From: Christensenella timonensis
GTDB lineage: Bacteria > Bacillota > Clostridia > Christensenellales > Christensenellaceae
DNA: 64,000 bases
Direction: 5' to 3'
Assembly (NCBI RefSeq): GCF_900087015.1
Contig: NZ_FLKP01000002.1
Coordinates: forward strand, 1,798,001-1,862,000
Within the stretch, counting starts at the first letter, position 1, and the number at the start of each line of letters is the position of its first letter. Positions 1 to 64,000 of the stretch are shown in pieces. The notes below the pieces were generated by a model. It did no database searches. It saw only the letters and a list, made by a program, of their open reading frames with translations, and had not been told where the DNA came from. Made by a program: the position numbers and the translations under genes.

Positions 1-860
1 TCCATTAGCTCTTTCAGGTAAGCCCCAAAATCTTGTTTTAAATCGTCACGATCCAGCGCGAACTCGCACGTCGCTTTCAAAAATCCCAGCCTGTCGCCTA
101 CGTCATAGCGTTTTCCCTCGAATTCATAGGCATAGATCGGCTCCTTTGCAAGCAAGTTCTGCAGCGCGTCCGTAAGCTGTATCTCGCCGCCTTTTCCGGG
201 CTGCGTGTTATCGATCGCATGGAATATCTCGGGCGTGATGACATACCTTCCCATGATCCCCAGGTCAGACGGCGCTTCTTCGCTTGACGGCTTTTCGACC
301 AACTGTTCCACCTTGTGCAGCCGCCCATCCATATCCTTTGTAGCGATGATACCGTATTTATCCGTATCCTTTGCCGCCACCTTCTGTACGCCGATCACGG
401 TGGAACCACATTCTTCATAGGCATCGATCAGCTGCTTAAGCGCCGGCTGATTGCTTTTGACAATATCGTCGCCCAGGATCACGCCGAACGGCTCATCGCC
501 GATAAAGTCGCGCGCCGTACCAATCGCGTGGCCGAGACCCAGCGGTTCTTTTTGCCGCACATACATCACATGGACGAGGTTTGCGATATCATCTACAAGC
601 TGCAGCAAGTCGCATTTTCCCTTTTTATTGAGTTCCAGCTCCAGTTCGATCGATTTATCAAAATGATCTTCGATCGCACGTTTGCTCCGGCCAGTGATAA
701 TGACAATGCTTTCGATCCCGCTGGCAACCGCTTCTTCCACGATGTATTGGATCGTCGGCTTATCGACGATAGGCAGCATCTCTTTCGGCTGCGCCTTTGT
801 CGCGGGTAAAAAGCGGGTTCCAAGGCCCGCCGCCGGGATCACTGCTTTTCTGATTTTCAT
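1..860 (-). CDS. galU: UTP-glucose-1-phosphate uridylyltransferase, C-terminus cut by window edge
   Basis: Makes UDP-glucose from UTP and glucose-1-phosphate in the cytosol, feeding cell-wall and glycolipid glycosylation. The protein starts [19 protein letters not shown], the nucleotidyltransferase signature with the glycine-rich nucleotide loop, then [18 protein letters not shown], and continues with typical GalU stretches such as [16 protein letters not shown] and VEKPS. About 286 residues are visible of a family length near 290-300, so only the last few residues are missing to the left. Its ATG overlaps the stop of the upstream acyltransferase by four bases (ATGA), so the two are translationally coupled. 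Identification is from motif recall and is secure. Confidence 0.95.
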
Positions 861-1654
861 TTCAGTCCTCCATAATAGTCATCTATCATTTTTTGCATCT
901 GTTCTTTTACATAGCGGCACATAAGAACCGTTTGTTTAGGCTCTTTTAAGCCCTCCGTTCCCGGCACGTCTTTTAAATAGACCGGCTTGCCGACAATCAG
1001 GTTAATTTTATTCTTCTTGGGAAAAACAAAGGTCAGCGGCAGTACCGGCACATCGTTTTTTACCGCAAAATGGAACGCACCGTTTTTGAATTTCCGCAGT
1101 CCCTTGCAATACGGCGATATCTCCGCTTCCGGATAAATGTGTACCTTGCGCGTTGTGTTTTGAAGCGTATCGTTCATCTGTTCGAAAAAGCGCTCGAAGT
1201 TCTTGAGGTCAGACGGCAGTGGAACCCCACGCAACACGCGTACCAGCCCTCCGATAATAAAGGCCTCAAAGTTATGCTTCAATGCCACAAAATAAGGCGC
1301 GCTGGGATAAAAGACATACGTAAGCATCGGCGAATCCATATTGTGCACGTGATTTGCCACCGTGATGGCCGAGGTCTTCCTCACCAGCTTGGCATTTTCT
1401 TTTCCGATCACATGGAACCCCCAGCGTATCTTAAAAAACAGATAGGCAAAAGGCATTCCCACAAACATGGCAAAATAGTATAAAAAGCGCAAAAAAACAT
1501 TTTTCGTCATATACTGGTAATCTTCGTCAAGATGCAGCTTGATCGGAGCCCACATCCTTTCGGCAGTACCTTTTCTGCGCTGCGGTTGTTCCCCTGCGGC
1601 TTCTTCCGCTTCTGTTTTCCGGCCCTCTTCAGTCATTTCCACATTATTCCCCAA
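857..1654 (-). CDS. 1-acyl-sn-glycerol-3-phosphate acyltransferase family protein (PlsC-like)
   Basis: Likely acylates a lysophospholipid such as lysophosphatidate at the membrane. The acyltransferase motif I (H-x4-D) is seen as NHVHNMDSP near residue 95, a motif II-like stretch as [10 protein letters not shown], and motif III as IYPEAEIS where most family members have PEGTR; a hydrophobic segment near residues 50-70 anchors it. The length, 265 residues, is normal. The N-terminal ~30 residues are charged and poorly conserved in type. It overlaps yjbQ upstream by 11 bases and galU downstream by four, so the three form one operon. The precise acyl acceptor cannot be told; glycolipid synthesis is possible given galU. 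Confidence 0.85.
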
Positions 1655-2060
1655 TAATCTTGATCATAATCTTTTTGTTTCTTTTTCCGTCAAACTCGCC
1701 ATAAAATATCTGTTCCCATGGCCCAAAGTCCAGCCTTCCGTCCGTGACCGCAACAACGACCTCGCGCCCCATAATCGAGCGCTTCAGGTGCGCGTCCGCA
1801 TTGTCCTCATAGCCGTTATGCGCATACTGGCTGTACGGCTTTTCCGGCGCCAGCCCTTCCAGCCACTTTTCAAAATCTGCATGCAGTCCGCTTTCATCAT
1901 CGTTGATAAACACGCTCGCCGTAATATGCATGGCGTTGACAAGGCACAAGCCTTCTTTGATCCCGCTTTTTGCAAGCGCTTCTTTTACATGCGGCGTAAT
2001 GTTTATAAATTGCCTTCTGTTTGGTATATTGAGCTCTAGAATCTTCCGATAACTTTTCAT
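1644..2060 (-). CDS. YjbQ/UPF0047 family protein (secondary thiamine-phosphate synthase type)
   Basis: A 138-residue single-domain protein of the YjbQ family. Visible signatures are the C-terminal third with [18 protein letters not shown] and the central [11 protein letters not shown] (metal-site His region). Some family members show weak thiamine-phosphate synthase activity, but the physiological role is unsettled. First gene of the yjbQ-plsC-galU operon: a sigma-A promoter sits about 40 bases upstream. Start ATG chosen because it gives the usual family N-terminus. Confidence 0.85.
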
Positions 2061-2098
2061 CGCAACAGCATCCTCTTCTTCGTAACAATAGATATTAT

Positions 2099-2128
2099 AT
2101 TATATCATAAATTTCTGTCTATTCACAA
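2099..2128 (-). promoter_or_regulatory. sigma-A promoter of the yjbQ-plsC-galU operon
   Basis: On the minus strand, TTGTGA (2123-2128) and TATAAT (2099-2104) are separated by 18 bases. A second overlapping TATAAT copy lies five bases further downstream. It is correctly placed about 40 bases before the yjbQ start codon. Confidence 0.7.
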
Positions 2129-2131
2129 GCC

Positions 2132-2163
2132 AAAACACCCGCAAGATAACCTGCGGGTGTTTT
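2132..2163 (-). terminator. Rho-independent terminator
   Basis: Perfect 12-bp inverted repeat (AAAACACCCGCA / TGCGGGTGTTTT) with an eight-base loop. It ends the transcript of the membrane protein gene to its right, reading leftward into a T run, and insulates it from the yjbQ promoter. Confidence 0.85.
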
Positions 2164-2183
2164 ATTTCCTTGCTTTTACCTTC

Positions 2184-3083
2184 TTATTTCTCTTCTTCCG
2201 GCTTGTCTTCCACCGTCTCTTCGGCTACGACCTCCGTTTCGATGACCACTTCTTCTTCCGCTGCTTTTTCTTCCGCCTGTGCCGCTTCTTCTTCCATGAT
2301 CTCCGCAGCTGCTTTCGCTTCCACAAACGCTTCGCCTTCTGCAGCCATTTCTTCTACTTCGTCCGCGATCTCGTCCACGCGCGCTTCAATGCGCTCTACG
2401 ATATCCGCTTCCTCGTCGCTCATGGCAAAAATCACCTTGTCAAACGTCCGCTTACTGCGCGTGATCAACGCGAGCAAAAGGATAAAAAGGTTGAGCGCTG
2501 CATTAATAGACAGTGCCACGACCAAATTATAGATTGCCAAGGCTTCAGTAGACATCAACGACGTGAGCATGATAACAAAGAAAATAACAGACATGACCAC
2601 CGATGCTGCCAAGCATGCCCACTGAATCGCATTGATTCTTTTTTTGTCGCTACTGTCCCAGCCAGCAACCATTGTGACCGCTGCGACTGTAAGCACGATC
2701 CAAGGGATATAAGTTGCATAGAAGTTGATATTCGTCGCAGCTTGCGCCCAGCTTGAAAAAAATGTCGTTGAATACATCGTACTTAAAATCAGCACGCCCC
2801 ACATGAACACCTTCGAAAAAACTTCCCTTTTTTCCCTGGCCACAAAGATAGAGAGAATAAATAATACCATCGCTATCAATGCGAAGCCGCCGACGATATA
2901 TACATTATTCAGATAAATCTCCAAAGACAAAGTTGCGCCCGCTGTTGCGGCGTATGTTGACATGAACCCAAAAAATGATACAAAAAACCCTACTGCGACC
3001 AAGACCAACAGGATCGAAACGATTATCACTCCCCAGTTTGCCCGTTTCTTCGACAATTGCTCTTTTTTTACTGTTTCTTCCAT
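2184..3083 (-). CDS. Polytopic membrane protein with Glu/Ala-rich C-terminal tail, unknown function
   Basis: I do not recognise a characterised family. The 299-residue protein has a short basic N-terminus, about six hydrophobic segments (near residues 17-40, 60-82, 90-112, 124-142, 152-175 and 183-207), then from about residue 218 a strongly acidic tail dominated by Glu, Ala and Val that probably forms a helix or coiled coil in the cytosol. ATG is preceded by AAGGAAGG at eight bases. It is a single-gene unit with its own terminator. The tail is low-complexity, so database hits to it would be compositional rather than informative. Confidence 0.7.
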   Translation of the reverse strand: MEETVKKEQLSKKRANWGVIIVSILLVLVAVGFFVSFFGFMSTYAATAGATLSLEIYLNNVYIVGGFALIAMVLFILSIFVAREKREVFSKVFMWGVLILSTMYSTTFFSSWAQAATNINFYATYIPWIVLTVAAVTMVAGWDSSDKKRINAIQWACLAASVVMSVIFFVIMLTSLMSTEALAIYNLVVALSINAALNLFILLLALITRSKRTFDKVIFAMSDEEADIVERIEARVDEIADEVEEMAAEGEAFVEAKAAAEIMEEEAAQAEEKAAEEEVVIETEVVAEETVEDKPEEEK

Positions 3084-3148
3084 TGAAGATACCTTCCTTT
3101 CTTTATAAAAGCATATGTAATGATGTGATACTTCCCATTGCTTAAAAA

Positions 3149-4807
3149 CTATTTACTGTCTTTTTCCCGCAGCTCCACACGCCTGATCTTCCCGCTGATA
3201 GTCTTAGGCAATTCCGTTACGAATTCGATCTCGCGCGGGTATTTGTACGGTGCGGTCGACTTTTTAACATGATCCTGCAACTCTTTTTTCAGCGCGTCGC
3301 TCGGCTCATAGCCCTCCGCAAGGACGATCGTTGCTTTTACGATCTGTCCGCGTTCCGGATGCGGCACGCCGGTGATCGCCGTTTCCAATACCGCCGGATG
3401 CTCCATCAGCGCGCTTTCCACTTCAAACGGCCCAATGCGGTACCCGGAAGACTTGATGACGTCGTCTGCACGTCCGACATACCAGAAGTACCCCTCTTCA
3501 TCCTTCCATGCAACGTCTCCCGTACGGTAAAGCCCATTGTTCCAAACTTTCCGCGTGAGTTCGTCGTCTTTGTAATATCCAAGGAACATCCCCGTCGGGA
3601 TTTTCTTATCCGTACGTACGACGATTTCCCCTGTTTCGCCGGGAGAGCAAGACTCCCCTTTTTCATTGATGATATCAATATCGTACATCGCATTCGGTTT
3701 CCCCATAGAGCCCGGACGCGGTTCCATCCAGATAAAGTTGCCGATCGTAACGGTGAGCTCTGTCTGGCCGTAAATTTCCATCAGCTTGAGCCCTGTCGCT
3801 TCCAAAAACTGGTAATATACCTCCGGGTTCAGCGGTTCCCCGGCGATCGTTGCATATTTCAACGACGAAAGATCGTATTTTGTAAGGTCTTCCTTGATGA
3901 AATACCGGTAGATCGTCGGCGGCGCACAAAACGTCGTGATCTTGTACTGCTCGATTTTCTTGAGCAGCCTGTCGGGCACGAACTTGTCCATATCATATAC
4001 GAAAATACAGGTTTCCGCCAGCCATTGCCCATAGAGCTTACCCCATGCGCTTTTGGCCCAGCCGGTTTCCGCAACCGTCAGGTGCATACCGTCAGGGTCG
4101 GCATTGTGCCAATATACAGCCGTCACGATATGCCCCAGGGGGTACACAAAATTGTGCGCGACCATCTTAGGCATACCCGTTGTCCCGGATGTAAAGTATA
4201 AAAGCATGATATCGTCGTTATGCGTTGCTTCCTCTCCCTGCGGGCGCTCGAAAACATCGCCGTACTTTTCCATTTCCGTCCAGAACTCCAGCCATCCGTC
4301 GCGTTGCTCGCCGACGATCACTTTCTTTTCCAGCGTGGGCGAATCCGCAACCGCATCTTCCACATGTTCTTTTAATTCGCCGTCCTTTGTGCTGATGATC
4401 ATCTTGACGCCGGCAGCGTTGTTGCGGTATACGATATCCTTTTTGGTCAACAGGTGCGTCGCCGGGATGGCGATCGCCCCCAGCTTGTGCAGCGCCATGA
4501 TCGCGATCCAAAATTCATAATGGCGCTTTAAGATCAGCATGACCTTGTCGCCTTTTTTGATTCCTTCCGCTTTCAGGAAATTAGCCGCCTGGCTGGAAAG
4601 CCTGCTCATATCGGCAAACGTGAATATGCGTTCTTCCCCTGCGTCGTTTGTCCACAAAAGCGCCCGCTTATCAGGCTGTTCTTTTGCCAATACGTCCAAA
4701 ACATCGAAAGCGAAGTTGAAATCCTCCGGCACGATCGTTTTGAACCTTTGCGCAAAATCTTCGTAGCTTGAAAATCCTGTCGTACTGTATTTCTCAAATA
4801 TCCTCAT
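3149..4807 (-). CDS. Acyl-CoA synthetase, AMP-forming (acetyl-/medium-chain type)
   Basis: Activates a carboxylic acid to acyl-AMP then acyl-CoA. The AMP-binding signature [13 protein letters not shown] lies near residue 215, followed by IYGQTE, the YRTGDVAW hinge region and [12 protein letters not shown]; the C-terminal catalytic lysine motif [10 protein letters not shown] is intact. The 552-residue length fits the ACSM/acetyl-CoA synthetase group. An in-frame GTG 21 bases upstream (4828) overlaps the preceding stop, but the ATG at 4807 has a better-placed AGG-rich site. It follows an XRE-cupin regulator gene directly; that pairing is common in anaerobes and suggests control by the acid or its CoA ester. 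Substrate is not predictable here. Confidence 0.88.
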
Positions 4808-4824
4808 GCGTCTTATACCTGTCC

Positions 4825-5397
4825 TCACTTGGAAATGATCGCTAAAAACTTACAGGGCTGCCCATTTTCCGCACGCATCGCGTGCGGCGTGGAAGCATCA
4901 AAATAAACGACGTCGCCTTCATGGAGCAGGACTGCCGAATCCTGTATGAAAAGCGTCATACTTCCTTCCACAACATAATTGAGTTCCTGTCCTTCGTGCG
5001 TATTTTTCTGAACGGCATCCGTATCCTTGGGTTCCACCGTTACCAGGAACGGTTCCATATGCCGGTTTTTGAAAATATATGCCAGATGCTGGTATTTATA
5101 CGCTTTGCGCCGCTCCATTTTCAGGCCCTCGCCTTTCCTGACCAGCGAATACGTCTTCAGCTTCGCATTTTCACCCGTCAAAAGCTCGGTGATGTCGATC
5201 CCCAGCCGGTTTGCGGCCGTATACAGGAAGCTGAACGGAAAGTCCCTGTTTCCCGCTTCATATTCCAGATATTCTTCTTCCGTCTTTCCGGTAAGTTCCG
5301 CCATTTCTAAAGGCGTGATCTCCTCGATTTCACGAAGTGCACGCAATCTCTGCGCAATTTCCTTGATCTGATCCATCCTTACACCAACTTTCCACAC
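4825..5397 (-). CDS. XRE-family transcriptional regulator with cupin sensor domain
   Basis: 190 residues: an N-terminal helix-turn-helix (about residues 8-65, with the typical [20 protein letters not shown] pattern) and a C-terminal cupin barrel (about 110-188) containing [11 protein letters not shown] and [15 protein letters not shown], which keep metal-site His/Glu positions. Such proteins usually bind a small ligand and repress or activate a neighbouring metabolic gene, here the acyl-CoA synthetase with which it overlaps or abuts. GTG at 5397 is chosen because GGAG lies seven bases upstream; an internal ATG at 5376 has no comparable site. Confidence 0.87.
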
Positions 5398-5437
5398 AGA
5401 AAAGCTCCATGCTGCCGCACAGAGCCCCGGGTCTATT

Positions 5438-5914
5438 CTACTTTACTTTGACTTCTTCACTTTGGAATACCGCGATGACGCCTTTCTGATCCCAAATCGT
5501 ATGCTTCCCTGTCAGGTTCTGGAATTTATTGCCGTATGCCTTTTTGACTTCATCCGGCTGTCCGTCCGCTTTCTGCGTATCGAACGTGATAAAACCATAT
5601 ACCACTTCCGGCCATTCGTCCACGACTTTGAAATCCCATGTCAGGTTATCGCCGTTTTTGGTGATCTTTTGCTGCTCAAGCGTAATGCCGTTTGCATTCA
5701 GAACGGAAATAATACCGTTGGTACCGTCCATCAGGTTTGTTTCCCCTGAGACCGTCAATGTATCCCCATTCAGCACGGCCTGGCAGGAACCCGTCGCCTC
5801 TGTTGTCGTTCCGTCCGGCTCCGGGCGCTTGATTTCCTGCGCGCCGTTGCAGCCGCTAAAGATGAATGCAGCCACCATGGTAACCGCCAATAATAGTATA
5901 AGTTTTTTCTTCAT
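5438..5914 (-). CDS. Predicted lipoprotein of unknown function
   Basis: 158 residues beginning MKKKLILLLAVTMVAAFIFS with the lipobox FSGC, so Cys22 should be lipidated and the mature protein held on the outer face of the membrane. The rest is a mostly beta-predicted domain with no motif I recognise; a Thr-rich segment follows the lipid anchor. AGGG lies five bases before ATG. A good promoter precedes it, and the XRE gene begins 40 bases downstream, so co-transcription with the regulator and acyl-CoA synthetase is possible because no terminator separates them. Confidence 0.75.
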   Translation of the reverse strand: MKKKLILLLAVTMVAAFIFSGCNGAQEIKRPEPDGTTTEATGSCQAVLNGDTLTVSGETNLMDGTNGIISVLNANGITLEQQKITKNGDNLTWDFKVVDEWPEVVYGFITFDTQKADGQPDEVKKAYGNKFQNLTGKHTIWDQKGVIAVFQSEEVKVK

Positions 5915-5954
5915 ATTTGCCCTGTTTGCCCCTTTCGCAAAAACACCTTATAAT

Positions 5955-5983
5955 AGTATAGTAAAAACGCTGCCGGATGTAAA
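5955..5983 (-). promoter_or_regulatory. sigma-A promoter of the lipoprotein gene
   Basis: Minus strand TTTACA (5978-5983), 17-base spacer, TATACT (5955-5960), about 40 bases upstream of the lipoprotein ATG. Confidence 0.7.
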
Positions 5984-6005
5984 GTTTTTTCATTGAAAAC
6001 AGACA

Positions 6006-6608
6006 CTATATTTCTATGCTCAGCATACCGCCCCGCCAGCACTTTTTCGTATCCCATGCCCTGTCAAAATCAAAGACATGCTTTTGGCCCCACGTCGCAA
6101 AGGTAACTTCCATATCTTCCCCTTTTTCCTCATATCCCGTGAGGTTGAACCAATGCCATTCGTATTCGTCGAAGCCCGGGTCGGCGTGCTTGAGCATCAG
6201 GTACATGACCGGCAGGCCGCCATCTATGGATTGCTTTACAAACCGACGCGCCGCAAGGGGGGCCTCGCATCCCGGCAGCTTCTTCAGCGTAACATCCACC
6301 CCGGTCGTCGCAATATATTTCATGAACATTTTTTCAAATTTATCAATGCTCGTAAGCCCGCCGATTCCCGGATGGATATACTGGAACATCGTTTCAAAAA
6401 AGCGCAGGAAATCTTCCTTTGTCACACACTCCGTGTCGTAAGGATACAGCTTTTTGAATTGCGGGAATTCTTTGGCCAGGTAAATGCAGGCTTCACATGC
6501 ACATACGGCCGAGCATCCGCCCAGCTTCATCATCGGATGCGTATGCCAGTTTTGATCTCCGCCGTAATACTTTCCGTCTATGTTTACAAAATCAAGTTCT
6601 CTTTTCAT
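6006..6608 (-). CDS. C39-like cysteine peptidase family protein (predicted)
   Basis: The 200-residue protein has MMKLGGCSAVCACEACIYLA near residue 25, resembling the Gly-Cys-(Ser/Gly) nucleophile start of papain-fold C39-type domains, and a later WHWFNLTGY segment that could supply the catalytic His, followed by FATWGQ. No signal peptide, so it is probably cytosolic. The function is inferred from these patterns only. An upstream extension to 6689 is possible but the ATG at 6608 follows a TATAAT box by exactly six bases, suggesting a leaderless message and leaving no room for a ribosome binding site. It is divergent from fhs. Confidence 0.6.
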   Translation of the reverse strand: MKRELDFVNIDGKYYGGDQNWHTHPMMKLGGCSAVCACEACIYLAKEFPQFKKLYPYDTECVTKEDFLRFFETMFQYIHPGIGGLTSIDKFEKMFMKYIATTGVDVTLKKLPGCEAPLAARRFVKQSIDGGLPVMYLMLKHADPGFDEYEWHWFNLTGYEEKGEDMEVTFATWGQKHVFDFDRAWDTKKCWRGGMLSIEI

Positions 6609-6614
6609 AAGGTT

Positions 6615-6642
6615 ATTATAGCACATCCCCGTTGGTTGACAA
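6615..6642 (-). promoter_or_regulatory. Promoter of the C39-like peptidase gene, predicts a leaderless mRNA
   Basis: Minus strand TTGTCA (6637-6642), 16-base spacer, TATAAT (6615-6620). The ATG starts at 6608, so a transcript starting seven bases after the -10 begins at or next to the start codon. Its -35 shares five bases with the opposite-strand fhs -35. Confidence 0.65.
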
Positions 6643-6664
6643 ACTCCCATATATATATCAAAAT
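6636..6664 (+). promoter_or_regulatory. Candidate fhs promoter overlapping the divergent promoter
   Basis: Perfect TTGACA (6636-6641), 17 bases, then CAAAAT (6659-6664, four of six matches). The -35 overlaps the opposite -35 at 6637-6642, so the two promoters should compete for polymerase. Confidence 0.5.
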
Positions 6665-6710
6665 AGAAATACTTGCTGCAATTTCGCATATGATTTGAGG
6701 AGAAAACACG

Positions 6711-8381
6711 ATGAACAACGACTTAAAAATAGCAAATTCCATTACCGCCGAGCCAATCGACCGCATAGCGGAGACGCTGGGCATTGACGAAGAATACCTG
6801 ATCCACTACGGAAAAAGCATTGCCAAAGTTTCCCTGGAAGCGCTTGAAAAAATGCAGGAAGCTCCATCCGGCAAACTTATCCTGGTCACCGCGATCAGCC
6901 CTACCCCTGCCGGCGAAGGCAAAACGACCGTATCCATCGGTCTTGCCGACGGTCTTTCCAGAAATGGGAAAAAAGCTTGCCTTGCCCTGCGCGAGCCTTC
7001 CTTAGGGCCGATCTTCGGCATCAAGGGCGGCGCGACGGGCGGCGGATATGCACAGGCGATCCCCATGGAGGATATCAACCTGCATTTCACAGGCGATATC
7101 TCTGCCGTGACGACTGCAAACAACCTGTTGTGCGCCATGATCGATAACCACATTTACCATGGGAACGAGCTGCGTCTCGACGTCAATAATATCGTGTTCA
7201 AACGCTGTATGGACATGAACGACCGCGCCCTGCGCAACATCGTATGCGGGCTCGGGCAGCGCAGCGACGGCGTACCGCGTGAAGATGGATTCAATATCAC
7301 CGCGGCTTCAGAGGTCATGGCCATTTTATGTATGGCGACCGACCTGGCCGACCTGAAAAAACGCCTGGGCAATATCACCATCGGCTACAACCTGGACGGC
7401 GAGGCCGTTTTTGCCAAAGACCTGAAGGCGGGCGGCGCCATGGCTGTTGTTTTAAAGGAAGCGCTCAAGCCGAACCTGGTACAAACGCTCGAGCATACCC
7501 CCGTCTTTATGCACGGCGGCCCCTTTGCCAACATTGCCCACGGCTGCAACAGTATCCTTGCAACCAGGATGGCCCTTGCCTTTTCAGACTACACGGTCAC
7601 GGAAGCGGGCTTCGGCGCAGACCTTGGCGCGGAAAAATTTTTGGACATCAAATGCCGCAATGCGGATATCTGGCCGGACGCCGTTGTCCTTGTCGTCACG
7701 GCGCGCGCAATGAAATACCACGGCGGCGTCAAAAAGGATCTGGTGTCGGAAGAAAATGTGGATGCCCTGAAGCGCGGCCTTGTGAACCTCGACCGCCATG
7801 TTCACAATTTAACGGATATCTACGGGCTCCCGGTAGTGATCGCCATCAACCGTTTCACCTCTGATACGGAAGCGGAGATCGAGGCGCTCGTGCAGCACGC
7901 CGGCCATCTCGGCATTCCGGCATCGGTGTGCGACGTATGGGCCAAGGGCGGGGAAGGCGCGATCGAGCTGGCGCAATTGGTCGAGGAGGCGATCCCCGTA
8001 CATTCCTCTCCCAGCCATCCATACGACTATGCGCAGTCCATTGAAGAAAAAATCCGCGGCATCGCGACAAAGATCTATGGCGCCGAAGGCGTTGATTTTA
8101 CACGAAAGGCCTTACAAAAACTGCATATGTTTGAGCAACAGGGCTATGGCAACCTCCCTGTGTGCATTGCAAAGACACAGTATTCTTTTTCCGACGATGC
8201 CTCCAAACTGGGAGCGCCGGAATGTTTCCGCCTCGAAGTGCGTGACGTTCGCCTCAATTCAGGCGCGGGCTTTATCGTAGCCATGTGCGGGAACATCATG
8301 CGTATGCCCGGCCTGCCCAAACAGCCGGCGGCCATCAGCATCGATATCGACGAAAACGGCGAAACGCTCGGGCTGTTTTAA
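6711..8381 (+). CDS. fhs: Formate-tetrahydrofolate ligase
   Basis: Joins formate to THF with ATP, giving 10-formyl-THF for purine synthesis or the methyl branch of the Wood-Ljungdahl pathway. 556 residues, the normal length. The P-loop TPAGEGKTT lies at residues 65-73, followed by REPSLGPIFGIKGGATGGG, HFTGDISAVT and the C-terminal SGAGFIVAMCGNIMRMPGLP, all diagnostic. GAGGAG precedes ATG by eight bases. It is monocistronic with a strong bidirectional terminator; no folD or other one-carbon gene adjoins it, so a full acetogenic pathway cannot be claimed from this window. Confidence 0.97.
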   Translation: MNNDLKIANSITAEPIDRIAETLGIDEEYLIHYGKSIAKVSLEALEKMQEAPSGKLILVTAISPTPAGEGKTTVSIGLADGLSRNGKKACLALREPSLGPIFGIKGGATGGGYAQAIPMEDINLHFTGDISAVTTANNLLCAMIDNHIYHGNELRLDVNNIVFKRCMDMNDRALRNIVCGLGQRSDGVPREDGFNITAASEVMAILCMATDLADLKKRLGNITIGYNLDGEAVFAKDLKAGGAMAVVLKEALKPNLVQTLEHTPVFMHGGPFANIAHGCNSILATRMALAFSDYTVTEAGFGADLGAEKFLDIKCRNADIWPDAVVLVVTARAMKYHGGVKKDLVSEENVDALKRGLVNLDRHVHNLTDIYGLPVVIAINRFTSDTEAEIEALVQHAGHLGIPASVCDVWAKGGEGAIELAQLVEEAIPVHSSPSHPYDYAQSIEEKIRGIATKIYGAEGVDFTRKALQKLHMFEQQGYGNLPVCIAKTQYSFSDDASKLGAPECFRLEVRDVRLNSGAGFIVAMCGNIMRMPGLPKQPAAISIDIDENGETLGLF

Positions 8382-8388
8382 AGAATAC

Positions 8389-8421
8389 AAAAAAGCGCAT
8401 ACATATGGCATGCGCTTTTTT
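8389..8421. terminator. Bidirectional terminator between fhs and the RpiR-type regulator
   Basis: Perfect 12-bp stem (AAAAAAGCGCAT / ATGCGCTTTTTT) with T runs on both strands, placed between convergent genes. Confidence 0.9.
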
Positions 8422-8426
8422 ATTGC

Positions 8427-9197
8427 TTATTTTTGTTCGGTGATCCGCTTGTACATCAGTGTTTCGATGACCGCGATCATGCCGCAGCGCGACGTGATGT
8501 CAAGGTCGTCATACGAAACGTCGTCCGCAAAGATATAAAAATTCAAATCGCTCATGTTCTGGATGATATTGTTGTCCGCACGCGTGATGGAAATGATTGT
8601 CGGCGTCGCCACCGTTACGATCTGCTCGATGTAGCGCGCCAGGATTTTGTTGTTGCCCGAATAAGAAAGCACCAGCAACACATCCTCCCTTTTGATGCGC
8701 TTGACGATGGATGCGATCTCATAATCCTCCACCGGCGTTTCCACGTCGTAGCCGAGCACCATCAGGATACGGCGGATGTAGCGCGCCACATCTTCGGAAA
8801 GCCCACACCCTAAAATATATACCTTGGGATAACGATCCATGATCCGGTTGAACTTTTCGATTTTGTCGTTGCTGATCACCTTTACGGCTTCGATCACATT
8901 TTTCAGGTATTCTTCCTGGTAGTTCTCCTTGTGCATCACATTGGGGATCGTGATCTCACGCGAGGACATTTCCGTCAGCTGTATCATCGCCGTAAACTCC
9001 GCGTATCCGGAGAAGCCGAGCTTTTTTACAAAGCGGAACAGGGTGGTAGTCGACACAAAGCAGGCTGTCGCCAACTCACGGATGCTCATTTTCTTGACCT
9101 TGTGCATGTTTTTGACGACATAGTTAAAAATCTGACGCTCCGTGTTGGAGAGACTGTCAAGGCGTGAACTTGTAAATTGGTAAAAATCTTCCGTCAT
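8427..9197 (-). CDS. MurR/RpiR-family transcriptional regulator with SIS domain
   Basis: About 256 residues. The N-terminal HTH_6 domain (roughly residues 5-75) shows the pattern NTERQIFNYVV and TTTLFRFVKKLGFSGYAEF; the C-terminal SIS domain (about 115-240) has YILGCGLSEDVARYI and VLVLSYSGNNK, expected to bind a phosphosugar. The start at 9197 has GGGAG ten bases upstream; an ATG at 9218 would also be in frame. It follows the ABC exporter genes closely and ends the same operon, unusual for a family that typically controls sugar or cell-wall amino-sugar uptake; its ligand is not deducible. Confidence 0.87.
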   Translation of the reverse strand: MTEDFYQFTSSRLDSLSNTERQIFNYVVKNMHKVKKMSIRELATACFVSTTTLFRFVKKLGFSGYAEFTAMIQLTEMSSREITIPNVMHKENYQEEYLKNVIEAVKVISNDKIEKFNRIMDRYPKVYILGCGLSEDVARYIRRILMVLGYDVETPVEDYEIASIVKRIKREDVLLVLSYSGNNKILARYIEQIVTVATPTIISITRADNNIIQNMSDLNFYIFADDVSYDDLDITSRCGMIAVIETLMYKRITEQK

Positions 9198-9233
9198 CGC
9201 TTCAGCACTCCCTTCCATTTTTCTTTTTAAGCG

Positions 9234-11045
9234 TTACGCAAACTGGCTGTTATAAAGTCCCGTATAAAATCCATTCTGCGCCATCAGCTCGTCATGGCTC
9301 CCCTGCTCGATGATATCCCCGTCCTTCATCACGAGGATGATATCCGCATCCTTGATCGTGGAAAGCCTGTGTGCGATCATGAAGCTCGTACGCCCCTGCG
9401 TCAGCTTGTCCATTGCGTCCTGGATCAGCTTCTCCGTCCGGGTATCGACCGAGCTCGTCGCCTCGTCCAAAATCAACACCTGCGGCCGTGCACAGAATGC
9501 ACGCGCGATTGTCAGCAGCTGCTTTTGCCCCTGCGAGATATTGCTGCCTTCTTCGTTAATGACCATGTCGTAGCCGCCCGGCAGCGTCCTGATAAACGAA
9601 TCCACATTCGCCATGCGGCAGGCCTCATATACCTCTTCGTCCGTTGCTTCCGGCCGCCCATAGCGGATATTATCACGGATCGTCCCGGAATACAGCCACG
9701 TTTCCTGCAGTACCATGCCGAATTGCTGGCGCAGGTTTTTACGGGAGATATCGCGGATATCGATACCGTCCACCTGTATACTGCCGCTGTTGAGCTCATA
9801 AAAGCGCATCAGCAGGTTAACCAGCGTCGTTTTGCCCGCGCCCGTCGGCCCTACGATCGCCACCTTATGCCCGGGGGAAACATGCACGTTCATGTCCGAA
9901 ATAAGGATCCTGTCCGGCGTATAGCCAAAGCGCACATGGTCAAAGGTGATCTCTCCCTTGATATCCTCAAGCGTTTTCAGCTCTTTGTTCTCCGGCTCTT
10001 GTTCTTCCTCGTCCAACAGCTCAAATACGCGCTCTGCGGCGGCAACCGTAGATTGCAGCAGGTTGATGATATTCGACGTCTGCACGATCGGCTGCGTGAA
10101 TTGCTGCATGTACTGGATGAAAGCCTGGATCGCACCAACGGTAAGCGTACCGTTTGAGGTCATAATGCCGCCCAGTACGCAAATCCCTACATAACCGACA
10201 TTGCCCACAAGGTTCGTGATGGGCATCAGGATACTGGAAGCAAACTGCGAACGGCGCGCATCCTCGTAAAGGGCATCGTTCATCTCGTCGAACTCGTTTT
10301 CCGTGCGCTGTTCCGTATTGTACAGCTTGATGATGTTATGGCCGGAATACATCTCCTCCACATAGCTGTTGACGCTGCCCAGCTTATTTTGCTGTCCGAT
10401 ATAGTATTTCTGCGATTTTCTGACGACCATTGAAGATAAGAACAAGGCCGCAGGCAAAACCAGCAACGCGATCAGCGTCATCTGCCAGCTGATGGAGAAC
10501 ATCATGACGATGATGCCGATGATCGTGAAAACCGCTGTGATCAGCTGGGTCATGGACTGCTGGATCGTCGCGCTGATCCGCTCGATATCCGTCGTCGTAC
10601 GGGACAGGATATCCCCATGCGTATGCGTATCGAAATAATTGAGCGGCAGGCGCTGGATCTTATGGTCGACCGCCTCGCGCAGGTCAAACACCGTACGCTG
10701 CGCCACCCGTGCGGTTACGCGCTGCTGCATATATGTGAACAGCGCGGAAAGGCCATAGATGACGACAAGCGAAGCCAGTATCTTGGATAGGCGTACAAAA
10801 TCAATCCCCGCTCCCGCCTCATTGCCCTCTGCCGCGCTCGCCACGCCGGCAAAGATCGTATTGGTCGCTTCGCCCAACACCTTGGGGCCAATGATCAGGA
10901 ACAAGGTTCCCAACAGGGCGAAAACCAGTACGGCAACCAATTGTTTTTTATACGGTGCAAAAAAACCGAGCAGGCGCTTTACCGTGCCGCCGAAATTTTT
11001 TGCCTTATTATTTGCAGCATCTTGCTTTTTATTCGTCGTTTTCAC
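9234..11045 (-). CDS. ABC exporter half-transporter, subunit with consensus ATPase site (TM288-like)
   Basis: 603 residues: six-helix exporter domain (about 30-330) fused to an ATPase domain. Walker A GPTGAGKTT, Walker B VLILDEATSS with catalytic Glu, and H-loop IAHRLST are all canonical; the signature reads ISQGQKQ, as in the TM288-type partner of heterodimeric exporters. GTG start with GGGGG nine bases upstream. Fifteen bases separate it from the partner gene. Substrate (drug, lipid or peptide) cannot be told from sequence. Confidence 0.9.
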   Translation of the reverse strand: MKTTNKKQDAANNKAKNFGGTVKRLLGFFAPYKKQLVAVLVFALLGTLFLIIGPKVLGEATNTIFAGVASAAEGNEAGAGIDFVRLSKILASLVVIYGLSALFTYMQQRVTARVAQRTVFDLREAVDHKIQRLPLNYFDTHTHGDILSRTTTDIERISATIQQSMTQLITAVFTIIGIIVMMFSISWQMTLIALLVLPAALFLSSMVVRKSQKYYIGQQNKLGSVNSYVEEMYSGHNIIKLYNTEQRTENEFDEMNDALYEDARRSQFASSILMPITNLVGNVGYVGICVLGGIMTSNGTLTVGAIQAFIQYMQQFTQPIVQTSNIINLLQSTVAAAERVFELLDEEEQEPENKELKTLEDIKGEITFDHVRFGYTPDRILISDMNVHVSPGHKVAIVGPTGAGKTTLVNLLMRFYELNSGSIQVDGIDIRDISRKNLRQQFGMVLQETWLYSGTIRDNIRYGRPEATDEEVYEACRMANVDSFIRTLPGGYDMVINEEGSNISQGQKQLLTIARAFCARPQVLILDEATSSVDTRTEKLIQDAMDKLTQGRTSFMIAHRLSTIKDADIILVMKDGDIIEQGSHDELMAQNGFYTGLYNSQFA

Positions 11046-11060
11046 AATAAAACACCCCCT

Positions 11061-12773
11061 TCAGGACATCTGCGTACGTGCGATCTCGGCATAGACACCG
11101 CATGTCTTTACCAGTTCGTCGTGCGTACCCTGCCCGATGATCCGCCCCTTGTCAAGCACAAGGATGTTGTCCGCATCGATGATCGTATTAATACGCTGCG
11201 CCACGATGATGACCGTGGCCCCTTGCGTATTTTCCTTGATCGCTTTGCGAAGCGCTGCATCCGTCTTGAAGTCGAGCGCGGAAAAGCTGTCGTCGAACAC
11301 ATAAATACTGGCGTCCGTTGCCAATGCGCGCGCAATGGCAAGGCGCTGCTTTTGGCCGCCGGACACGTTGGAGCCGCCTTGGGCGATCGGGTCGTCGTAT
11401 TTTTTTTTCTTCTGCTCGATGAAAGTATCCGCCTGCGCGATCCGCGCCGCCTTTTCCAACTTCTCTTCCGGCATGTCCTCATCTTCATAGGCAATGTTTT
11501 CTTTGATCGTACCGGAGAACAGCACCGCTTTTTGCGGCACATAGCCAATGCGCCTGCGCAGCTCATGCACATCGTAGTCGCGCACGTTGACGCCGTCGAC
11601 CAGCACTTCGCCCTCCGTCGTATCGTAAAGGCGCGGGATCAGCATAATGACGGAAGACTTGCCGCTCCCCGTCGCGCCGATGATCGCCGTCGTCTGCCCC
11701 GGCTGGGCGCAAAAGGATATATTGGCGATCGCCGGCTTTTCCGCATCGCCATATTTGAAGGTAACGTTTTTGAATTCCACGACGCCCGTCTTTTCCTGCG
11801 GCATCCGGGGATTCTTGCTGTTCACGATATCCGGCTCGATATCCATCACTTCATTGATACGGTCTGCACATACGCTGGCACGCGGCATCATGGCAAAAAT
11901 CATGGACATCATCACGAGCGCATACATGATCAGTACCAGGTATTGGATAAACGCCATCAAGTCCCCTACCGCAAGGGAACCCTGCGCGATCTGCTGCCCG
12001 CCGAACCAGACGACGGCGATCGTCCCCAAATTGACGATCAGCATCAAGATCGGCATCAGGGTAGAAAGCAGCGTCTGGGATTTGATGGACGTTTGCGTCA
12101 TGACCTCGTTGGCTTCCTCAAACCTTTTTTCCTCCCTGCCTTCCGCGGTAAACGCGCGGATGACGCGCACACCCGTGATGTTCTCGCGCATCACAAGGTT
12201 GACCTGGTCAAGCTTTGATTGCACGGATTTAAAAATCGGGAACGCTTTGCGCATAACCAGCACAAGGAACACCACGATCAGCGGCATACAGGCAATGATC
12301 ACCCACGCAAGCTGTGCGTTCTTTTGCATGGACATGGCGACCCCGCCGATACACATGATGGGCGCCAGGATGATCACGCGGAACAGCATGATCGTAAAAT
12401 CCTGTATCTGCATGATATCGTTGGTCGTCCGGGTCGTAAGCGACGCCGTACCGACCTTGTCGAATTCCGCCATTGTGAATTCCCCGACCTTATGGAAAAG
12501 TTTTTTCCTCACATCCGTACAAAAACCTACGCCGACTTTGGATGCAAAATAGCCTACGCCGATGGCACAGGCAGACCCTCCCAAAGAGATCCCCAGCATG
12601 ATCAGGCCGGCCGTGGTGATATAGCCCATATCCCCTACGATAACCCCCTGATCGATGATAGTGGACATCATATTGGGCAGCATCAAAAGGGCAAACACCT
12701 GCCCCAACAACAAAAGCACGAGCAAAAGAAGCTGGCCGGCATATTTACCGAGGCCCTTATATAGCTTTAACAA
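11061..12773 (-). CDS. ABC exporter half-transporter, subunit with degenerate catalytic residues (TM287-like)
   Basis: 570 residues, exporter membrane domain plus ATPase domain. Walker A GATGSGKSS and signature VSGGQKQR are normal, but Walker B reads YVFDDSFSALD (Asp in place of the catalytic Glu) and the H-loop reads VAQRINT (Gln in place of His). These substitutions mark the non-hydrolysing site of asymmetric exporters, so it should pair with the downstream 603-residue subunit. TTG start, supported by GGGAGG eight bases upstream. First gene of the operon exporter-exporter-rpiR-type regulator. Confidence 0.9.
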   Translation of the reverse strand: MLKLYKGLGKYAGQLLLLVLLLLGQVFALLMLPNMMSTIIDQGVIVGDMGYITTAGLIMLGISLGGSACAIGVGYFASKVGVGFCTDVRKKLFHKVGEFTMAEFDKVGTASLTTRTTNDIMQIQDFTIMLFRVIILAPIMCIGGVAMSMQKNAQLAWVIIACMPLIVVFLVLVMRKAFPIFKSVQSKLDQVNLVMRENITGVRVIRAFTAEGREEKRFEEANEVMTQTSIKSQTLLSTLMPILMLIVNLGTIAVVWFGGQQIAQGSLAVGDLMAFIQYLVLIMYALVMMSMIFAMMPRASVCADRINEVMDIEPDIVNSKNPRMPQEKTGVVEFKNVTFKYGDAEKPAIANISFCAQPGQTTAIIGATGSGKSSVIMLIPRLYDTTEGEVLVDGVNVRDYDVHELRRRIGYVPQKAVLFSGTIKENIAYEDEDMPEEKLEKAARIAQADTFIEQKKKKYDDPIAQGGSNVSGGQKQRLAIARALATDASIYVFDDSFSALDFKTDAALRKAIKENTQGATVIIVAQRINTIIDADNILVLDKGRIIGQGTHDELVKTCGVYAEIARTQMS

Positions 12774-12862
12774 GGAAACGCCCTCCCATTATTTTTGATA
12801 TACATATTTTATCTGAAAAGGATAGTATTTGCCACCCTTTTTTCAGAATAGCCCCTGATGTG

Positions 12863-12888
12863 AAAAAGCACCGTCAATCCCGGCGCCT
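12863..12888 (-). terminator. Probable terminator of the GDPD-small membrane protein unit
   Basis: Minus strand AGGCGCCG, seven-base loop, CGGTGCTT then TTT; eight pairs including two G-U. It lies just past the stop of the small membrane protein gene. Confidence 0.6.
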
Positions 12889-12909
12889 TCCATGCCAATA
12901 TGATAATCC

Positions 12910-13140
12910 TTACCTGCTAAAAACATAAATGAGGCATGCTACGATCCCCAGCAGTACGGCAACCACGGAAAACATGTGATACCGCCTAAGCGTAATGCCG
13001 CCCCAAATCACCGCCAGCGCGGCGAAGGCAAGCCCCAGCCACCAGACCTGCGGGATTAAAACCAAATAAGAAAGCGCGCCCCAGACCACCAATAAGATGG
13101 GAATCACCCTGTTTTGTTTGTTTTGCATCATTTCTTTCAT
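12910..13140 (-). CDS. Small membrane protein, unknown function
   Basis: 76 residues with three hydrophobic segments (about 13-30, 34-50 and 56-73) separated by short basic loops (TLRRYHM); no family recognised. It starts nine bases after the GDPD stop with GAGG upstream, so it is co-transcribed with it. Nothing in the sequence indicates a catalytic role. Confidence 0.7.
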   Translation of the reverse strand: MKEMMQNKQNRVIPILLVVWGALSYLVLIPQVWWLGLAFAALAVIWGGITLRRYHMFSVVAVLLGIVACLIYVFSR

Positions 13141-13149
13141 CGTTTTTCC

Positions 13150-13956
13150 TCACGCGTTAAAATTCTCGAAGATCACGGCATCCGCATTTTTGAGGATGCG
13201 TTCCTTGTTTTCCTCCGAGCGAACCGTCCAAATCAAAAGCGGCAAGCCGTTTTTGCGCATCCGCTGTACGACAGGAAGGCAATATCCCTCCATTTCATAG
13301 CTGATGAAATGCGGACGGCAAACAAAATTCGTACACAAATGCTTCAGCATCGAGCGCTTCCATTTTGGGATCTCCTCCGCCCCATAGGAAAATGTTGCCG
13401 AAAGCTGTCCGCGCAAAACCTCCGGCGCATTGCTCTTAAACCAGCGCATCGAAAAAGGCGAAAAGGACTGCAGCGCATACTTCCCGCGGTATTCCCGCAT
13501 GATCTGATACAGGCTGACCTCCAACTGCCCGGCGCCGCCTGTGTTTTTTGTCTCAATCAGGAGGGGCATACGGCCATCCACAAGCGCTAGCGCTTCCCGA
13601 AGCGTCGGTATCGTACATTGCGTGCCCGCAAGCCGCATTCGCTTCAATTCCGCGAGCGTATAATCCTCAATTTTTCCGCTTTCCCCCGTGACGCGCGCAA
13701 GCGTATCGTCATGGAAAACCATGACATGCCCGTCTTTTGACAGGTGCACGTCAAGCTCGATCGCATAGCCGTGGTCGATAGCGTTTTGAAAAGCTTCCAA
13801 CGAATTCTCCGGCATCCGCTCATTGTGCAGCCCGCGGTGCGCATAGCGGTATTCCTTCATCCAGCCGGCATTTTCCGACGCTTTCGTAGAAGTCATAAAA
13901 AAATAGATACAGCACAAGGCAGCTGCTGCAATCACGATCCCAATCAATGCTCCCAT
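13150..13956 (-). CDS. Glycerophosphodiester phosphodiesterase, membrane-anchored
   Basis: 268 residues. An N-terminal hydrophobic helix (about 3-22) precedes a GDPD domain with AHRGLHNERMPENSLEAF, ELDVHLSKDGHVMVFHDDTL and LIETKN, which retain the two catalytic His and the metal-binding Glu/Asp residues. It hydrolyses glycerophosphodiesters, releasing glycerol-3-phosphate plus an alcohol, likely outside the membrane given the anchor. GGGGAG is nine bases before ATG. The divergent neighbour is a patatin-like lipase, which together suggests phospholipid turnover. Confidence 0.9.
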   Translation of the reverse strand: MGALIGIVIAAAALCCIYFFMTSTKASENAGWMKEYRYAHRGLHNERMPENSLEAFQNAIDHGYAIELDVHLSKDGHVMVFHDDTLARVTGESGKIEDYTLAELKRMRLAGTQCTIPTLREALALVDGRMPLLIETKNTGGAGQLEVSLYQIMREYRGKYALQSFSPFSMRWFKSNAPEVLRGQLSATFSYGAEEIPKWKRSMLKHLCTNFVCRPHFISYEMEGYCLPVVQRMRKNGLPLLIWTVRSEENKERILKNADAVIFENFNA

Positions 13957-13991
13957 TCTTCACTCTCCCCTGTAACCATTCTACCACAGTT

Positions 13992-14020
13992 TTGATTTTA
14001 TTTGATAAAAAAGTTATAAT
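13992..14020 (+). promoter_or_regulatory. Promoter of the patatin-like gene
   Basis: TTGATT (13992-13997), 17 bases, TATAAT (14015-14020), 22 bases before the ATG; AGGAGG follows. Confidence 0.7.
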
Positions 14021-14042
14021 AGGCAGAGCAAGGAGGCGGCAT

Positions 14043-14933
14043 ATGGCAAAAACAGGTTTGATTTTGGAAGGCGGGGGCATGCGCGGCTCTTACACGGCGG
14101 GCGTTTTGGATGCTTTCTTATCGATGGGCATACAGATGGAGGACATCATAGGCGTTTCGGCAGGAGCGGCCAATGCGATCTCCTATGTTTCGGGCCAGTA
14201 CGGCAGGAACCTTGAAATCTACAATACCTGCATCAATCGTAAATACTTGAGCCTCTGGAATTTTTTGACCACCGGTTCTTTTTTTGGCATGAAATATGTA
14301 TTTTATGAAGTAACGCGCAATATCATCCCGTTTGATTATGGCGCGTTCCGACACTCACGTAAAAAACTGACGATCGTGGCGACCAATGTCGCGGACGGCA
14401 AGCCCTTTTACCGGCAGCTGCACGATTTAAACGACGAAGCCGATATGAAATACCTCTGCGCGACTGCGGCGATCCCCATGGCTTCCACCATCGTACATGT
14501 CGACGGGCATAAGCTGATGGACGGCGGCGCCAGCGATTCCGTACCGATCGCTTATTCCCTTAGCAGGGGCAACCGGAAAAACGTGATCGTCCTGACGCGC
14601 AACGCCGGGTTCCGGCACCACAAAAGTAAAATGGGCTGGTACGCCTATGTACGCTACCCCGCCCATCGTGCATTTGCCCATACTGTCGTCAACCGCTATC
14701 AGTACTACAATGAAAGCATCCGCCTCGCCGAATGGGAAGAAAAAAACGGCAACGCACTCATCATCCGTCCTACCCAGCCGATCATCGCCGGCCGGATGGA
14801 AAAGGATCCGCAAAAGCTTTCCGCACAATACCAGGTCGGTTATCAAGACGCCATGGCGCAAAAAGAACGCTTGCTTGCGTTTCTTGCAGGCAGCGAAAAC
14901 GTTAGCATTACAAAAGCTCAAACCTCGCCGTAA
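14043..14933 (+). CDS. Patatin-like phospholipase family protein (YjjU/RssA-type)
   Basis: 296 residues. LILEGGGMRGSYTAGVLDA provides the glycine-rich oxyanion loop, GVSAGA the Gly-x-Ser-x-Gly nucleophile (Ser about residue 43), and MDGGASDS the Asp of the Ser-Asp dyad, so a lipid acyl hydrolase is expected. No signal peptide; cytosolic or membrane-associated. The true start is the ATG at 14043 with AGGAGG upstream; in-frame sequence further upstream lies over the promoter. Its last 16 bases overlap the end of the convergent cytidylyltransferase gene. Confidence 0.9.
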   Translation: MAKTGLILEGGGMRGSYTAGVLDAFLSMGIQMEDIIGVSAGAANAISYVSGQYGRNLEIYNTCINRKYLSLWNFLTTGSFFGMKYVFYEVTRNIIPFDYGAFRHSRKKLTIVATNVADGKPFYRQLHDLNDEADMKYLCATAAIPMASTIVHVDGHKLMDGGASDSVPIAYSLSRGNRKNVIVLTRNAGFRHHKSKMGWYAYVRYPAHRAFAHTVVNRYQYYNESIRLAEWEEKNGNALIIRPTQPIIAGRMEKDPQKLSAQYQVGYQDAMAQKERLLAFLAGSENVSITKAQTSP

Positions 14934-15811
14934 GTGGGGTCGAGCTTTTTCAGCTCGTTATAGGTATCGATTTCTATAATATCGTCAAAACTGCATTCCC
15001 GGATCTCCACGTTGAAATCCTTTAAATGATATTCGAGCGGAACCTGGTCCCAGTAGCGCTCTTTGCCGCCCGGGCTTTCGTATACGTTTTTTACACATTC
15101 GGAAAGGCGCGCGCCATCTTCCTGCGTCCAATAGGATATCCCGAACATATGGTAACAGTCCGTACCGCCGACGCTCATTTTCGTGATATATTTATGGTTT
15201 GCACTGTAAAAACACCAGTCGTCCGTTTCTTTGACGGGCACGCCCAAATAGTTGGAGCAATACTGGTATTTGGTAATGATCTGCGGATGGTAAAGCAGCA
15301 GGTCTGCTTCCAGCACATAGGCGTTTCCCAGCAGCCCGCGCGCATACATAACGGATGATAAATTATTGGCCTCGTTGTATACCGGGTTTTCAATAAAGCG
15401 GATATTCGGGTATTTATACAGGAGCTGGTCGAACTGCTCCGCCAGGTAACCGCGCACCACATACACTTCCTCGATGCCAGCCGCAAGGACGGCATCCAGC
15501 AGCGTATCGATGAGCCTCATGCCATGTACCCGCACAAGCGGTTTGGGGGTGTTGAGCGTGATCGGTACCATGCGCGATCCAAACCCCGCGGCGATAAAAA
15601 CAGCCCTTTTTACCCGGTAAGGCTCCAAGGCCTGCAGCCCCTTTTTCGTGATCGTGCCATCCTTTAAAAAGCCAAGCTGCAAAAGCTCCGCCATGCCTTT
15701 GTTGACGGTTCCCAGCGCCTTATTCAGCTGCTTTGCAAGTTCGCGCTGCGTCAGCGCCCCGTTCTTTTCCAAGCAAGTCAAAAGATCGAATTGATTCCTC
15801 GTTAAATTCAT
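14918..15811 (-). CDS. Winged-helix / LicC-like CTP:phospho-base cytidylyltransferase fusion
   Basis: 297 residues. Residues 1-65 form a MarR-like winged helix (FDLLTCLEKNGALTQRELA). Residues 70-297 are a nucleotidyltransferase with AAGFGSRMVPITLNTPKPL, EANNLSS, VLEADLLLY, GISYW, and YWDQVPL, matching LicC of pneumococcus in order as I recall it. LicC-type enzymes make CDP-choline; relatives make CMP-2-aminoethylphosphonate. It overlaps the permease gene by four bases, so it is the last gene of the transporter operon, suggesting that the imported compound or its phosphorylated form is activated for transfer to a surface polymer or lipid. Whether the winged helix binds DNA is unknown. Confidence 0.85.
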   Translation of the reverse strand: MNLTRNQFDLLTCLEKNGALTQRELAKQLNKALGTVNKGMAELLQLGFLKDGTITKKGLQALEPYRVKRAVFIAAGFGSRMVPITLNTPKPLVRVHGMRLIDTLLDAVLAAGIEEVYVVRGYLAEQFDQLLYKYPNIRFIENPVYNEANNLSSVMYARGLLGNAYVLEADLLLYHPQIITKYQYCSNYLGVPVKETDDWCFYSANHKYITKMSVGGTDCYHMFGISYWTQEDGARLSECVKNVYESPGGKERYWDQVPLEYHLKDFNVEIRECSFDDIIEIDTYNELKKLDPTYGEV

Positions 15812-17397
15812 GCCAGTTCCTTTTTCCTCAAATTTCTCTTATATAGGTTGATCCCACCCTTGAGCGCAAGGTTGACGCCCAAGATCAGCAGCGAAACGAA
15901 CGCCGTGCTCTCCAGCATCATCTGCGCCTCAAAAAGCGTGATCATCAATGACAACGGTTGCGTGGTAAACGTCGAGAGGAATGACACCGCGGAGATCGTC
16001 ATCATCGAATTGACAAAAAAGTATGCGAACATCTCTGCGATCGTCGCTTTTGACTGCGGGATCAGCACGTCCCGGATGATGCGCCCCCGGCTAACGCCCA
16101 GCGTTGCCCCGACCGCTTCCAGGTTCTGGTTCAGCTTGCCGAACGTATTGTACATCATCAGGTAGGGTGAAGCAAAAAAGTGCATGATGTTGACCAGTAT
16201 CAAGATCGCGAGCGTGCCATAGATAAACGAGCCGTTGAAAAATATCATATAGGAAAGGCCCAGTACCAGTCCCGGGATCGCCAGTGTGATAATAGAGACC
16301 AGGTGGAGCATTTTCGACGATTTGGAAGGGACACGCGCCGTCATATAAGCCGTGATATAGGCGATCGCAACACCGATCACGGAAACGCATGCCGCGATGA
16401 TCAGCGAATTTGCCAAATACCTGTCTGCGCCGATCTCCATTGTTTTGGTGATATTATCAAGCGTGAGCGACATATCGATCGGGTACTTTTTTACAAAGGT
16501 CAGCACCGCAAAGGCCGCGATGGGCAGCAGGATGCACAGGCTGACGATACTGCACGAAAGGTAAGCGATCCCATCCCTTATTTTGTTTTTCAGGATGCGG
16601 AAAGGTTTGATCACATAGGAAAGGCTCGCCTTGTTTTTATCCAGCAGGTCGATCAGGAAGGCGATAAACGCCGGAACAAGCAGAATAAGGCCGATCACAC
16701 TTCCCTTGCCGAAATTCAGGAGCCCGACGACGTCCTGGTACATCATCACCGGCAACGTTGTGAATTGGCCGCCTACCGTGAGCGGTACGCCATAGTCTGT
16801 AATGACCAACGTAAACACCGCAAAAATAACGGATACCATTGGCTTGCGCATATATGGCAGCGTAATCGCGCTGAATTGGTTGACCTTGGATATCCCGAGC
16901 ACGGAAGCCGCTTCGTAAGGCGTACTGTCTTCATAGCGCATCATGTCCGACACCATCAGGAAAGCCACCGGGAACGAATACATCACCGAGCCGATCACGA
17001 TACCCCAGAAACCGTATATATTGCCATCGATGTGCAGCAGGTTTGTCAGTACGCCGTTAGAACCGAAAAGCACGACCAGCCCCATGCCGTGCGATATGGA
17101 CGGGATAAGCATGGGCAGCGTGAACAATATCGTAAAAAGGCCCTTACACCGTATGGCGGAACGTTCGATGAACCATGCAAGCACGACTGCCAGTCCCACG
17201 GAAATCAAGGTAGACGTCAGCGACACCCACACGGAATGTCCCAGCGCCGTCGCGAACCCTTCGGAGGTGACCAGCCCGCCGACGTCTTCCCCCGCCATTG
17301 TCGTGAGCATATAAATGAGCGGCAGCAGTACAGCGACAATAAAGAACACAGCCAACAGTAATTTTACGCCCGACAGGCCCTTTTTCCGCAGGCTCAT
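15808..17397 (-). CDS. ABC importer permease, two fused membrane domains (AEP/ferric type)
   Basis: 529 residues with about twelve membrane helices in two repeats, each carrying an EAA-like loop (EAASVLGISKVNQFSAITLP near residue 180, and the second near GATLGVSRGRI around residue 440). Fused-repeat permeases of this length occur in ferric-iron and in 2-aminoethylphosphonate (PhnV-like) importers. Four-base overlaps with both the ATPase gene upstream and the cytidylyltransferase gene downstream indicate coupled translation. Substrate assignment rests on context. Confidence 0.85.
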   Translation of the reverse strand: MSLRKKGLSGVKLLLAVFFIVAVLLPLIYMLTTMAGEDVGGLVTSEGFATALGHSVWVSLTSTLISVGLAVVLAWFIERSAIRCKGLFTILFTLPMLIPSISHGMGLVVLFGSNGVLTNLLHIDGNIYGFWGIVIGSVMYSFPVAFLMVSDMMRYEDSTPYEAASVLGISKVNQFSAITLPYMRKPMVSVIFAVFTLVITDYGVPLTVGGQFTTLPVMMYQDVVGLLNFGKGSVIGLILLVPAFIAFLIDLLDKNKASLSYVIKPFRILKNKIRDGIAYLSCSIVSLCILLPIAAFAVLTFVKKYPIDMSLTLDNITKTMEIGADRYLANSLIIAACVSVIGVAIAYITAYMTARVPSKSSKMLHLVSIITLAIPGLVLGLSYMIFFNGSFIYGTLAILILVNIMHFFASPYLMMYNTFGKLNQNLEAVGATLGVSRGRIIRDVLIPQSKATIAEMFAYFFVNSMMTISAVSFLSTFTTQPLSLMITLFEAQMMLESTAFVSLLILGVNLALKGGINLYKRNLRKKELA

Positions 17398-18158
17398 ACC
17401 TTTGTCCTCGCAAACTGGATCAGTGAGTCGATCTTCAACTGGATATTGTGGATTACAAAGCGTTCCACATAGTCGTTGGCCGGATGGTCGATGATGCCTC
17501 TGGGGGTATCTAGCTGCTGCACTTTGCCCTCGTTTAAAACCATGATCCGGTCGGACATCGCAAACGCCTCTTCCTGGTCGTGCGTGATATAGATCATCGT
17601 CGAACCAAATTTTTTCTGGATATTTTTCAGCTCGCCGCGCAGCGAAAGGCGCGTATCCACATCCAACGCAGACATTGGCTCGTCAAACAAGATGATGTCA
17701 GGGTTTAAGGCCAGTGTCCTCGCGATCGCCACGCGCTGCTGCTGCCCGCCAGAAAGTTTGCCCGGCCGCTTCTCTTTATGCTCCGCGAGCCCGACCTGCT
17801 CAATCAAATGTTCCGCCGTTTCGCGGGCTTTTTCCTTAAAAGCCGGATTCTTCCTGAGCGCATACTCTACGTTGCCGAGAACGGTCATGTTTTCAAACAA
17901 AGCATAGTTCTGGAATACGATACCCATGCCCCTTTCAAAGGGCGCACTGTTCGTGATATCCCTGCCGTCCTTGTATATCTTGCCGTCCGTGGGCTGCTCA
18001 AGGCCGATCAGCATGCGCAAAAGCGTCGTCTTGCCACAGCCGGATGGCCCCAGCACGGATAAAAATTCCCCTTCGCGCACCGTAAAACCGATGCCGTGCA
18101 GCACCTCATTTGTCCCAAACACCTTTGAAAGGTTCTCAACTACAAGTTTTTCATTCAT
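17394..18158 (-). CDS. ABC importer ATP-binding subunit
   Basis: 254 residues. Walker A LGPSGCGKTT, Q-loop IVFQNYALFENM, signature KLSGGQQQR, Walker B IILFDEPMSALD and H-loop YITHDQEEA are all intact. A short C-terminal extension of about 25 residues lacks the TOBE domain of larger PotA/FbpC relatives. The ATG directly abuts the stop of the binding-protein gene (TAGATG). Energises the 529-residue permease. Confidence 0.92.
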   Translation of the reverse strand: MNEKLVVENLSKVFGTNEVLHGIGFTVREGEFLSVLGPSGCGKTTLLRMLIGLEQPTDGKIYKDGRDITNSAPFERGMGIVFQNYALFENMTVLGNVEYALRKNPAFKEKARETAEHLIEQVGLAEHKEKRPGKLSGGQQQRVAIARTLALNPDIILFDEPMSALDVDTRLSLRGELKNIQKKFGSTMIYITHDQEEAFAMSDRIMVLNEGKVQQLDTPRGIIDHPANDYVERFVIHNIQLKIDSLIQFARTKV

Positions 18159-19133
18159 CTAGTGTACCCACTTTTCCAGCAGACGTTCCTTTTCTGCCTT
18201 GGTATCGTTGCTCATATCCGCATACTTAATATCTTTCGGGAAGTTCTCCATCTCGAAATCAATATCCTTATAAATTTTTTCAGGAAAGAACAGCTCTTTA
18301 TCCTCGGCTACCAACGTCGAATCGAGGTAGTCAAATACATCCCGTACGCACTGGCGGTTTTCCTTTCCCTTTACCATGCCTATGCCGTAACGGGAATACG
18401 GAGAACCTTCCTCAAAATACAGGATTTTAAGCGGCGCTCCATTATTGATTTCCTTCACAGCCTGGCTCGTCATCGCAAGGCCGATCGCAGCTTCGCCCTG
18501 CACCAGGGCGTTGACCGGCCCCGAGCCGGAGGAGGTATACTGCAAAATATTTTGGGATAATTGATCAAAGTAATCAAAAGCCCGTTCTTCTCCCCACGCA
18601 TTGACCAGGCTTTTCAAAAACATATATCCTGTCCCGGACGATTTCGGGTTGGGCATGGATACCAGGCCGTGATATTCCGGTTTCAATAAATCCCCATAGT
18701 TTTTAGGTTCCGGTAAACCCTTTTGTTTTAAAATATCCACATTGACGGCAATACAACCGCCGTTCCGGCATTCCGGTAAAACCTTGTGATCCTCGTCCAG
18801 CATATCCGGTTCAAAACGCGACATATCATAATCCGACAAATCTGCAAAAACGTCCTTTAATTTATCGACATATCCATATTCCATGTCGTAGGCTATGTCG
18901 CATTCAGACTTCTCCCCTTCCACCAACAGGCGGGCGGCCTGGTTGCCTGTCGGCATATAGCCAAGTATGATATCGTATTGTGGAAATTGTTCTTTAAGGC
19001 GTGAAAGAATAAATTCATTGCGGTATTGTTCCGCACTGGAGTAGATCACGACCGTGTTCTCTCCTTTACCTGAACAGGAGGTAAACGAAATGCATAATAA
19101 AACAGCCAATAGAATTATCAGAAATCGTTTCAT
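18159..19133 (-). CDS. ABC importer substrate-binding lipoprotein (AEP/FbpA-like family)
   Basis: 324 residues from the ATG at 19133, which follows a GGGGGGG tract; an ATG nine codons upstream is less likely. Signal sequence MKRFLIILLAVLLCISF with lipobox FTSC. The mature domain carries VVIYSSAEQYRNEF, EGEKSECDIAYDM, SMPNPKSSGTGYMF and YTSSGSGPVNALVQGEAAIGLAM, the layout of FbpA-type class II binding proteins, including those for 2-aminoethylphosphonate. No obvious tyrosine pair for iron is apparent, so an organic phosphonate or similar ligand is more likely than Fe3+, as inference. First gene of the operon. Confidence 0.82.
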   Translation of the reverse strand: MKRFLIILLAVLLCISFTSCSGKGENTVVIYSSAEQYRNEFILSRLKEQFPQYDIILGYMPTGNQAARLLVEGEKSECDIAYDMEYGYVDKLKDVFADLSDYDMSRFEPDMLDEDHKVLPECRNGGCIAVNVDILKQKGLPEPKNYGDLLKPEYHGLVSMPNPKSSGTGYMFLKSLVNAWGEERAFDYFDQLSQNILQYTSSGSGPVNALVQGEAAIGLAMTSQAVKEINNGAPLKILYFEEGSPYSRYGIGMVKGKENRQCVRDVFDYLDSTLVAEDKELFFPEKIYKDIDFEMENFPKDIKYADMSNDTKAEKERLLEKWVH

Positions 19134-19200
19134 CCCTACCCCCCCAGTATCATTACTCATACTTTTTCATTCCAGTCCAAAACAAATAAATTTTAGGTGA

Positions 19201-19222
19201 AAAACACCCTTCGGGGTGTTTT
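19201..19222 (-). terminator. Hairpin with T tract in the leader of the transporter operon, possible attenuator
   Basis: Perfect nine-bp stem AAAACACCC / GGGTGTTTT around a TTCG tetraloop, with T runs on both strands. It lies between the predicted promoter (19284-19312) and the first gene (19133), so on the minus strand it is in the 5' leader. It may terminate early, or simply stop read-through in the plus direction. Confidence 0.6.
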
Positions 19223-19283
19223 TTTACGCATATTTTCCCTGAACGAAAAAGTATAATTTCTGTTCACTTGTTTCCGTCATGAT

Positions 19284-19312
19284 ATTATAGCACTATAAAT
19301 GAACATCGTCAA
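19284..19312 (-). promoter_or_regulatory. Promoter of the transporter-cytidylyltransferase operon
   Basis: Minus strand TTGACG (19307-19312), 17-base spacer, TATAAT (19284-19289). A GTTCATTT box lies inside the spacer. Predicted leader is about 145 bases. Confidence 0.75.
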
Positions 19313-19350
19313 CGCTCTCATCCGTTCATTTGAATTTTTTGCGTTCATTT
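19297..19350. repeat. Three GTTCATTT boxes around the transporter promoter, candidate operators
   Basis: The octamer occurs as AAATGAAC at 19297-19304 and as GTTCATTT at 19324-19331 and 19343-19350; a one-mismatch copy, GTTCACTT, lies at 19262-19269. The first two are an exact inverted repeat with centres 27 bases apart; the last two are direct repeats 19 bases apart. Position over and upstream of the promoter suggests a regulator. Confidence 0.5.
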
Positions 19351-19374
19351 ACTGAATTTTTGTCAAAAAAACGA

Positions 19375-19404
19375 ACAAAAAAGACGGCTTGTACAAACCG
19401 TCTT
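19375..19404 (-). terminator. Terminator of the giant activase gene
   Basis: Minus strand AAGACGG, inner TTGTACAA palindrome, CCGTCTT, then six T. Immediately downstream of the stop at 19421. Confidence 0.85.
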
Positions 19405-19420
19405 GACAGCATGTTGCCGT

Positions 19421-22400
19421 TTATCCCTGTTTTTGTTCCTGCTGCAGCTTTAAGTTCTCGAACGCGCTGTAGATCATCAGCTTGATACGGTTCAACTGGT
19501 TGACCTCGGACGCTCCCGGGTCATAGTCGACCGCGACAATGTTCGCCTGCGGATACTTGTTCCTGATCCCGCGGATCATGCCCTTGCCCACGACATGGTT
19601 GGGCAGGCAGGCAAAGGGCTGTACGCAAATAATGTTGGGCGCCCCCTCCTCGATCAGGTGCAGCATCTCCGCAGTCAAAAACCACCCTTCCCCAGTGCAG
19701 TTTCCACAGGAGATCATCTCTTCCGACTGCTCCGCCAGATGCTGGATATTCGGATAAGGCGTATAATATTTGCTCTTCCTGAGCGCACGCTGGATGGGGT
19801 TGCGGAACCAGTTTACCAGCCAGATACCAAACATGGACGCCTTATAGACCCCTTTGGATTTGCCCATTTCTTCATGCTTGAATTTGCAGCTGTAAAGGCT
19901 GTAGGTGAAAAATTCCATCAGGGCAGGCATCACCGCTTCGCCGCCTTCCCGCTCGATCACCTCGATCGCATGGTTGTTGGCGTCCGGATGGTATTTTACC
20001 AAGATCTCTCCTACGATGCCGACCTTCGGCTTGACAGCATCCGTACGCTTTACCGCCTCGAAGTCCCTGACCATCTGTTTCGCTGCCTTACGGTAACCGA
20101 AATAGCGCGTGTGTTGCACGATATCCTGCACTTTGCCAACCCACTTATCAAAGAGCGCATTTGTCTCGCCTTTGTTCTTTTCGTAAGGCCGGGTCGCGAG
20201 CAGCAGCTTTTGCAGCAGATCCCCCAGCGGAATCGCAAGGAGCAGCCGCATTGCAAGGCCCGGCGTAAAGCGGAAGCCGGGGTTTTTCTCCAAACCTGAG
20301 AAGTTAATGGATACGACAACGACCTGCGGGAAACCCGCTTCTTTGAGCGCCTTGCGCAGGAACGCGAGATAGTTGGAAGCACGGCATCCGCCGCCTGTCT
20401 GCGTCAGCATGATAACCGTATTGTCCGGGTCAAGCTTGCCCGTCAGAAAAGCGTTCACAAGCTGCCCTACGACGATGATCGTCGGATAACACGCATCGTT
20501 GTTGACGTATTTAAGGCCCACATCGATATCTTCCTTGGTCACCTCCGTCAACACCTTGAAGTTGTAACCTGTCGGATCAAACGCCTGTTTTAAGAACTGG
20601 AACTGCAGCGGGGCCATCTGCGGACAGACGATCGTCCCCTTTTCACGCATTTCCTTGGTAAAGATACGTCGGCGCCACACTGCGTTTTTGGTCTCTTCTT
20701 TTTTGCCCGGATGCTCTATAGCATCTTCTTTCTGTTCTTTTAAAGCGGCGATCAGGGAGCGCAGCCGGATCTTGGCGGCGCCGAGGTTACTGATCTCGTC
20801 GATCTTCAATACCGTATAAATTTTTCCTGCCGCTTCAATGATTTCATGCACCTGGTCTGTCGTGATCGCGTCCAGGCCGCAGCCAAACGAATTGAGCTGC
20901 ACCAACTGCAGGCAATCATAACGTGCAACGGCCGCGGCAGCCTCATAAAGGCGCGTATGGAATGCCCACTGGTCCATCACGCGGATCGGGCGCTCCAAAT
21001 GCCCCAGATGCGCTACGCTGTCCTCCGTGAGCACAGCAAGGCCATAGCTCGTGATGAGCGACGGAATCCCGTGATTGATCTCCGCATCCACATGGTAAGG
21101 ACGTCCCGCGAGCACGATGCCCGTATTTCCGGTCTCCTGCAGCCATGCAAGCGTTTTTTCGCCCTGGTCGCGCATATCCTGCTTGAACTGGTCAAGCGCC
21201 GCATACGCGGCGTCTGCGGCTTCGCGCGCCTGCTGCTCCGTGACCCCGTATTTTCCGAATTCCTTCATGATCTTCTGCGGCATGAATTCCTTCTCGTCGA
21301 GCGCTACGAAGAAATTGATGAATTCGATGCCGTTTCGGGAAAGGACGTCCATATTGCTTTTGATCACTTCCGGATAGGATGTGACGACCGGGCAATTGTA
21401 ATGGTTGTTGGAATCGCCAAATTCCTTGCGCTCGAAAGGAATACACGGATAGAAAATCTTTTTGACTCCCTTTTCCGCCAGGTTTTCGATATGCCCATGG
21501 ATCAGCTTCGCCGGATAACAAACCGTATCGGACGAGATCGTCTCCATGCCCTTTTCAAAAATCGCATGGCTGGACGGATCAGAAAGCACCACCCGAAAGC
21601 CTAGTTTGGTAAACATCGCGTGCCAGAACGGATAATTTTCAAAGATGTTCAGCGCTCGCGGTATCCCGATCGTCCCGTTAGGCGCCTGGTCCTCCGGCAG
21701 CGGTTCATAGTCAAAGACACGCTTGAGCTTATAATCGTAAAGGTTCGGCATGTCGTTCTTCTTCACGACGCCGCTCCCCTTTTCGCACCGGTTGCCGGAA
21801 ACAAATTTCCTGCCGTCCTCAAACGTCGTGATCGTGAGCATACAACGATTTTCGCATTTCCCACAGCGGGCAAAGCTCCCCTTATAGGTAAAGTTTGAAA
21901 GCTCATCACGCCCGAGCATCGACGAACGTTTCCCCTGCATCTCCTTTTTGGCCAGCAGGGCCGCGCCAAACGCACCCATCAGCTCCGCGATATCCGGGCG
22001 TACGACTTCCCTGTTAAGCTCCAGCTCAAACGTACGCAGGATCGCATTGTTTTTGAATGTGCCGCCCTGCACAACGATATTTTTGCCCAAATCAGCCGGA
22101 TCCTTGACCTTGATGACCTTGTAGAGCGCATTCTTAACTACGGAATAGGAAAGGCCGGCGGAAATATCCCCCACCGTAGCGCCTTCCTTTTGCGCCTGCT
22201 TCACACGGCTGTTCATAAATACCGTGCAGCGCGTCCCCAGATCAACGGGGTTGCGAGATTTAAGCGCCTCCTGCGCGAATTCCTGGATCGGTATGCCGAG
22301 GGAATATGCAAAGGTCTGCAAAAAACTGCCGCAGCCGGAAGAACATGCCTCATTCAGCATGATCCCGTCCACCACGCCGTTTTTAATGCGCAGGCATTTC

Positions 22401-23668
22401 ATGTCCTGTCCACCGATATCAATAATCAGGTCTACATCCTTATTAAAAAATTCCGCCGCCTTATAGTGTGCCATCGTCTCGATCTCGCCGAGGTCAAGCT
22501 TCAAAGCTTCCTTGATAATCGCTTCGCCGTAACCGGTGACGCAGGCGCCGGCAATATAAGCCTTTGGAGGCAGTTTGTCATAAACATCCTTTACGATTTC
22601 TACCGCAGAATCCAGAGGATTGCCCTCGTTGGAATGATAGTGCGAATAAAGCATACGGTACTGGTCGTCGATCAATACCGCCTTGATCGTCGTGCTTCCG
22701 GCGTCGAGCCCCAGATAACATGCCCCGTCAGCCTTGCCGATCTCTGCGCGCTGCACGTTCTTTTGCGCGTGCCGCGTTGTAAAGGCATCATATTCTTCAT
22801 CCGACTCAAACAGCGGACGCAAACGGCGCGTTTCGTGCGCGCCTTCCCCTGCTGCGGTGAGCATATCCGGCAGTTCCTTGACCTGGAAAGTTTTTCCCTC
22901 CGCCATCAGGGCGGCGCCCAGCGCCACAAACAAATGCGAATTGTCCGGATGGATGATCGCCTCCCCCTCCAAATGCAACGTCTCAATAAACCGCTGCCGC
23001 AGCTCCGTCAAATAATGAAGAGGCCCGCCGAGGAAAGCTACGTTCCCGCGGATCGGCCGGCCGCATGCAAGGCCGGATATCGTTTGATTCACTACGGACT
23101 GAAAAATAGACGCGGCAATATCCTCCTTGGCCGCGCCTTCATTGATCAGCGGCTGCACGTCCGTCTTGGCAAACACGCCGCAGCGTGCAGCGATCGGATA
23201 AAGGGTATGATAGGACTTTGCAAGCTCGTTAAGCCCCATCGGGTCAGTATTCAAAAGCGTGGCCATCTGGTCGATGAATGCGCCCGTACCACCAGCACAG
23301 GTACCGTTCATGCGCTGTTCTAAGGATGGCTTCATGTAAGTGATCTTGGCATCCTCGCCGCCGAGCTCCAAAACGACATCCGCCTGCGGGATATACTTTT
23401 GCGTTGCCCGCGCTCCCGCAACTACCTCCTGCACAAACGGCAGGCCAAGCAGATTTGCAACAGTAAGGCCACCAGAGCCTGTGATAGCCGAGGTGACCTC
23501 ATATTCGCCGCATTCCTGCGCAATCTCTTTGAAAAGATTTAAAAGCTCGCCGCGTACGTCCGAAAAATGCCTTCTGTATCTATCGAATAAAATGGTGTTG
23601 TCACCGTCTACTAAGACAATCTTAATGGTAGTAGAACCGATGTCCAACCCTAAAGCGTATTTTGCCAT
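19421..23668 (-). CDS. Giant acyl-CoA dehydratase activase-related protein (double ASKHA ATPase plus dehydratase-like domain)
   Basis: 1415 residues. Two ASKHA ATPase domains in tandem, starting YALGLDIGSTTIK (residue 4) and YLGLDAGSTTIK (about 318), with GGEDAK and GGQDMK phosphate loops and cysteine motifs CAGGTGAF and CSSGCGSF that in HgdC/BadF-type activases ligate a [4Fe-4S] cluster. Then a CGKCENRC cysteine cluster, a DUF2229-type region (IGIPRALNIFENYPFW, around 670) and a C-terminal portion resembling 2-hydroxyglutaryl-CoA dehydratase subunits (about 1000-1400; FGCGLDAITTDQ earlier, GGCRASNY, NCTGEGW). Such ATP-driven electron injectors are oxygen sensitive; the physiological substrate of this large fused form is not established to my knowledge. 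Monocistronic, AGGAGG upstream. Confidence 0.9.
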   Translation of the reverse strand: MAKYALGLDIGSTTIKIVLVDGDNTILFDRYRRHFSDVRGELLNLFKEIAQECGEYEVTSAITGSGGLTVANLLGLPFVQEVVAGARATQKYIPQADVVLELGGEDAKITYMKPSLEQRMNGTCAGGTGAFIDQMATLLNTDPMGLNELAKSYHTLYPIAARCGVFAKTDVQPLINEGAAKEDIAASIFQSVVNQTISGLACGRPIRGNVAFLGGPLHYLTELRQRFIETLHLEGEAIIHPDNSHLFVALGAALMAEGKTFQVKELPDMLTAAGEGAHETRRLRPLFESDEEYDAFTTRHAQKNVQRAEIGKADGACYLGLDAGSTTIKAVLIDDQYRMLYSHYHSNEGNPLDSAVEIVKDVYDKLPPKAYIAGACVTGYGEAIIKEALKLDLGEIETMAHYKAAEFFNKDVDLIIDIGGQDMKCLRIKNGVVDGIMLNEACSSGCGSFLQTFAYSLGIPIQEFAQEALKSRNPVDLGTRCTVFMNSRVKQAQKEGATVGDISAGLSYSVVKNALYKVIKVKDPADLGKNIVVQGGTFKNNAILRTFELELNREVVRPDIAELMGAFGAALLAKKEMQGKRSSMLGRDELSNFTYKGSFARCGKCENRCMLTITTFEDGRKFVSGNRCEKGSGVVKKNDMPNLYDYKLKRVFDYEPLPEDQAPNGTIGIPRALNIFENYPFWHAMFTKLGFRVVLSDPSSHAIFEKGMETISSDTVCYPAKLIHGHIENLAEKGVKKIFYPCIPFERKEFGDSNNHYNCPVVTSYPEVIKSNMDVLSRNGIEFINFFVALDEKEFMPQKIMKEFGKYGVTEQQAREAADAAYAALDQFKQDMRDQGEKTLAWLQETGNTGIVLAGRPYHVDAEINHGIPSLITSYGLAVLTEDSVAHLGHLERPIRVMDQWAFHTRLYEAAAAVARYDCLQLVQLNSFGCGLDAITTDQVHEIIEAAGKIYTVLKIDEISNLGAAKIRLRSLIAALKEQKEDAIEHPGKKEETKNAVWRRRIFTKEMREKGTIVCPQMAPLQFQFLKQAFDPTGYNFKVLTEVTKEDIDVGLKYVNNDACYPTIIVVGQLVNAFLTGKLDPDNTVIMLTQTGGGCRASNYLAFLRKALKEAGFPQVVVVSINFSGLEKNPGFRFTPGLAMRLLLAIPLGDLLQKLLLATRPYEKNKGETNALFDKWVGKVQDIVQHTRYFGYRKAAKQMVRDFEAVKRTDAVKPKVGIVGEILVKYHPDANNHAIEVIEREGGEAVMPALMEFFTYSLYSCKFKHEEMGKSKGVYKASMFGIWLVNWFRNPIQRALRKSKYYTPYPNIQHLAEQSEEMISCGNCTGEGWFLTAEMLHLIEEGAPNIICVQPFACLPNHVVGKGMIRGIRNKYPQANIVAVDYDPGASEVNQLNRIKLMIYSAFENLKLQQEQKQG

Positions 23669-23691
23669 ACAAAACCTCCTGCTGACAAAAC

Positions 23692-23720
23692 ATTATATCA
23701 AATAAGTATGAACTATACAA
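23692..23720 (-). promoter_or_regulatory. Promoter of the giant activase gene
   Basis: Minus strand TTGTAT (23715-23720), 17 bases, TATAAT (23692-23697), about 24 bases before ATG. Confidence 0.8.
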
Positions 23721-23724
23721 GAAC

Positions 23725-23758
23725 AGAAAAAAGAACGGATGCTTTCGCATCCGTTCTT
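23725..23758 (-). terminator. Terminator of the NlpC/P60 gene
   Basis: Eleven-bp stem AAGAACGGATG / CATCCGTTCTT, then TTTTTT on the minus strand. Confidence 0.9.
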
Positions 23759-23777
23759 CAAGATTTTAACTTTACGA

Positions 23778-25301
23778 TTAGAGGGGTCTCTTCGCACAGA
23801 TGAAGTTATTTGAGAAGTAAGAACCCATGCTTCTGACTACGATCTTTCCAGAACTCGAAGAAGCATCCACCACCGTGTTGTCTCCCAGGTAGATCGCCAC
23901 ATGTCCGCTCAAACAGAGAATGTCGCCGCGTTCGAGATCATCCCAGCCTACTGTCGTGAAACCTGCGCCTGCCCAACCACCGGAGGTCATATATCCGATG
24001 CCGTTGCCGCTCTCCCTGAGGGCATAGTATACGAAACCGGAGCAGTCAAACGAATCCGGGCCTTTACCGCCGAGGCGATACGGCTTGCCAACCTGGGCCA
24101 TTGCTACGTCTATAAACGCTTCAACGTTACCCGGATCAGCAGAGTAAGAAGGTTTGCTGCTGGAACCGCCCGACGAGGAGCCGCCACTTGAGGAGCTACC
24201 CGAAGAGCCGGAAGAGCTGCTGCCCTTATCACTGCTGGAAGAACCGTTTCCTTTATTGGAGGAACTGCTTTCCTCTTTCTTCTTTTCTTCTTCAGCCGCT
24301 TTTTTATCGGCCTCAACTTTCGCTGTCGAAGGTTCAGCATTATCAGAGAATAATACATCCTTTGTCACGCTGCCAACGCTGCCGTCGTCCGTCAGGCCGC
24401 ACATGCGCTGGAATTCCCTTACAGCCTTATCCGTCATTTCACCGAAATGGCCTGTTACGCTTACATTGTAACCAAGCTCTAATAATCTTTCCTGGATACG
24501 GGACACATCGTCGCCATCAGCGCCAAGGGCCGCCGTATATTCTTTTGCATCGGCAGAGAAGATCGCCGCCTGCGTTTCAGCCCCCGCCGCACCGTCTACG
24601 TCAAGGCCATGCTTGCGCTGGAAAGCCTGTACAGCCATCAGCGTTGCAGGTCCAAAGTAGTCCGTTGTCTGATCCTGGGACATGTAATGCAGATCCATCA
24701 GGCGCTGCTGCAATGCCGGGACAGAAGGATCGTTCATGCCTGCCGTCAGAGTCACATATTGTGGCGTTGGCTCGGGCGTCGGTTCCGGTTCTGCCGTAGC
24801 TTCCGGTGTTTCGACCGATTCAGCCGTAAGTGAACTGCTCTCTTCCGATACCTGCGTCGTTTCTTGCTTCGTTTCGGAGACCTGTGGAGCTTCCGAAGGG
24901 CTCTCTGCCGTCGCTGCAGCCGCTACTACCGGTGTTGTTTCCGGTTCGGGCGTCTGCGTGGCATCGCCATTGGCCGCCAATACCATCACCGGTACCATGA
25001 CTGCCACAAGCGCAATCGCGATGACCGCTGTGAAACGCTTCATATTGACTTTCTTAGCAGCATACCTGCGAACCACACGGCCTGTCGGCTGCGGGGACGC
25101 CGCGCTGCCCATACGGGACGCACGCATGGGGGAAACGCCGCCGCTGCGTTTTACCGCCGTATTCTGATACGTCCTCAATACTTTTCTCTTCTGTACTTTT
25201 CTCATGTTAGAGATATTGCCGGTCACTTCCGACAGTTTGCCTTTTACGGTGCCAACCGTCTTCAAAAGACCATCCTTAACATTAGATATAATACTTTTCA
25301 T
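23778..25301 (-). CDS. Peptidoglycan hydrolase: signal anchor, two PG-binding domains, NlpC/P60 domain
   Basis: 507 residues. An unusually long basic cytosolic N-terminus of about 85 residues precedes a single hydrophobic segment (FTAVIAIALVAVMVPVMVLA), so it is anchored or cleaved late. Outside lie a Pro/Glu/Thr-rich linker, two PG_binding_1 repeats (PALQQRLMDLHYM..FGPATLMAV and SRIQERLLELGY..FGEMTDKAV), a Glu/Lys then Ser/Gly-rich linker, and an NlpC/P60 domain with FDCSGFV (nucleophile Cys) and GHVAIYLG (His). It should cut peptide stems in the wall. The ATG at 25301 has GAGGAG six bases upstream; a GTG at 25322 does not. Confidence 0.92.
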   Translation of the reverse strand: MKSIISNVKDGLLKTVGTVKGKLSEVTGNISNMRKVQKRKVLRTYQNTAVKRSGGVSPMRASRMGSAASPQPTGRVVRRYAAKKVNMKRFTAVIAIALVAVMVPVMVLAANGDATQTPEPETTPVVAAAATAESPSEAPQVSETKQETTQVSEESSSLTAESVETPEATAEPEPTPEPTPQYVTLTAGMNDPSVPALQQRLMDLHYMSQDQTTDYFGPATLMAVQAFQRKHGLDVDGAAGAETQAAIFSADAKEYTAALGADGDDVSRIQERLLELGYNVSVTGHFGEMTDKAVREFQRMCGLTDDGSVGSVTKDVLFSDNAEPSTAKVEADKKAAEEEKKKEESSSSNKGNGSSSSDKGSSSSGSSGSSSSGGSSSGGSSSKPSYSADPGNVEAFIDVAMAQVGKPYRLGGKGPDSFDCSGFVYYALRESGNGIGYMTSGGWAGAGFTTVGWDDLERGDILCLSGHVAIYLGDNTVVDASSSSGKIVVRSMGSYFSNNFICAKRPL

Positions 25302-25360
25302 ATTACGCTCCTCTGTTTTCACTCGTCATGAGTTTATGTCTAAATTTATAGCTTTGGTTC

Positions 25361-25389
25361 ATTATACAACGCCATTCTTCGTTTGTAAA
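25361..25389 (-). promoter_or_regulatory. Promoter of the NlpC/P60 gene
   Basis: Minus strand TTTACA (25384-25389), 17 bases, TATAAT (25361-25366); leader about 55 bases. Confidence 0.75.
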
Positions 25390-25464
25390 TAGTTTTGTAA
25401 TAAATTATTAATAATTTTTTTATGACGATTTTAATAATACCCTTGCTGCAAGCTCTTAAAACAC

Positions 25465-26121
25465 TTATTTCTTTTTGCCTACCGGGCAAACCGCCATGCA
25501 TATCCCGCATACGGCGCCCCTGCCGATCCCCTGGTACGCCTTCTTCATGTGCCTGCTGCACATCTCGACATCCACGATCTCCCGGACATCGATCCCTTCG
25601 CTCCATTCCCTTCCGTAAAGCGCCCCGCTCGGGCAAGCCCTTGCACACATACCGCAATGCAGGCAGGGGTTCTCTCTCACGTTCGCTGTTTCAAGGGGCA
25701 TATCTGTGAGCACCGTACACAGCCGTACCCTGCAGCCGTATTCGCGCGTCATGAACAGGTCGTTGTCGCCGATCCCGCCGAGGCCGCACAGCCGGGCCGC
25801 TGCTTTATGCGGCAGGAGGCCGCGGTACCCGCCTCCGCTCACGGACTGCGAGGCCGGGACATAAGCAGCGTCATACCCTTCCCGCCTGATCGCCTGCACC
25901 AGCAAAAAAGCAGTCTGGTCTAAAAACGCATTGCACGTCCTGTAATGGTGGAAATACGTTTTTGTCGGCCCATCCACCACCGCATCAACGACCGCATCCG
26001 GCAGCGGGACGGCAAATGAGATTGCATAGTCAAGGCCATCATATACACGCAGGCTTTCCGGCAATAATGCGCTGCCGTACAGGCTGATAAAGCGGCCTTC
26101 CAATATCTTCTCGTATTCCAC
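25465..26121 (-). CDS. Double [4Fe-4S] cluster protein, QueG-like/COG1600 type
   Basis: 218 residues from a GTG at 26121. The C-terminal part has two 4Fe-4S motifs, CLHCGMCARACPSGALYG and a second built from CSRHM plus CGICMAVCPVG. The middle contains FLLVQAIRREGYDA and LCGLGGIGDNDLFMT, like the epoxyqueuosine-reductase relatives without the cobalamin domain of full QueG. A redox role is expected; the substrate is unknown. It begins two bases after the stop of the OadG-like peptide gene, so it is in the oadB operon. The weak ribosome site makes the start less certain. Confidence 0.75.
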   Translation of the reverse strand: MEYEKILEGRFISLYGSALLPESLRVYDGLDYAISFAVPLPDAVVDAVVDGPTKTYFHHYRTCNAFLDQTAFLLVQAIRREGYDAAYVPASQSVSGGGYRGLLPHKAAARLCGLGGIGDNDLFMTREYGCRVRLCTVLTDMPLETANVRENPCLHCGMCARACPSGALYGREWSEGIDVREIVDVEMCSRHMKKAYQGIGRGAVCGICMAVCPVGKKK

Positions 26122-26123
26122 GG

Positions 26124-26258
26124 TTATTCTTTCTGTTTTTTCTTCCTGGTTACCCTGTTCATGATCATGACAACAATGCAGATCGCCGCGATCACGACAA
26201 AGATGGAAAGCATGCCCTTCCACATCAAATCCAGAGAATTTATCAATACTTCGTTCAT
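26124..26258 (-). CDS. 44-residue OadG/gamma-like single-span membrane peptide
   Basis: ATG at 26258 with AAAGGAAGG upstream encodes MNEVLINSLDLMWKGM then a hydrophobic helix (about residues 17-33) and a basic end TRKKKQKE. Position directly after oadB, one membrane span and an acidic-to-basic layout match the gamma (OadG/GcdC) subunit of sodium-pumping decarboxylases, which is much longer in most enzymes. Homology is inferred from context and topology rather than a diagnostic motif. It overlaps no other gene. Confidence 0.65.
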   Translation of the reverse strand: MNEVLINSLDLMWKGMLSIFVVIAAICIVVMIMNRVTRKKKQKE

Positions 26259-26277
26259 AATAACAGCCTTCCTTTCC

Positions 26278-27414
26278 CTACATCATGATCGGTACGAGAC
26301 CGAGGATGACGCCGCCTGCGACCACAGAAGCGATCTGCCCTGAAACATTCGCTCCTACCGCAAACATCAGCAGATGGTTCTGGTTGTTTGCCTCAAGCCC
26401 CATCTTTTGCACCACACGCGCAGACATCGGGAATGCCGATATCCCTGCGGCGCCGATCATCGGGTTCATCTTCTTTTTACTGAATACGTTGACCAGCTTC
26501 GCGAACATAACGCCGGCGATCGTGTCGAAGAAGAACGCCGCCAAGCCGAGCCCCATGATCATCAGTGTCTGCCATGTAACAAAAGCTTCCGCTTTCATCG
26601 TAGATGCGATCGTGATACCCAATAGTAATGTGATCAGGTTGACCAGCACTTTAGAAGCGGTCTCCGAAAGCGAATCCAGTACGCCGCATTCACGCAGCAG
26701 GTTCCCAAACATCAGGAATCCGACCAGCGCGATGGACGCCGGCGCGACCAGCCCCGCGATCATCGTTACAACGACCGGGAACAATATTTTTGCAATCTTT
26801 GGAATATCTTCACCATGGTATTCCATCTTGATGGCCCGCTCTTTTTTGGTGGTGACCAGCTTTATGGCCATCGGTTGTATGATGGGCACCAGCGCCATAT
26901 ACGAATATGCCGCAACGGCGATCGGCCCTACAAAGCCGCTGCCCAGCACCTGCGATACAAGAATGGACGTCGGGCCGTCAGCCGCACCGATAATGCCGAT
27001 CGAAGCCGCATCCTGGATCGAAAACCCGAGCGCCGCCGATGCTGTAATGGTAGCAAAAATACCAAACTGGGCGGCCGCCCCAAAGAAGAGCAGCTTCGGG
27101 TTTTTGAGCAGCGGGCCAAAATCGATCATGGCGCCGATCCCGATAAACAGGAGCAATGGCATCATCTCCGATGCTTCGATCCCTACGCTGAACAGCCAGT
27201 CAACGATGCCGTTTACATTTCCTACGCCTGCCATCACCTGGTCAACCGCGCCCGAAAGCGGGATATTGACAAGGATTGCGCCAAACCCCATTGGCAGCAA
27301 AAGCGCCGGTTCCAACTTTTTGGAAATTGCCAGAAAAATCAACACGCCGCCTATGACAAACATAATTACTTGCTGCCACGTAAGCGCCATAATGCCGTTC
27401 ACAAGAAATTCCAT
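26278..27414 (-). CDS. oadB: Sodium-translocating decarboxylase beta subunit
   Basis: 378 residues, about eleven membrane helices. Diagnostic stretches are GFGAILVNIPL, IDFGPLL, IGIIGAADGPTSI (with the sodium-binding Asp) and, near the end, AGISAFPMSARVVQKMG. These beta subunits decarboxylate carboxybiotin while exporting Na+ in oxaloacetate, methylmalonyl-CoA or glutaconyl-CoA decarboxylases. AAAGGAG is six bases before ATG. The transferase alpha subunit and a biotin carrier are not adjacent, so which enzyme it belongs to is unclear; the symbol reflects the family only. Confidence 0.93.
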   Translation of the reverse strand: MEFLVNGIMALTWQQVIMFVIGGVLIFLAISKKLEPALLLPMGFGAILVNIPLSGAVDQVMAGVGNVNGIVDWLFSVGIEASEMMPLLLFIGIGAMIDFGPLLKNPKLLFFGAAAQFGIFATITASAALGFSIQDAASIGIIGAADGPTSILVSQVLGSGFVGPIAVAAYSYMALVPIIQPMAIKLVTTKKERAIKMEYHGEDIPKIAKILFPVVVTMIAGLVAPASIALVGFLMFGNLLRECGVLDSLSETASKVLVNLITLLLGITIASTMKAEAFVTWQTLMIMGLGLAAFFFDTIAGVMFAKLVNVFSKKKMNPMIGAAGISAFPMSARVVQKMGLEANNQNHLLMFAVGANVSGQIASVVAGGVILGLVPIMM

Positions 27415-27468
27415 CGAGTTCTCCTTTAACCTACATAAAATATAAATATGAAGTAAAATACCGTTAAC

Positions 27469-27496
27469 AGTATATCATCTAATCTTTTCTTTTCAA
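27469..27496 (-). promoter_or_regulatory. Promoter of the oadB operon
   Basis: Minus strand TTGAAA (27491-27496), 16 bases, TATACT (27469-27474). Confidence 0.6.
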
Positions 27497-27551
27497 ACCG
27501 CTTTTCCGTTTTTTTAGATAAATTTTATTTCTCACATTTTCCCTTTCATGC

Positions 27552-27557
27552 TATACT
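27552..27557 (+). promoter_or_regulatory. Candidate -10 element for the flavin reductase gene
   Basis: TATACT at 27552-27557; a weak TTCTCA lies 17 bases upstream. About 35 bases before the ATG at 27592. Confidence 0.4.
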
Positions 27558-27591
27558 TAGCGTATCCAATATCTGAAAAGGGGTGGCTTTT

Positions 27592-28167
27592 ATGAATGTA
27601 GTTGCTTTTAACGGAAGTCCGCGCAGGGACGGGAATACATACCACAGCCTGAAAATGGTATGCGACGAGCTCGATGCACGCGGCATCGATACGCAAATCG
27701 TGCAGGTGGGGGGAAATCTGCTTTACGGCTGCCTCGATTGCAAAGAATGTATGCGTGTCCACAACAATAAGTGTGCAATTGAAAAAGATAAAATGAACGA
27801 TTTCATTGCCGCCGCAAACGCCGCCGACGGGATCCTCATTGGCTCGCCCGTCTATTTCGGCAGTATGACCACCGAAACGAAAGCTCTCATCGACCGTTTG
27901 GGGCGCATCACCCGTGAAAACGGGTTTACGCTGAAGAACAAGCCGGGCGCTGCGGTCGTGACCGCGCGGCGCGCCGGATCCAACTTTACTATGGCGGCGA
28001 TCAATTACCTGTTCACCATCAACCAGATGCCCATCGTAAGCTCTACTTACTGGAATTTTACCATGGCCTATGAAAAAGGCGAATGGCAAAAGGACGAAGA
28101 AGCCGCCCGCACCTTAAAGACGCTGGGCGAAAACATGGCCTTTATGTTAGGCAAACTTTCCAAATAA
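27592..28167 (+). CDS. NAD(P)H-dependent FMN reductase / flavodoxin-fold oxidoreductase
   Basis: 191 residues. FNGSPRRDGNTYHSLK is the FMN phosphate-binding loop, GCLDCKECMR a typical iron-sulfur-flavoprotein-like cysteine segment, and GSPVYFGSMTTETKALIDR the second flavin loop; KPGAAVVTARR follows. The family transfers electrons from NAD(P)H to flavin, quinones or FeS centres. Start ATG at 27592 with AAGGGG eight bases upstream; a GTG nine bases earlier is unlikely. Stands alone on the plus strand with a terminator. Confidence 0.88.
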   Translation: MNVVAFNGSPRRDGNTYHSLKMVCDELDARGIDTQIVQVGGNLLYGCLDCKECMRVHNNKCAIEKDKMNDFIAAANAADGILIGSPVYFGSMTTETKALIDRLGRITRENGFTLKNKPGAAVVTARRAGSNFTMAAINYLFTINQMPIVSSTYWNFTMAYEKGEWQKDEEAARTLKTLGENMAFMLGKLSK

Positions 28168-28177
28168 TACGTCCAAG

Positions 28178-28204
28178 AAAAAAACGGCGCCCTGCCGTTT
28201 TTTT
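28178..28204. terminator. Bidirectional terminator
   Basis: AAAAAAACGG, seven-base loop, CCGTTTTTTT between convergent genes. Confidence 0.85.
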
Positions 28205-28209
28205 GTTTC

Positions 28210-28839
28210 TTATTTGATTCCCCTTGCACAGATCCAGCCGCGTTCTTTGTTTTCCTCCACGCATACCCCGCGGTATCCGGCCCTGCCCAGCATATCCTGA
28301 AGCTCTTCGGGGGTGTTGTTATGCATGTTGAGCAAATCGACAATCTGCTTATCCTTTTCGCTCTGCCCTGCATGGTCGTACATTTCCGCCACGATCAAAA
28401 AGGTTCCGCCTTCTTTTAACACGCGCAGGACTTCCTTTAAATCATGGTCGAGGTCTGGCCAGAAGTAATAGCTTTCCACCGAAGTGACCAAATCGAAAAA
28501 TCCATCCTGAAAGGGCATATCGGAAACGCTTCCGTGCAAGATGTCCATTTTACCGCTTCGCACGTCCGCTTTGTTCTCCCGGCGGGCGCAGGCAACGGAT
28601 GTTTCCGAATAATCGATGCCGTAAAGGGCTCCGTTTGCCGCTTTTTTTGACAACAGCTTAAGCGCCTTCCCGCCGCCGCAGCCGACGTCCAATATGACGT
28701 CGCTTTTTCCGATGTCGATTTGGGAAAATCCCCATGCCGTAAGCTCCGCATGGCTTTTATTCATCCTTTTGATGGTTTGCCTGCCCATCATTCCCCGTGG
28801 CCTTTTGCAGTTTTCCAGAACTTTTTTTGTAATTCCCAT
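28210..28839 (-). CDS. Class I SAM-dependent methyltransferase
   Basis: 209 residues. VILDVGCGGGKALKLL (motif I, around residue 48) and GIDYSETSVACARRE (motif II) form the SAM site; DLVTSVESYYFWPDL and EVLRVLKEGGTFLIVAE are the following strands. Resembles UbiE/COQ5-type small-molecule methyltransferases. It starts one base after the bipA stop and so is likely read from the bipA promoter. Substrate unknown. Confidence 0.88.
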   Translation of the reverse strand: MGITKKVLENCKRPRGMMGRQTIKRMNKSHAELTAWGFSQIDIGKSDVILDVGCGGGKALKLLSKKAANGALYGIDYSETSVACARRENKADVRSGKMDILHGSVSDMPFQDGFFDLVTSVESYYFWPDLDHDLKEVLRVLKEGGTFLIVAEMYDHAGQSEKDKQIVDLLNMHNNTPEELQDMLGRAGYRGVCVEENKERGWICARGIK

Positions 28840-28840
28840 A

Positions 28841-30655
28841 TTATTTCTTATTGGACTTCATGCGCTGCTGATGGTCCAGTATCCTCTTTCTGATACGCAG
28901 GTTGTTCGGCGTGACTTCCAAAAGCTCGTCGTCGCCTAAAAATTCAAGCATTTCCTCAAGGCTCATGTTCTTCGGCGGTACCAAACGCAGCGCGTCGTCA
29001 CTGCCGGACGCACGGACATTGGAGGCATGCTTTTTCTTGCATACGTTCACGACCAGGTCTTCGTTTTTGGGCGAACAGCCGACTACCATCCCCATATACA
29101 CGGGTACGCCCGCACCGATGAACAGGGTGCCGCGCTCCTGTGCGTTATACAGCCCATAGGTGATGGAATCCCCCGTCTCAAATGCGACCAGGGAACCCAG
29201 CGAACGCTTCTCGATATCTCCTTTATACGGCTCGTACCCGTCGAATACCGTATTGAGTATCCCCTCGCCCCTTGTATCCGTCAAAAACTCGCTGCGATAG
29301 CCAAAAAGGCCGCGTGCGGGGATCTTGAACTCAATGCGCATCCGCTCTCCCTGCGGCGTCATATGCACCATTTCCGATTTTCTTGAACCCAGTTTTTCAA
29401 TGACATTACCCACGCTTTCCGCAGGGACGTCCACAAGCAGCCGCTCGATCGGCTCGCACATATGCCCGTCCACTGTCTTATACAGCACCTTGGGCGCGCC
29501 CACCTGGAATTCATACCCTTCGCGGCGCATCGTTTCGATCAGGATCGAAAGATGCATCTCGCCGCGCCCGAGCACGCGGAAGGATTCCGCACTATCCGTT
29601 TCGTGCACCGCAAGCGATACGTCCTTGCGCAGCTCGCTCATCAGGCGGTCACGCAAATGCCGCGACGTAACGTATTTCCCATCCCGCCCTGCAAATGGGC
29701 TGTTGTTGACAGAAAACGTCATCTCTACCGTCGGCTCCGATATCTTTACGAACGGGATCGGCTCAAATTCATACTGTGCACACACCGTATTGCCGATATT
29801 CACATTCTCCAACCCGGAAAAGGCTATGATATCCCCCGCCTTTGCGCTTTCCACCGGCACGCGCTTCAATCCGTCGTATTGGTAAATTGCCGTGACTTTG
29901 CCGTTTGCGCATAAGTCCTCCGCGTGATAATCGCACAGGGACACGTCCTGTCCTTGCTTGATGACGCCGCGTTCAATGCGCCCGACCGCGATCCGCCCGA
30001 CGTATTCGTTGTAGTCGATGGACGAAACGAGCATTTGCAGCGGCGCATCCTCGTCCCCCTCCGGCGCGGGAATGTAGTTCAATATCGTATCGAACAGCGG
30101 TTTTAAGTCGCTGCCCGGGTGGTTGGGATCCACCGTTGCCGTGCCGTCCCTGCCCGAACAATAGATAATCGGGCTGTCGAGCTGTTCGTCCGTTGCGTCC
30201 AGCTCCAAAAGAAGCTCCAGTACTTCGTCGCCCACGTCGTTTAACCGCGCGTCCGGCCTGTCCATCTTGTTGACCACGATGATCACACGGTGGTTGAGCT
30301 CCAATGCCTTTTGCAGCACAAACCTTGTCTGCGGCATCGGCCCCTCAAACGCGTCCACGAGCAGCACCACGCCGTTCACCATTTTGAGCACACGCTCTAC
30401 CTCGCCGCCAAAGTCGGCATGACCGGGGGTATCCACAATGTTGATCTTTACATTATTATAAAAAGTCGCGGTGTTTTTCGCCAGGATCGTAATCCCACGC
30501 TCCCGCTCCAAATCTCCGGAGTCCATCACGCGGTCTGCCACCACCTGATTGTCGCGGAAGCTGCCGCCCTGCTTGAGCATTTCGTCCACAAGCGTCGTCT
30601 TGCCGTGGTCTACGTGCGCAATGATCGCAATATTCCTCAAATCTTCTCTTACCAA
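28841..30655 (-). CDS. typA: Ribosome-associated translational GTPase BipA/TypA
   Basis: 604 residues, full length. G1 AHVDHGKTTL, G2 region RERGITI, G3 DTPGHADFGGEV and G4 NKMDRPDAR are intact, followed by EF-G-like beta-barrel and C-terminal BipA domain (MVVGCSPKNEDLVVN). Acts in ribosome assembly and stress adaptation. The start is TTG; in-frame TGA lies three codons upstream and AGGAG lies eleven bases before, so no alternative ATG exists nearby. This rare start may limit expression. Confidence 0.95.
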   Translation of the reverse strand: MVREDLRNIAIIAHVDHGKTTLVDEMLKQGGSFRDNQVVADRVMDSGDLERERGITILAKNTATFYNNVKINIVDTPGHADFGGEVERVLKMVNGVVLLVDAFEGPMPQTRFVLQKALELNHRVIIVVNKMDRPDARLNDVGDEVLELLLELDATDEQLDSPIIYCSGRDGTATVDPNHPGSDLKPLFDTILNYIPAPEGDEDAPLQMLVSSIDYNEYVGRIAVGRIERGVIKQGQDVSLCDYHAEDLCANGKVTAIYQYDGLKRVPVESAKAGDIIAFSGLENVNIGNTVCAQYEFEPIPFVKISEPTVEMTFSVNNSPFAGRDGKYVTSRHLRDRLMSELRKDVSLAVHETDSAESFRVLGRGEMHLSILIETMRREGYEFQVGAPKVLYKTVDGHMCEPIERLLVDVPAESVGNVIEKLGSRKSEMVHMTPQGERMRIEFKIPARGLFGYRSEFLTDTRGEGILNTVFDGYEPYKGDIEKRSLGSLVAFETGDSITYGLYNAQERGTLFIGAGVPVYMGMVVGCSPKNEDLVVNVCKKKHASNVRASGSDDALRLVPPKNMSLEEMLEFLGDDELLEVTPNNLRIRKRILDHQQRMKSNKK

Positions 30656-30690
30656 TTTTGTTCAATCTCCTTTATTTTCAAAAACAATTT

Positions 30691-30719
30691 ATTATATACT
30701 AAAACGCGCGCGAAATCAA
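30691..30719 (-). promoter_or_regulatory. Promoter of typA
   Basis: Minus strand TTGATT (30714-30719), 17 bases, TATAAT (30691-30696). Confidence 0.8.
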
Positions 30720-30745
30720 GGCGGCTTGCTGTTGACAAGTTGTTG

Positions 30746-30751
30746 TATAAT
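30746..30751 (+). promoter_or_regulatory. -10 element of the U32 peptidase gene, predicts a leaderless mRNA
   Basis: TATAAT ends six bases before the ATG at 30758 and no purine-rich ribosome site precedes the ATG. No good -35 at 17 bases; TTGCTG is 14 bases away and a TTGACA is only eight bases away. Confidence 0.55.
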
Positions 30752-30757
30752 ATTGTT

Positions 30758-32449
30758 ATGGAATTATTATCTCCCGCAGGCGGGTTTGACAGTTTAAAAG
30801 CGGCCGTGGAAAACGGTGCGGACGCAGTATATATCGGCGCACAAAATTTCAGTGCGCGCAACCTCGCGGAAAATTTCGGCGATCTTTCGCAGGCTGTTTC
30901 CTATGCGCATGCGGCAGGCGTCAAGCTATACCTGGCGCTCAATACGCTGGTGCGCGACCGCGAAATCCCCGATTGGATCGGCACTGCCGACGAAGCGGCG
31001 GCAGCCGGCATCGACGCTTTCATCGTGCAGGATCTTGGCTGCGCTATGCTGCTCAGACGTTTATGCCCGGGCATCCCGCTCCATGCGAGCACGCAGATGA
31101 CCGCTTATAATGCAAGCGGCGTACAGGCGCTTACAGGCCTCGGTTTTGAGCGCGTGATCCTCGCACGCGAGCTTTCCTTTGCGCAAATCTGCGATATCCG
31201 CAAGCAGACGGGCGCGGAGCTGGAGATCTTTGTGCACGGTGCGCTGTGCGTGTGTTATTCCGGCCAGTGCCTGATGAGCAGTATGTTTGGCGGGCGCAGC
31301 GCCAACCGCGGGCTATGCGCGCAGCCCTGCCGTCTCGATTACCGCCTGGGAAACAAATCCGGACGGCTGTTGAGTCCAAAGGATCTGTGCCTGGTCGACT
31401 ACATCGGCAGCATCAAAGATGCCGGGATCGCCAGCATCAAAATCGAGGGGCGCATGAAGCCCGCGCACTACGTTGCTGCGGTAACGCGTATTTACCGCAA
31501 GGCCCTTGACGGCGGCAAGATCACGCAAAAGGATAAAGACGACCTTTTAAAGGCATTCAGCAGGCGCGGATTCACTTCCCGTCCGTTCAGTATGCAAATG
31601 CCCAAAGCAGGGCCGCGCGGTACAGCCGCTCCCGGCAAGCGGCCTGTGATGCCTGCAGGCAACGCTTCTTTCGGCGAATATACTCCTCTTCCCACAGGAA
31701 AAAAGAAAAAGCCCCGTATGCTGGCTGCACAACTGCTGACCAAAGGACAAGCGCTGGCCGTCCTTGAGGACGTTGATATTTTGTATGTTCCCGCAGACGC
31801 GCCATGGGCGCAGGAGATCGTACAAAAAGCGCAGCGGTCGAATAAGCGGTGCATCGGCGTGCACCCGCTTGTCGATTCCTGCCGCAGCCCGCAAGCCCTT
31901 CCGCCTTTTGATGGTGAAATGTATGCCACCCTTCTGCATCAGGCTGCCGCGCATAAGGTTGCCGACCTGTCCTTCAACGTCATGAACAGCGAAACGCTCC
32001 ATGTGCTGCATGGCCTTGAATATGAGCGCGCAACCTTGAGTGCAGAACTCAACCTGGCGCAGATCAGGGATCTTTGTTCCCCACTCCCCACGGAAGTGGT
32101 CGTCTATGGCCATCTGCCGCTCATGACCACCATCCACTGTCCCGTCAAATGCGACAAAAAAAGCTGCCGCGCAAACGGCAACTTGTTTCTTACAGACCGT
32201 ATGGGCAAACGCTTCCCCATCGTCAAATCAGGCGACGGGTGCTGCGTTTCCATTTTGAATCCCCTGCCGCTTTTCATGGCGGATAAACTGGGCCAGGTGA
32301 GCGCCGACGTCCTGCGGCTCAAGTTCACGATAGAGACCCCGCAGGAATGCTTAAACATCGCCCGGCAATACCGCCTTGCCCTGCAGGGCAAAGCGGTCAA
32401 ACCCCCCGGAGCATTCACACGCGGGCATTTCCTGCGCGGCGTGACCTGA
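30758..32449 (+). CDS. U32 peptidase family protein (RlhA/YdcP-like)
   Basis: 563 residues beginning MELLSPAGGFDSLKAAVENG, the standard family start. The U32 signature EIFVHGALCVCYSGQCLMSS is near residue 160, then NRGLCAQPCRL and a C-terminal segment with CPVKCDKKSC and LTDRMGKRFPI. Although called peptidases, RlhA and TrhP hydroxylate rRNA and tRNA and carry iron-sulfur cysteines; an RNA-modifying role is therefore a reasonable guess. The section after residue 270 contains a Lys/Pro-rich, weakly conserved stretch where RlhA has its DUF3656. It ends three bases from the convergent neighbour with no terminator visible. Confidence 0.88.
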   Translation: MELLSPAGGFDSLKAAVENGADAVYIGAQNFSARNLAENFGDLSQAVSYAHAAGVKLYLALNTLVRDREIPDWIGTADEAAAAGIDAFIVQDLGCAMLLRRLCPGIPLHASTQMTAYNASGVQALTGLGFERVILARELSFAQICDIRKQTGAELEIFVHGALCVCYSGQCLMSSMFGGRSANRGLCAQPCRLDYRLGNKSGRLLSPKDLCLVDYIGSIKDAGIASIKIEGRMKPAHYVAAVTRIYRKALDGGKITQKDKDDLLKAFSRRGFTSRPFSMQMPKAGPRGTAAPGKRPVMPAGNASFGEYTPLPTGKKKKPRMLAAQLLTKGQALAVLEDVDILYVPADAPWAQEIVQKAQRSNKRCIGVHPLVDSCRSPQALPPFDGEMYATLLHQAAAHKVADLSFNVMNSETLHVLHGLEYERATLSAELNLAQIRDLCSPLPTEVVVYGHLPLMTTIHCPVKCDKKSCRANGNLFLTDRMGKRFPIVKSGDGCCVSILNPLPLFMADKLGQVSADVLRLKFTIETPQECLNIARQYRLALQGKAVKPPGAFTRGHFLRGVT

Positions 32450-32452
32450 CAT

Positions 32453-32884
32453 TCAATCGAATTGCTTGTTTTTCCATTTTTCAAACTTTGCACTGACGAC
32501 CGGTTCCACACGGTCGTAGTTTTCCCATGTGTCTTCGTGCAAATAGACGGCAAATTCGCAGTCCGCGTCCTCTTGCCCCAATACGTCCGCATAATCGTCT
32601 ATATATTGAGAATCGTAATAATCCGCGGTGAATTCGAGCGCCTCGTCCGTCATCATATCTTCGATCAGGCTCTCGTCAAAGCACTCTACAAGAAGATCCC
32701 GTCCCGTTATCTCACGGTTTTTTACCTTGTCCATCTCCGTATCAAATTCTTCGTACCATTCTTCATCGATCAGGTCATTCTCGATCAGCCATGCCAGGTA
32801 CATACCGATGTGGGTTCCTGCACACTCATATGCAATACTGTCCGGAAAATTCCCTGCATGCCAGTCCATCTTATCAAATGCCAT
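32453..32884 (-). CDS. Uncharacterised acidic cytosolic protein (DUF7832-like)
   Basis: 143 residues from the ATG at 32884, which follows a GGGGGG tract at eight bases. The start DWHAGNFPDSIAYECAGTHIGMYLAWLI resembles a family of small acidic proteins of unknown role (I recall it as DUF7832, not certain). Rich in Asp and Glu with many Tyr; no signal peptide or membrane span. No function can be offered; relatives are sometimes in contexts suggestive of immunity proteins, but nothing here shows a toxin partner. Confidence 0.7.
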   Translation of the reverse strand: MAFDKMDWHAGNFPDSIAYECAGTHIGMYLAWLIENDLIDEEWYEEFDTEMDKVKNREITGRDLLVECFDESLIEDMMTDEALEFTADYYDSQYIDDYADVLGQEDADCEFAVYLHEDTWENYDRVEPVVSAKFEKWKNKQFD

Positions 32885-32952
32885 TTGCTGTCCCCCCATT
32901 CGTTTTATCGATATTATACTCCTGCATATACCGGCCTTCAATAACATTTTTG

Positions 32953-35397
32953 TCAGATGTTGACCACAATTTCGCTTCCTGCGCGCTGCTTTCTGACCTC
33001 GATGGAAGCGTCTATGTTCTCCTTGAGGAGCTGAACGTGGGAAATAATCCCCACCAGCCGCTGCCCGCCGCGGATGCTTGCAAGGATATCCAGCGCGTTT
33101 TCGATGGACGAGGGATCAAGCGAACCAAAGCCTTCATCCACAAACATCGCGTCGATCCGTATTCCCCCGCTCTGCGCCTGCACCACTGCGGAAAGCCCCA
33201 GCGACAGTGAAAGCGCAACCAGGAATTTTTCCCCGCCCGAAAGGCTTTTGACGCTTCTGCGTTCACCCGAATATGCATCGAAAACTTCTAAATCCAGCCC
33301 GACCTTGCGCGCACGGCCCTGCCCCTCCGCCGTCCGGTAGAGCTGGTAACGCCCGTCATGCGCCTTTTTAAGCAGCCGGTTTGCCTGTCCTGTGATCGCA
33401 GAAAGCATTACGCCCAACACGTAGCGCTTAAGGCCAACGCCCTTATCCCCACGCAAGAGCTTGGCAAACACATCCAGCTCCACATACTCCGCGGCCTTTT
33501 CCTCCAATTCCTTTTGTGCTGCGGACGCCTTCTTCAGAGCATCGCCGATCAATCCGGCCTTTGCTTGTACAGAGGCCAGCAGCGTATCCGTTTCCTGTTT
33601 TTCCCGCTCCCTTTCTTCCACCTCTTTTTGCAGCGCCTGCGTATCCGGCTTCTGTAGCCCCGCAATCTTGCCTTCCAGGTTTTCCAGCGCCTGCTGTGCC
33701 ACCTTCAACTGTACATGGTAGTCCTGTATGCTTGCCTGCGCCGCAGTGCGTTCCTCCTTGCTCATGCAGCTCGCGCGGAACTGTTCATCCGTCTGGAACC
33801 CGCGCGCAAGGCACGCCTCTTTAAAGACGTCCATCGCAGCCGCAAAGGCGGATTGGAGCTTTTCGTTTTCCTGCTTTGCCAGATCATATGCCGCCGCGGC
33901 CGCTTGCAGGGCCTGGAACGCTTCGTCTGCCGCCGCCGTCCACTTCTTCAGGTTTGCCTTATCTTCCCGTGCCGTACCTGTATCCTGCTTTTGATCCTTG
34001 CAATACCTTTCGATCGACGTTTCGCAGGCCTGCGAAAGATGCTGCAATACAAGTCCCTCTTTTTCCTGTGCCAGGAGCTGCTTGTCGATCCTTCCGATTT
34101 CTTTTTTGGCGGCATTCACCTGCTCCAGCGTCGTATTGGTTTCCGAATGCCGCGCAGGGCTTGGATGGTGCTCGCTTCCGCACACCGGGCATGCCTGCCC
34201 TTCGGTAAGCCCTTCCGAGAGCGCAAAGGCCGCATCCTTCATATAGGCTTCAAATGCTTTTTGGTATTCTGCCTCCCGGATCGCTTTTTGCCCTTTCAGT
34301 TGGGCGGCCGCTTTCACCAGCGCCGCTTGCTCCTCCCGTATACTGCGAAAGACCGCTTGCAGCCTTTGCACCGCTTGCGCCAGTCTTTTTTCTCCTTCCA
34401 GCTTTTCGTGTTCCGCCTGTCGCTGCTTTTCTTCCCACTGCTGCTTCTGTCCTTGTATTTGCGCCGCTTCCTTGCGCAGCGGCAATATTTCCTCCGCCAG
34501 CAGCGCACGGCTGATCTTCTCTTCCAGCAGGGCGGTCTCTTTCTCCCGTCCCGCAATTTGCATGCATTTGGTTTCCGCACCGTCCCGTTCGTCAAACAGG
34601 TTCTTTACCGTTTGCGCATCCTGCAAGGCTGCTCTCGCCTGCCCAAGGTGCGTGGCCGTATCCTTTTGCCGCGCCTTCGCCCCCGCTTCCTGCTTCCGCA
34701 TTTCCTCCAATGACCCACGCAAGGCCTCTACGCTGTCGCATGCGTGCTGCTCAAGGATGCTCCTGATCTTTTGCTCGTGCGCTTCCTTCTCCCGTTTCAG
34801 GTCGTTTGCCCTGTCACACAGCCAGTCAGTCAGCTCCTGCCATTGCTCCGCTTTGAAAAGCGTTACCAGGATCTCTTCCTTCGCTGCGGAATCCGCCACC
34901 AACAGTTCTTCAAATTTCCCCTGCGGAAGTAAAATAACCTGCCGGAACTGTTCACAGGTGAGCCCCAACAATTCCTCCGCCTTTTGCCGGATGTTCTTGA
35001 TGCCCGGGTTTTCAAAAAACGGTACAAAGCTGCCTGCCTCATCTTCAAAAAAAGCATCCTGTGCCGCCTGCAGCTCTTTTTCCCCGTTACGCTTGGTACG
35101 CACGCGCAATTCCCGCGTAAATTTATAACGCTTCCCGCGTATACTGAAAACAAAGCTGACACATGTATTTTGTTCATCAGGCGCGAAATCACTGCGCATC
35201 GCGGCAAAATCCCCGCGCCCGCCGCCGCTGCTCTCCCCAAACAAGGCGTAGGTCATTGCGTCCAGCACAGTTGTCTTGCCCGCGCCCGTCCTTCCATGTA
35301 TCAAGAACAGGCCCGTCTTTCGGAATACGGAAAAATCGATCTCCTGCTTTTTTACATACGGGCCAAACGCTTCAAAGCTCAAAATTTCAGGCGTCAT
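32953..35397 (-). CDS. sbcC: Exonuclease SbcC, SMC-like ATPase (short form)
   Basis: 814 residues, shorter than the usual 1000-1100. N-terminal Walker A GRTGAGKTT, coiled coils, the zinc-hook CPVCGSEHHPS at about residue 410, more coiled coil, signature SLSGGEKF and Walker B MFVDEGFGSLD. With SbcD it cuts hairpins and blocked DNA ends. The ATG overlaps the sbcD stop by four bases. The shortened coiled-coil arms would give a compact complex. Confidence 0.93.
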   Translation of the reverse strand: MTPEILSFEAFGPYVKKQEIDFSVFRKTGLFLIHGRTGAGKTTVLDAMTYALFGESSGGGRGDFAAMRSDFAPDEQNTCVSFVFSIRGKRYKFTRELRVRTKRNGEKELQAAQDAFFEDEAGSFVPFFENPGIKNIRQKAEELLGLTCEQFRQVILLPQGKFEELLVADSAAKEEILVTLFKAEQWQELTDWLCDRANDLKREKEAHEQKIRSILEQHACDSVEALRGSLEEMRKQEAGAKARQKDTATHLGQARAALQDAQTVKNLFDERDGAETKCMQIAGREKETALLEEKISRALLAEEILPLRKEAAQIQGQKQQWEEKQRQAEHEKLEGEKRLAQAVQRLQAVFRSIREEQAALVKAAAQLKGQKAIREAEYQKAFEAYMKDAAFALSEGLTEGQACPVCGSEHHPSPARHSETNTTLEQVNAAKKEIGRIDKQLLAQEKEGLVLQHLSQACETSIERYCKDQKQDTGTAREDKANLKKWTAAADEAFQALQAAAAAYDLAKQENEKLQSAFAAAMDVFKEACLARGFQTDEQFRASCMSKEERTAAQASIQDYHVQLKVAQQALENLEGKIAGLQKPDTQALQKEVEEREREKQETDTLLASVQAKAGLIGDALKKASAAQKELEEKAAEYVELDVFAKLLRGDKGVGLKRYVLGVMLSAITGQANRLLKKAHDGRYQLYRTAEGQGRARKVGLDLEVFDAYSGERRSVKSLSGGEKFLVALSLSLGLSAVVQAQSGGIRIDAMFVDEGFGSLDPSSIENALDILASIRGGQRLVGIISHVQLLKENIDASIEVRKQRAGSEIVVNI

Positions 35398-36509
35398 TGC
35401 AGCTTTCCCTCCTTCTTTACGGAGAGCGCCTTTAAAAACCATTCCACCTGCTTTTCACTCGGCTGCTGTCCGCCGGAGTATTCCTCGTAAAACTTCATCA
35501 TGATCTCCAGCGGGCTAAGGCTCGCCACCTGCTCCACAGACAGGTCGCTTTCCTTTCCGCCCTCAAATTCTTTGCCTGCCAGCGATAAGAGGTTCGGGTA
35601 ATATTCGCTGAGCGTATTGCGCAGTTCCATATGAGCATATTCATCCGCAAGCTCGATCTTGATATAGTCGGATGATTTACCGTCCCTCCCGGCGCGTTCC
35701 AGTATCTCCCGGTAGCTTCCCTTTAAGACGCGCAGATCGTTGACCATGGAAAGGCTGACCAGCTCCCGCGACATATCCGACGTATCCACGATCGTCACGC
35801 TCTTTTCCTGTTCCGCTTCCGAAAAAGACAGCTTCATCGGGGAACCGCAGTAACGTATGTTTTCGCCGATGTCCTGCGGCTTGTGCAAATGCCCCAGCGC
35901 AACATAATCGAATACGCCAAACGCGTCCGCGCCCACCATATTGGCTCCGCCGACCATCGCCGAACGGTCGCTTTCCGATACTTCCGCGCTGCTGACAAAG
36001 CAATGCGCCGCCAGGATATTGCGTCCTTTTCCAAGCGGCAGGCGCTTTATGATCGCGCGCATGGCCATATCGTAATTCCTGATTTCTTCATCCGGGTACA
36101 GGTAACGCGCTTCTTCTATGGAAAAGAAAGGCAGGATATGGATCGTTGCATCTTCCAGCGTTATAGATGGTATCCCGTTTTTAATGCTTCCCGCGATATG
36201 CAGGCCCGCCTTGCCCAGCAAATCCGCGCAGGAGGAAAGCCGTGCAGCGCCGTCATGGTTGCCCGCGCAGATAATGACCGGGACCCCGCTTTTCATGCAC
36301 AGCCTTGTCATGGTATCGTTATAAACGCCTATGGCGTCAGGATTGGAGACCGCGTGGTCGAACATGTCGCCTGCGATAACCACCGCATCCACCTTTTTCC
36401 TGCGCGCGATATCCAATATTTGTCCTGCAAAGTGTTTCTGTTCTTCGATCATGGGCATATTGCTTAACGAAAAGCCCAGATGCCAGTCCGATGTGTGTAA
36501 AAAACGCAT
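35394..36509 (-). CDS. sbcD: Exonuclease SbcD, Mre11-like nuclease
   Basis: 371 residues. Metallophosphoesterase motifs RFLHTSDWHLG, VVIAGDMFDHA, CAGNHDGAAR, AAHCFVS and YVALGHLHKPQ coordinate two Mn ions. C-terminal capping region ends with VEWFLKALSVKKEGKLQ. Upstream GGAAGGAG lies eleven bases before ATG. Forms an operon with sbcC. Confidence 0.93.
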   Translation of the reverse strand: MRFLHTSDWHLGFSLSNMPMIEEQKHFAGQILDIARRKKVDAVVIAGDMFDHAVSNPDAIGVYNDTMTRLCMKSGVPVIICAGNHDGAARLSSCADLLGKAGLHIAGSIKNGIPSITLEDATIHILPFFSIEEARYLYPDEEIRNYDMAMRAIIKRLPLGKGRNILAAHCFVSSAEVSESDRSAMVGGANMVGADAFGVFDYVALGHLHKPQDIGENIRYCGSPMKLSFSEAEQEKSVTIVDTSDMSRELVSLSMVNDLRVLKGSYREILERAGRDGKSSDYIKIELADEYAHMELRNTLSEYYPNLLSLAGKEFEGGKESDLSVEQVASLSPLEIMMKFYEEYSGGQQPSEKQVEWFLKALSVKKEGKLQ

Positions 36510-36574
36510 ACTGCCGTGCGCTCCTTCCGCTTATGTCTCTTTTCTTATCTTATCATATTCCACCGCAGCATGAA

Positions 36575-36604
36575 ATAAAAAAGACTGCCTTGCGGGCAGC
36601 CTTC
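36575..36604 (-). terminator. Terminator of the iron alcohol dehydrogenase gene
   Basis: Minus strand AAGGCTGCC, five-base loop, GGCAGTCTT, then TTTT; one G-T mismatch-type pair. Confidence 0.75.
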
Positions 36605-36617
36605 TTATTTCTTTTCG

Positions 36618-37790
36618 TCAATAGGCGATCTCTAAAATGTTGCGTACGTCCGCCTCGCCCAACTCCGCGAAATGCCCGACGCTGCCGCCGCAATGCTCCA
36701 CACAGCGCCTAGCCATCTCGCCTAGGGAATCCTTGTCATTGATCCCCAGGTCGCGCAGCGAAGTCGGCATATTCAGGCTCTTGAAGAACGTCATCATGCG
36801 TTTGATTCCCTCTTTGATCGTCCAGTCCTGATTGTCAAAGGAATATTCCACATCAAACACCCGCATCGCAAACTGTACGAAGCGCTCCGGCTTGTTGGAG
36901 TACACATACTTCATCCACGCAGGAAAGATCACGGAAAGCCCCGCGCCATGCGATACGTCATATTTCGCGGACAGCTCGTGCTCGATCATGTGGGAGGCCC
37001 AATCCTCTTCGCGCCCCACGCCCAGCGTACCGTCATGCGCCATTTTGCATGCCCACATCGTTTCTGCGCGCGCCCTGTAATTTTGCGGGTCTGTGACCGC
37101 CGTCCGCCCGTAGCGCAGCAAAGACTTCATCACGCCCTCGCACATGCGATCCGTAACGTCCACGTCCTCCGTATTGGTGAAATACCGTTCCATGATGTGT
37201 GCAAACGCATCCACGATCCCCGCGGCCGTATGGTACGGCGGAACGGTGTAGGTAAGCTCGGGGTTCAGCACCGAAAACACCGGCCTTGAACGCTCGTCCT
37301 CATAAGCCATCTTCTCCATCGTATCTTCCCGCGTGACCACCATGCCGTTGGAAGACTCGCTTCCCGCGCCCGGGATCGTCAGCACCGTGGCGATCGGCAG
37401 GATCGCAAGGGCCTTTTTCTTGCCCAGAAAATAATCCCATACGTCGTCGCTGTTGGGCGTGCCGCAGGCAATCGCTTTCGCAGAATCGATAACGCTGCCG
37501 CCGCCTACCGCAAGGATGAAGCCGATCCCGTTGTGGCGGCATATATTGATGCCCTCGTATATGAGGCCCAGCCTCGGGTTGGGCTGGACGCCGCCCAGTT
37601 CAAACACCGCCAGCCCCGCGTCTTTCAAGGATTTCCGGATCCTGTCCAGGAGGCCGGAACGCTCGGCGCTGCCGCCGCCATAGTGCAGCAGTACCTTCTG
37701 GCTGTATTTTGCGATCTCTTCCCCTACGAGAAGCTCCGTCCCCTTGCCAAAAAAGACCTTGGTCGGATTAAAATATACGTCGTTATCCAT
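36618..37790 (-). CDS. Iron-containing alcohol dehydrogenase (butanol/propanediol type)
   Basis: 390 residues of the BdhA/YqhD-like group. NAD(P) loop AVGGGSVIDSAKAIA near residue 95, and metal ligands in DAFAHIMERYF and GLSVIFPAWMKYV plus the ASHMIEHELSAKYDVSHGAG stretch. It oxidises an alcohol or reduces an aldehyde with NAD(P)H. It follows the glycyl radical enzyme and activase genes in the same direction but after a terminator and with its own promoter. The layout recalls dhaB1-dhaB2-dhaT, where the dehydrogenase disposes of the aldehyde product; whether that holds here is inference. Confidence 0.9.
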   Translation of the reverse strand: MDNDVYFNPTKVFFGKGTELLVGEEIAKYSQKVLLHYGGGSAERSGLLDRIRKSLKDAGLAVFELGGVQPNPRLGLIYEGINICRHNGIGFILAVGGGSVIDSAKAIACGTPNSDDVWDYFLGKKKALAILPIATVLTIPGAGSESSNGMVVTREDTMEKMAYEDERSRPVFSVLNPELTYTVPPYHTAAGIVDAFAHIMERYFTNTEDVDVTDRMCEGVMKSLLRYGRTAVTDPQNYRARAETMWACKMAHDGTLGVGREEDWASHMIEHELSAKYDVSHGAGLSVIFPAWMKYVYSNKPERFVQFAMRVFDVEYSFDNQDWTIKEGIKRMMTFFKSLNMPTSLRDLGINDKDSLGEMARRCVEHCGGSVGHFAELGEADVRNILEIAY

Positions 37791-37886
37791 CTTGCGATCT
37801 CCCCTCTTTGCTAATTATTGTAATAACCAGATACCCATATTGATAAGACCTTAAACGGCAGGTCAGCCTACCTTGTATTCACTTAT

Positions 37887-37920
37887 ATATTATCCGCAAA
37901 CCCCGGCAAACACAAGTGTT
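37887..37920 (-). promoter_or_regulatory. Promoter of the alcohol dehydrogenase with inverted repeat on its -35
   Basis: Minus strand TTGTGT (37910-37915), 17 bases, TAATAT (37887-37892). AACAC-AA-GTGTT at 37909-37920 is an inverted repeat over the -35, a possible operator (Rex-like sites are longer and different). Confidence 0.55.
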
Positions 37921-37935
37921 CATAACGCCGGCAAC

Positions 37936-37966
37936 AAAAAAACTACGTTTTCCAACGTAGTTTTTT
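37936..37966 (-). terminator. Terminator after the glycyl radical activase
   Basis: AACTACGT / ACGTAGTT stem, six-base loop, A and T runs on both sides. Confidence 0.85.
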
Positions 37967-37971
37967 ATGCT

Positions 37972-38859
37972 TTATCCGCCTATTTCCATCCTCACGGAAG
38001 TTAAGATGCCTTTGATACAATTTTCCACTTCACTTTCGTCCAGGCGCTCGATGCCCGGATCCCAATATGCACGGTTGAGGAAGGAATATTTATTTGCCGC
38101 CATCCTGTGATACGGCAGGAAATTCACTTCATCCACACCGATCTTTTCCGCAAAGCGAACGATATTCCCAAGCTCTCCTGTATCAAAGTTGAATTCAGGA
38201 ATGACCGGCACGCGTACCACGACACGTTTTGCAATCTTCGCAAGCTGCTCGCAGTTGTCCAGTATTTGCCTGTTTTCCACACCGGTATATTCCAAATGCT
38301 TCTTGCTGTCCGTACTCTTGATATCGAACAAAAACAGGTCGACCAAATTTGCGATCCTTTCAAAAGAAGCATATGGAACGTTGCCGCACGTTTCTATCGC
38401 CGTACCCAGCCCATTTTCGCGGCAGAGCGCCAGCGTTTCTTCCAGAAAATCCACCTGGAGCAGCGGCTCCCCGCCGCTGAACGTGACGCCTCCGCCCGTC
38501 CTTTCGTAGAAGGTAGTATCCTTGAGCACCTCGTCCAGCACCTGTGCGGGCGTCATATAGCCGCCCTTTACATATCTTGCATCGGCATAACATTCCTCTG
38601 CGCATTTCCCGCAGCCGGTGCATATGGATCGATCCATCCCATCGCCGCCCCGAACGGCCCCTGCCGTGCAAGCCGCCGCGCACGCACCGCAGCCGATACA
38701 CAATTCCGGGTTGAAAAGCACCTCCGGTTTTGCATGCATGGATTCCGGATTACAGCACCATTTGCAGCGCAGCGGACACCCTTTCAAAAACACCGTGGTA
38801 CGGATGCCCGGCCCGTCATGCACACAAAAGCGCTGGATATCGAATACGCAACCTTCCAT
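37972..38859 (-). CDS. Glycyl radical enzyme activating protein (radical SAM)
   Basis: 295 residues. The radical SAM motif CPLRCKWC (Cx3Cx2C) near residue 30 is preceded by HDGPGIRTTVFLKG; two ferredoxin-type clusters follow (CIGCGACAAAC and CTGCGKCAEEC), the insertion found in activases of dehydratase-type glycyl radical enzymes. TFSGGEPLLQ is the GGE motif. It abstracts hydrogen from the glycine of its partner using SAM. The ATG lies two bases after the partner's stop; a TTG at 38871 overlapping it would also be in frame. Located directly after the glycyl radical enzyme gene. Confidence 0.92.
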   Translation of the reverse strand: MEGCVFDIQRFCVHDGPGIRTTVFLKGCPLRCKWCCNPESMHAKPEVLFNPELCIGCGACAAACTAGAVRGGDGMDRSICTGCGKCAEECYADARYVKGGYMTPAQVLDEVLKDTTFYERTGGGVTFSGGEPLLQVDFLEETLALCRENGLGTAIETCGNVPYASFERIANLVDLFLFDIKSTDSKKHLEYTGVENRQILDNCEQLAKIAKRVVVRVPVIPEFNFDTGELGNIVRFAEKIGVDEVNFLPYHRMAANKYSFLNRAYWDPGIERLDESEVENCIKGILTSVRMEIGG

Positions 38860-38860
38860 A

Positions 38861-41224
38861 TCAATACTCAAGCAGGCTCGTACGGTCTATGATGTCGTCC
38901 TGGACTCCTTTGCCCAGCACTGTAAAGAACGCACTGTAGCCCGCGACCCGGACAACGAGGGAACGGTACTCATCAGGCGACTGCTGCGCGCGGATAAGGT
39001 CGTCGCGCGTGATCACGTTAAACTGCGTTTCCCAGACCCCGCAATCCACGATGCTGCGCATATACTCGCCGAATACGCGCTCGCCGTCCTTGCCATTGAA
39101 AATGGAAGGATGCAGGAGTTGGTTCAAGACCGAGCCATGGCCCGCACGTACATTGCACAGCTTCCCGGCAGATTTAAAGATGGCCGTCGCACCCTGCTTG
39201 TCGTCGCCGTGCGTCGGGGAGATCCCGCCGTCATTGAGCGGTTCGCCCGCATGCCTGCCGTTCGGCGTAGCCGCCGTGCGTTCACCGTTCGGTACATTGG
39301 CCGTAAGGTAATAGATCCCGGCGGTAAAGATCCCGCCCCGTGCATTCTTATATTTTTCCAATGCATCGCAGTATACCGCCATTGCAAAGCTGCTCATTTC
39401 GTCCGCTTCGTCAATATCGTTGCCAAATTTAGGAGCACGGTTTTTCAGCATCATCCGCAGCGGCTCTTCCCCTGCAAAATCATTTTTGAGCGCATGGATC
39501 AGCTGGTCCATTTCCAGCTTCTTGTCATCGAAAACAAGCTTTTTGACCGCCATCAGGGAATCGCCGACCGTAATGGGCGCAACGCCCAGCGGCGAAGTGA
39601 AATTGTACCTGGCGCCGCCGCGTTCAAAATCAACGCCTTTTTCGATACACCCGTCGATCACCACCGAACAGAACGGCAGAGAGCTGTATTTTTTATGGCA
39701 CATATCGATGATCCGGTCATACTGTACCAGCGCATCTGTGAAGTAGTTTACCTGCTTCCTGTATGCGGCCTTGACGTCGTCTATCGTCTTAAAGCCAGAC
39801 GCTTCCCCTGTATGCGGCCCCATCTGGACACCTGTGAGCATGCATTTCCCATCGTTGAGCGCCAGCTCCAGGCATTTAACGAGGTTGATATGCCCGGAAT
39901 TCCCCCAGCTGTTTGTCGTTCCGTCGACCACAGGTTCGCTGCATCCCAAAAAGCTGAAATTGTACGATTCATCCTTGCTGTAACCGATCCGCTCAACCGC
40001 TTCCTTGATCAGTACATCGTTGTAGATCTTTACCTTATTCAGGCCGGATTTTACATTTACGGTAGCCGCATCGATCAGGCGCTGCGAAGTATTCCGATGG
40101 ATCCTGACAGCGATATCCGGCTGCGAAAGGCCCACATCCCGGTCTGCTTCAAGGATCAGGATCGATATATCGTTTGTGATATCACTGCCGTCTTCCAGCG
40201 TTCCGCCGATCGTGATCGTTTGCCCGTGGGCCGGCCCCGTATTGACCGCCGTAGACTCGTTGGAAGCGATCTTATCCAATTCCGACAGTTTCAGGTAGAA
40301 ACATTCCATCAACTCCAGCGCTGCGTCGTGGTCGATTTTGCCGGCTTTCAAATCCGCTTCATAATATGGATAAAGGTATTTGTCGATCCTTCCCAACGCC
40401 ACGCCAAGGCCGTTGCCTTCCAGCAGGATCGTCATCTGGACGATGAAAACAAACTGCAGCGCCTCCCAATAAGAGGATGCCGGTTTCGCCGGTACATTCT
40501 CACAATTTTCAGCGATCTGCAGAAGCTCCGCTTTGCGGGCAGGATCTTTTTCCTTTTCCGCCAGGTCACGCGCGAGCACGGCAAACCGTTTCGTATAGTC
40601 GATCGTCGCCTGCATAATTTCGATACAGGACAAATAAAATTCACGCTTGTCTATAAAATCATCTTCGTTGATATCGAGCCCGGCTATCTTTTCCTTACAT
40701 ATATTGATGATTTTATCAAACCCTGTTTTGAGCAGGTACTCAAAATTCGCGACGATATGTCCCGGCGATTGCGAGGGGTAGTTTGCATTATAAAAAACAT
40801 TATAATCAATAATGCGCTGCAGCTCCTCGGGCACGCAGGCAGCAATACGCTCGTCAAGCGACCGCCCTTTCCAATACTTCAAACATTCGTGGACTTCCGC
40901 CATTTGCTCGTCGGTCACCGCGAACTGGTCTCCCTGGCGCGTGCTGAAATCGCCGATCTGCGCAGAGATCCACCCCGACGCATATTCAGGAAACAACGGC
41001 GCGCTCCGTACATACGGCGTATGACACCCGACCAAAAGCTCGTTTTCACGTATCGTGATCGTCATGTTTTCCATCACGTGGCGTATGGAAAGCGCGCGCT
41101 TCATTGGATCAGATTTATCCTCATTGTTTTTGTAGCTTTCCGTAACAAGGACTGCCCGTTCGGTATCCACCATCCTCGTAGCCGAAAGAAACGTGTCTTT
41201 TAGTGCTTCAATTCTACCGTTCAC
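38861..41224 (-). CDS. Glycyl radical enzyme, dehydratase/lyase-like, substrate unassigned
   Basis: 787 residues, PFL-fold. The glycyl radical loop VRVAGYSAFF places the radical at Gly762, and the thiyl loop FLGCSEPV places Cys428 and Glu430, the Cys-x-Glu pattern of diol dehydratases, choline lyase and hydroxyproline dehydratase (true PFL has Cys-Cys). The usual middle residue is Val; here it is Ser. His156 (SPGHIV) matches the catalytic His of glycerol dehydratase, but a serine and an aspartate contacting glycerol appear replaced (LEGNG; SWGNS, Asn442), so glycerol is unlikely. GTG start with GGAGG eight bases upstream. Co-transcribed with its activase; no microcompartment genes nearby. Confidence 0.9.
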   Translation of the reverse strand: MNGRIEALKDTFLSATRMVDTERAVLVTESYKNNEDKSDPMKRALSIRHVMENMTITIRENELLVGCHTPYVRSAPLFPEYASGWISAQIGDFSTRQGDQFAVTDEQMAEVHECLKYWKGRSLDERIAACVPEELQRIIDYNVFYNANYPSQSPGHIVANFEYLLKTGFDKIINICKEKIAGLDINEDDFIDKREFYLSCIEIMQATIDYTKRFAVLARDLAEKEKDPARKAELLQIAENCENVPAKPASSYWEALQFVFIVQMTILLEGNGLGVALGRIDKYLYPYYEADLKAGKIDHDAALELMECFYLKLSELDKIASNESTAVNTGPAHGQTITIGGTLEDGSDITNDISILILEADRDVGLSQPDIAVRIHRNTSQRLIDAATVNVKSGLNKVKIYNDVLIKEAVERIGYSKDESYNFSFLGCSEPVVDGTTNSWGNSGHINLVKCLELALNDGKCMLTGVQMGPHTGEASGFKTIDDVKAAYRKQVNYFTDALVQYDRIIDMCHKKYSSLPFCSVVIDGCIEKGVDFERGGARYNFTSPLGVAPITVGDSLMAVKKLVFDDKKLEMDQLIHALKNDFAGEEPLRMMLKNRAPKFGNDIDEADEMSSFAMAVYCDALEKYKNARGGIFTAGIYYLTANVPNGERTAATPNGRHAGEPLNDGGISPTHGDDKQGATAIFKSAGKLCNVRAGHGSVLNQLLHPSIFNGKDGERVFGEYMRSIVDCGVWETQFNVITRDDLIRAQQSPDEYRSLVVRVAGYSAFFTVLGKGVQDDIIDRTSLLEY

Positions 41225-41359
41225 AACTCAAACCTCCATTTTGATCCCTACTATCCGTAAAAGACCGATATAAACTATGTACGTAACCCTATATAACAGC
41301 TTCTGCTGGTTTACATAATGCCTTCCTTGGCTTGTTATCACTGCTTCATGCACAATTAC

Positions 41360-41388
41360 ATGTTAGCACATATGTTCTTATGAGTCAA
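41360..41388 (-). promoter_or_regulatory. Promoter of the glycyl radical enzyme operon
   Basis: Minus strand TTGACT (41383-41388), 17 bases, TAACAT (41360-41365). The spacer contains the palindrome ACATATGT. Leader about 130 bases with a CAGC-AGAA-GCTG hairpin, otherwise no recognised riboswitch. Confidence 0.7.
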
Positions 41389-41442
41389 TAATGTTCCTCT
41401 GACATTTATTTACTTTTTTTGAATCCGATGATTTTGGGCAAC

Positions 41443-41478
41443 AAAAAAGCCCTTAACTCTGCTAGTTAAGGGCTTTTT
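41443..41478 (-). terminator. Terminator of the tRNA operon
   Basis: Fourteen-bp stem AAAAAGCCCTTAAC / GTTAAGGGCTTTTT, seven-base loop, just past tRNA-Lys. Confidence 0.9.
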
Positions 41479-41481
41479 CTT

Positions 41482-41557
41482 TGGTGACCCACCGGAGATT
41501 CGAACTCCGGACACCTTGATTAAAAGTCAAGTGCTCTGCCAACTGAGCTAGTGGGTC
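41482..41557 (-). tRNA. tRNA-Lys (UUU)
   Basis: Cloverleaf folds on the minus strand: acceptor GACCCAC/GTGGGTC, D arm with AGTTGG, anticodon loop CTTTTAA, T arm CGGAG-TTCGAAT-CTCCG, CCA encoded. Last tRNA of a four-gene operon. Confidence 0.97.
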
Positions 41558-41635
41558 ATTTTTTGGAACGTTCATTATTATAGCACGGCCCGATTATCTT
41601 GTACAGCATTTTTTCATATGCCGTTTGCTTTTAAA

Positions 41636-41710
41636 TGGCTGGGGTAGCTGGATTTGAACCAGCGCATGCAGGAATCAAAATCCTGTGCCTTACCGCTTGG
41701 CGATACCCCA
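41636..41710 (-). tRNA. tRNA-Gln (UUG)
   Basis: Acceptor TGGGGTA/TACCCCA, anticodon loop TTTTGAT giving UUG, T loop TTCAAAT, discriminator G and encoded CCA. U1-A72 acceptor start is the usual identity feature of tRNA-Gln. Confidence 0.96.
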
Positions 41711-41735
41711 TCGCAGGCCGTCACAGATAATAAAG

Positions 41736-41813
41736 TGGGGTGAGTAGTGGGATTCGAACCCACGACCTCCAGGGCCACAACCTGGCGCTCTAACCAACTG
41801 GGCTATACCCACC
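41736..41813 (-). tRNA. tRNA-His (GUG)
   Basis: Acceptor GTGGGTA/TACTCAC with an encoded extra G at -1 opposite C73, the tRNA-His identity pair; anticodon loop TTGTGGC; CCA encoded. Confidence 0.96.
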
Positions 41814-41834
41814 ACGTAGCTTATTATTATCCAA

Positions 41835-41911
41835 TGGCGCGCCTGAAGGGATTCGAACCCCTGGCACACGGCTTAGAAGGCCGTTGCTCTATCCAACTGA
41901 GCTACAGGCGC
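41835..41911 (-). tRNA. tRNA-Arg (UCU)
   Basis: Acceptor GCGCCTG/CAGGCGC, anticodon loop CTTCTAA giving UCU, T arm AGGGG-TTCGAAT-CCCTT, CCA encoded. First gene of the operon. Confidence 0.96.
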
Positions 41912-41968
41912 ATAACCAGATGTATGCCGCGTAAAAACAATATTTTACGCCTCGGCTGACAATTAAAA

Positions 41969-41997
41969 ATTATAGCAAACAGGCTTAAAAAAGTCAA
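41969..41997 (-). promoter_or_regulatory. Strong promoter of the tRNA operon
   Basis: Minus strand TTGACT (41992-41997), 17-base spacer, TATAAT (41969-41974), 58 bases before tRNA-Arg. Near-consensus as expected for stable RNA. Confidence 0.85.
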
Positions 41998-42118
41998 CAA
42001 CATTTCGTTGTTTATACGCTAACCTGCAAATAAAAACTTTTGTCGCCAACCGCGCCCCCCGAAAGCCGCTTACTTGTATCCCAATTATTAATATTTATTG
42101 AATTATCATTAAAATATC

Positions 42119-42252
42119 TTGTAAATACAATCGGATGTGATTATAATCAACTACGGTTTATATATGGGGTTAGCTGATGCCTGGTTTTGGCATTGAATAT
42201 AAGTTTAAGGCTTGATCTATCCTTTTGGATACATCAGGGAAAGGATTGAAAA
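42119..42252 (+). promoter_or_regulatory. Promoter and structured leader of the GT2 gene
   Basis: TTGTAA (42119-42124), 17 bases, TATAAT (42142-42147). The ~99-base leader holds two hairpins: ATGCC-loop-GGCAT around 42178-42194 and TGAT..ATCC-TTTT-GGAT..ATCA around 42213-42236. No known riboswitch consensus is evident. The rest of the 42-kb gap (41998-42118) is AT-rich with no feature seen. Confidence 0.55.
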
Positions 42253-43530
42253 TTGTTATCGTTTATCAGCACATTTAACATGGCGTTGTTTGTTGTATTC
42301 ACAGCGCTGTATGCTTACCAGATCATCTATGTTGCGGTAGCGCTTTTCCACAAAAAGCCTATGCCCATGACCGCGAAACAAAACCACCGTTATGCGGTCG
42401 TGATCGCTGCGCGGAATGAAAATACCGTAATTGGAAATTTGATCGACAGCATCAAAAAACAGAAGTATCCCCAGAACCTGATCGATATATTTGTCGTTGC
42501 TGACAACTGCACGGACAATACCGCCGATGTAGCCCGCAGGGCAGGCGCGATCGTCTACGAGCGCTTCAATACGCAGCTCGTCGGAAAGGGATATGCCTTA
42601 AGCTATGTCTTAAACCAGATCGCACAGGATTACGGCGAAAATACCTATGAAGGTTATTTTGTTTTCGATGCGGACAACCTTCTCGATGAGAACTTCGTTG
42701 CGGAGATGAATAATCAGTTTGACAAAGGCTACCGTATCCTCACCTGTTACCGCAACTCAAAAAATTATGCCTCCAACTGGATCTCCGCCGGATATTCCCT
42801 GTGGTTCCTGCGCGAATCCAAATATCTGAATTATCCGCGCATGTTGCTCAATACCAGCTGCGCGATTTCCGGTACAGGCTTTTTGATCCATAACGATATC
42901 ATCCGCAAAAACCACGGCTGGAAGCACCACCTGCTTACCGAGGACATCGAATTTTCCGTTGACAATGTGATCAACGGCGAAACCATCGGCTACTGCGGCA
43001 GCGCCAAACTTTATGACGAACAGCCCTGCACATGGAAGCAATCGTGGACGCAGCGCCTGCGTTGGTCTAAGGGCTTTTACCAGGTGCTCGGAAAATATGG
43101 CAAGCGTCTTGTAAAAGGCTTTGTCGTCGACCGCCGCTTCAGCTGTTACGATATGTTCATCACCATCGCCCCCGCGATCTTCGTGACGCTTTCCAGCATT
43201 ATCATGAACCTGATTTTTATGCTGAGCGCTTTCCACGGGACGACGGTCAATCCCCTGATCATCACGACAACGGCGACTTCCATTTTTTCGTCGGTTGCGA
43301 ATTTTTACGTTATATTGTTTGTCATGGGCGTCATTACCACCATTACCGAGTGGAACGAGATCCATGCAAAACCGGCTAAGAAGATCCTGTATACGTTCAC
43401 CTTCCCCTTCTTTATCCTGACGTATATCCCGATTTCGATCGCTGCGCTGTTCAAAAAGATCCATTGGGAGCCGATCCCGCACAACATCACAAAATCGATC
43501 GAGGATTTTGAGCAGCCGCAAAACCAATAA
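42253..43530 (+). CDS. Membrane glycosyltransferase, family GT2
   Basis: 425 residues. N-terminal membrane helix (about 5-30), a GT-A domain with VVIAARNENTVIGNLIDSI, VVADNCTDNTAD, FVFDADNLLD (metal Asp pair), LLTEDIEFS (general base) and QRLRWSKG (the Q-x-x-R-W-like motif of processive enzymes), then two or three C-terminal helices. Likely transfers sugars to a lipid or polymer at the cytosolic face. TTG start with AAAGGA seven bases upstream; a TTG start plus structured leader suggests tight control. Monocistronic, terminated. Sugar and acceptor unknown. Confidence 0.88.
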   Translation: MLSFISTFNMALFVVFTALYAYQIIYVAVALFHKKPMPMTAKQNHRYAVVIAARNENTVIGNLIDSIKKQKYPQNLIDIFVVADNCTDNTADVARRAGAIVYERFNTQLVGKGYALSYVLNQIAQDYGENTYEGYFVFDADNLLDENFVAEMNNQFDKGYRILTCYRNSKNYASNWISAGYSLWFLRESKYLNYPRMLLNTSCAISGTGFLIHNDIIRKNHGWKHHLLTEDIEFSVDNVINGETIGYCGSAKLYDEQPCTWKQSWTQRLRWSKGFYQVLGKYGKRLVKGFVVDRRFSCYDMFITIAPAIFVTLSSIIMNLIFMLSAFHGTTVNPLIITTTATSIFSSVANFYVILFVMGVITTITEWNEIHAKPAKKILYTFTFPFFILTYIPISIAALFKKIHWEPIPHNITKSIEDFEQPQNQ

Positions 43531-43541
43531 GATAGGACGTC

Positions 43542-43571
43542 AAGCGGAAAAGAAAGCTTTTCCGCTTTTTC
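43542..43571 (+). terminator. Terminator of the GT2 gene
   Basis: Eleven-bp stem AAGCGGAAAAG / CTTTTCCGCTT, four-base loop, then TTT. Confidence 0.9.
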
Positions 43572-43661
43572 TTTATACATCTTTAATTTCCATCGAACAT
43601 TTTCTAACGCCATCTTTATTTTTTTCGGCCTACAATAAATAAACGTAGGGGGATGATAGGG

Positions 43662-43763
43662 ATGGTCGTACTGATATTGATTCTGGTATTGCTGGGCGTT
43701 CCCGCATTTATTTTATGGGCCGTATGCCGTTATGTGAAAAAGCACCCATTCGGGGATATATAA
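43662..43763 (+). CDS. 33-residue single-span membrane peptide
   Basis: ATG at 43662 follows AGGGGG by nine bases and encodes MVVLILILVLLGVPAFILWA with a basic cytosolic-type end CRYVKKHPFGDI. One hydrophobic helix of about 21 residues; an ATG nine bases upstream is in frame but touches the ribosome site. A TACAAT -10-like box lies at 43631-43636. It sits alone between a terminated gene and a convergent operon, so it is a good candidate for a real small protein; conservation is unknown. Confidence 0.5.
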   Translation: MVVLILILVLLGVPAFILWAVCRYVKKHPFGDI

Positions 43764-43792
43764 AAGGCCCTGCCGCTATTGGCAAAGCCCTT

Positions 43793-44275
43793 TCAAATCT
43801 TCTTTAGCTTGGGGACAATCCCCATATCGCCGATCAGCAGCGTGGCATATTCTGCTTCCCCGCCCGGGGATTCGCCCGCGCTTCCCGGATTGACCATCCA
43901 AATCCCGTCGATATATTCACAATACTGCCTGTGCGTATGGCCAAAAAGGATCGCTTTTGCTTCGTGCTCCTGCGCATAATAAAAAGCGCGGTCATAAGAA
44001 AACTTGACTTTCAGGAGATGCCCGTGCGTCAGGATGATCTTCTGCCCCTTTATAACGACTTCCTCAAACTCGCTTACCGCCTCTCCCGGATCGCAGTTCC
44101 CCTTGACGTTTACCACATGCGCACGGCTGTTTTCATGGATCAGCCGCACATCCGATACATGATCGCCCAAATGGAACACGTACCCTGCTTGCGGGCATGC
44201 GTCCAGCACCCGTTTGACTGCCTCCGCATTCCCGTGCGTGTCGCTCAAAACGAGCGCGTGGACATATTCCCTCAC
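43793..44275 (-). CDS. YfcE-family metallophosphoesterase
   Basis: 160 residues. SDTHGN, HLGDHVSD, KGNCDPG, LTHGH and LFGHTHRQ supply the complete dinuclear metal site of the MJ0936/YfcE phosphodiesterases. Natural substrate unknown. Overlaps rdgB by four bases and ends the rph-rdgB-yfcE operon, a common arrangement in Bacillota. An imperfect hairpin follows at about 43764-43790. Confidence 0.92.
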   Translation of the reverse strand: MREYVHALVLSDTHGNAEAVKRVLDACPQAGYVFHLGDHVSDVRLIHENSRAHVVNVKGNCDPGEAVSEFEEVVIKGQKIILTHGHLLKVKFSYDRAFYYAQEHEAKAILFGHTHRQYCEYIDGIWMVNPGSAGESPGGEAEYATLLIGDMGIVPKLKKI

Positions 44276-44856
44276 AGCTTTTCGACTTCCTTCTTCAGCT
44301 TTTCAAGCGCTTTTGCGCGATGGCTGATCACGTTCTTTGTCTCGGCGGGGATCTGCGCAAACGTCTGTCCATATTCCTTTACATAAAACAAGGGGTCATA
44401 GCCAAAACCATTTTCGCCGCGCGGTTCGTCGATGATCTTCCCTTCTGCGCAATCCTCCACGTACAGCTTCTCCCTGCCGCCGTTGGCAAGAACCAGCGCG
44501 CATACGAACCTTGCCCGGCGGTTGCTCTCGTTTTTCACAAGGGAAAGCAGCTTTTCATTGTTTTTCCGGTCGTCGGCCCCTTCGCCGGAGAAGCGTGCGG
44601 AATAAATGCCCGGCGCGCCGTCGAGCGCGTCCACGCACAGTCCGGAATCGTCGGCGAGGACGTCCCCATCGACCATCCTGCTGATCTCGACCGCCTTTTT
44701 AGCGGCATTTTCGTGGAAGGTCTTGCCGTCCTCTACGACGTCCGCCACGATGCCTGCGTCCTTTAAAGAGAGGATCTCGTCATAAAAGCCTCCCAGTATC
44801 GCCTTGATCTCCCTTACCTTTCCCTGGTTGTTTGTCGCTATGATCAATTTGCTCAT
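44272..44856 (-). CDS. rdgB: XTP/dITP pyrophosphatase (HAM1/RdgB)
   Basis: 194 residues. IIATNNQGKVREIKAIL at the start, ADDSGLCVDALDGAPGIYSARFSG in the middle and GFGYDPLFY near the end are the substrate and metal motifs. It removes non-canonical purine triphosphates from the nucleotide pool. Four-base overlaps with rph and yfcE. Confidence 0.96.
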   Translation of the reverse strand: MSKLIIATNNQGKVREIKAILGGFYDEILSLKDAGIVADVVEDGKTFHENAAKKAVEISRMVDGDVLADDSGLCVDALDGAPGIYSARFSGEGADDRKNNEKLLSLVKNESNRRARFVCALVLANGGREKLYVEDCAEGKIIDEPRGENGFGYDPLFYVKEYGQTFAQIPAETKNVISHRAKALEKLKKEVEKL

Positions 44857-45578
44857 ATCTCGATTCCCTCGCCTTTCAAAATTTCTTTCTGTTTTGCAAT
44901 GATCTCCCTGATCCCTTTTTTACACAGCTGTTTGAGCTGTTCAAATTCTTCTTCCGTAATTGTACGCTTCTCCCCGCATACCTGGATCTCCCCAATGTTG
45001 CCGTCGTCCGTCGCCACCATGTTCATGTCCGCCTGCGCGCTGCTGTCCTCCCTGTAACACAGGTCAAGGATCGCTTCGTCCTCCACGATCCCTGCGGAAA
45101 TGGCCGCTACATGGCGTTTGAGCGGGGATCGTTTGAGGACGCCTGCATCCACCGCCTTTTTGATACACAGCGCCGCCGCAACGAACGCCCCGCTGATGGA
45201 GGCGGTACGCGTCCCTCCGTCCGCGTTGAGCACGTCGCAGTCCACATAAAGGGTGTATTCGCCCATCCCTTCAAAATCGCACACACTGCGCAGCGAACGG
45301 CCGATCAACCGCTGTATCTCCACGCCGCGCCCATCCTTTTTCAGTCCGTCGCGCTTTTTGCGCATGGGCGTGGATGCGGGCAGCATGGAATATTCCGCCG
45401 TCAGCCATCCCTTGCCCGTGCCTTCCAGAAACGGCGGCGCCCCCTCTTCGAGCATTGCCGTACACAGCACCTGCGTATCCCCCGTACTGATGATCACACT
45501 TCCCTGTGCGTTTTTCAGCACGTTCACCCGCATATCGAGCGGCCGCGCCTGTTCTGCATTCCTGCCATCTTTTCTCAT
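44853..45578 (-). CDS. rph: Ribonuclease PH
   Basis: 241 residues from the ATG at 45578, with GGGGAGG six bases upstream; in-frame sequence further upstream covers the promoter and is not coding. RKDGRN, SVIISTGDTQVLCTAMLEE, GWLTAEYSMLP and VDCDVLNADGGTRTASI are RNase PH hallmarks. Trims 3' ends of tRNA precursors with phosphate. First gene of rph-rdgB-yfcE, divergent from rqcH. Confidence 0.95.
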   Translation of the reverse strand: MRKDGRNAEQARPLDMRVNVLKNAQGSVIISTGDTQVLCTAMLEEGAPPFLEGTGKGWLTAEYSMLPASTPMRKKRDGLKKDGRGVEIQRLIGRSLRSVCDFEGMGEYTLYVDCDVLNADGGTRTASISGAFVAAALCIKKAVDAGVLKRSPLKRHVAAISAGIVEDEAILDLCYREDSSAQADMNMVATDDGNIGEIQVCGEKRTITEEEFEQLKQLCKKGIREIIAKQKEILKGEGIEI

Positions 45579-45606
45579 GCTGTCCTCCCCTTGATTTGCT
45601 GCAATC

Positions 45607-45635
45607 ATTTTAGCATACATTGCCTGCACGTTCAA
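45607..45635 (-). promoter_or_regulatory. Promoter of rph-rdgB-yfcE
   Basis: Minus strand TTGAAC (45630-45635), 17 bases, TAAAAT (45607-45612). Confidence 0.7.
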
Positions 45636-45641
45636 TTGTTG

Positions 45642-45650
45642 TGGTATAAT
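45642..45650 (+). promoter_or_regulatory. Extended -10 promoter of rqcH
   Basis: TGGTATAAT; a TTGCCT lies 19 bases upstream. Nineteen bases before the rqcH ATG, with AGGAG between. Confidence 0.6.
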
Positions 45651-45669
45651 GTTGACAGGAGAAAAACAT

Positions 45670-47427
45670 ATGACATTAGACGGTTTAACTATGAAAATCT
45701 GCGTAGGCGAGCTGCAGGAAAAGCTGCGCGACGCAAAGATACAAAAAATATTGATGCCCGGCAAGGAAGAAGTGGTGCTGCAGCTTTATTCTGCCGGCGC
45801 AGGGACTTTGAGGCTCGTGCTTTCCGCGGACGCCGGGGACTGCGCGCTTTACCTGACGGGGCAGAACAAGCCGAACCCAAAAACGCCGCCCGTATTCTGC
45901 ATGTTCCTGCGCAAATATTTGAGCGGCGCGCATATTACGGGCATCGGCCAGCGGGGGCTCGACCGTGTCGTCACCTTTACGCTCGCCTCCAAAGACGAGA
46001 TGCTCCACCCCGTGACGCTCAAGCTGATCGTAGAAGTCATGGGCAAATATTCCAACATCATTTTAACGGACGAAAGCGGAAAAATACTCGACAGTATCCG
46101 CCGGGTATCCGTCGATGTGAGCAGCAAACGGCAGGTGCTGCCCGGCGTGCGGTACGAAAATCCGCCGCAGGAAAAATACGATCCGCTGGAACTTTCGCAA
46201 AATACGCTTCAGGAAGTCCTCCATACCCGCAAGGCTACCAAGGTCACCTCCCATATCGTTTCCGCGTTCGACGGTCTTTCCATGCAGACGGCGCAGGAAA
46301 TCCTCGCGCGGGCCGGGATCGGCGAGCAGGACGCTTCCTCCCTTTCGGAAAAGCAAATAAAGCGGCTTGCGGGCGTAATGCAGGACTTTTTGCGTGAAGC
46401 GGTCAAAAATCCCCGCCCATGCGTGCAATTCAACGCGGATCAGCTTCCCGTTTTCTTTTCCTGTGTTCCTTACGAGACCTATCCGGAGCAAACGCGTAAA
46501 TATTTTGATTCGGTAAACGGGATGCTCGATTATTATTACAGCCGCCGCCTGGAGATTTTCCGCCTCGCAGCGCAGCGCGATGCGCTGTTAAAAACGGTAG
46601 GCAAGCTTTATTCCAAGCTGCAGAAGCTGATCCATATTTATGAAGCCAGCCTCCAGGATGCAAACAAGGCGCAAAAACTGCAGCAGCGTGCGGACTATAT
46701 CACCGCGAACATTTACCGCCTCAAAAAGGGTATGGCTTCGTTTGAGGCCGTCGATTATGAAACCGGGCAAACGATCACGATCCCGCTCGATGTTTCGCGT
46801 ACGCCGCAGGAGACGGCTCAAAAGCTGTATAAAAAAATCGCCAAGTATAAGACAGCCGCCGCGCTCAACAGCGAAAGGCTGGAAAGAGCCCTCGAAGAGC
46901 GCGAATTTTTGGAAGGCGTGCTCCACTTCACCGAGAATGCGGAGTCCACGGATGAGATCGCCGATATCAGGCACACGCTGGTACGTGCGGGTTATCTTGC
47001 GCCTGTAAACAAGAATAAGAAAGAAGAGGAAACTTCCTCCCGCCCCCTCGCCTATACGTCCCCCAGCGGATATACGATCCTCGTAGGCAAAAACGACCGC
47101 CAGAACGATATCCTGACCATGCGCGTTGCCGCAAAAACAGACCTCTGGTTCCACGCGCAAAAGACGCCCGGTTCGCATGTCCTGCTGCTTACCGACGGCA
47201 CGCAGCTCAACGATATCGACGACGAAACGATCGTGATGGCCGCCGAGCTTGCAGCCGCTCATTCGCGCGCCAAACAGTCGGGCAAGACCCCTGTCGACTA
47301 TACGCAGCGCAAAAACCTGAAAAAACCGCCGGGCGCACGCCCCGGCAAGGTGATCTATGACGATTACTTTACCGTATACGTGGACGCGGGCAAAGGGCAC
47401 ATCCCCAAAGCGGAGGAATACCAGTGA
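45670..47427 (+). CDS. rqcH: RqcH/NEMF-family ribosome quality-control protein (fibronectin-binding protein A family)
   Basis: 585 residues. NFACT-N domain (MTLDGLTMKICVGELQ; IQKILMPGKEEVVLQ), coiled-coil middle (about 290-400), and NFACT-R domain near residue 470 with GKNDRQNDILTMRVA, DLWFHAQKTPGSHVLL and DYTQRKNLKKPPGA. RqcH binds split 60S-like subunits and adds C-terminal alanine tails that mark stalled peptides for decay. ATG at 45670 chosen for its AGGAG. Overlaps the next gene by four bases. Confidence 0.95.
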   Translation: MTLDGLTMKICVGELQEKLRDAKIQKILMPGKEEVVLQLYSAGAGTLRLVLSADAGDCALYLTGQNKPNPKTPPVFCMFLRKYLSGAHITGIGQRGLDRVVTFTLASKDEMLHPVTLKLIVEVMGKYSNIILTDESGKILDSIRRVSVDVSSKRQVLPGVRYENPPQEKYDPLELSQNTLQEVLHTRKATKVTSHIVSAFDGLSMQTAQEILARAGIGEQDASSLSEKQIKRLAGVMQDFLREAVKNPRPCVQFNADQLPVFFSCVPYETYPEQTRKYFDSVNGMLDYYYSRRLEIFRLAAQRDALLKTVGKLYSKLQKLIHIYEASLQDANKAQKLQQRADYITANIYRLKKGMASFEAVDYETGQTITIPLDVSRTPQETAQKLYKKIAKYKTAAALNSERLERALEEREFLEGVLHFTENAESTDEIADIRHTLVRAGYLAPVNKNKKEEETSSRPLAYTSPSGYTILVGKNDRQNDILTMRVAAKTDLWFHAQKTPGSHVLLLTDGTQLNDIDDETIVMAAELAAAHSRAKQSGKTPVDYTQRKNLKKPPGARPGKVIYDDYFTVYVDAGKGHIPKAEEYQ

Positions 47428-48047
47428 CGAGCGAACAGATTTATGATTTGTTTTCCTGCTCCGGCAGCGATATGGACGAGAACAGGAATGAAACCATCGC
47501 CGACAAATATATCATCAAACGCGGCCATTCGCCCAACGGCTGGTTTTCACTTTCCAATAAAAACCGCATCAAGCTGCAAATGACCCCTGTTTGCAGCGGC
47601 TGGGAGTATGTGCGGATGAACGAGACCATGTTTTTATGGTACGAAAAAAATGTCGTCAAAAAACTGATCGCCTATATCTTTTATCCGGATGAAAGCACGC
47701 GTGCCTATTTTGAGTGCGACTTTCACATCGAATCCATCATCCGGCGACGGATCCCGCCCACCGTACTGACGCGAAAATATTGCATAGTTTGCGCGGATAA
47801 CCTCTTTGGGCGCGAAATCCGCAGTTTTTATGCTGACCTCGGCGAAAAGGACAGCGGCAAGGGATTTATGCAGCTATTCTTGTATGACAAAAACCAATAT
47901 TTCAAAAAACAGCTGCCTAAAAGCATCACCGCGATCTGGCCGTTTGACAAGTGGCTGCAACGCTACCTGCGGCGTCCCGGTGATATCGCGCTTGCTGACC
48001 TGCCGCCCAAAGACCCGCAGGAGCATTTCCTGCTGCCAAAAAAATGA
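47424..48047 (+). CDS. Uncharacterised 207-residue protein coupled to rqcH
   Basis: The GTG start overlaps the rqcH stop (GTGA), so translation is coupled. No family recognised. Soluble, basic toward the C-terminus; notable segments are TPVCSGWEYVRMNETMFLWY, FECDFHIESIIRRRIPP, CIVCADNLFGREIRS and a final Pro-rich DLPPKDPQEHFLLPKK. The alternating Tyr/Phe and Arg/Lys could suit nucleic-acid or ribosome contact, but that is guesswork. It ends the operon at a strong terminator. Confidence 0.75.
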   Translation: MTSEQIYDLFSCSGSDMDENRNETIADKYIIKRGHSPNGWFSLSNKNRIKLQMTPVCSGWEYVRMNETMFLWYEKNVVKKLIAYIFYPDESTRAYFECDFHIESIIRRRIPPTVLTRKYCIVCADNLFGREIRSFYADLGEKDSGKGFMQLFLYDKNQYFKKQLPKSITAIWPFDKWLQRYLRRPGDIALADLPPKDPQEHFLLPKK

Positions 48048-48050
48048 TAC

Positions 48051-48080
48051 AAAAAAAGCGCGCGGTATGCGCGCCTTTTC
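48051..48080. terminator. Bidirectional terminator between the rqcH and pyr operons
   Basis: GCGCGC-GGTAT-GCGCGC core with flanking A and T runs. Confidence 0.85.
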
Positions 48081-48086
48081 ACTGCC

Positions 48087-48674
48087 TTATTTTACCGGCA
48101 GCGCCCTGCTTCCCGGTTTTACAAGCGGCGTTTCACCTGCTTTACAGATGGGACATTCGTCCGGCCCATATGATTTCACTTCCATAGAAAGCACCGCGCG
48201 GAACGGTACGCCAAAGTCTACCGCGCCCGCACTGCGGTCGACTACGCTGCCCACGCCCACGACTTCCGCACCCAAATCCTTAAGCAGCGCAATAACTTCC
48301 TTGACGGATCCGCCTGTTGTTACGACGTCCTCCGTTACCAGTATTTTCGTCCCCGGCTCTACCGTAAAACCCCTGCGCAGCGTCATTTTTCCATTTTCAC
48401 GCTCTGCAAAGATATTCTTTACGCCCAACTGGCGCGACATCTCATAGGCCATGATGATGCCGCCGATCGCCGGCCCGACCACGAGGTCGATCTTCCTATC
48501 CGCAAACTGTTCCGCAAGCTGCTTACAAATAAGCTCCGATACATCCGGATATTGGAACAGCTTCGCACACTGCATGTACTTATCCGAATGCCTGCCCGAC
48601 GTGAGCAGGAAATGCCCTTCCAACATTACTTCTTTTTCTTTAAAAACCGCAATGATCTCTTCACGCGTCATCAT
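48087..48674 (-). CDS. pyrE: Orotate phosphoribosyltransferase
   Basis: 195 residues. [20 protein letters not shown] at the N-terminus, [17 protein letters not shown], and the PRPP loop [18 protein letters not shown] are diagnostic. Converts orotate and PRPP to OMP. Last gene of the pyr operon; a C-terminal [17 protein letters not shown] tail (two Cys) is typical of the thermophile/Clostridia-type PyrE. Confidence 0.96.
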
Positions 48675-48692
48675 ATTGCCATACCACCTTTT

Positions 48693-49604
48693 CTATATGC
48701 TCAGCGTGCCCGTAAGCCCGCTGATCTTTTCGATCCCCATATCGTTTGCGTATTGCTCCAGCTCGCTAAGGATAATAGCTGTAGCCGAAGGGTTGCGCAT
48801 GGTTGCCGCGCCGACCATAACGGCGCTCGCCCCTGCGATCATGAATTCCGCAGCGTCCTCCCCGCTCATGATGCCTCCCAGCCCGATGATCGGGATACCA
48901 AGCTTTGCCTGGAACACCTCCCATACCATCCGCAATGCCACCGGCTTTACCGCAGGGCCGGAAAGTCCGCCTGTAACATTTGCAAGGATCGGCCTGCGCG
49001 TTTTTGCATCGATCGCCATCCCTGTGATGCAGTTGATAAGCGATACCGCGTCCGCCCCTGCGTCACGCGCCGCTTTCGCCATATCCGCGACTTTGGTGAC
49101 ATTGGGCGTCAGCTTTACGATCAGCGGTTTTTTCGCCACGCGCTTGACCGCCCCTACGATGTCGTTTATCGCGCATACATCCGTACCAAAGCTCACGCCG
49201 CCCTGCTTTACGTTGGGACAGGACACATTGACTTCATAAAGCGCGATATTCGTATCGTTTAAGCGCTCCGCCACATAAGCATAATCTTCGGCGGACGCCC
49301 CCGCGATATTCGCGATCTTGACCGTATCATAGTTTTTGATGCGCGGATAAATGGAGCGAAGGAATTCGTCCACACCCGGATTTTGCAGGCCGACCGCATT
49401 GAGTACCCCACTGGCCGTCTCCGCAATGCGCACAGGCGGGTTTCCCAGCCGCGGCGCCTTTGTCAGCGCTTTCAGTGTCACCGCGCCAAGCTTTGAAACG
49501 TCCATATGCAGATTATACTCTTCCGCATATCCAAACGTCCCGGATGCCGTGATCACCGGATTTTTGAGTTGTACGCCCGCGATGTTCACTCTCATGTCAC
49601 TCAT
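48693..49604 (-). CDS. pyrD: Dihydroorotate dehydrogenase, catalytic subunit (class 1B)
   Basis: 303 residues. NPVITASGTFGYAEEY, NVSCPNVKQGGVSFG (with catalytic Cys in the class-1B loop region), VKLTPNVT, LINCITGMAIDA and IIGLGGIMSGEDA form the FMN barrel. Requires PyrK for NAD+. Overlaps pyrK by eight bases. Confidence 0.96.
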   Translation of the reverse strand: MSDMRVNIAGVQLKNPVITASGTFGYAEEYNLHMDVSKLGAVTLKALTKAPRLGNPPVRIAETASGVLNAVGLQNPGVDEFLRSIYPRIKNYDTVKIANIAGASAEDYAYVAERLNDTNIALYEVNVSCPNVKQGGVSFGTDVCAINDIVGAVKRVAKKPLIVKLTPNVTKVADMAKAARDAGADAVSLINCITGMAIDAKTRRPILANVTGGLSGPAVKPVALRMVWEVFQAKLGIPIIGLGGIMSGEDAAEFMIAGASAVMVGAATMRNPSATAIILSELEQYANDMGIEKISGLTGTLSI

Positions 49605-50376
49605 AAAGCGCGTCGACCTCCTTCATATCGAATACGGGGCCCTCGATACACACTTTTTTGTGCTGTCCCTTTATTTTGCACACGCACACCGCGCAGCCCC
49701 CCGTACCGCAGCCCATATGCTGCTCCATGGAAACATACGCCGGGATGTCCGTCCCCTCAAGGACGCGCGCAAGGGACTGAAAGAACGGCATCGGCCCGCA
49801 AGAGAGGATCACGTCCGGTTTTTCTTCCTGCAAACGCTCCTTTAACAGGTTGGTACAAAAGCCATGCTCGCCAAACGTCCCGTCATCCGTAGCGACGTAA
49901 GTCGAGGCAAACCCCTCAAAATCCTGTACCTCGTACACACAGCTTGCGCTGCGGTATCCGAGGAAGGCGGAATATTCCCGGTCAGGGTATTTCACTTTGA
50001 GCGACTTTAGGGGGGCGATCCCGATCCCGCCGCCGATGAGCCATACCTTTTTCATGTCGTCCTTGAGCTGGAAACCGTTGCCCAGCGGCATCAGGATATC
50101 CAGCGTATCGCCTGCCCGCGCCAAGGAAAGCAGCCTCGTACCTTTGCCAACGACCGCATAAGCAAGATGCACTTCCTTTTTGCCTTCATCCACATAATTG
50201 ATGCTGATCGGCCTTCTGAGCAGAAGCTCCTTTGCGTGCGGTATCTCGATATGCGCAAACTGTCCCGGACGGAAATACCGCAGGAAATCGTCCGTACACG
50301 TCACTTTCAGGAGGTATGTGTTGTCCGCGATCAGCTCGTTTGACAGAACCGTTTCTATCGTGTGTTTGTTAATCAT
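49597..50376 (-). CDS. pyrK: Dihydroorotate dehydrogenase electron-transfer subunit
   Basis: 259 residues from the ATG at 50376. FAD domain with RPISINYVD, NAD domain with WLIGGGIGIAPL, and the [2Fe-2S] motif CGTGGCAVC plus a later Cys (KKVCIEG). It passes electrons from PyrD to NAD+. It starts inside the end of carA by eight bases, with no carB between. Confidence 0.95.
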   Translation of the reverse strand: MINKHTIETVLSNELIADNTYLLKVTCTDDFLRYFRPGQFAHIEIPHAKELLLRRPISINYVDEGKKEVHLAYAVVGKGTRLLSLARAGDTLDILMPLGNGFQLKDDMKKVWLIGGGIGIAPLKSLKVKYPDREYSAFLGYRSASCVYEVQDFEGFASTYVATDDGTFGEHGFCTNLLKERLQEEKPDVILSCGPMPFFQSLARVLEGTDIPAYVSMEQHMGCGTGGCAVCVCKIKGQHKKVCIEGPVFDMKEVDALYE

Positions 50377-51442
50377 TTTTTTTTGCCTTCTCCCTGTCGA
50401 TGATCTCCATAAAATCGTCAAATAAGTATGCCGTATCCTCCGGCCCCGGTGCTGCCTCCGGATGGAACTGCACCGTGAACATCGGATAACCGATATATTT
50501 TACGCCCTCGATCGTTTGGTCGTTCCAGTTTTTGTGCGATACGACAGCGCACGCCGGCAGGGAACGGCTCATGATCGTGTAACCGTGGTTTTGCGAGGTG
50601 ATATACACCTTGTTGCGCTGCATATCCTTGACCGGATGGTTAGAGCCGCGGTGTCCGTATTTGAGCTTTTCCGTATCCGCACCCATGGCCAGCGCCACCA
50701 GCTGGTGCCCCAGGCAGATGCCGAATGCCGGCAGCTTACCGATCAGCTGCTTTAGGTTTTCAATGATCTGCACGTTGTCCTTCGGGTTTCCCGGGCCGTT
50801 TGTCAGCATCAGCCCATCAAAGTTCCCCGCTATGATCTCTTTGGGGTCTGTAAGCGCCGGGAACACGGTAAGCGCACAGTCGCGCTTTTCAAGGCTGCGC
50901 AGGATATTGCGTTTCAGCCCAAAATCGAGCACCGCTAAGGAGCGGCTGCCCTGCGAATACTGGTACTTTTCCTTGCACGTCACCTGCTCCACAGGCAGCT
51001 CTATATGATAATTCTTCATTTCCTCGATCTGCATAGCGGATGGCGGCACCTGTGTGATGATCCCGTGCATCGTTCCTTTGTCGCGCAGCTTCCTTGTCAG
51101 CTCGCGCGTATCAATACCCGCAAGGCCGATGATCTGTTTTTTGACCAGATACTCCTCCAACGTCATTTTGCTGTTCCAGTTGGAAGGTTCGCTGCACTTT
51201 TCGCGCATGACGAACGCGCTTACCTTTGGCCCGTCCGATTCGGATACCTCCTCATCGATCCCATAATTGCCGACCAGCGGGTAGGTCATGGTCACGATCT
51301 GGCCGCAATAGGAAGGATCCGTAAGAACCTCTTGGTAGCCTGTCATGCCCGTATTGAAAACGACCTCACCCATCACGTCCGCCTGTTTTCCAAAGGACTC
51401 CCCTTTGAAAATCGTCCCGTCTTCCAGTGTCAAATAAGCCAT
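50369..51442 (-). CDS. carA: Carbamoyl-phosphate synthase small (glutaminase) subunit
   Basis: 357 residues, full length. N-terminal LTLEDGTIFKGESFG and NTGMTGYQEVLTDPSY; glutaminase triad in GICLGHQLVAL (Cys) and VQFHPEAAPGPED (His, Glu). It supplies ammonia to CarB, which is not encoded next to it. Preceded by pyrF with 31 bases between. Confidence 0.96.
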   Translation of the reverse strand: MAYLTLEDGTIFKGESFGKQADVMGEVVFNTGMTGYQEVLTDPSYCGQIVTMTYPLVGNYGIDEEVSESDGPKVSAFVMREKCSEPSNWNSKMTLEEYLVKKQIIGLAGIDTRELTRKLRDKGTMHGIITQVPPSAMQIEEMKNYHIELPVEQVTCKEKYQYSQGSRSLAVLDFGLKRNILRSLEKRDCALTVFPALTDPKEIIAGNFDGLMLTNGPGNPKDNVQIIENLKQLIGKLPAFGICLGHQLVALAMGADTEKLKYGHRGSNHPVKDMQRNKVYITSQNHGYTIMSRSLPACAVVSHKNWNDQTIEGVKYIGYPMFTVQFHPEAAPGPEDTAYLFDDFMEIIDREKAKKND

Positions 51443-51473
51443 CTATTTTCGCTCCCCTGCATTGTTATTGGTA

Positions 51474-52400
51474 CTAATATCCAATCCCGTTTTTCGCAAA
51501 CGTGTCCAAAATATCCTCCTGCATGTCAAGCGCCGCCTGCCGCGCCGCCTTTGCAAAGTCCATGCCTTTATATTTTTCATTCCGGTAAGCGGTAAGGATC
51601 GCACGCGAATTGTTTACCACGCCGCCAAGCCCGCGCTTGTCAAAATTCGGAACCAGTCCCTGTGCGCTGCCGCCCTGCGCGCCATACCCGGGGATCAACA
51701 CAAAGATCGACGGATGCTTCCCGCGTATTTTTTCCGCCTGCTGCGGATAGGTCGCGCCGATCACCGCGCCGACCTCTGAATACCCGTACTTCCCGATCAG
51801 GTCTTTGCCCCATTCAGCCACCATGCCGGCCATGCATTCGTATACCGTTTTGCCGCCGATCTGCTTGTCCTGCAGCTCTCCCGAGCTTGGGTTAGACGTT
51901 TTGACCAGTACGAAAATGCCTTTATCATACTTTTCACAATCGGCTGTGAACGGCGCGATCCCGTCTGTGCCGAGGTATCCGTTTACTGTGGCAAAATCCG
52001 CATCGAAAACAGGGACTTCCTTTTCGCCGACCTTCGCCCTGCCGAGGTAAGAGCTCGAATAGGCGCTCGCCGTCGCGCCGATATCATTTCGTTTGATGTC
52101 GGCGATCACCACAAGGCCTGCATCCTTTGCATATGCGATCGTATCGCGGAAGGCTTTCATGCCTTCACAGCCGTACATCTCGTAGTAGGCCGCCTGTACT
52201 TTAACGGACGGGACGATATCCGCGATCTCGTCGATGAGCACCCTGTTGTACTGGAAAATATTGTCCGCCGCATAAGAAAGCGGATCCATGAAATCCCCGC
52301 GCGACAAAAATTCCTGCGGCAGATATTCAAATTTCGTATCCAGCCCTACGCAGATCGGGCTCTTTTTTTGTATGATCTGTTCAATCAGCTTGTCTATCAT
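51474..52400 (-). CDS. pyrF: Orotidine 5'-phosphate decarboxylase, type 2
   Basis: 308 residues, the long type-2 form. PICVGLDTKFEYLPQEF at the N-terminus and the catalytic VVIADIKRNDIGATASAYS (Lys-x2-Asp) are present; IPGYGAQGG closes the phosphate site. Converts OMP to UMP. Overlaps pyrC by 20 bases, so the operon is tightly packed. Confidence 0.95.
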   Translation of the reverse strand: MIDKLIEQIIQKKSPICVGLDTKFEYLPQEFLSRGDFMDPLSYAADNIFQYNRVLIDEIADIVPSVKVQAAYYEMYGCEGMKAFRDTIAYAKDAGLVVIADIKRNDIGATASAYSSSYLGRAKVGEKEVPVFDADFATVNGYLGTDGIAPFTADCEKYDKGIFVLVKTSNPSSGELQDKQIGGKTVYECMAGMVAEWGKDLIGKYGYSEVGAVIGATYPQQAEKIRGKHPSIFVLIPGYGAQGGSAQGLVPNFDKRGLGGVVNNSRAILTAYRNEKYKGMDFAKAARQAALDMQEDILDTFAKNGIGY

Positions 52401-53661
52401 ATGTGACCTTTCCTTCCCGGATCGTCATTGTTACCCTGCCGCAAAGCTCTTTACCGATAAACGGCGTATTTTTTGCCTTGGAGAGGATGCTTCCTTCGCT
52501 GTAAATATATTTTTCATGCACATTACAAAGCGCCATATCTGCGGGCATACCCGCCGCGATTTTCCCGCCTTTGCGCTTTAGCAGCGCGTTCGGCCTTTCT
52601 GACAGCAGCCTTGCTAAATCCTTCCAGTCTATTATCCCCACATCCACAAGGTTTGTCACCGCCAGTGCGAACGCCGTTTCAAAACCGATGATGCCGAAGG
52701 GCGCCTTCTCTATCCCTATCGCTTTTTCCTTGCTGCTGTGCGGCGCGTGATCCGTCGCGATCACATCGATCGTCCCGTCCGCAATTCCCTGGCAAACAGC
52801 CTGCCTGTCGCGTTCTTCGCGCAGCGGCGGGTTCATCTTGGCGTTGGGGTTTTTGTCCAGTATCATCGCGTCCGTTGCTGAAAAATAATGCGGCCCGGTT
52901 TCGCACGTTATCCGCATGCCGCGGCCTTTGGCCCGGCGTATGAGCTGCACGCTGCCCTCCGTCGAGACATGGCAGATGTGGATATGCGCACCCGTTTTTT
53001 CCGCATACATAATGTCGCGTGCCGTCATGCATTCTTCCGCCGCACGCGGGATACCGCATATCCCGGCCTGTTTGGCATTGCTCCCTTCGTGCACGACGCC
53101 TTCGCCGCGCAGGGCCAGGTCTTCTTCATGCAGCATCAAAAAAGTACCCAGCTTTTTCGCCTTTTCCATGGCCGCCAAAACCATTCCATCTTCCGTCACC
53201 GGCAGTCCATCGTCGGAAAAAGCCACCGCGCCTGCATCAAGCAACGCTGCAAAATCCGTCAGCTCCCTGCCCTGCATCCCCTTTGTGATGCTTGCAACGG
53301 GCAGAACCTCACAAAATCCTGCCCCATGCGCTTTTTCGATCATATAGCGAACCGTTTCCACACTGTCTGCGACCGGTTTTGTATTGGGCATACAGCATAT
53401 GGCGGTATACCCGCCTGCCGCAGCCGCCTTTGTGCCGGAAACGATATCTTCCTTATGTGTGAATCCCGGGTCGCGCAAATGCGCATGCAAATCAAGAAAC
53501 CCCGGGAAAGCGTGAAGCCCCTGTCCGTCAACCACACGGTCGGCTCCTGCCTGTATATTTTTACCCGTCTTGCCGATCATGCCGCCTTCTATCAATATAT
53601 CGGCGTCCTCTTCCACATTGTCTGCGTTGCATATCGTTACATTTTTGATTAATAAAGTCAT
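52381..53661 (-). CDS. pyrC: Dihydroorotase
   Basis: 426 residues, class-I type. DLHAHLRDPGFTHKEDI (metal His-x-His), GGYTAICCMPNTKPV, ICHVSTEGSV, and IDVIATDHAPHS (metal Asp/His) are intact. Cyclises carbamoyl-aspartate. AGGAG four bases before ATG. Unusually the operon goes uraA to pyrC with no pyrB. Confidence 0.96.
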   Translation of the reverse strand: MTLLIKNVTICNADNVEEDADILIEGGMIGKTGKNIQAGADRVVDGQGLHAFPGFLDLHAHLRDPGFTHKEDIVSGTKAAAAGGYTAICCMPNTKPVADSVETVRYMIEKAHGAGFCEVLPVASITKGMQGRELTDFAALLDAGAVAFSDDGLPVTEDGMVLAAMEKAKKLGTFLMLHEEDLALRGEGVVHEGSNAKQAGICGIPRAAEECMTARDIMYAEKTGAHIHICHVSTEGSVQLIRRAKGRGMRITCETGPHYFSATDAMILDKNPNAKMNPPLREERDRQAVCQGIADGTIDVIATDHAPHSSKEKAIGIEKAPFGIIGFETAFALAVTNLVDVGIIDWKDLARLLSERPNALLKRKGGKIAAGMPADMALCNVHEKYIYSEGSILSKAKNTPFIGKELCGRVTMTIREGKVTYDRQAD

Positions 53662-53683
53662 ATTTCTCCTGTTTTATGATGCC

Positions 53684-53706
53684 GGGCGGAGCCTGCGGCC
53701 CCGCCC
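53684..53706 (-). other. GC-rich intercistronic hairpin between uraA and pyrC
   Basis: GGGCGG / CCGCCC stem with an 11-base loop in the 54-base gap; no T run, so it is more likely a processing or stability element than a terminator. Confidence 0.45.
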
Positions 53707-53715
53707 GCAGCACCG

Positions 53716-55038
53716 TTAAATGTTTTTGGGCAACACCGCGTTTAGGATGATCCCCACCAGCGCGCTCAAGAAAATGTTGGACAGCGTGAACGACTCCGAA
53801 AACTGGATGCCGCCCGAAAGCCCAAGGCCGATCACCAGCATCAGCGATACGATGATCAGGTTGCGGCTGTGCGAAAAGTCAAGCTTTGCTTCCGCCAGCG
53901 TCCGCAGGCCTATCGTTGCGATCATACCGAAGAGCATGATGGATACGCCGCCCATGACCGCGCCCGGAATGGAACCGAGGAACGCCGTGAATACGCCGAA
54001 GAAACTGATGATGATGGCAAAGACCGCAGCGATACGCAGCGTTGCCGGGTTATAGTTTTTGGTAACCGCGAGCACGCCTGTGTTTTCACCGTATGTCGTG
54101 TTCGCAGGGCCGCCCAGAAGGCCGGCGACCATCGTAGCGATACCGTCGCCCATCAGCGTCCTGTGCAGGCCCGGGTCTTCGATGAAATTCTTGCCGACCA
54201 CGGCGCCGTTCGTCGTGATATCGCCGATGTGCTCCATGAAGGTGACGATCGCCGTTGGCCCGATGATGGCAATGGCGGTAACCACTTTGGAGGGATCCAG
54301 TTCATGTGTGAAGAAAAGATTGAACTGCGGCACCTGGAAGCCGAGGTTCGCACCGTTCTGGAAACCCGAAAAGTCGACCTGTCCCATCAGGGCAGCGCTC
54401 ACATACCCGACCGCGATCGCAATGATGATGGGCACCAGCTTGAAAAAGCCTTTGGCAAAGATGGAGATGACGACCATCGTCGCAACCACGATCAGCGCGA
54501 TCACCCAGCGCATCCACAAAAGATCCGGGATCCCCTCTGCCGCGGGGGCCGTCACGATGTTGTTAAAAGCCGTAGGCGCGAGCGTCAGGCCGATGACCAT
54601 GATCATCGGGCCGGTCACCACCGGCGGGAACACCGCCATTACCCGCTTGACGCCGATCAGCTTCACGACGAGGGCAAGGATCAGGTACAATGCGCCTGCC
54701 GAAATGATGCCGATCGCCACGTACGGCAGCGCCGCCTGGTAAGCCGGCGAAGCAAGGAAGCCTTCCACCGACGGGTCGACGCCGCTGATTTGCGTCGCCA
54801 CGATGATGATAACACCGATAAAGGCAAAGCTGGAGCCGAGGAACACCGGCACCTTGCCTTTGGTGATCAGGTGGAAAATAAGCGTGCCGATACCCGCGCA
54901 GCAAATCGCCACCGCAGGATTCAGGCCGGTAAGAAGCGGCACCAGTACCGTCGCGCCAAACATCGCGAACAGGTGCTGGAAGCCAAGGATCGCTTTTTTG
55001 CCCCATCCTTGCTGTTGTTGCTGGATTGTTTTGTCCAT
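53716..55038 (-). CDS. uraA: Uracil permease (NCS2 family)
   Basis: 440 residues with about fourteen helices. GFQHLFAMFGATVLVP at the start, VTGPMIMVIGLTLAPTA and the FMEHIGDI signature (substrate-binding Glu) are UraA/PyrP hallmarks; GPANTTYGENTG is the second uracil contact. ATG at 55038 follows GGGAGG by seven bases. Begins MDKTIQQQQQGWG, a short Gln run of no known meaning. Imports uracil with protons. Confidence 0.95.
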   Translation of the reverse strand: MDKTIQQQQQGWGKKAILGFQHLFAMFGATVLVPLLTGLNPAVAICCAGIGTLIFHLITKGKVPVFLGSSFAFIGVIIIVATQISGVDPSVEGFLASPAYQAALPYVAIGIISAGALYLILALVVKLIGVKRVMAVFPPVVTGPMIMVIGLTLAPTAFNNIVTAPAAEGIPDLLWMRWVIALIVVATMVVISIFAKGFFKLVPIIIAIAVGYVSAALMGQVDFSGFQNGANLGFQVPQFNLFFTHELDPSKVVTAIAIIGPTAIVTFMEHIGDITTNGAVVGKNFIEDPGLHRTLMGDGIATMVAGLLGGPANTTYGENTGVLAVTKNYNPATLRIAAVFAIIISFFGVFTAFLGSIPGAVMGGVSIMLFGMIATIGLRTLAEAKLDFSHSRNLIIVSLMLVIGLGLSGGIQFSESFTLSNIFLSALVGIILNAVLPKNI

Positions 55039-55078
55039 TATGATACCTCCCAATTCATATATAATGATTCCATATATG

Positions 55079-55109
55079 CAAAAGCCTTATCCAATCCATG
55101 AATAAGGCT
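55079..55109 (-). terminator. Hairpin between pyrR and uraA, possible partial terminator
   Basis: Minus strand AGCCTTAT, 12-base loop, ATAAGGCT, then TTTT. In Bacillus the pyrR-pyrP junction also carries an attenuator. Confidence 0.65.
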
Positions 55110-55663
55110 CACATACCTGTTTTCGAGTCGCAAATGTCGACGCTTTCCCCGCCGTCGAATTCATCTACTTTGACGGAAACGATCTCATGCGTCGCCGTCG
55201 GTACGTTTTTCCCCACAAAGTCTGCGCGGATGGGCAATTCACGGTGTCCGCGATCCACAAGCACCGCAAATTTGATGCAGTTCGGGCGTCCCATGTCCAT
55301 AATCGCGTCCATCGCCGCGCGCGCCGTACGTCCCGTATAGAGCACATCGTCCACCAGCACGATCTTTTTATCCGTAACATCAAAATCGATGTGCGTCGCG
55401 CCCACGACCGGCTGCTCCGAATCCTTTGAGAGGTCGTCCCTGTAAAACGTGATATCGAGCGTCCCCAAAGGGATATCCACCCCTTCAAACTCTTTGATAT
55501 ACGAAGCGATACGCTTTGCAATGGTAACGCCGCGGCGCTGGATGCCGATCATATACAGGCCGTCCGCACCGTCCGTATTTTCAATGATCTGGTGTGCGAT
55601 GCGCTTTAAGGTGCGCTGCATCGTTTCCTTGTCCATGATCGTTGTTTTCTTTACGCTTTCCAT
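55109..55663 (-). CDS. pyrR: Pyrimidine operon attenuation protein / uracil phosphoribosyltransferase
   Basis: 184 residues from the ATG at 55663, which has GGGAG seven bases upstream. IGIQRRGVTIAKRIA, DITFYRDDLSK and the PRPP loop IVLVDDVLYTGRTARAAMD are diagnostic of PyrR. With UMP it binds leader RNA and promotes termination. First gene of the operon it should control. Confidence 0.95.
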   Translation of the reverse strand: MESVKKTTIMDKETMQRTLKRIAHQIIENTDGADGLYMIGIQRRGVTIAKRIASYIKEFEGVDIPLGTLDITFYRDDLSKDSEQPVVGATHIDFDVTDKKIVLVDDVLYTGRTARAAMDAIMDMGRPNCIKFAVLVDRGHRELPIRADFVGKNVPTATHEIVSVKVDEFDGGESVDICDSKTGM

Positions 55664-55676
55664 CCTGAAACTCCCA

Positions 55677-55717
55677 TAAAAATACCTTGTCACATCTTGA
55701 TTCAAGACGCAGCAAGG
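55677..55717 (-). terminator. Leader terminator hairpin upstream of pyrR
   Basis: Minus strand CCTTG..TCTTGA-A-TCAAGA..CAAGG followed by TATTTTTA, ending before the pyrR ribosome site. Probable PyrR-dependent attenuator. Confidence 0.6.
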
Positions 55718-55743
55718 CACACAAAAAGCATTTCTTATGTACA

Positions 55744-55775
55744 CCTTACGGCCTCTCAACGGACCAGTTTAAAGG
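55744..55775 (-). promoter_or_regulatory. Putative PyrR-binding loop in the pyr leader
   Basis: Minus strand CCTT..GGTCCGTTGAGAGGCC..AAGG folds as an outer CCTT/AAGG stem and an inner GGUC/GGCC stem with a loop containing GUUGAGAGG, close to the PyrR consensus ARUCCNGNGAGGYU but with one extra base. Confidence 0.6.
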
Positions 55776-55794
55776 TTTTATTTTCTCCTGTACC

Positions 55795-55823
55795 AGTATA
55801 TCAAATCACACCCGGGGATTCAA
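55795..55823 (-). promoter_or_regulatory. Promoter of the pyr operon
   Basis: Minus strand TTGAAT (55818-55823), 17 bases, TATACT (55795-55800), giving a leader of about 125 bases. Confidence 0.75.
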
Positions 55824-55831
55824 TGCGTTTT

Positions 55832-56743
55832 TCATATTTTTTTGAGCGAACGAAGTACATTTTCAAAATAATCCGGGAGGGGAGCCGAAAACTCCATCCG
55901 TTCCCCCGTCCGCGGATGGGTAAGCCCCAGCTTGCAGGCGTGCAGCAGCTGCCCGCGCAGGCCGAACTTGTCTTTCTTTTTTGTGTAGACGGGGTCGCCC
56001 ACCACAGGAAAACCAAGATGCTTTAAGTGGACGCGTATCTGGTGTGTCCGCCCCGTTTTGAGCGTGCATTCCACCAGTGTATATCCTTCGTAGCGCGCAA
56101 GCACCTTGTACTGCGTGACCGCTTCGCGCCCGCCGCTGCGCAGTACCGCCATTTTCTTCCGGTCGCGCGGGTCGCGTCCGATCTGCGTCGTGATCACGCC
56201 CTCATCGGCCTTGATATTGCCGTACACAAGCGCCTGATAAACGCGGCTGGCTGTTTTTTCTTCGATCTGCGTGCTCAAGGATTTGTGTGCTTCGTCGTTT
56301 TTTGCCACCACCAAAAGCCCGGAGGTATCCTTGTCCAACCTGTGCACAATACCCGGCCGGAGCTCCCCATTGATGCCTGATAAATCTTCCAGCTGGTATA
56401 AAAGGGCGTTGACAAGCGTTCCCGTGTAGTTGCCCGGTGCAGGATGCGTCACCATGCCCTGCGCTTTGTTGACCACCGCGATGTCCTCATCCTGGTAGAC
56501 GATCGTAAGCGGAATATCTTCCGGCAGGATATCGGTTGCCTGCCGCCTTGGTACGTCGAGCACAATTTCGTCCCCGGCCTTTACCTTCATGCTTGCTTTC
56601 GCCGGTTTTTCATTCAGCAAGACACCGCCGTCCATGATCAGCTGCTTTAAGTAGGAACGTGTATATTGCGGAAATGCCCCTGCAAGAAAAGAATCAAGCC
56701 GCGCGCAAGGCTCCCCGGCAATGACCTTATGACTGTCCGTCAT
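55832..56743 (-). CDS. Large-subunit rRNA pseudouridine synthase (RluD/RluA family)
   Basis: 303 residues. N-terminal S4 domain (about 12-70; PQYTRSYLKQLIMDGGVLLN), then the catalytic HRLDKDTSGLLVVAKN (Asp), and KTGRTHQIRVHLKHLGFPVVGD. Isomerises uridines in 23S rRNA. Starts within the end of lspA (17-base overlap), a conserved pairing in Bacillota. Confidence 0.94.
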   Translation of the reverse strand: MTDSHKVIAGEPCARLDSFLAGAFPQYTRSYLKQLIMDGGVLLNEKPAKASMKVKAGDEIVLDVPRRQATDILPEDIPLTIVYQDEDIAVVNKAQGMVTHPAPGNYTGTLVNALLYQLEDLSGINGELRPGIVHRLDKDTSGLLVVAKNDEAHKSLSTQIEEKTASRVYQALVYGNIKADEGVITTQIGRDPRDRKKMAVLRSGGREAVTQYKVLARYEGYTLVECTLKTGRTHQIRVHLKHLGFPVVGDPVYTKKKDKFGLRGQLLHACKLGLTHPRTGERMEFSAPLPDYFENVLRSLKKI

Positions 56744-57212
56744 CTGCCTTCTCCGCCTTTTTATGTTTGTCCCAGAACCATATCACGAAGATACCCAGCA
56801 TGACCGCGCCGATGCAGACAAAGGAATCCGCCACGTTGAAGATCGCGAAGTTGACAAAATCGAATTCCAGCATATCGATCACATATCCATGCGCCACGCG
56901 GTCGATCAGGTTGCCGATCGCGCCGCCCGCGATGAAGGCCATCGCCAGGTTGAACAAGTTGGATTTGAATTTCTTTTTATATTTGAATAAAATGCAGATC
57001 ACGACCACCGCCATCACGCCCGACAAAAGGGCGAGCACCCAGGTAGCGTCCGAAAACAAGCTGAAGGCTGCACCCGTATTTTGCATATAGGTGATATTGG
57101 CAAACCCCGGGATTAGGGGAAAGGACTGGCCTACCGCCATGGTGGAGGCCACAACCATCTTTACGACCTGGTCTCCCGCTACGATCGCGGCAATCAACAA
57201 CACATAAATCAT
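56727..57212 (-). CDS. lspA: Lipoprotein signal peptidase II
   Basis: 161 residues from the second ATG, four helices. ITYMQNTGAAFSLFS, GGAIGNLIDRVAHGYVIDML and FAIFNVADSFVCIG contain the two catalytic Asp. Cleaves prolipoproteins such as the two in this window. The second ATG has GGAG eight bases upstream, better than the first. Confidence 0.95.
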   Translation of the reverse strand: MIYVLLIAAIVAGDQVVKMVVASTMAVGQSFPLIPGFANITYMQNTGAAFSLFSDATWVLALLSGVMAVVVICILFKYKKKFKSNLFNLAMAFIAGGAIGNLIDRVAHGYVIDMLEFDFVNFAIFNVADSFVCIGAVMLGIFVIWFWDKHKKAEKADDGQS

Positions 57213-57243
57213 TACCATTTCTCCGTTCGCAAATCTACGTCGT

Positions 57244-57249
57244 ATTATA
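57244..57249 (-). promoter_or_regulatory. -10 element of the lspA-rluD unit
   Basis: Minus strand TATAAT in GATATAATACG, about 30 bases before the lspA start; only a T-rich -35 region is seen. Confidence 0.55.
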
Positions 57250-57270
57250 TCATATTCAAAGGCGAAAAAA

Positions 57271-57299
57271 AATACCGCCGCAAAAACGGGCGGTATTTA
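57271..57299 (-). terminator. Terminator of the divIVA operon
   Basis: AATACCGCC / GGCGGTATT stem, nine-base loop, eight T on the minus strand. Confidence 0.9.
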
Positions 57300-57313
57300 T
57301 CATTTTTTTTTGG

Positions 57314-57988
57314 TCAGTCGTCGATGATCTCGTTTACGATATCCTGCAAATCTGCCGTGCTCTTGCGGAAATCGTTCACCGTGTCCTCCTTGGACTGCTT
57401 TAAGATCTCGTTTAAGTGGATGGACTCACGCACGGACGACGTATCAAGGTCCGCCATCTGGTTTGTGAGGTTGCTGATCGACTGGCTGATCTCCGCCGCC
57501 TGGTGCCCCACCAGGGCTTCGTCGTCCAGCTTTGTTTCCGCATAGGACATCTGGTCTTCCAAAAACATCCGGAAACGTTTTTTATAATCAGTAATCTGCT
57601 TTTCGTATTTTTTCAGTTCCTGTTTAGCCGCTTCCATCCTCAGCTGCGTGCTTTCGATCACTGTTTTTGCATTCTGGTTCGCAATATCCATTATCTTCTG
57701 CGCCTGCATCTCCGCACGTTCGATATACATCGTCGCGTTGCGCTGCGCCGTAATTACGGTAGACATCAGCTTGTCTTCGATATTATCCAGCTTATCCGTT
57801 TTCTGCTTCAATCGCGCGATCTCAGACTTCATTTCCTCGTTCTTTGCGATAATGTTCTCGTTTTCCTCCATCAGGGATTCAAACTGTTTGATCACCTCGT
57901 CCAGGAATTCATCAACCTGTTCCGGATCGTATCCATTGAATTTTTTTCCAAATTCTTTTTCCAGAATATCTTTCGGCGTTATATTCAT
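57314..57988 (-). CDS. divIVA: DivIVA-family cell division/polarity protein
   Basis: 224 residues. N-terminal lipid-binding domain with PKDILEKEFGKKFNGYDPEQVDEFLD, then a long coiled coil (about 30-150) and a less ordered tail. Recruits division and wall factors to curved membrane. GGGGGG lies eight bases before ATG. Sits after sepF, as in most Bacillota. Confidence 0.93.
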   Translation of the reverse strand: MNITPKDILEKEFGKKFNGYDPEQVDEFLDEVIKQFESLMEENENIIAKNEEMKSEIARLKQKTDKLDNIEDKLMSTVITAQRNATMYIERAEMQAQKIMDIANQNAKTVIESTQLRMEAAKQELKKYEKQITDYKKRFRMFLEDQMSYAETKLDDEALVGHQAAEISQSISNLTNQMADLDTSSVRESIHLNEILKQSKEDTVNDFRKSTADLQDIVNEIIDD

Positions 57989-58015
57989 CAGGCGTTCCCC
58001 CCGCTCGTTTTATCG

Positions 58016-58510
58016 TTATTCACGTTCCAGATAGCTGAAGCCGAATTCATCTGTCGCCGCTTCCGCCGTATTTGTCGATACGTCTACGTTGTAAGGCGCG
58101 ACCACAAAGATATTCCGGGCAGCCTTCCTGATGTTGCCGTTTAGGGCATATACCGCCCCGCTGACAAAATCGAGGATGCGCTGCGCGACATCCGTATCCA
58201 ACTCGTCCAAATTGACGATAATCGGTTTTTTCTCCTTCAGGTGGTCGATAATGCTCTGCGTATCTTCATACGAAACCGGCTTATAGATCAACACCCTGAC
58301 TTTGCTCGTATCAGGAATCCCAACCACTTTTGCTGTCTCTCCTCTTTTTTTGACTTTCTTTTCTTCAACAGGCGGTACAAAGTCGTCTTCAGGAAAACCC
58401 ATCATATCGTCTTGCAAATCATCCTGTTCATCATAATAACGGTCGTCTACTTCCTCGTCTGTCGGTTCAAGCCCTATGAAGGATAGTAATTTATCGCCCA
58501 TTTTTCCCAT
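58016..58510 (-). CDS. sepF: Cell division protein SepF
   Basis: 164 residues. N-terminal amphipathic membrane-binding helix (MGKMGDKLLSFIGL), an acidic linker rich in Asp and Glu, and the SepF core starting about residue 72 (VRVLIYKPVSYEDTQSIIDHL; ILDFVSGAVYALNG). Anchors and bundles FtsZ. GGGAGG nine bases before ATG. Confidence 0.94.
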   Translation of the reverse strand: MGKMGDKLLSFIGLEPTDEEVDDRYYDEQDDLQDDMMGFPEDDFVPPVEEKKVKKRGETAKVVGIPDTSKVRVLIYKPVSYEDTQSIIDHLKEKKPIIVNLDELDTDVAQRILDFVSGAVYALNGNIRKAARNIFVVAPYNVDVSTNTAEAATDEFGFSYLERE

Positions 58511-58530
58511 GAATCAAAGCCTCCCAGCGT

Positions 58531-59217
58531 TTATTTATAGATTCTTTCGCCAAATATTGCGGAACCGACACGCACCATGTTTGCGCCTTCAAGGATCGCC
58601 TCGCCATAATCGCCCGACATCCCCATGGAAAGATAATCAAACCCTTTGAAATGCGGCTTCCAGTGATCATAAAGCGCCTTTGCTTGCGCAAATATTTTTC
58701 GCAGGTAAGCACGGTCGTCCGTGTATGGAGCAATGGTCATAAAACCGCGGAAGCGTATCCTGTCAAAACCCCCGGCCTGCTCAAAAAAGTCTTCGACCTC
58801 TTCTAAATAAAGCCCGGATTTGGTTTCTTCCTTTGCGATGTTTACCTGTACTAATGCATCAATAAAAGCATCTTTTTTGACGCATTCCTTTTGCAGCTCC
58901 TGTGCGAGCGGGAGCCTGTCCAAGGAGTGTACTAAATCTACTCCATTATCAATTATATACTTAACCTTGTTTGTTTGCAACTGTCCAATTAAATTCCATT
59001 TAATATCTTTTGGCAGCGCTTCGCTCTTCCGCAGGAACTCCTGCACGCGATTTTCGCCAAAGGTATCAAGCCCCAGCCCGTATGCCTGCCTTACCACGTC
59101 CGCGTCTACCGTTTTGGATACCGCGACCAGCCGTATCCCTTCCGCCGGTACGCCCGCCCGGCCCGCATAATCCGCTATCTTTTCCTGTACGTTTTTTATA
59201 TTTTCCGCTAAATCCAT
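58531..59217 (-). CDS. yggS: YggS/PLPBP-family PLP homeostasis protein
   Basis: 228 residues. RLVAVSKTVDADVVRQAY holds the PLP lysine; FGENRVQEFL, WNLIGQLQTNKVKYII and SMGMSGDYGEAI are family hallmarks. Binds PLP and buffers vitamin B6; no enzyme activity known. Lies between the HlyD-like gene and sepF. Confidence 0.95.
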   Translation of the reverse strand: MDLAENIKNVQEKIADYAGRAGVPAEGIRLVAVSKTVDADVVRQAYGLGLDTFGENRVQEFLRKSEALPKDIKWNLIGQLQTNKVKYIIDNGVDLVHSLDRLPLAQELQKECVKKDAFIDALVQVNIAKEETKSGLYLEEVEDFFEQAGGFDRIRFRGFMTIAPYTDDRAYLRKIFAQAKALYDHWKPHFKGFDYLSMGMSGDYGEAILEGANMVRVGSAIFGERIYK

Positions 59218-59220
59218 TTC

Positions 59221-60426
59221 CTACACCTCTACGTGCTGGTTGACGGTCAGGATGCTGTTTGCCTCTGCCGGTTCTATAATCGCACTTCCATCCTTGATAA
59301 TTCTCACGTTTACAGGGACGAAGGTCTTGTCATTGCCCGCAACGACCGTGACCCCTGTTACCCCGTCCTGTTCCTGTATGGCCTTTTCAGGCACCTTCAT
59401 ACCTTCAAATTTGGCAAACGCCTTGGCGTCCGTCCTGCGCGCGTTCAGCAGCTGGCCAATATCGTCCGTGATCTCCAGGGCATAAATGTAACCGTCCTCT
59501 TCCTTGACCGTGCCCACGACCGTGCCCGAATAGGGCTTGTCGAGGTAATCGTCAAAGGCGATCGAGAATACATTGCCCTGCGCAAATTCCGGTATCTCGG
59601 TATCCGACTGCGTCACCAAAAACCACTGGTAGTTGTTGACCAGGCGGAACAGCGGTTTTTCCGCCGCGTCGTCCGTTGACGTATTCCGGCCTTCATCCGC
59701 CCCGCCGTTCAATATCTCATCGACATCCGCGGATGTGATCGTTGAGATATTATCCGCATTGAGCAATGTTTCCGCACCGTCAAAATAAAAGCTGACCACT
59801 CCGGCCTCCGGTGCTTTGACTGCTTCCTTCCATTCGTTGACGCGTCCCTGCAGCTCCGTTTCCTTGCTGTAAAAATCATTGAGCGTCGCATCGGCCGTCA
59901 CCGTATCGCGCAGGTACTGCTGCTTTTGCGCCATCAGCGATTTCAATTCGCCTTCCGCCGTTACCACATCGCCTTCCATCTCACCGTTCACGATCTGTCG
60001 CATATCAGCAGCCTTTTGTGCGATCTGGCTGTTATACGAAAGCAGCTGCTCGTCAGTGCTGATCAGGTTCTCCTGGTATTCCTCGATCTTTGCCTGTATC
60101 TCCAAAAGTTCGGTGATCACCTTGTCGTTATAGCCGCCCTTATAGACCTCGGCCACATCGGCATCCGCTTCCACGCGCTCGCCTTCCTGCACCAGGTAAT
60201 TGGGCTTTCCGTAATTCTGCGCGGAAACGACCTGCTCATCACGCACCACAACGACAGGAAGCGCCCTTTCAAACATGATCTCCCCTTGTTCCACCAGCGC
60301 CGTATTCGTATTGGTGATAAAAAAAACAACAGCGATCACCGCAGCTGCGACGATGCCCAGAAACACGTAGAATTTTGGATTGATTCGCCTTGCGCGCCTT
60401 GCAGGAGGTCTTCTTTTTACCGCCAT
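59221..60426 (-). CDS. HlyD-family adaptor-like membrane protein
   Basis: 401 residues from the ATG at 60426 (AAAGG six bases upstream). Basic N-terminus RRPPARRARR, one membrane helix (YVFLGIVAAAVIAVVFFI), a biotinyl-lipoyl-like segment interrupted by a coiled coil (about 85-190), then a beta-rich C-terminus. Such proteins sit in sepF clusters of Clostridia without an obvious transporter partner; a cell-envelope role during division is suggested by location. First gene of hlyD-like-yggS-sepF-divIVA, three bases before yggS. Confidence 0.82.
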   Translation of the reverse strand: MAVKRRPPARRARRINPKFYVFLGIVAAAVIAVVFFITNTNTALVEQGEIMFERALPVVVVRDEQVVSAQNYGKPNYLVQEGERVEADADVAEVYKGGYNDKVITELLEIQAKIEEYQENLISTDEQLLSYNSQIAQKAADMRQIVNGEMEGDVVTAEGELKSLMAQKQQYLRDTVTADATLNDFYSKETELQGRVNEWKEAVKAPEAGVVSFYFDGAETLLNADNISTITSADVDEILNGGADEGRNTSTDDAAEKPLFRLVNNYQWFLVTQSDTEIPEFAQGNVFSIAFDDYLDKPYSGTVVGTVKEEDGYIYALEITDDIGQLLNARRTDAKAFAKFEGMKVPEKAIQEQDGVTGVTVVAGNDKTFVPVNVRIIKDGSAIIEPAEANSILTVNQHVEV

Positions 60427-60491
60427 AAGCAACCTTTCCCTAGCCGTACTGTCAAACGATATATTCTACATCTTGTTGACACTTTCCTGCA

Positions 60492-60521
60492 ATTATACCA
60501 CATTTATCTTATTGTATACAA
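60492..60521 (-). promoter_or_regulatory. Promoter of the hlyD-like-yggS-sepF-divIVA operon
   Basis: Minus strand TTGTAT (60516-60521), 18 bases, TGGTATAAT extended -10 (TATAAT 60492-60497). Confidence 0.8.
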
Positions 60522-60535
60522 GTTCCAGATCACAC

Positions 60536-60928
60536 TCAGCCCAGCTTTAAGGTGACCGCCACTGCATTGCCGATCTCGCTGTAGCTCAGGCTGTCCGCCA
60601 TCACCTTTACTAAAAAAACACCCCTGCCGCTTTCACACATCAGGAGGTTCTCGTTTTTCACGTTGCGTTCCATGACTTTTTTGCTTTCAAACCCGCTGCC
60701 ATTGTCTTCCAGCCGGATCTTAAGCTGCATATCACAATAGTCCGCGTATACGTTGACACTATCCGCGTCGGAATATTTGAAAATATTCATGACCAGCTCA
60801 TTCAATACGAGCCTGATCCGGTATTCCTGCTCGTCGTCAAGCTGTACTTCCTGCTCTACGCCGTTTATAATACATTCTATTGTGTCGTTGAGCTCTGTAA
60901 AACTGCTCAATAATTTTTTTATCCGCAC
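60536..60928 (-). CDS. HATPase domain protein, RsbW/SpoIIAB-type kinase-like
   Basis: 130 residues from a GTG at 60928 with GAGGG eight bases upstream; a GTG at 60967 has no such site. The GHKL ATP site is complete: N-box NELVMNIFKYS (Glu44, Asn48), G1 box LEDNGSGFE (Asp75), and GRGVFLVKVMAD at about 101. Anti-sigma kinases of this type phosphorylate a STAS antagonist and sequester sigma. It lies downstream of the sigma gene and may have its own promoter. Confidence 0.82.
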   Translation of the reverse strand: MRIKKLLSSFTELNDTIECIINGVEQEVQLDDEQEYRIRLVLNELVMNIFKYSDADSVNVYADYCDMQLKIRLEDNGSGFESKKVMERNVKNENLLMCESGRGVFLVKVMADSLSYSEIGNAVAVTLKLG

Positions 60929-60994
60929 TTTTGCTTCCCTCTGACCATATACCAAACCGCCGGACACTACTATATCCTGTATGTCCTTACATTA

Positions 60995-61009
60995 TATGTA
61001 ACCACCGGC
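60995..61009. promoter_or_regulatory. Palindrome over the candidate -10 of the HATPase gene
   Basis: TTACAT-TAT-ATGTAA, perfect six-base arms; the minus-strand TATAAT (60999-61004) lies within it. No good -35 was found at 17 bases. A second small inverted repeat, TTAAG-AAAA-CTTAA, follows the sigma gene stop. Confidence 0.45.
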
Positions 61010-61053
61010 TGTATCCCAAAACGTATCCGTACATTAAGTTTTCTTAATATACG

Positions 61054-61794
61054 CTATTTCTTATATACCGCAGCCAGCTTACCCAGAATCTTACGCTCCA
61101 TACGCGAGACCTGCATCTGTGAATCATTCAACATATCCGCCACCTGCTTTTGGGTCTTGTTGCCTAGATACCTCTGTTCAATGATCTTTTTCTCCGTATC
61201 ATTTAAGAGGCTCATACAATAATTGATAAAATCGTGGTTTTCGATATGTTCAAAGCTTGCGTCATCCTGTCCCAATACATTCCCCAGCGAAAAATTCTCG
61301 CTGTCCGCGAGCGCGCTGTCCAGGGAAAGCACATTATCTGCCTGCTGCATTTCCAAGACTTCCAGCACGCGCTCCACCGAAAGATCCAGGTGTTCGGCGA
61401 TCTTTTTAGGCGACGGCTTCAGTCCATGCTGCGCCATATATTCCTGTACATAAAGCTTGATCTTTTTGAGCTGCTCCGTATCCCGCCGCGGCAAACGCAT
61501 GACGCGTGAAGAATCGCGGAAATAATTCTTGATCTCACCGATCAGCGAAGGCGTGGCATAGCTCGAAAACTTGATCCCCCGTTCCGGCTCGAACCGTTCG
61601 ATCGCTTTTACAAGCGCAAGGCTCGCCACCTGGAACAGGTCTTCGTAGTCGACGCCCCGGCCCGCAAATTTCTTTGCTGCGATCTCGGCGATATACAAAA
61701 AACGCTCGATCAAGATATTCCTGATGTCAACATCATGGGTCTCAATATACAATTCAAACAGCCTATCGCTGTCCATTGCCGCATAATCCGTCAC
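61054..61794 (-). CDS. RNA polymerase sigma factor, SigB/SigF/SigG family
   Basis: 246 residues from a GTG at 61794 with GAGGG eight bases upstream. Region 2 LFQVASLALVKAIERFEPERGIKFSSYA, region 3 PRRDTEQLKKIKLYVQEY, and region 4 LNDTEKKIIEQRYLGNKTQKQVADML are complete. Downstream of a STAS protein and an RsbW-like protein, as in rsbV-rsbW-sigB or spoIIA operons; it is probably a general stress or sporulation-type sigma. Which one cannot be told, as no spore genes are nearby. Confidence 0.9.
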   Translation of the reverse strand: MTDYAAMDSDRLFELYIETHDVDIRNILIERFLYIAEIAAKKFAGRGVDYEDLFQVASLALVKAIERFEPERGIKFSSYATPSLIGEIKNYFRDSSRVMRLPRRDTEQLKKIKLYVQEYMAQHGLKPSPKKIAEHLDLSVERVLEVLEMQQADNVLSLDSALADSENFSLGNVLGQDDASFEHIENHDFINYCMSLLNDTEKKIIEQRYLGNKTQKQVADMLNDSQMQVSRMERKILGKLAAVYKK

Positions 61795-61825
61795 TTTACA
61801 GTCCCTCGTTTCTACTTGCAAATCT

Positions 61826-62212
61826 TCACACCGCCGGAGACTTTTTGAAGGCGATCTCATGAAGCATGCCATCCCGCTCCACAAACCGGGCTTCCTCACC
61901 GAGGGACTGGATCATCAGCCTGCTGATCTCTTCGTTGAAGCCTGTACAATCCTCGCACTCTTCACATACCGGACTGATTTCGAGGCCCTTCACCCTGATG
62001 CTGATGCTGTCAGTACACTCGATCCCGATCTCGATCCCCTCGCAGGTCTGTCCGCACAAAAACAGGATGCACGATTCCGCAACACATGTTTTTAAATCTT
62101 CAATTTCGTCAACGGTATATTCGATATTGCACGCAATACCGGAAACCGCAAGCCGGATTGCCTTGATGTATTCCCGTTTTGCGGGAAACCGCATTTCAAT
62201 GATCTCAGCCAT
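61826..62212 (-). CDS. Cysteine-rich, degenerate RsbW-like protein
   Basis: 128 residues in the position of rsbW. The N-terminal half follows the HATPase anti-sigma pattern (YTVDEIEDLKTCVAESCILF), but the N-box Asn is replaced by Leu50 and no Asp-x-Gly-x-Gly G1 box follows; instead PVCEECEDCTGF occurs. Nine cysteines are present (28, 43, 48, 53, 57, 66, 83, 86, 89), including a C-x2-C-x2-C set. It has probably lost ATP binding and might bind a metal or FeS cluster or act as a redox switch (inference). Starts two bases after the STAS gene stop. Confidence 0.72.
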   Translation of the reverse strand: MAEIIEMRFPAKREYIKAIRLAVSGIACNIEYTVDEIEDLKTCVAESCILFLCGQTCEGIEIGIECTDSISIRVKGLEISPVCEECEDCTGFNEEISRLMIQSLGEEARFVERDGMLHEIAFKKSPAV

Positions 62213-62214
62213 CT

Positions 62215-62529
62215 TTAAGCCACCTCTATCTCAAATACTTTAGTCAGTCCCGTTACATCAAATATCTTGAATAAATATGGCTTAAGCTGCAATATCTTCA
62301 TTGTCCCGCCGTATTCCTTCACCTTCTTCAAAATACTCACCAAAACGCCAAGCCCTGTGGAATCGATATACCGCAGCGCCGAACAGTCGATGCTTACGCC
62401 CGACTTGTACTCCTCGATGCTTTCGTCCATGCGCATTTTGAAATCATTGACGCTGTTAAGATCAAGATCGCCGTCAAGCCCTACCTTGATCTCCCTTGCC
62501 TGGTCATCATATCTTACCTGAATCTCCAA
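62215..62529 (-). CDS. STAS-domain anti-sigma factor antagonist (RsbV/SpoIIAA type)
   Basis: 104 residues. DLDLNSVNDFKMRMDESI and the phosphorylation loop YIDSTGLGVLV place the regulatory Ser at residue 57. Unphosphorylated, it should bind the anti-sigma protein and free sigma. TTG start with GGAGG nine bases upstream. First gene of the four-gene module. Confidence 0.92.
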   Translation of the reverse strand: MEIQVRYDDQAREIKVGLDGDLDLNSVNDFKMRMDESIEEYKSGVSIDCSALRYIDSTGLGVLVSILKKVKEYGGTMKILQLKPYLFKIFDVTGLTKVFEIEVA

Positions 62530-62571
62530 CCTCTCATACCTCCATTACTGAATTGCTGTTATGATATTTCC

Positions 62572-62600
62572 ATATTACTCCCAGTATTAAATATAAACAA
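62572..62600 (-). promoter_or_regulatory. Promoter of the sigma module
   Basis: Minus strand TTGTTT (62595-62600), 17 bases, TAATAT (62572-62577). A GTTTAT..GGGAGT pair nearby only loosely resembles the sigma-B type. Confidence 0.5.
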
Positions 62601-62618
62601 GACTCTTTTTCATGAAAC

Positions 62619-62656
62619 GAAAAATGCGGAGAAATTGATCTTTCCCCGCATTTTTT
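62619..62656 (-). terminator. Terminator of gdhA
   Basis: AAAATGCGG-A-GAAA / TTTC-C-CCGCATTTT stem, six-base loop, T run on the minus strand. Confidence 0.85.
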
Positions 62657-62681
62657 GCATGTTTTCCCGTTTAAAAAACGC

Positions 62682-64000
<1,319 letters not shown>

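Follow-up and report, generated by a model that had tools for sequence, protein, structure and literature searches.

Glycyl radical enzymes (GREs) perform chemistry that is possible to few other anaerobic enzymes, and their gut-relevant substrates include choline, hydroxyproline, isethionate, and 1,5-anhydroglucitol. The sulfonate residues of isethionate sulfite-lyase (IslA) are Arg189, Gln193, and Arg678, and the contact positions of DhaB1 are what we take to be 164, 281, 282, 339, 435, and 447. In E. coli, fsa genes lie close to both ybiW and pflD, and the pflD locus holds PTS genes, ptsP, fsa, and gldA. Passages of PMC7077986, PMC8473560, and PMC11528403 describe the chemistry of the family, in which an activase makes a glycyl radical, a thiyl radical is formed on a cysteine, and hydrogen is abstracted from the substrate; according to the same passages, the glutamate of the CXE motif lies next to the substrate hydroxyl in most GRE eliminases. 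Parts of PMC7077986 name the residues D278, S334, D339, F340, Y450, and T645 of HypD, and parts of PMC12441222 report that YbiW and PflD cleave 1,5-anhydrohexitol 6-phosphates after PTS uptake.

The window, that is, the whole 64,000-nucleotide stretch of Christensenella timonensis DNA that was analysed, belongs to a genome of 2.65 Mb in two contigs. It contains a GRE gene and an activase gene with the following features.

38861–41224, minus strand: GRE gene, an intact 787-codon frame with a GTG start
38933–38950, minus strand: codons of the glycyl loop RVAGYS, residues 759–764, with the radical Gly762 (counted from the frame)
39890–39901, minus strand: codons of Asn442 to His445; Asn442 aligns with DhaB1 D447 and His445 with HypD Y450
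39935–39943, minus strand: codons of Cys428-Ser429-Glu430, the CXE motif with Ser (counted from the frame)
40028–40036, minus strand: codons of Lys397-Val398-Lys399
40223–40225, minus strand: codon of Gly334, aligned with DhaB1 Y339 and HypD F340
40403–40408, minus strand: codons of Leu273-Gly274, aligned with DhaB1 H281-S282
40757–40759, minus strand: codon of His156, aligned with DhaB1 H164 and HypD H160
37972–38871, minus strand: radical SAM activase; the TTG at 38871 gives the longest frame, but the start positions of relatives correspond to an ATG at 38859, which is the suggested start

A GGAGG lies 8 nt 5' of the GTG start (read by eye). The product has the features of GRE membership: PFL-like (656.4 bits) and Gly_radical (83.5 bits) Pfam domains, the glycyl loop, the catalytic cysteine in the loop LGCSEPV (C428, S429, E430), and a nearby activase, which lies directly 3' of the GRE gene, carries a CPLRCKWC motif (by eye), and scores 346 bits against TIGR02494 (cutoff 174.35). 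An earlier note, made from the letters of this DNA, had listed a glycyl loop, an activase, and a Cys-x-Glu motif, and these were found as RVAGYS, the adjoining gene, and C428-S429-E430. Its statements that the catalytic Cys, Glu, and His are kept and that the length of 787 residues equals that of DhaB1 also hold (C428, E430, and H156; 1r8w has 787 residues). With CXE (C428, E430) and His156 the eliminase signature is present, the middle residue being Ser rather than Val or Ile, and by these sequence features the product, an oxygen-sensitive radical enzyme, is almost certainly an eliminase-type GRE. An 861-codon open frame runs antisense over the whole gene (window positions 38618–41203, plus strand) and was taken as a base-composition effect.

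The broad subfamily TIGR01774 is the sole NCBIfam model passed by the window GRE (723.9 bits, cutoff 678.2), and no equivalog cutoff was reached among the models scored. The best equivalog model was HpfG (NF048009, 602 bits, cutoff 1000); the scores were 558.5 bits for HypD (NF043068, cutoff 1100), 555.4 for HpsG (NF048011, cutoff 1000), 545.5 for PflD (NF007437, PRK09983, cutoff 1109), and 528.9 for CutC (TIGR04394, cutoff 1050). For HplG, arylacetate decarboxylases, and benzylsuccinate synthases, PDB or NCBIfam scores were below that of DhaB1 or far under cutoff, and IslA, compared by PDB score alone, gave 412.8 bits (7kq3) versus 587.5 for 1r8w. Among solved structures, 1r8w ranked first in both the single-sequence and the profile search, followed by 9rco and 5i2a in the former and by 5i2a and 9rco in the latter. 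Identity to the eight reference rows of our tree (PD, DhaB1, HypD, CutC, YbiW, PflD, an HpfG-type enzyme, and a Moraxella GRE) is 31–39%, and to other aligned GREs outside the clade described below about 40% at most; thus a check for high-identity grouping with an enzyme of known substrate found none among the references in the tree. Cutoffs, alignment, tree, and pocket residues together rule out HypD, CutC, HpfG, HpsG, and PflD identities, and the substrate is very probably not one of those used by the tested GREs of known function. The suggestion of the earlier note that this GRE may have an undescribed substrate is supported in that the enzyme lies outside the annotated groups tested, by the cutoffs and by identities of at most 39% to the references; the product-handling role that the note proposed for a neighbouring dehydrogenase is not supported.

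DhaB1 (1r8w) and PD (5i2a) share the fold family, Cys, Glu, His, and glycyl loop with the window GRE, to which DhaB1 is 38.3% and the Kosakonia plasmid GRE of a Pdu locus (L071, PD type) 38.8% identical. In the 1r8w alignment, DhaB1 H164, C433, and E435 correspond to H156, C428, and E430, whereas H281, S282, Y339 (Phe in PD), and D447 of the presumed contact set are replaced by Leu273, Gly274, Gly334, and Asn442, WHD (447) becomes WGN (442), and CVE becomes CSE. Lys397 and Lys399 further set the window GRE apart from both enzymes. The change of a contact Ser to Gly and of the Asp region to Trp-Gly-Asn, described before, is thus seen in the alignment (G274 and WGN at 442), and the predicted pocket is indeed altered; that description was incomplete, as it missed H281 to Leu273, Y339 to Gly334, and Lys397/Lys399. 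An AlphaFold model built from four rows (mean pLDDT 33.9, pTM 0.24) gave no usable pocket.

The window GRE belongs to a clade of eight rows, which forms one side of a branch with SH-aLRT 100 in a tree of 54 rows (52 different), and 99 when five pocket segments are removed. Six rows, the window GRE included, are 72–100% identical to it; the relatives at 72–80% come from a chicken MAG of Candidatus Heteroruminococcus (L052), Christensenella sp. UBA5399 (L053), Christensenella hongkongensis HKU16 (L054), a Lachnospiraceae MAG (L055), and genome G507 (L059), and the more distant members are L060 (50%) and L062 (44%). At the L062 locus (G1117:C22, 1724–10570), the gene of the CSE clade shares about 9 kb with two other GRE genes. 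Ser429 is present in 8/8 clade rows and in 0/46 other GREs, the latter being the tree rows minus the clade, with near-copies among them; chance does not account for this split. The positions invariant in the clade and found in none of the 46 others are L273, N322, P331, D361, D370, L426, S429, S439, F533, and N664. Both K397 and K399 occur in all eight rows, versus 2/46 and 3/46 of the others, respectively; Gly334 is also found in 12/46 others. Two CVE GREs outside the clade, L015 and L048, have both lysines (KPK). Since six of the eight clade rows are close relatives, the weight of this conservation rests on L060 and L062.

The middle Ser had been called unusual in itself. It is fixed in the clade and absent from the 46 others, but GREs often carry something other than Val in the middle: 8 of the 16 in the window genome do, which removes non-Val as a mark of rarity. 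The informative point is that Ser is fixed within one clade. It should be noted that the tree takes in 13/16 GREs of the window genome (L014 and L023 did not pass an ORF and motif filter, and L024 was taken out), that partial L039 and L046 were left out and L047, L050, and L065 were missed by the filter, that L009, L026, L027, L056, L057, L058, L061, and L063 were omitted as second copies of tree rows, and that L053, whose sequence closes with a stretch of X, was cut to 743 residues. The Moraxella, CutC, and HpfG references have long branches and unsure placement.

Matches were found, with the window genome included, in 4/396 genomes of an order sample (E up to 1e-210) and in 2/391 and 2/398 genomes of class and phylum samples (E up to 1e-205), all samples overlapping. 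A clade profile (E up to 1e-240) gave matches in 1/4 and 5/67 genomes of two further orders, nine rows in all: two are clade members already counted (G1117 and G507), and six lie outside the clade, of which L064 and L067–L070 show the pocket letters of PD/DhaB1 and L066 has CAE; the ninth row is L065. Viral contigs yielded one remote relative, which is partial (35% across residues 1–288 of the query), and 142 plasmid records had a match, all under 60% identity. The dN/dS values were 0.05 and 0.055 in two of ten ortholog pairs; the other eight had saturated synonymous sites. Searches of the open-licence PMC literature turned up no paper on the CSE clade.

The borders of the GRE/activase pair are marked by the following features.

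36618–37790, minus strand: iron alcohol dehydrogenase (ADH), a genus core gene, probably outside the system
37937–37966, no strand assigned: terminator-like hairpin between activase and ADH, found by the scan on the plus strand only
41439–41483, no strand assigned: 20-nt inverted repeat with A/T tracts on the tRNA-Lys side, the upstream border of the two-gene unit
41482–41911, minus strand: tRNA cluster (Lys, Gln, His, Arg), which forms the opposite border of the insertion site

On the tRNA-Lys side, the DNA of the window ceases to resemble the corresponding genus loci at 41441–41482, and the resemblance returns at 37790–37808. GRE and activase look like a stand-alone two-gene insertion in the window genome; no insertion machinery or long flanking repeat was seen around the unit in the window sequence and the repeat scan. 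Because the pair has no counterpart at the conserved site in 5/5 genus genomes, the unit appears to move, and gene contexts may mislead. The region holds 8 terminator-like sites versus 5.4 in shuffles (sd 2.3), little above expectation, and 6 promoter-like sites versus 5.7 expected, one 5' of the GRE gene and one 5' of the ADH gene on their own strands. With counts near shuffle level, these sites were weighed by position only. The hairpin between activase and ADH has A and T tracts; read by eye on the minus strand, its stem has seven pairs, with seven T directly after it.

The iron ADH had been proposed to handle an aldehyde product of the GRE. Its orthologs are 72–89% identical in 5/5 other genus genomes (G001–G005), where the SbcC-SbcD-ADH order is kept (12–13 kb around each ADH) and neither GRE nor activase was found in the same 12–13 kb. 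Four tRNAs and a glycosyltransferase lie near the ADH in these five genomes, the tRNA-glycosyltransferase block being inverted in G001 (L095), and some of them have a small frame between ADH and tRNAs. G001–G004 have no match to the window GRE under 1e-210, and G005 has a GRE orthologue on contig C22, with the ADH on C1. Since the ADH is kept without the GRE in the genus and a terminator-like hairpin lies between the two, it says little about the GRE product; it is probably unrelated to the window GRE, and the proposed partnership was rejected on these grounds.

No sugar gene lies beside the window GRE. Among its relatives, six of seven have a sugar transporter part, a carbohydrate kinase, or an aldolase nearby, a raw count over 7.6 to 19 kb read per locus, taken without a random-locus baseline. 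The following family names are loose, because the scores behind most of them fall short of the curated cutoffs.
The L054 locus has an ascorbate-family PTS IIC (264 bits, cutoff 380), a regulator with an EIIA domain, an FGGY kinase (XylB 343.9, cutoff 380.25), an EI-like protein (225.5, cutoff 341.7), GRE, activase, and DUF6144. In L059, a PTS IIC above the ascorbate cutoff (463.8, cutoff 380) and a second activase-like frame accompany GRE, activase, and a PHP protein. L052 combines a PfkB kinase, ABC parts with a Peripla_BP_4 protein, and an MFS protein with GRE and activase; beyond the activase follow EIIA, a GAT-family IIC (269.5, cutoff 542.2), a regulator, and a class II aldolase (best 139.8, cutoff 264). 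The FGGY kinase of L053, divergent from the GRE, is 85% identical to that of L054, with a zinc dehydrogenase and an SMP-30 protein further off. ABC parts with a Peripla_BP_4 protein and a HAD protein flank the pair in L055. L060 has ABC parts (by eye), an Asp/Glu racemase-like protein, GRE, and activase, next to which lie a TAL_FSA protein, then a Lar_N protein and a DUF1537-type kinase; the recognised neighbours of L062 are two further GREs and an activase only. Contexts thus vary between carriers, and FGGY-type genes are common (nine matches under 1e-60 in the window genome), and the pointer of these neighbourhoods to a carbohydrate-derived substrate is suggestive only.

Taking the pocket, clade, and neighbourhood data together, we consider the window GRE to be an eliminase for a carbohydrate-derived, possibly anionic substrate, of a clade outside the assigned groups tested (probability roughly 0.55). 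Taken separately, a carbohydrate-derived substrate is somewhat probable, and a phosphorylated or otherwise anionic one is a tentative suggestion. The catalytic residues are kept and the chemistry of the family is established, and on this basis we infer a reaction cycle in which the activase would put the radical on Gly762, from which it would pass to Cys428 as a thiyl radical. Cys428 would then take a hydrogen atom from a hydroxyl-bearing substrate carbon, Glu430 and His156 would handle the hydroxyl proton, and a leaving group would depart from the neighbouring carbon, with water or another C-O bond as the likeliest case. The substrate would be polyhydroxylated and larger than glycerol, and it may be anionic, as a sugar acid or as the phosphate of a sugar or polyol. 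The grounds for this are the loss of the packing aromatic and the small-diol contacts, in whose place stand Leu, Gly, Gly, and Asn, the invariance of two lysines, and the position of most relatives near genes for sugar transport, kinases, or aldolases. Lys397 and Lys399 may hold the anion if they face the pocket. The lean towards a phosphorylated substrate comes mainly from the parallel between the gene content of these loci and that of YbiW/PflD loci.

The best-surviving alternative, in itself quite unlikely, is an eliminase for a charged non-carbohydrate substrate (a sulfonate, amino acid, quaternary amine, or similar), the sugar neighbours being accidental. The mobility of the unit would agree with such accidental contexts, and Lys399 is shared with the HpfG-type (2S)-3-sulfopropanediol dehydratase L076, which has Gly334 as well. 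L076 nevertheless differs in its overall sequence (33.2% identity), in CVE, His273, and Asp442, and in lacking Lys397, and it scores 1643.8 bits against the HpfG model (cutoff 1000), whereas the window GRE stays far under the HpfG, HpsG, CutC, and HypD cutoffs. HypD (trans-4-hydroxy-L-proline dehydratase) shares the core GRE residues, its H160 being equivalent to H156, but the listed residues D278, S334, D339, F340, Y450, and T645 align with L273, N328, H333, G334, H445, and L640 (numbering by motif), so that Leu and His stand at the positions of the acids D278 and D339. In addition, no sulfonate or amine gene was named among the neighbours scanned, which are a part of all neighbours.

Less likely again is a diverged small-diol dehydratase acting on glycerol, 1,2-propanediol, or a near homologue, with the aldehyde reduced by an ADH, perhaps the neighbouring one. 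DhaB1 is the nearest solved structure by both sequence and profile, an iron ADH adjoins the activase, and although the clade is separate from PD/DhaB1 in the tree itself, a branch shared by the two is not rejected (p-AU 0.251). Nevertheless, PD, DhaB1, and L064 keep H281, S282, an aromatic residue at 339, and D447, where the window GRE has Leu, Gly, Gly, and Asn, and the ADH is a genus core gene that is present without the GRE.

Radical glycolysis of the known type on 1,5-anhydroglucitol 6-phosphate or 1,5-anhydromannitol 6-phosphate is very unlikely: the PTS IIC genes by L052, L054, and L059, the EI-like protein of L054, and the TAL_FSA protein of L060 resemble the PTS, fsa, and dehydrogenase genes of the pflD locus, and eliminase-type residues are shared, but YbiW (in another supported branch) and PflD lie elsewhere in the tree, are 34% identical to the window GRE, carry CIE and CVE and His273/Ser274 or Ser273/Ser274 without Lys397/399, thus differing at most listed pocket positions, and L016, a different GRE of the window genome, already sits on the branch of YbiW. 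It is because of this separate tree place and different pocket that we do not name anhydrohexitol phosphates as the substrate.

Returning to the carbohydrate-derived substrate, a more specific proposal, somewhat unlikely in its entirety, is that the enzymes of the clade are radical lyases whose substrate, not recognised to date, is a sugar acid or the phosphate of a sugar or polyol. In such a route, the compound would be taken up by PTS or sugar ABC transporters or phosphorylated by FGGY or PfkB kinases, the CSE enzyme would dehydrate or open it with Lys397 and Lys399 at the anionic end, and class II or FSA-type aldolases would split the product.

The window genome (G000) encodes 16 GREs, of which 14 pass the TIGR01774 cutoff and none meets an equivalog cutoff. 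The CXE middle residue is Val in eight of them and Ser, Ile, Leu, Asp, Asn, Cys, Gly, and Thr once each, the Asp, Asn, Cys, Gly, and Thr variants being among L014, L017, L021, L022, and L024. At another site (L100/L101, G000:C1:197000–228000), four GREs lie in about 20.7 kb (C1:199880–220544), each or nearly each with an activase, surrounded by ABC transporter parts, a PfkB kinase 61% identical to that of L052, and a class II fructose-bisphosphate aldolase family protein.

Overall, dropping the ADH link takes away a misleading hint to the product, and the residue fingerprint, a named carrier (C. hongkongensis HKU16), and the carbohydrate neighbours give a testable path to a new substrate. With 16 GREs and none at an equivalog cutoff, the window genome is a rich source for new radical enzymes. 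If the proposed route is true, the clade would provide a second radical route into glycolysis beside YbiW/PflD, spread as a two-gene unit.
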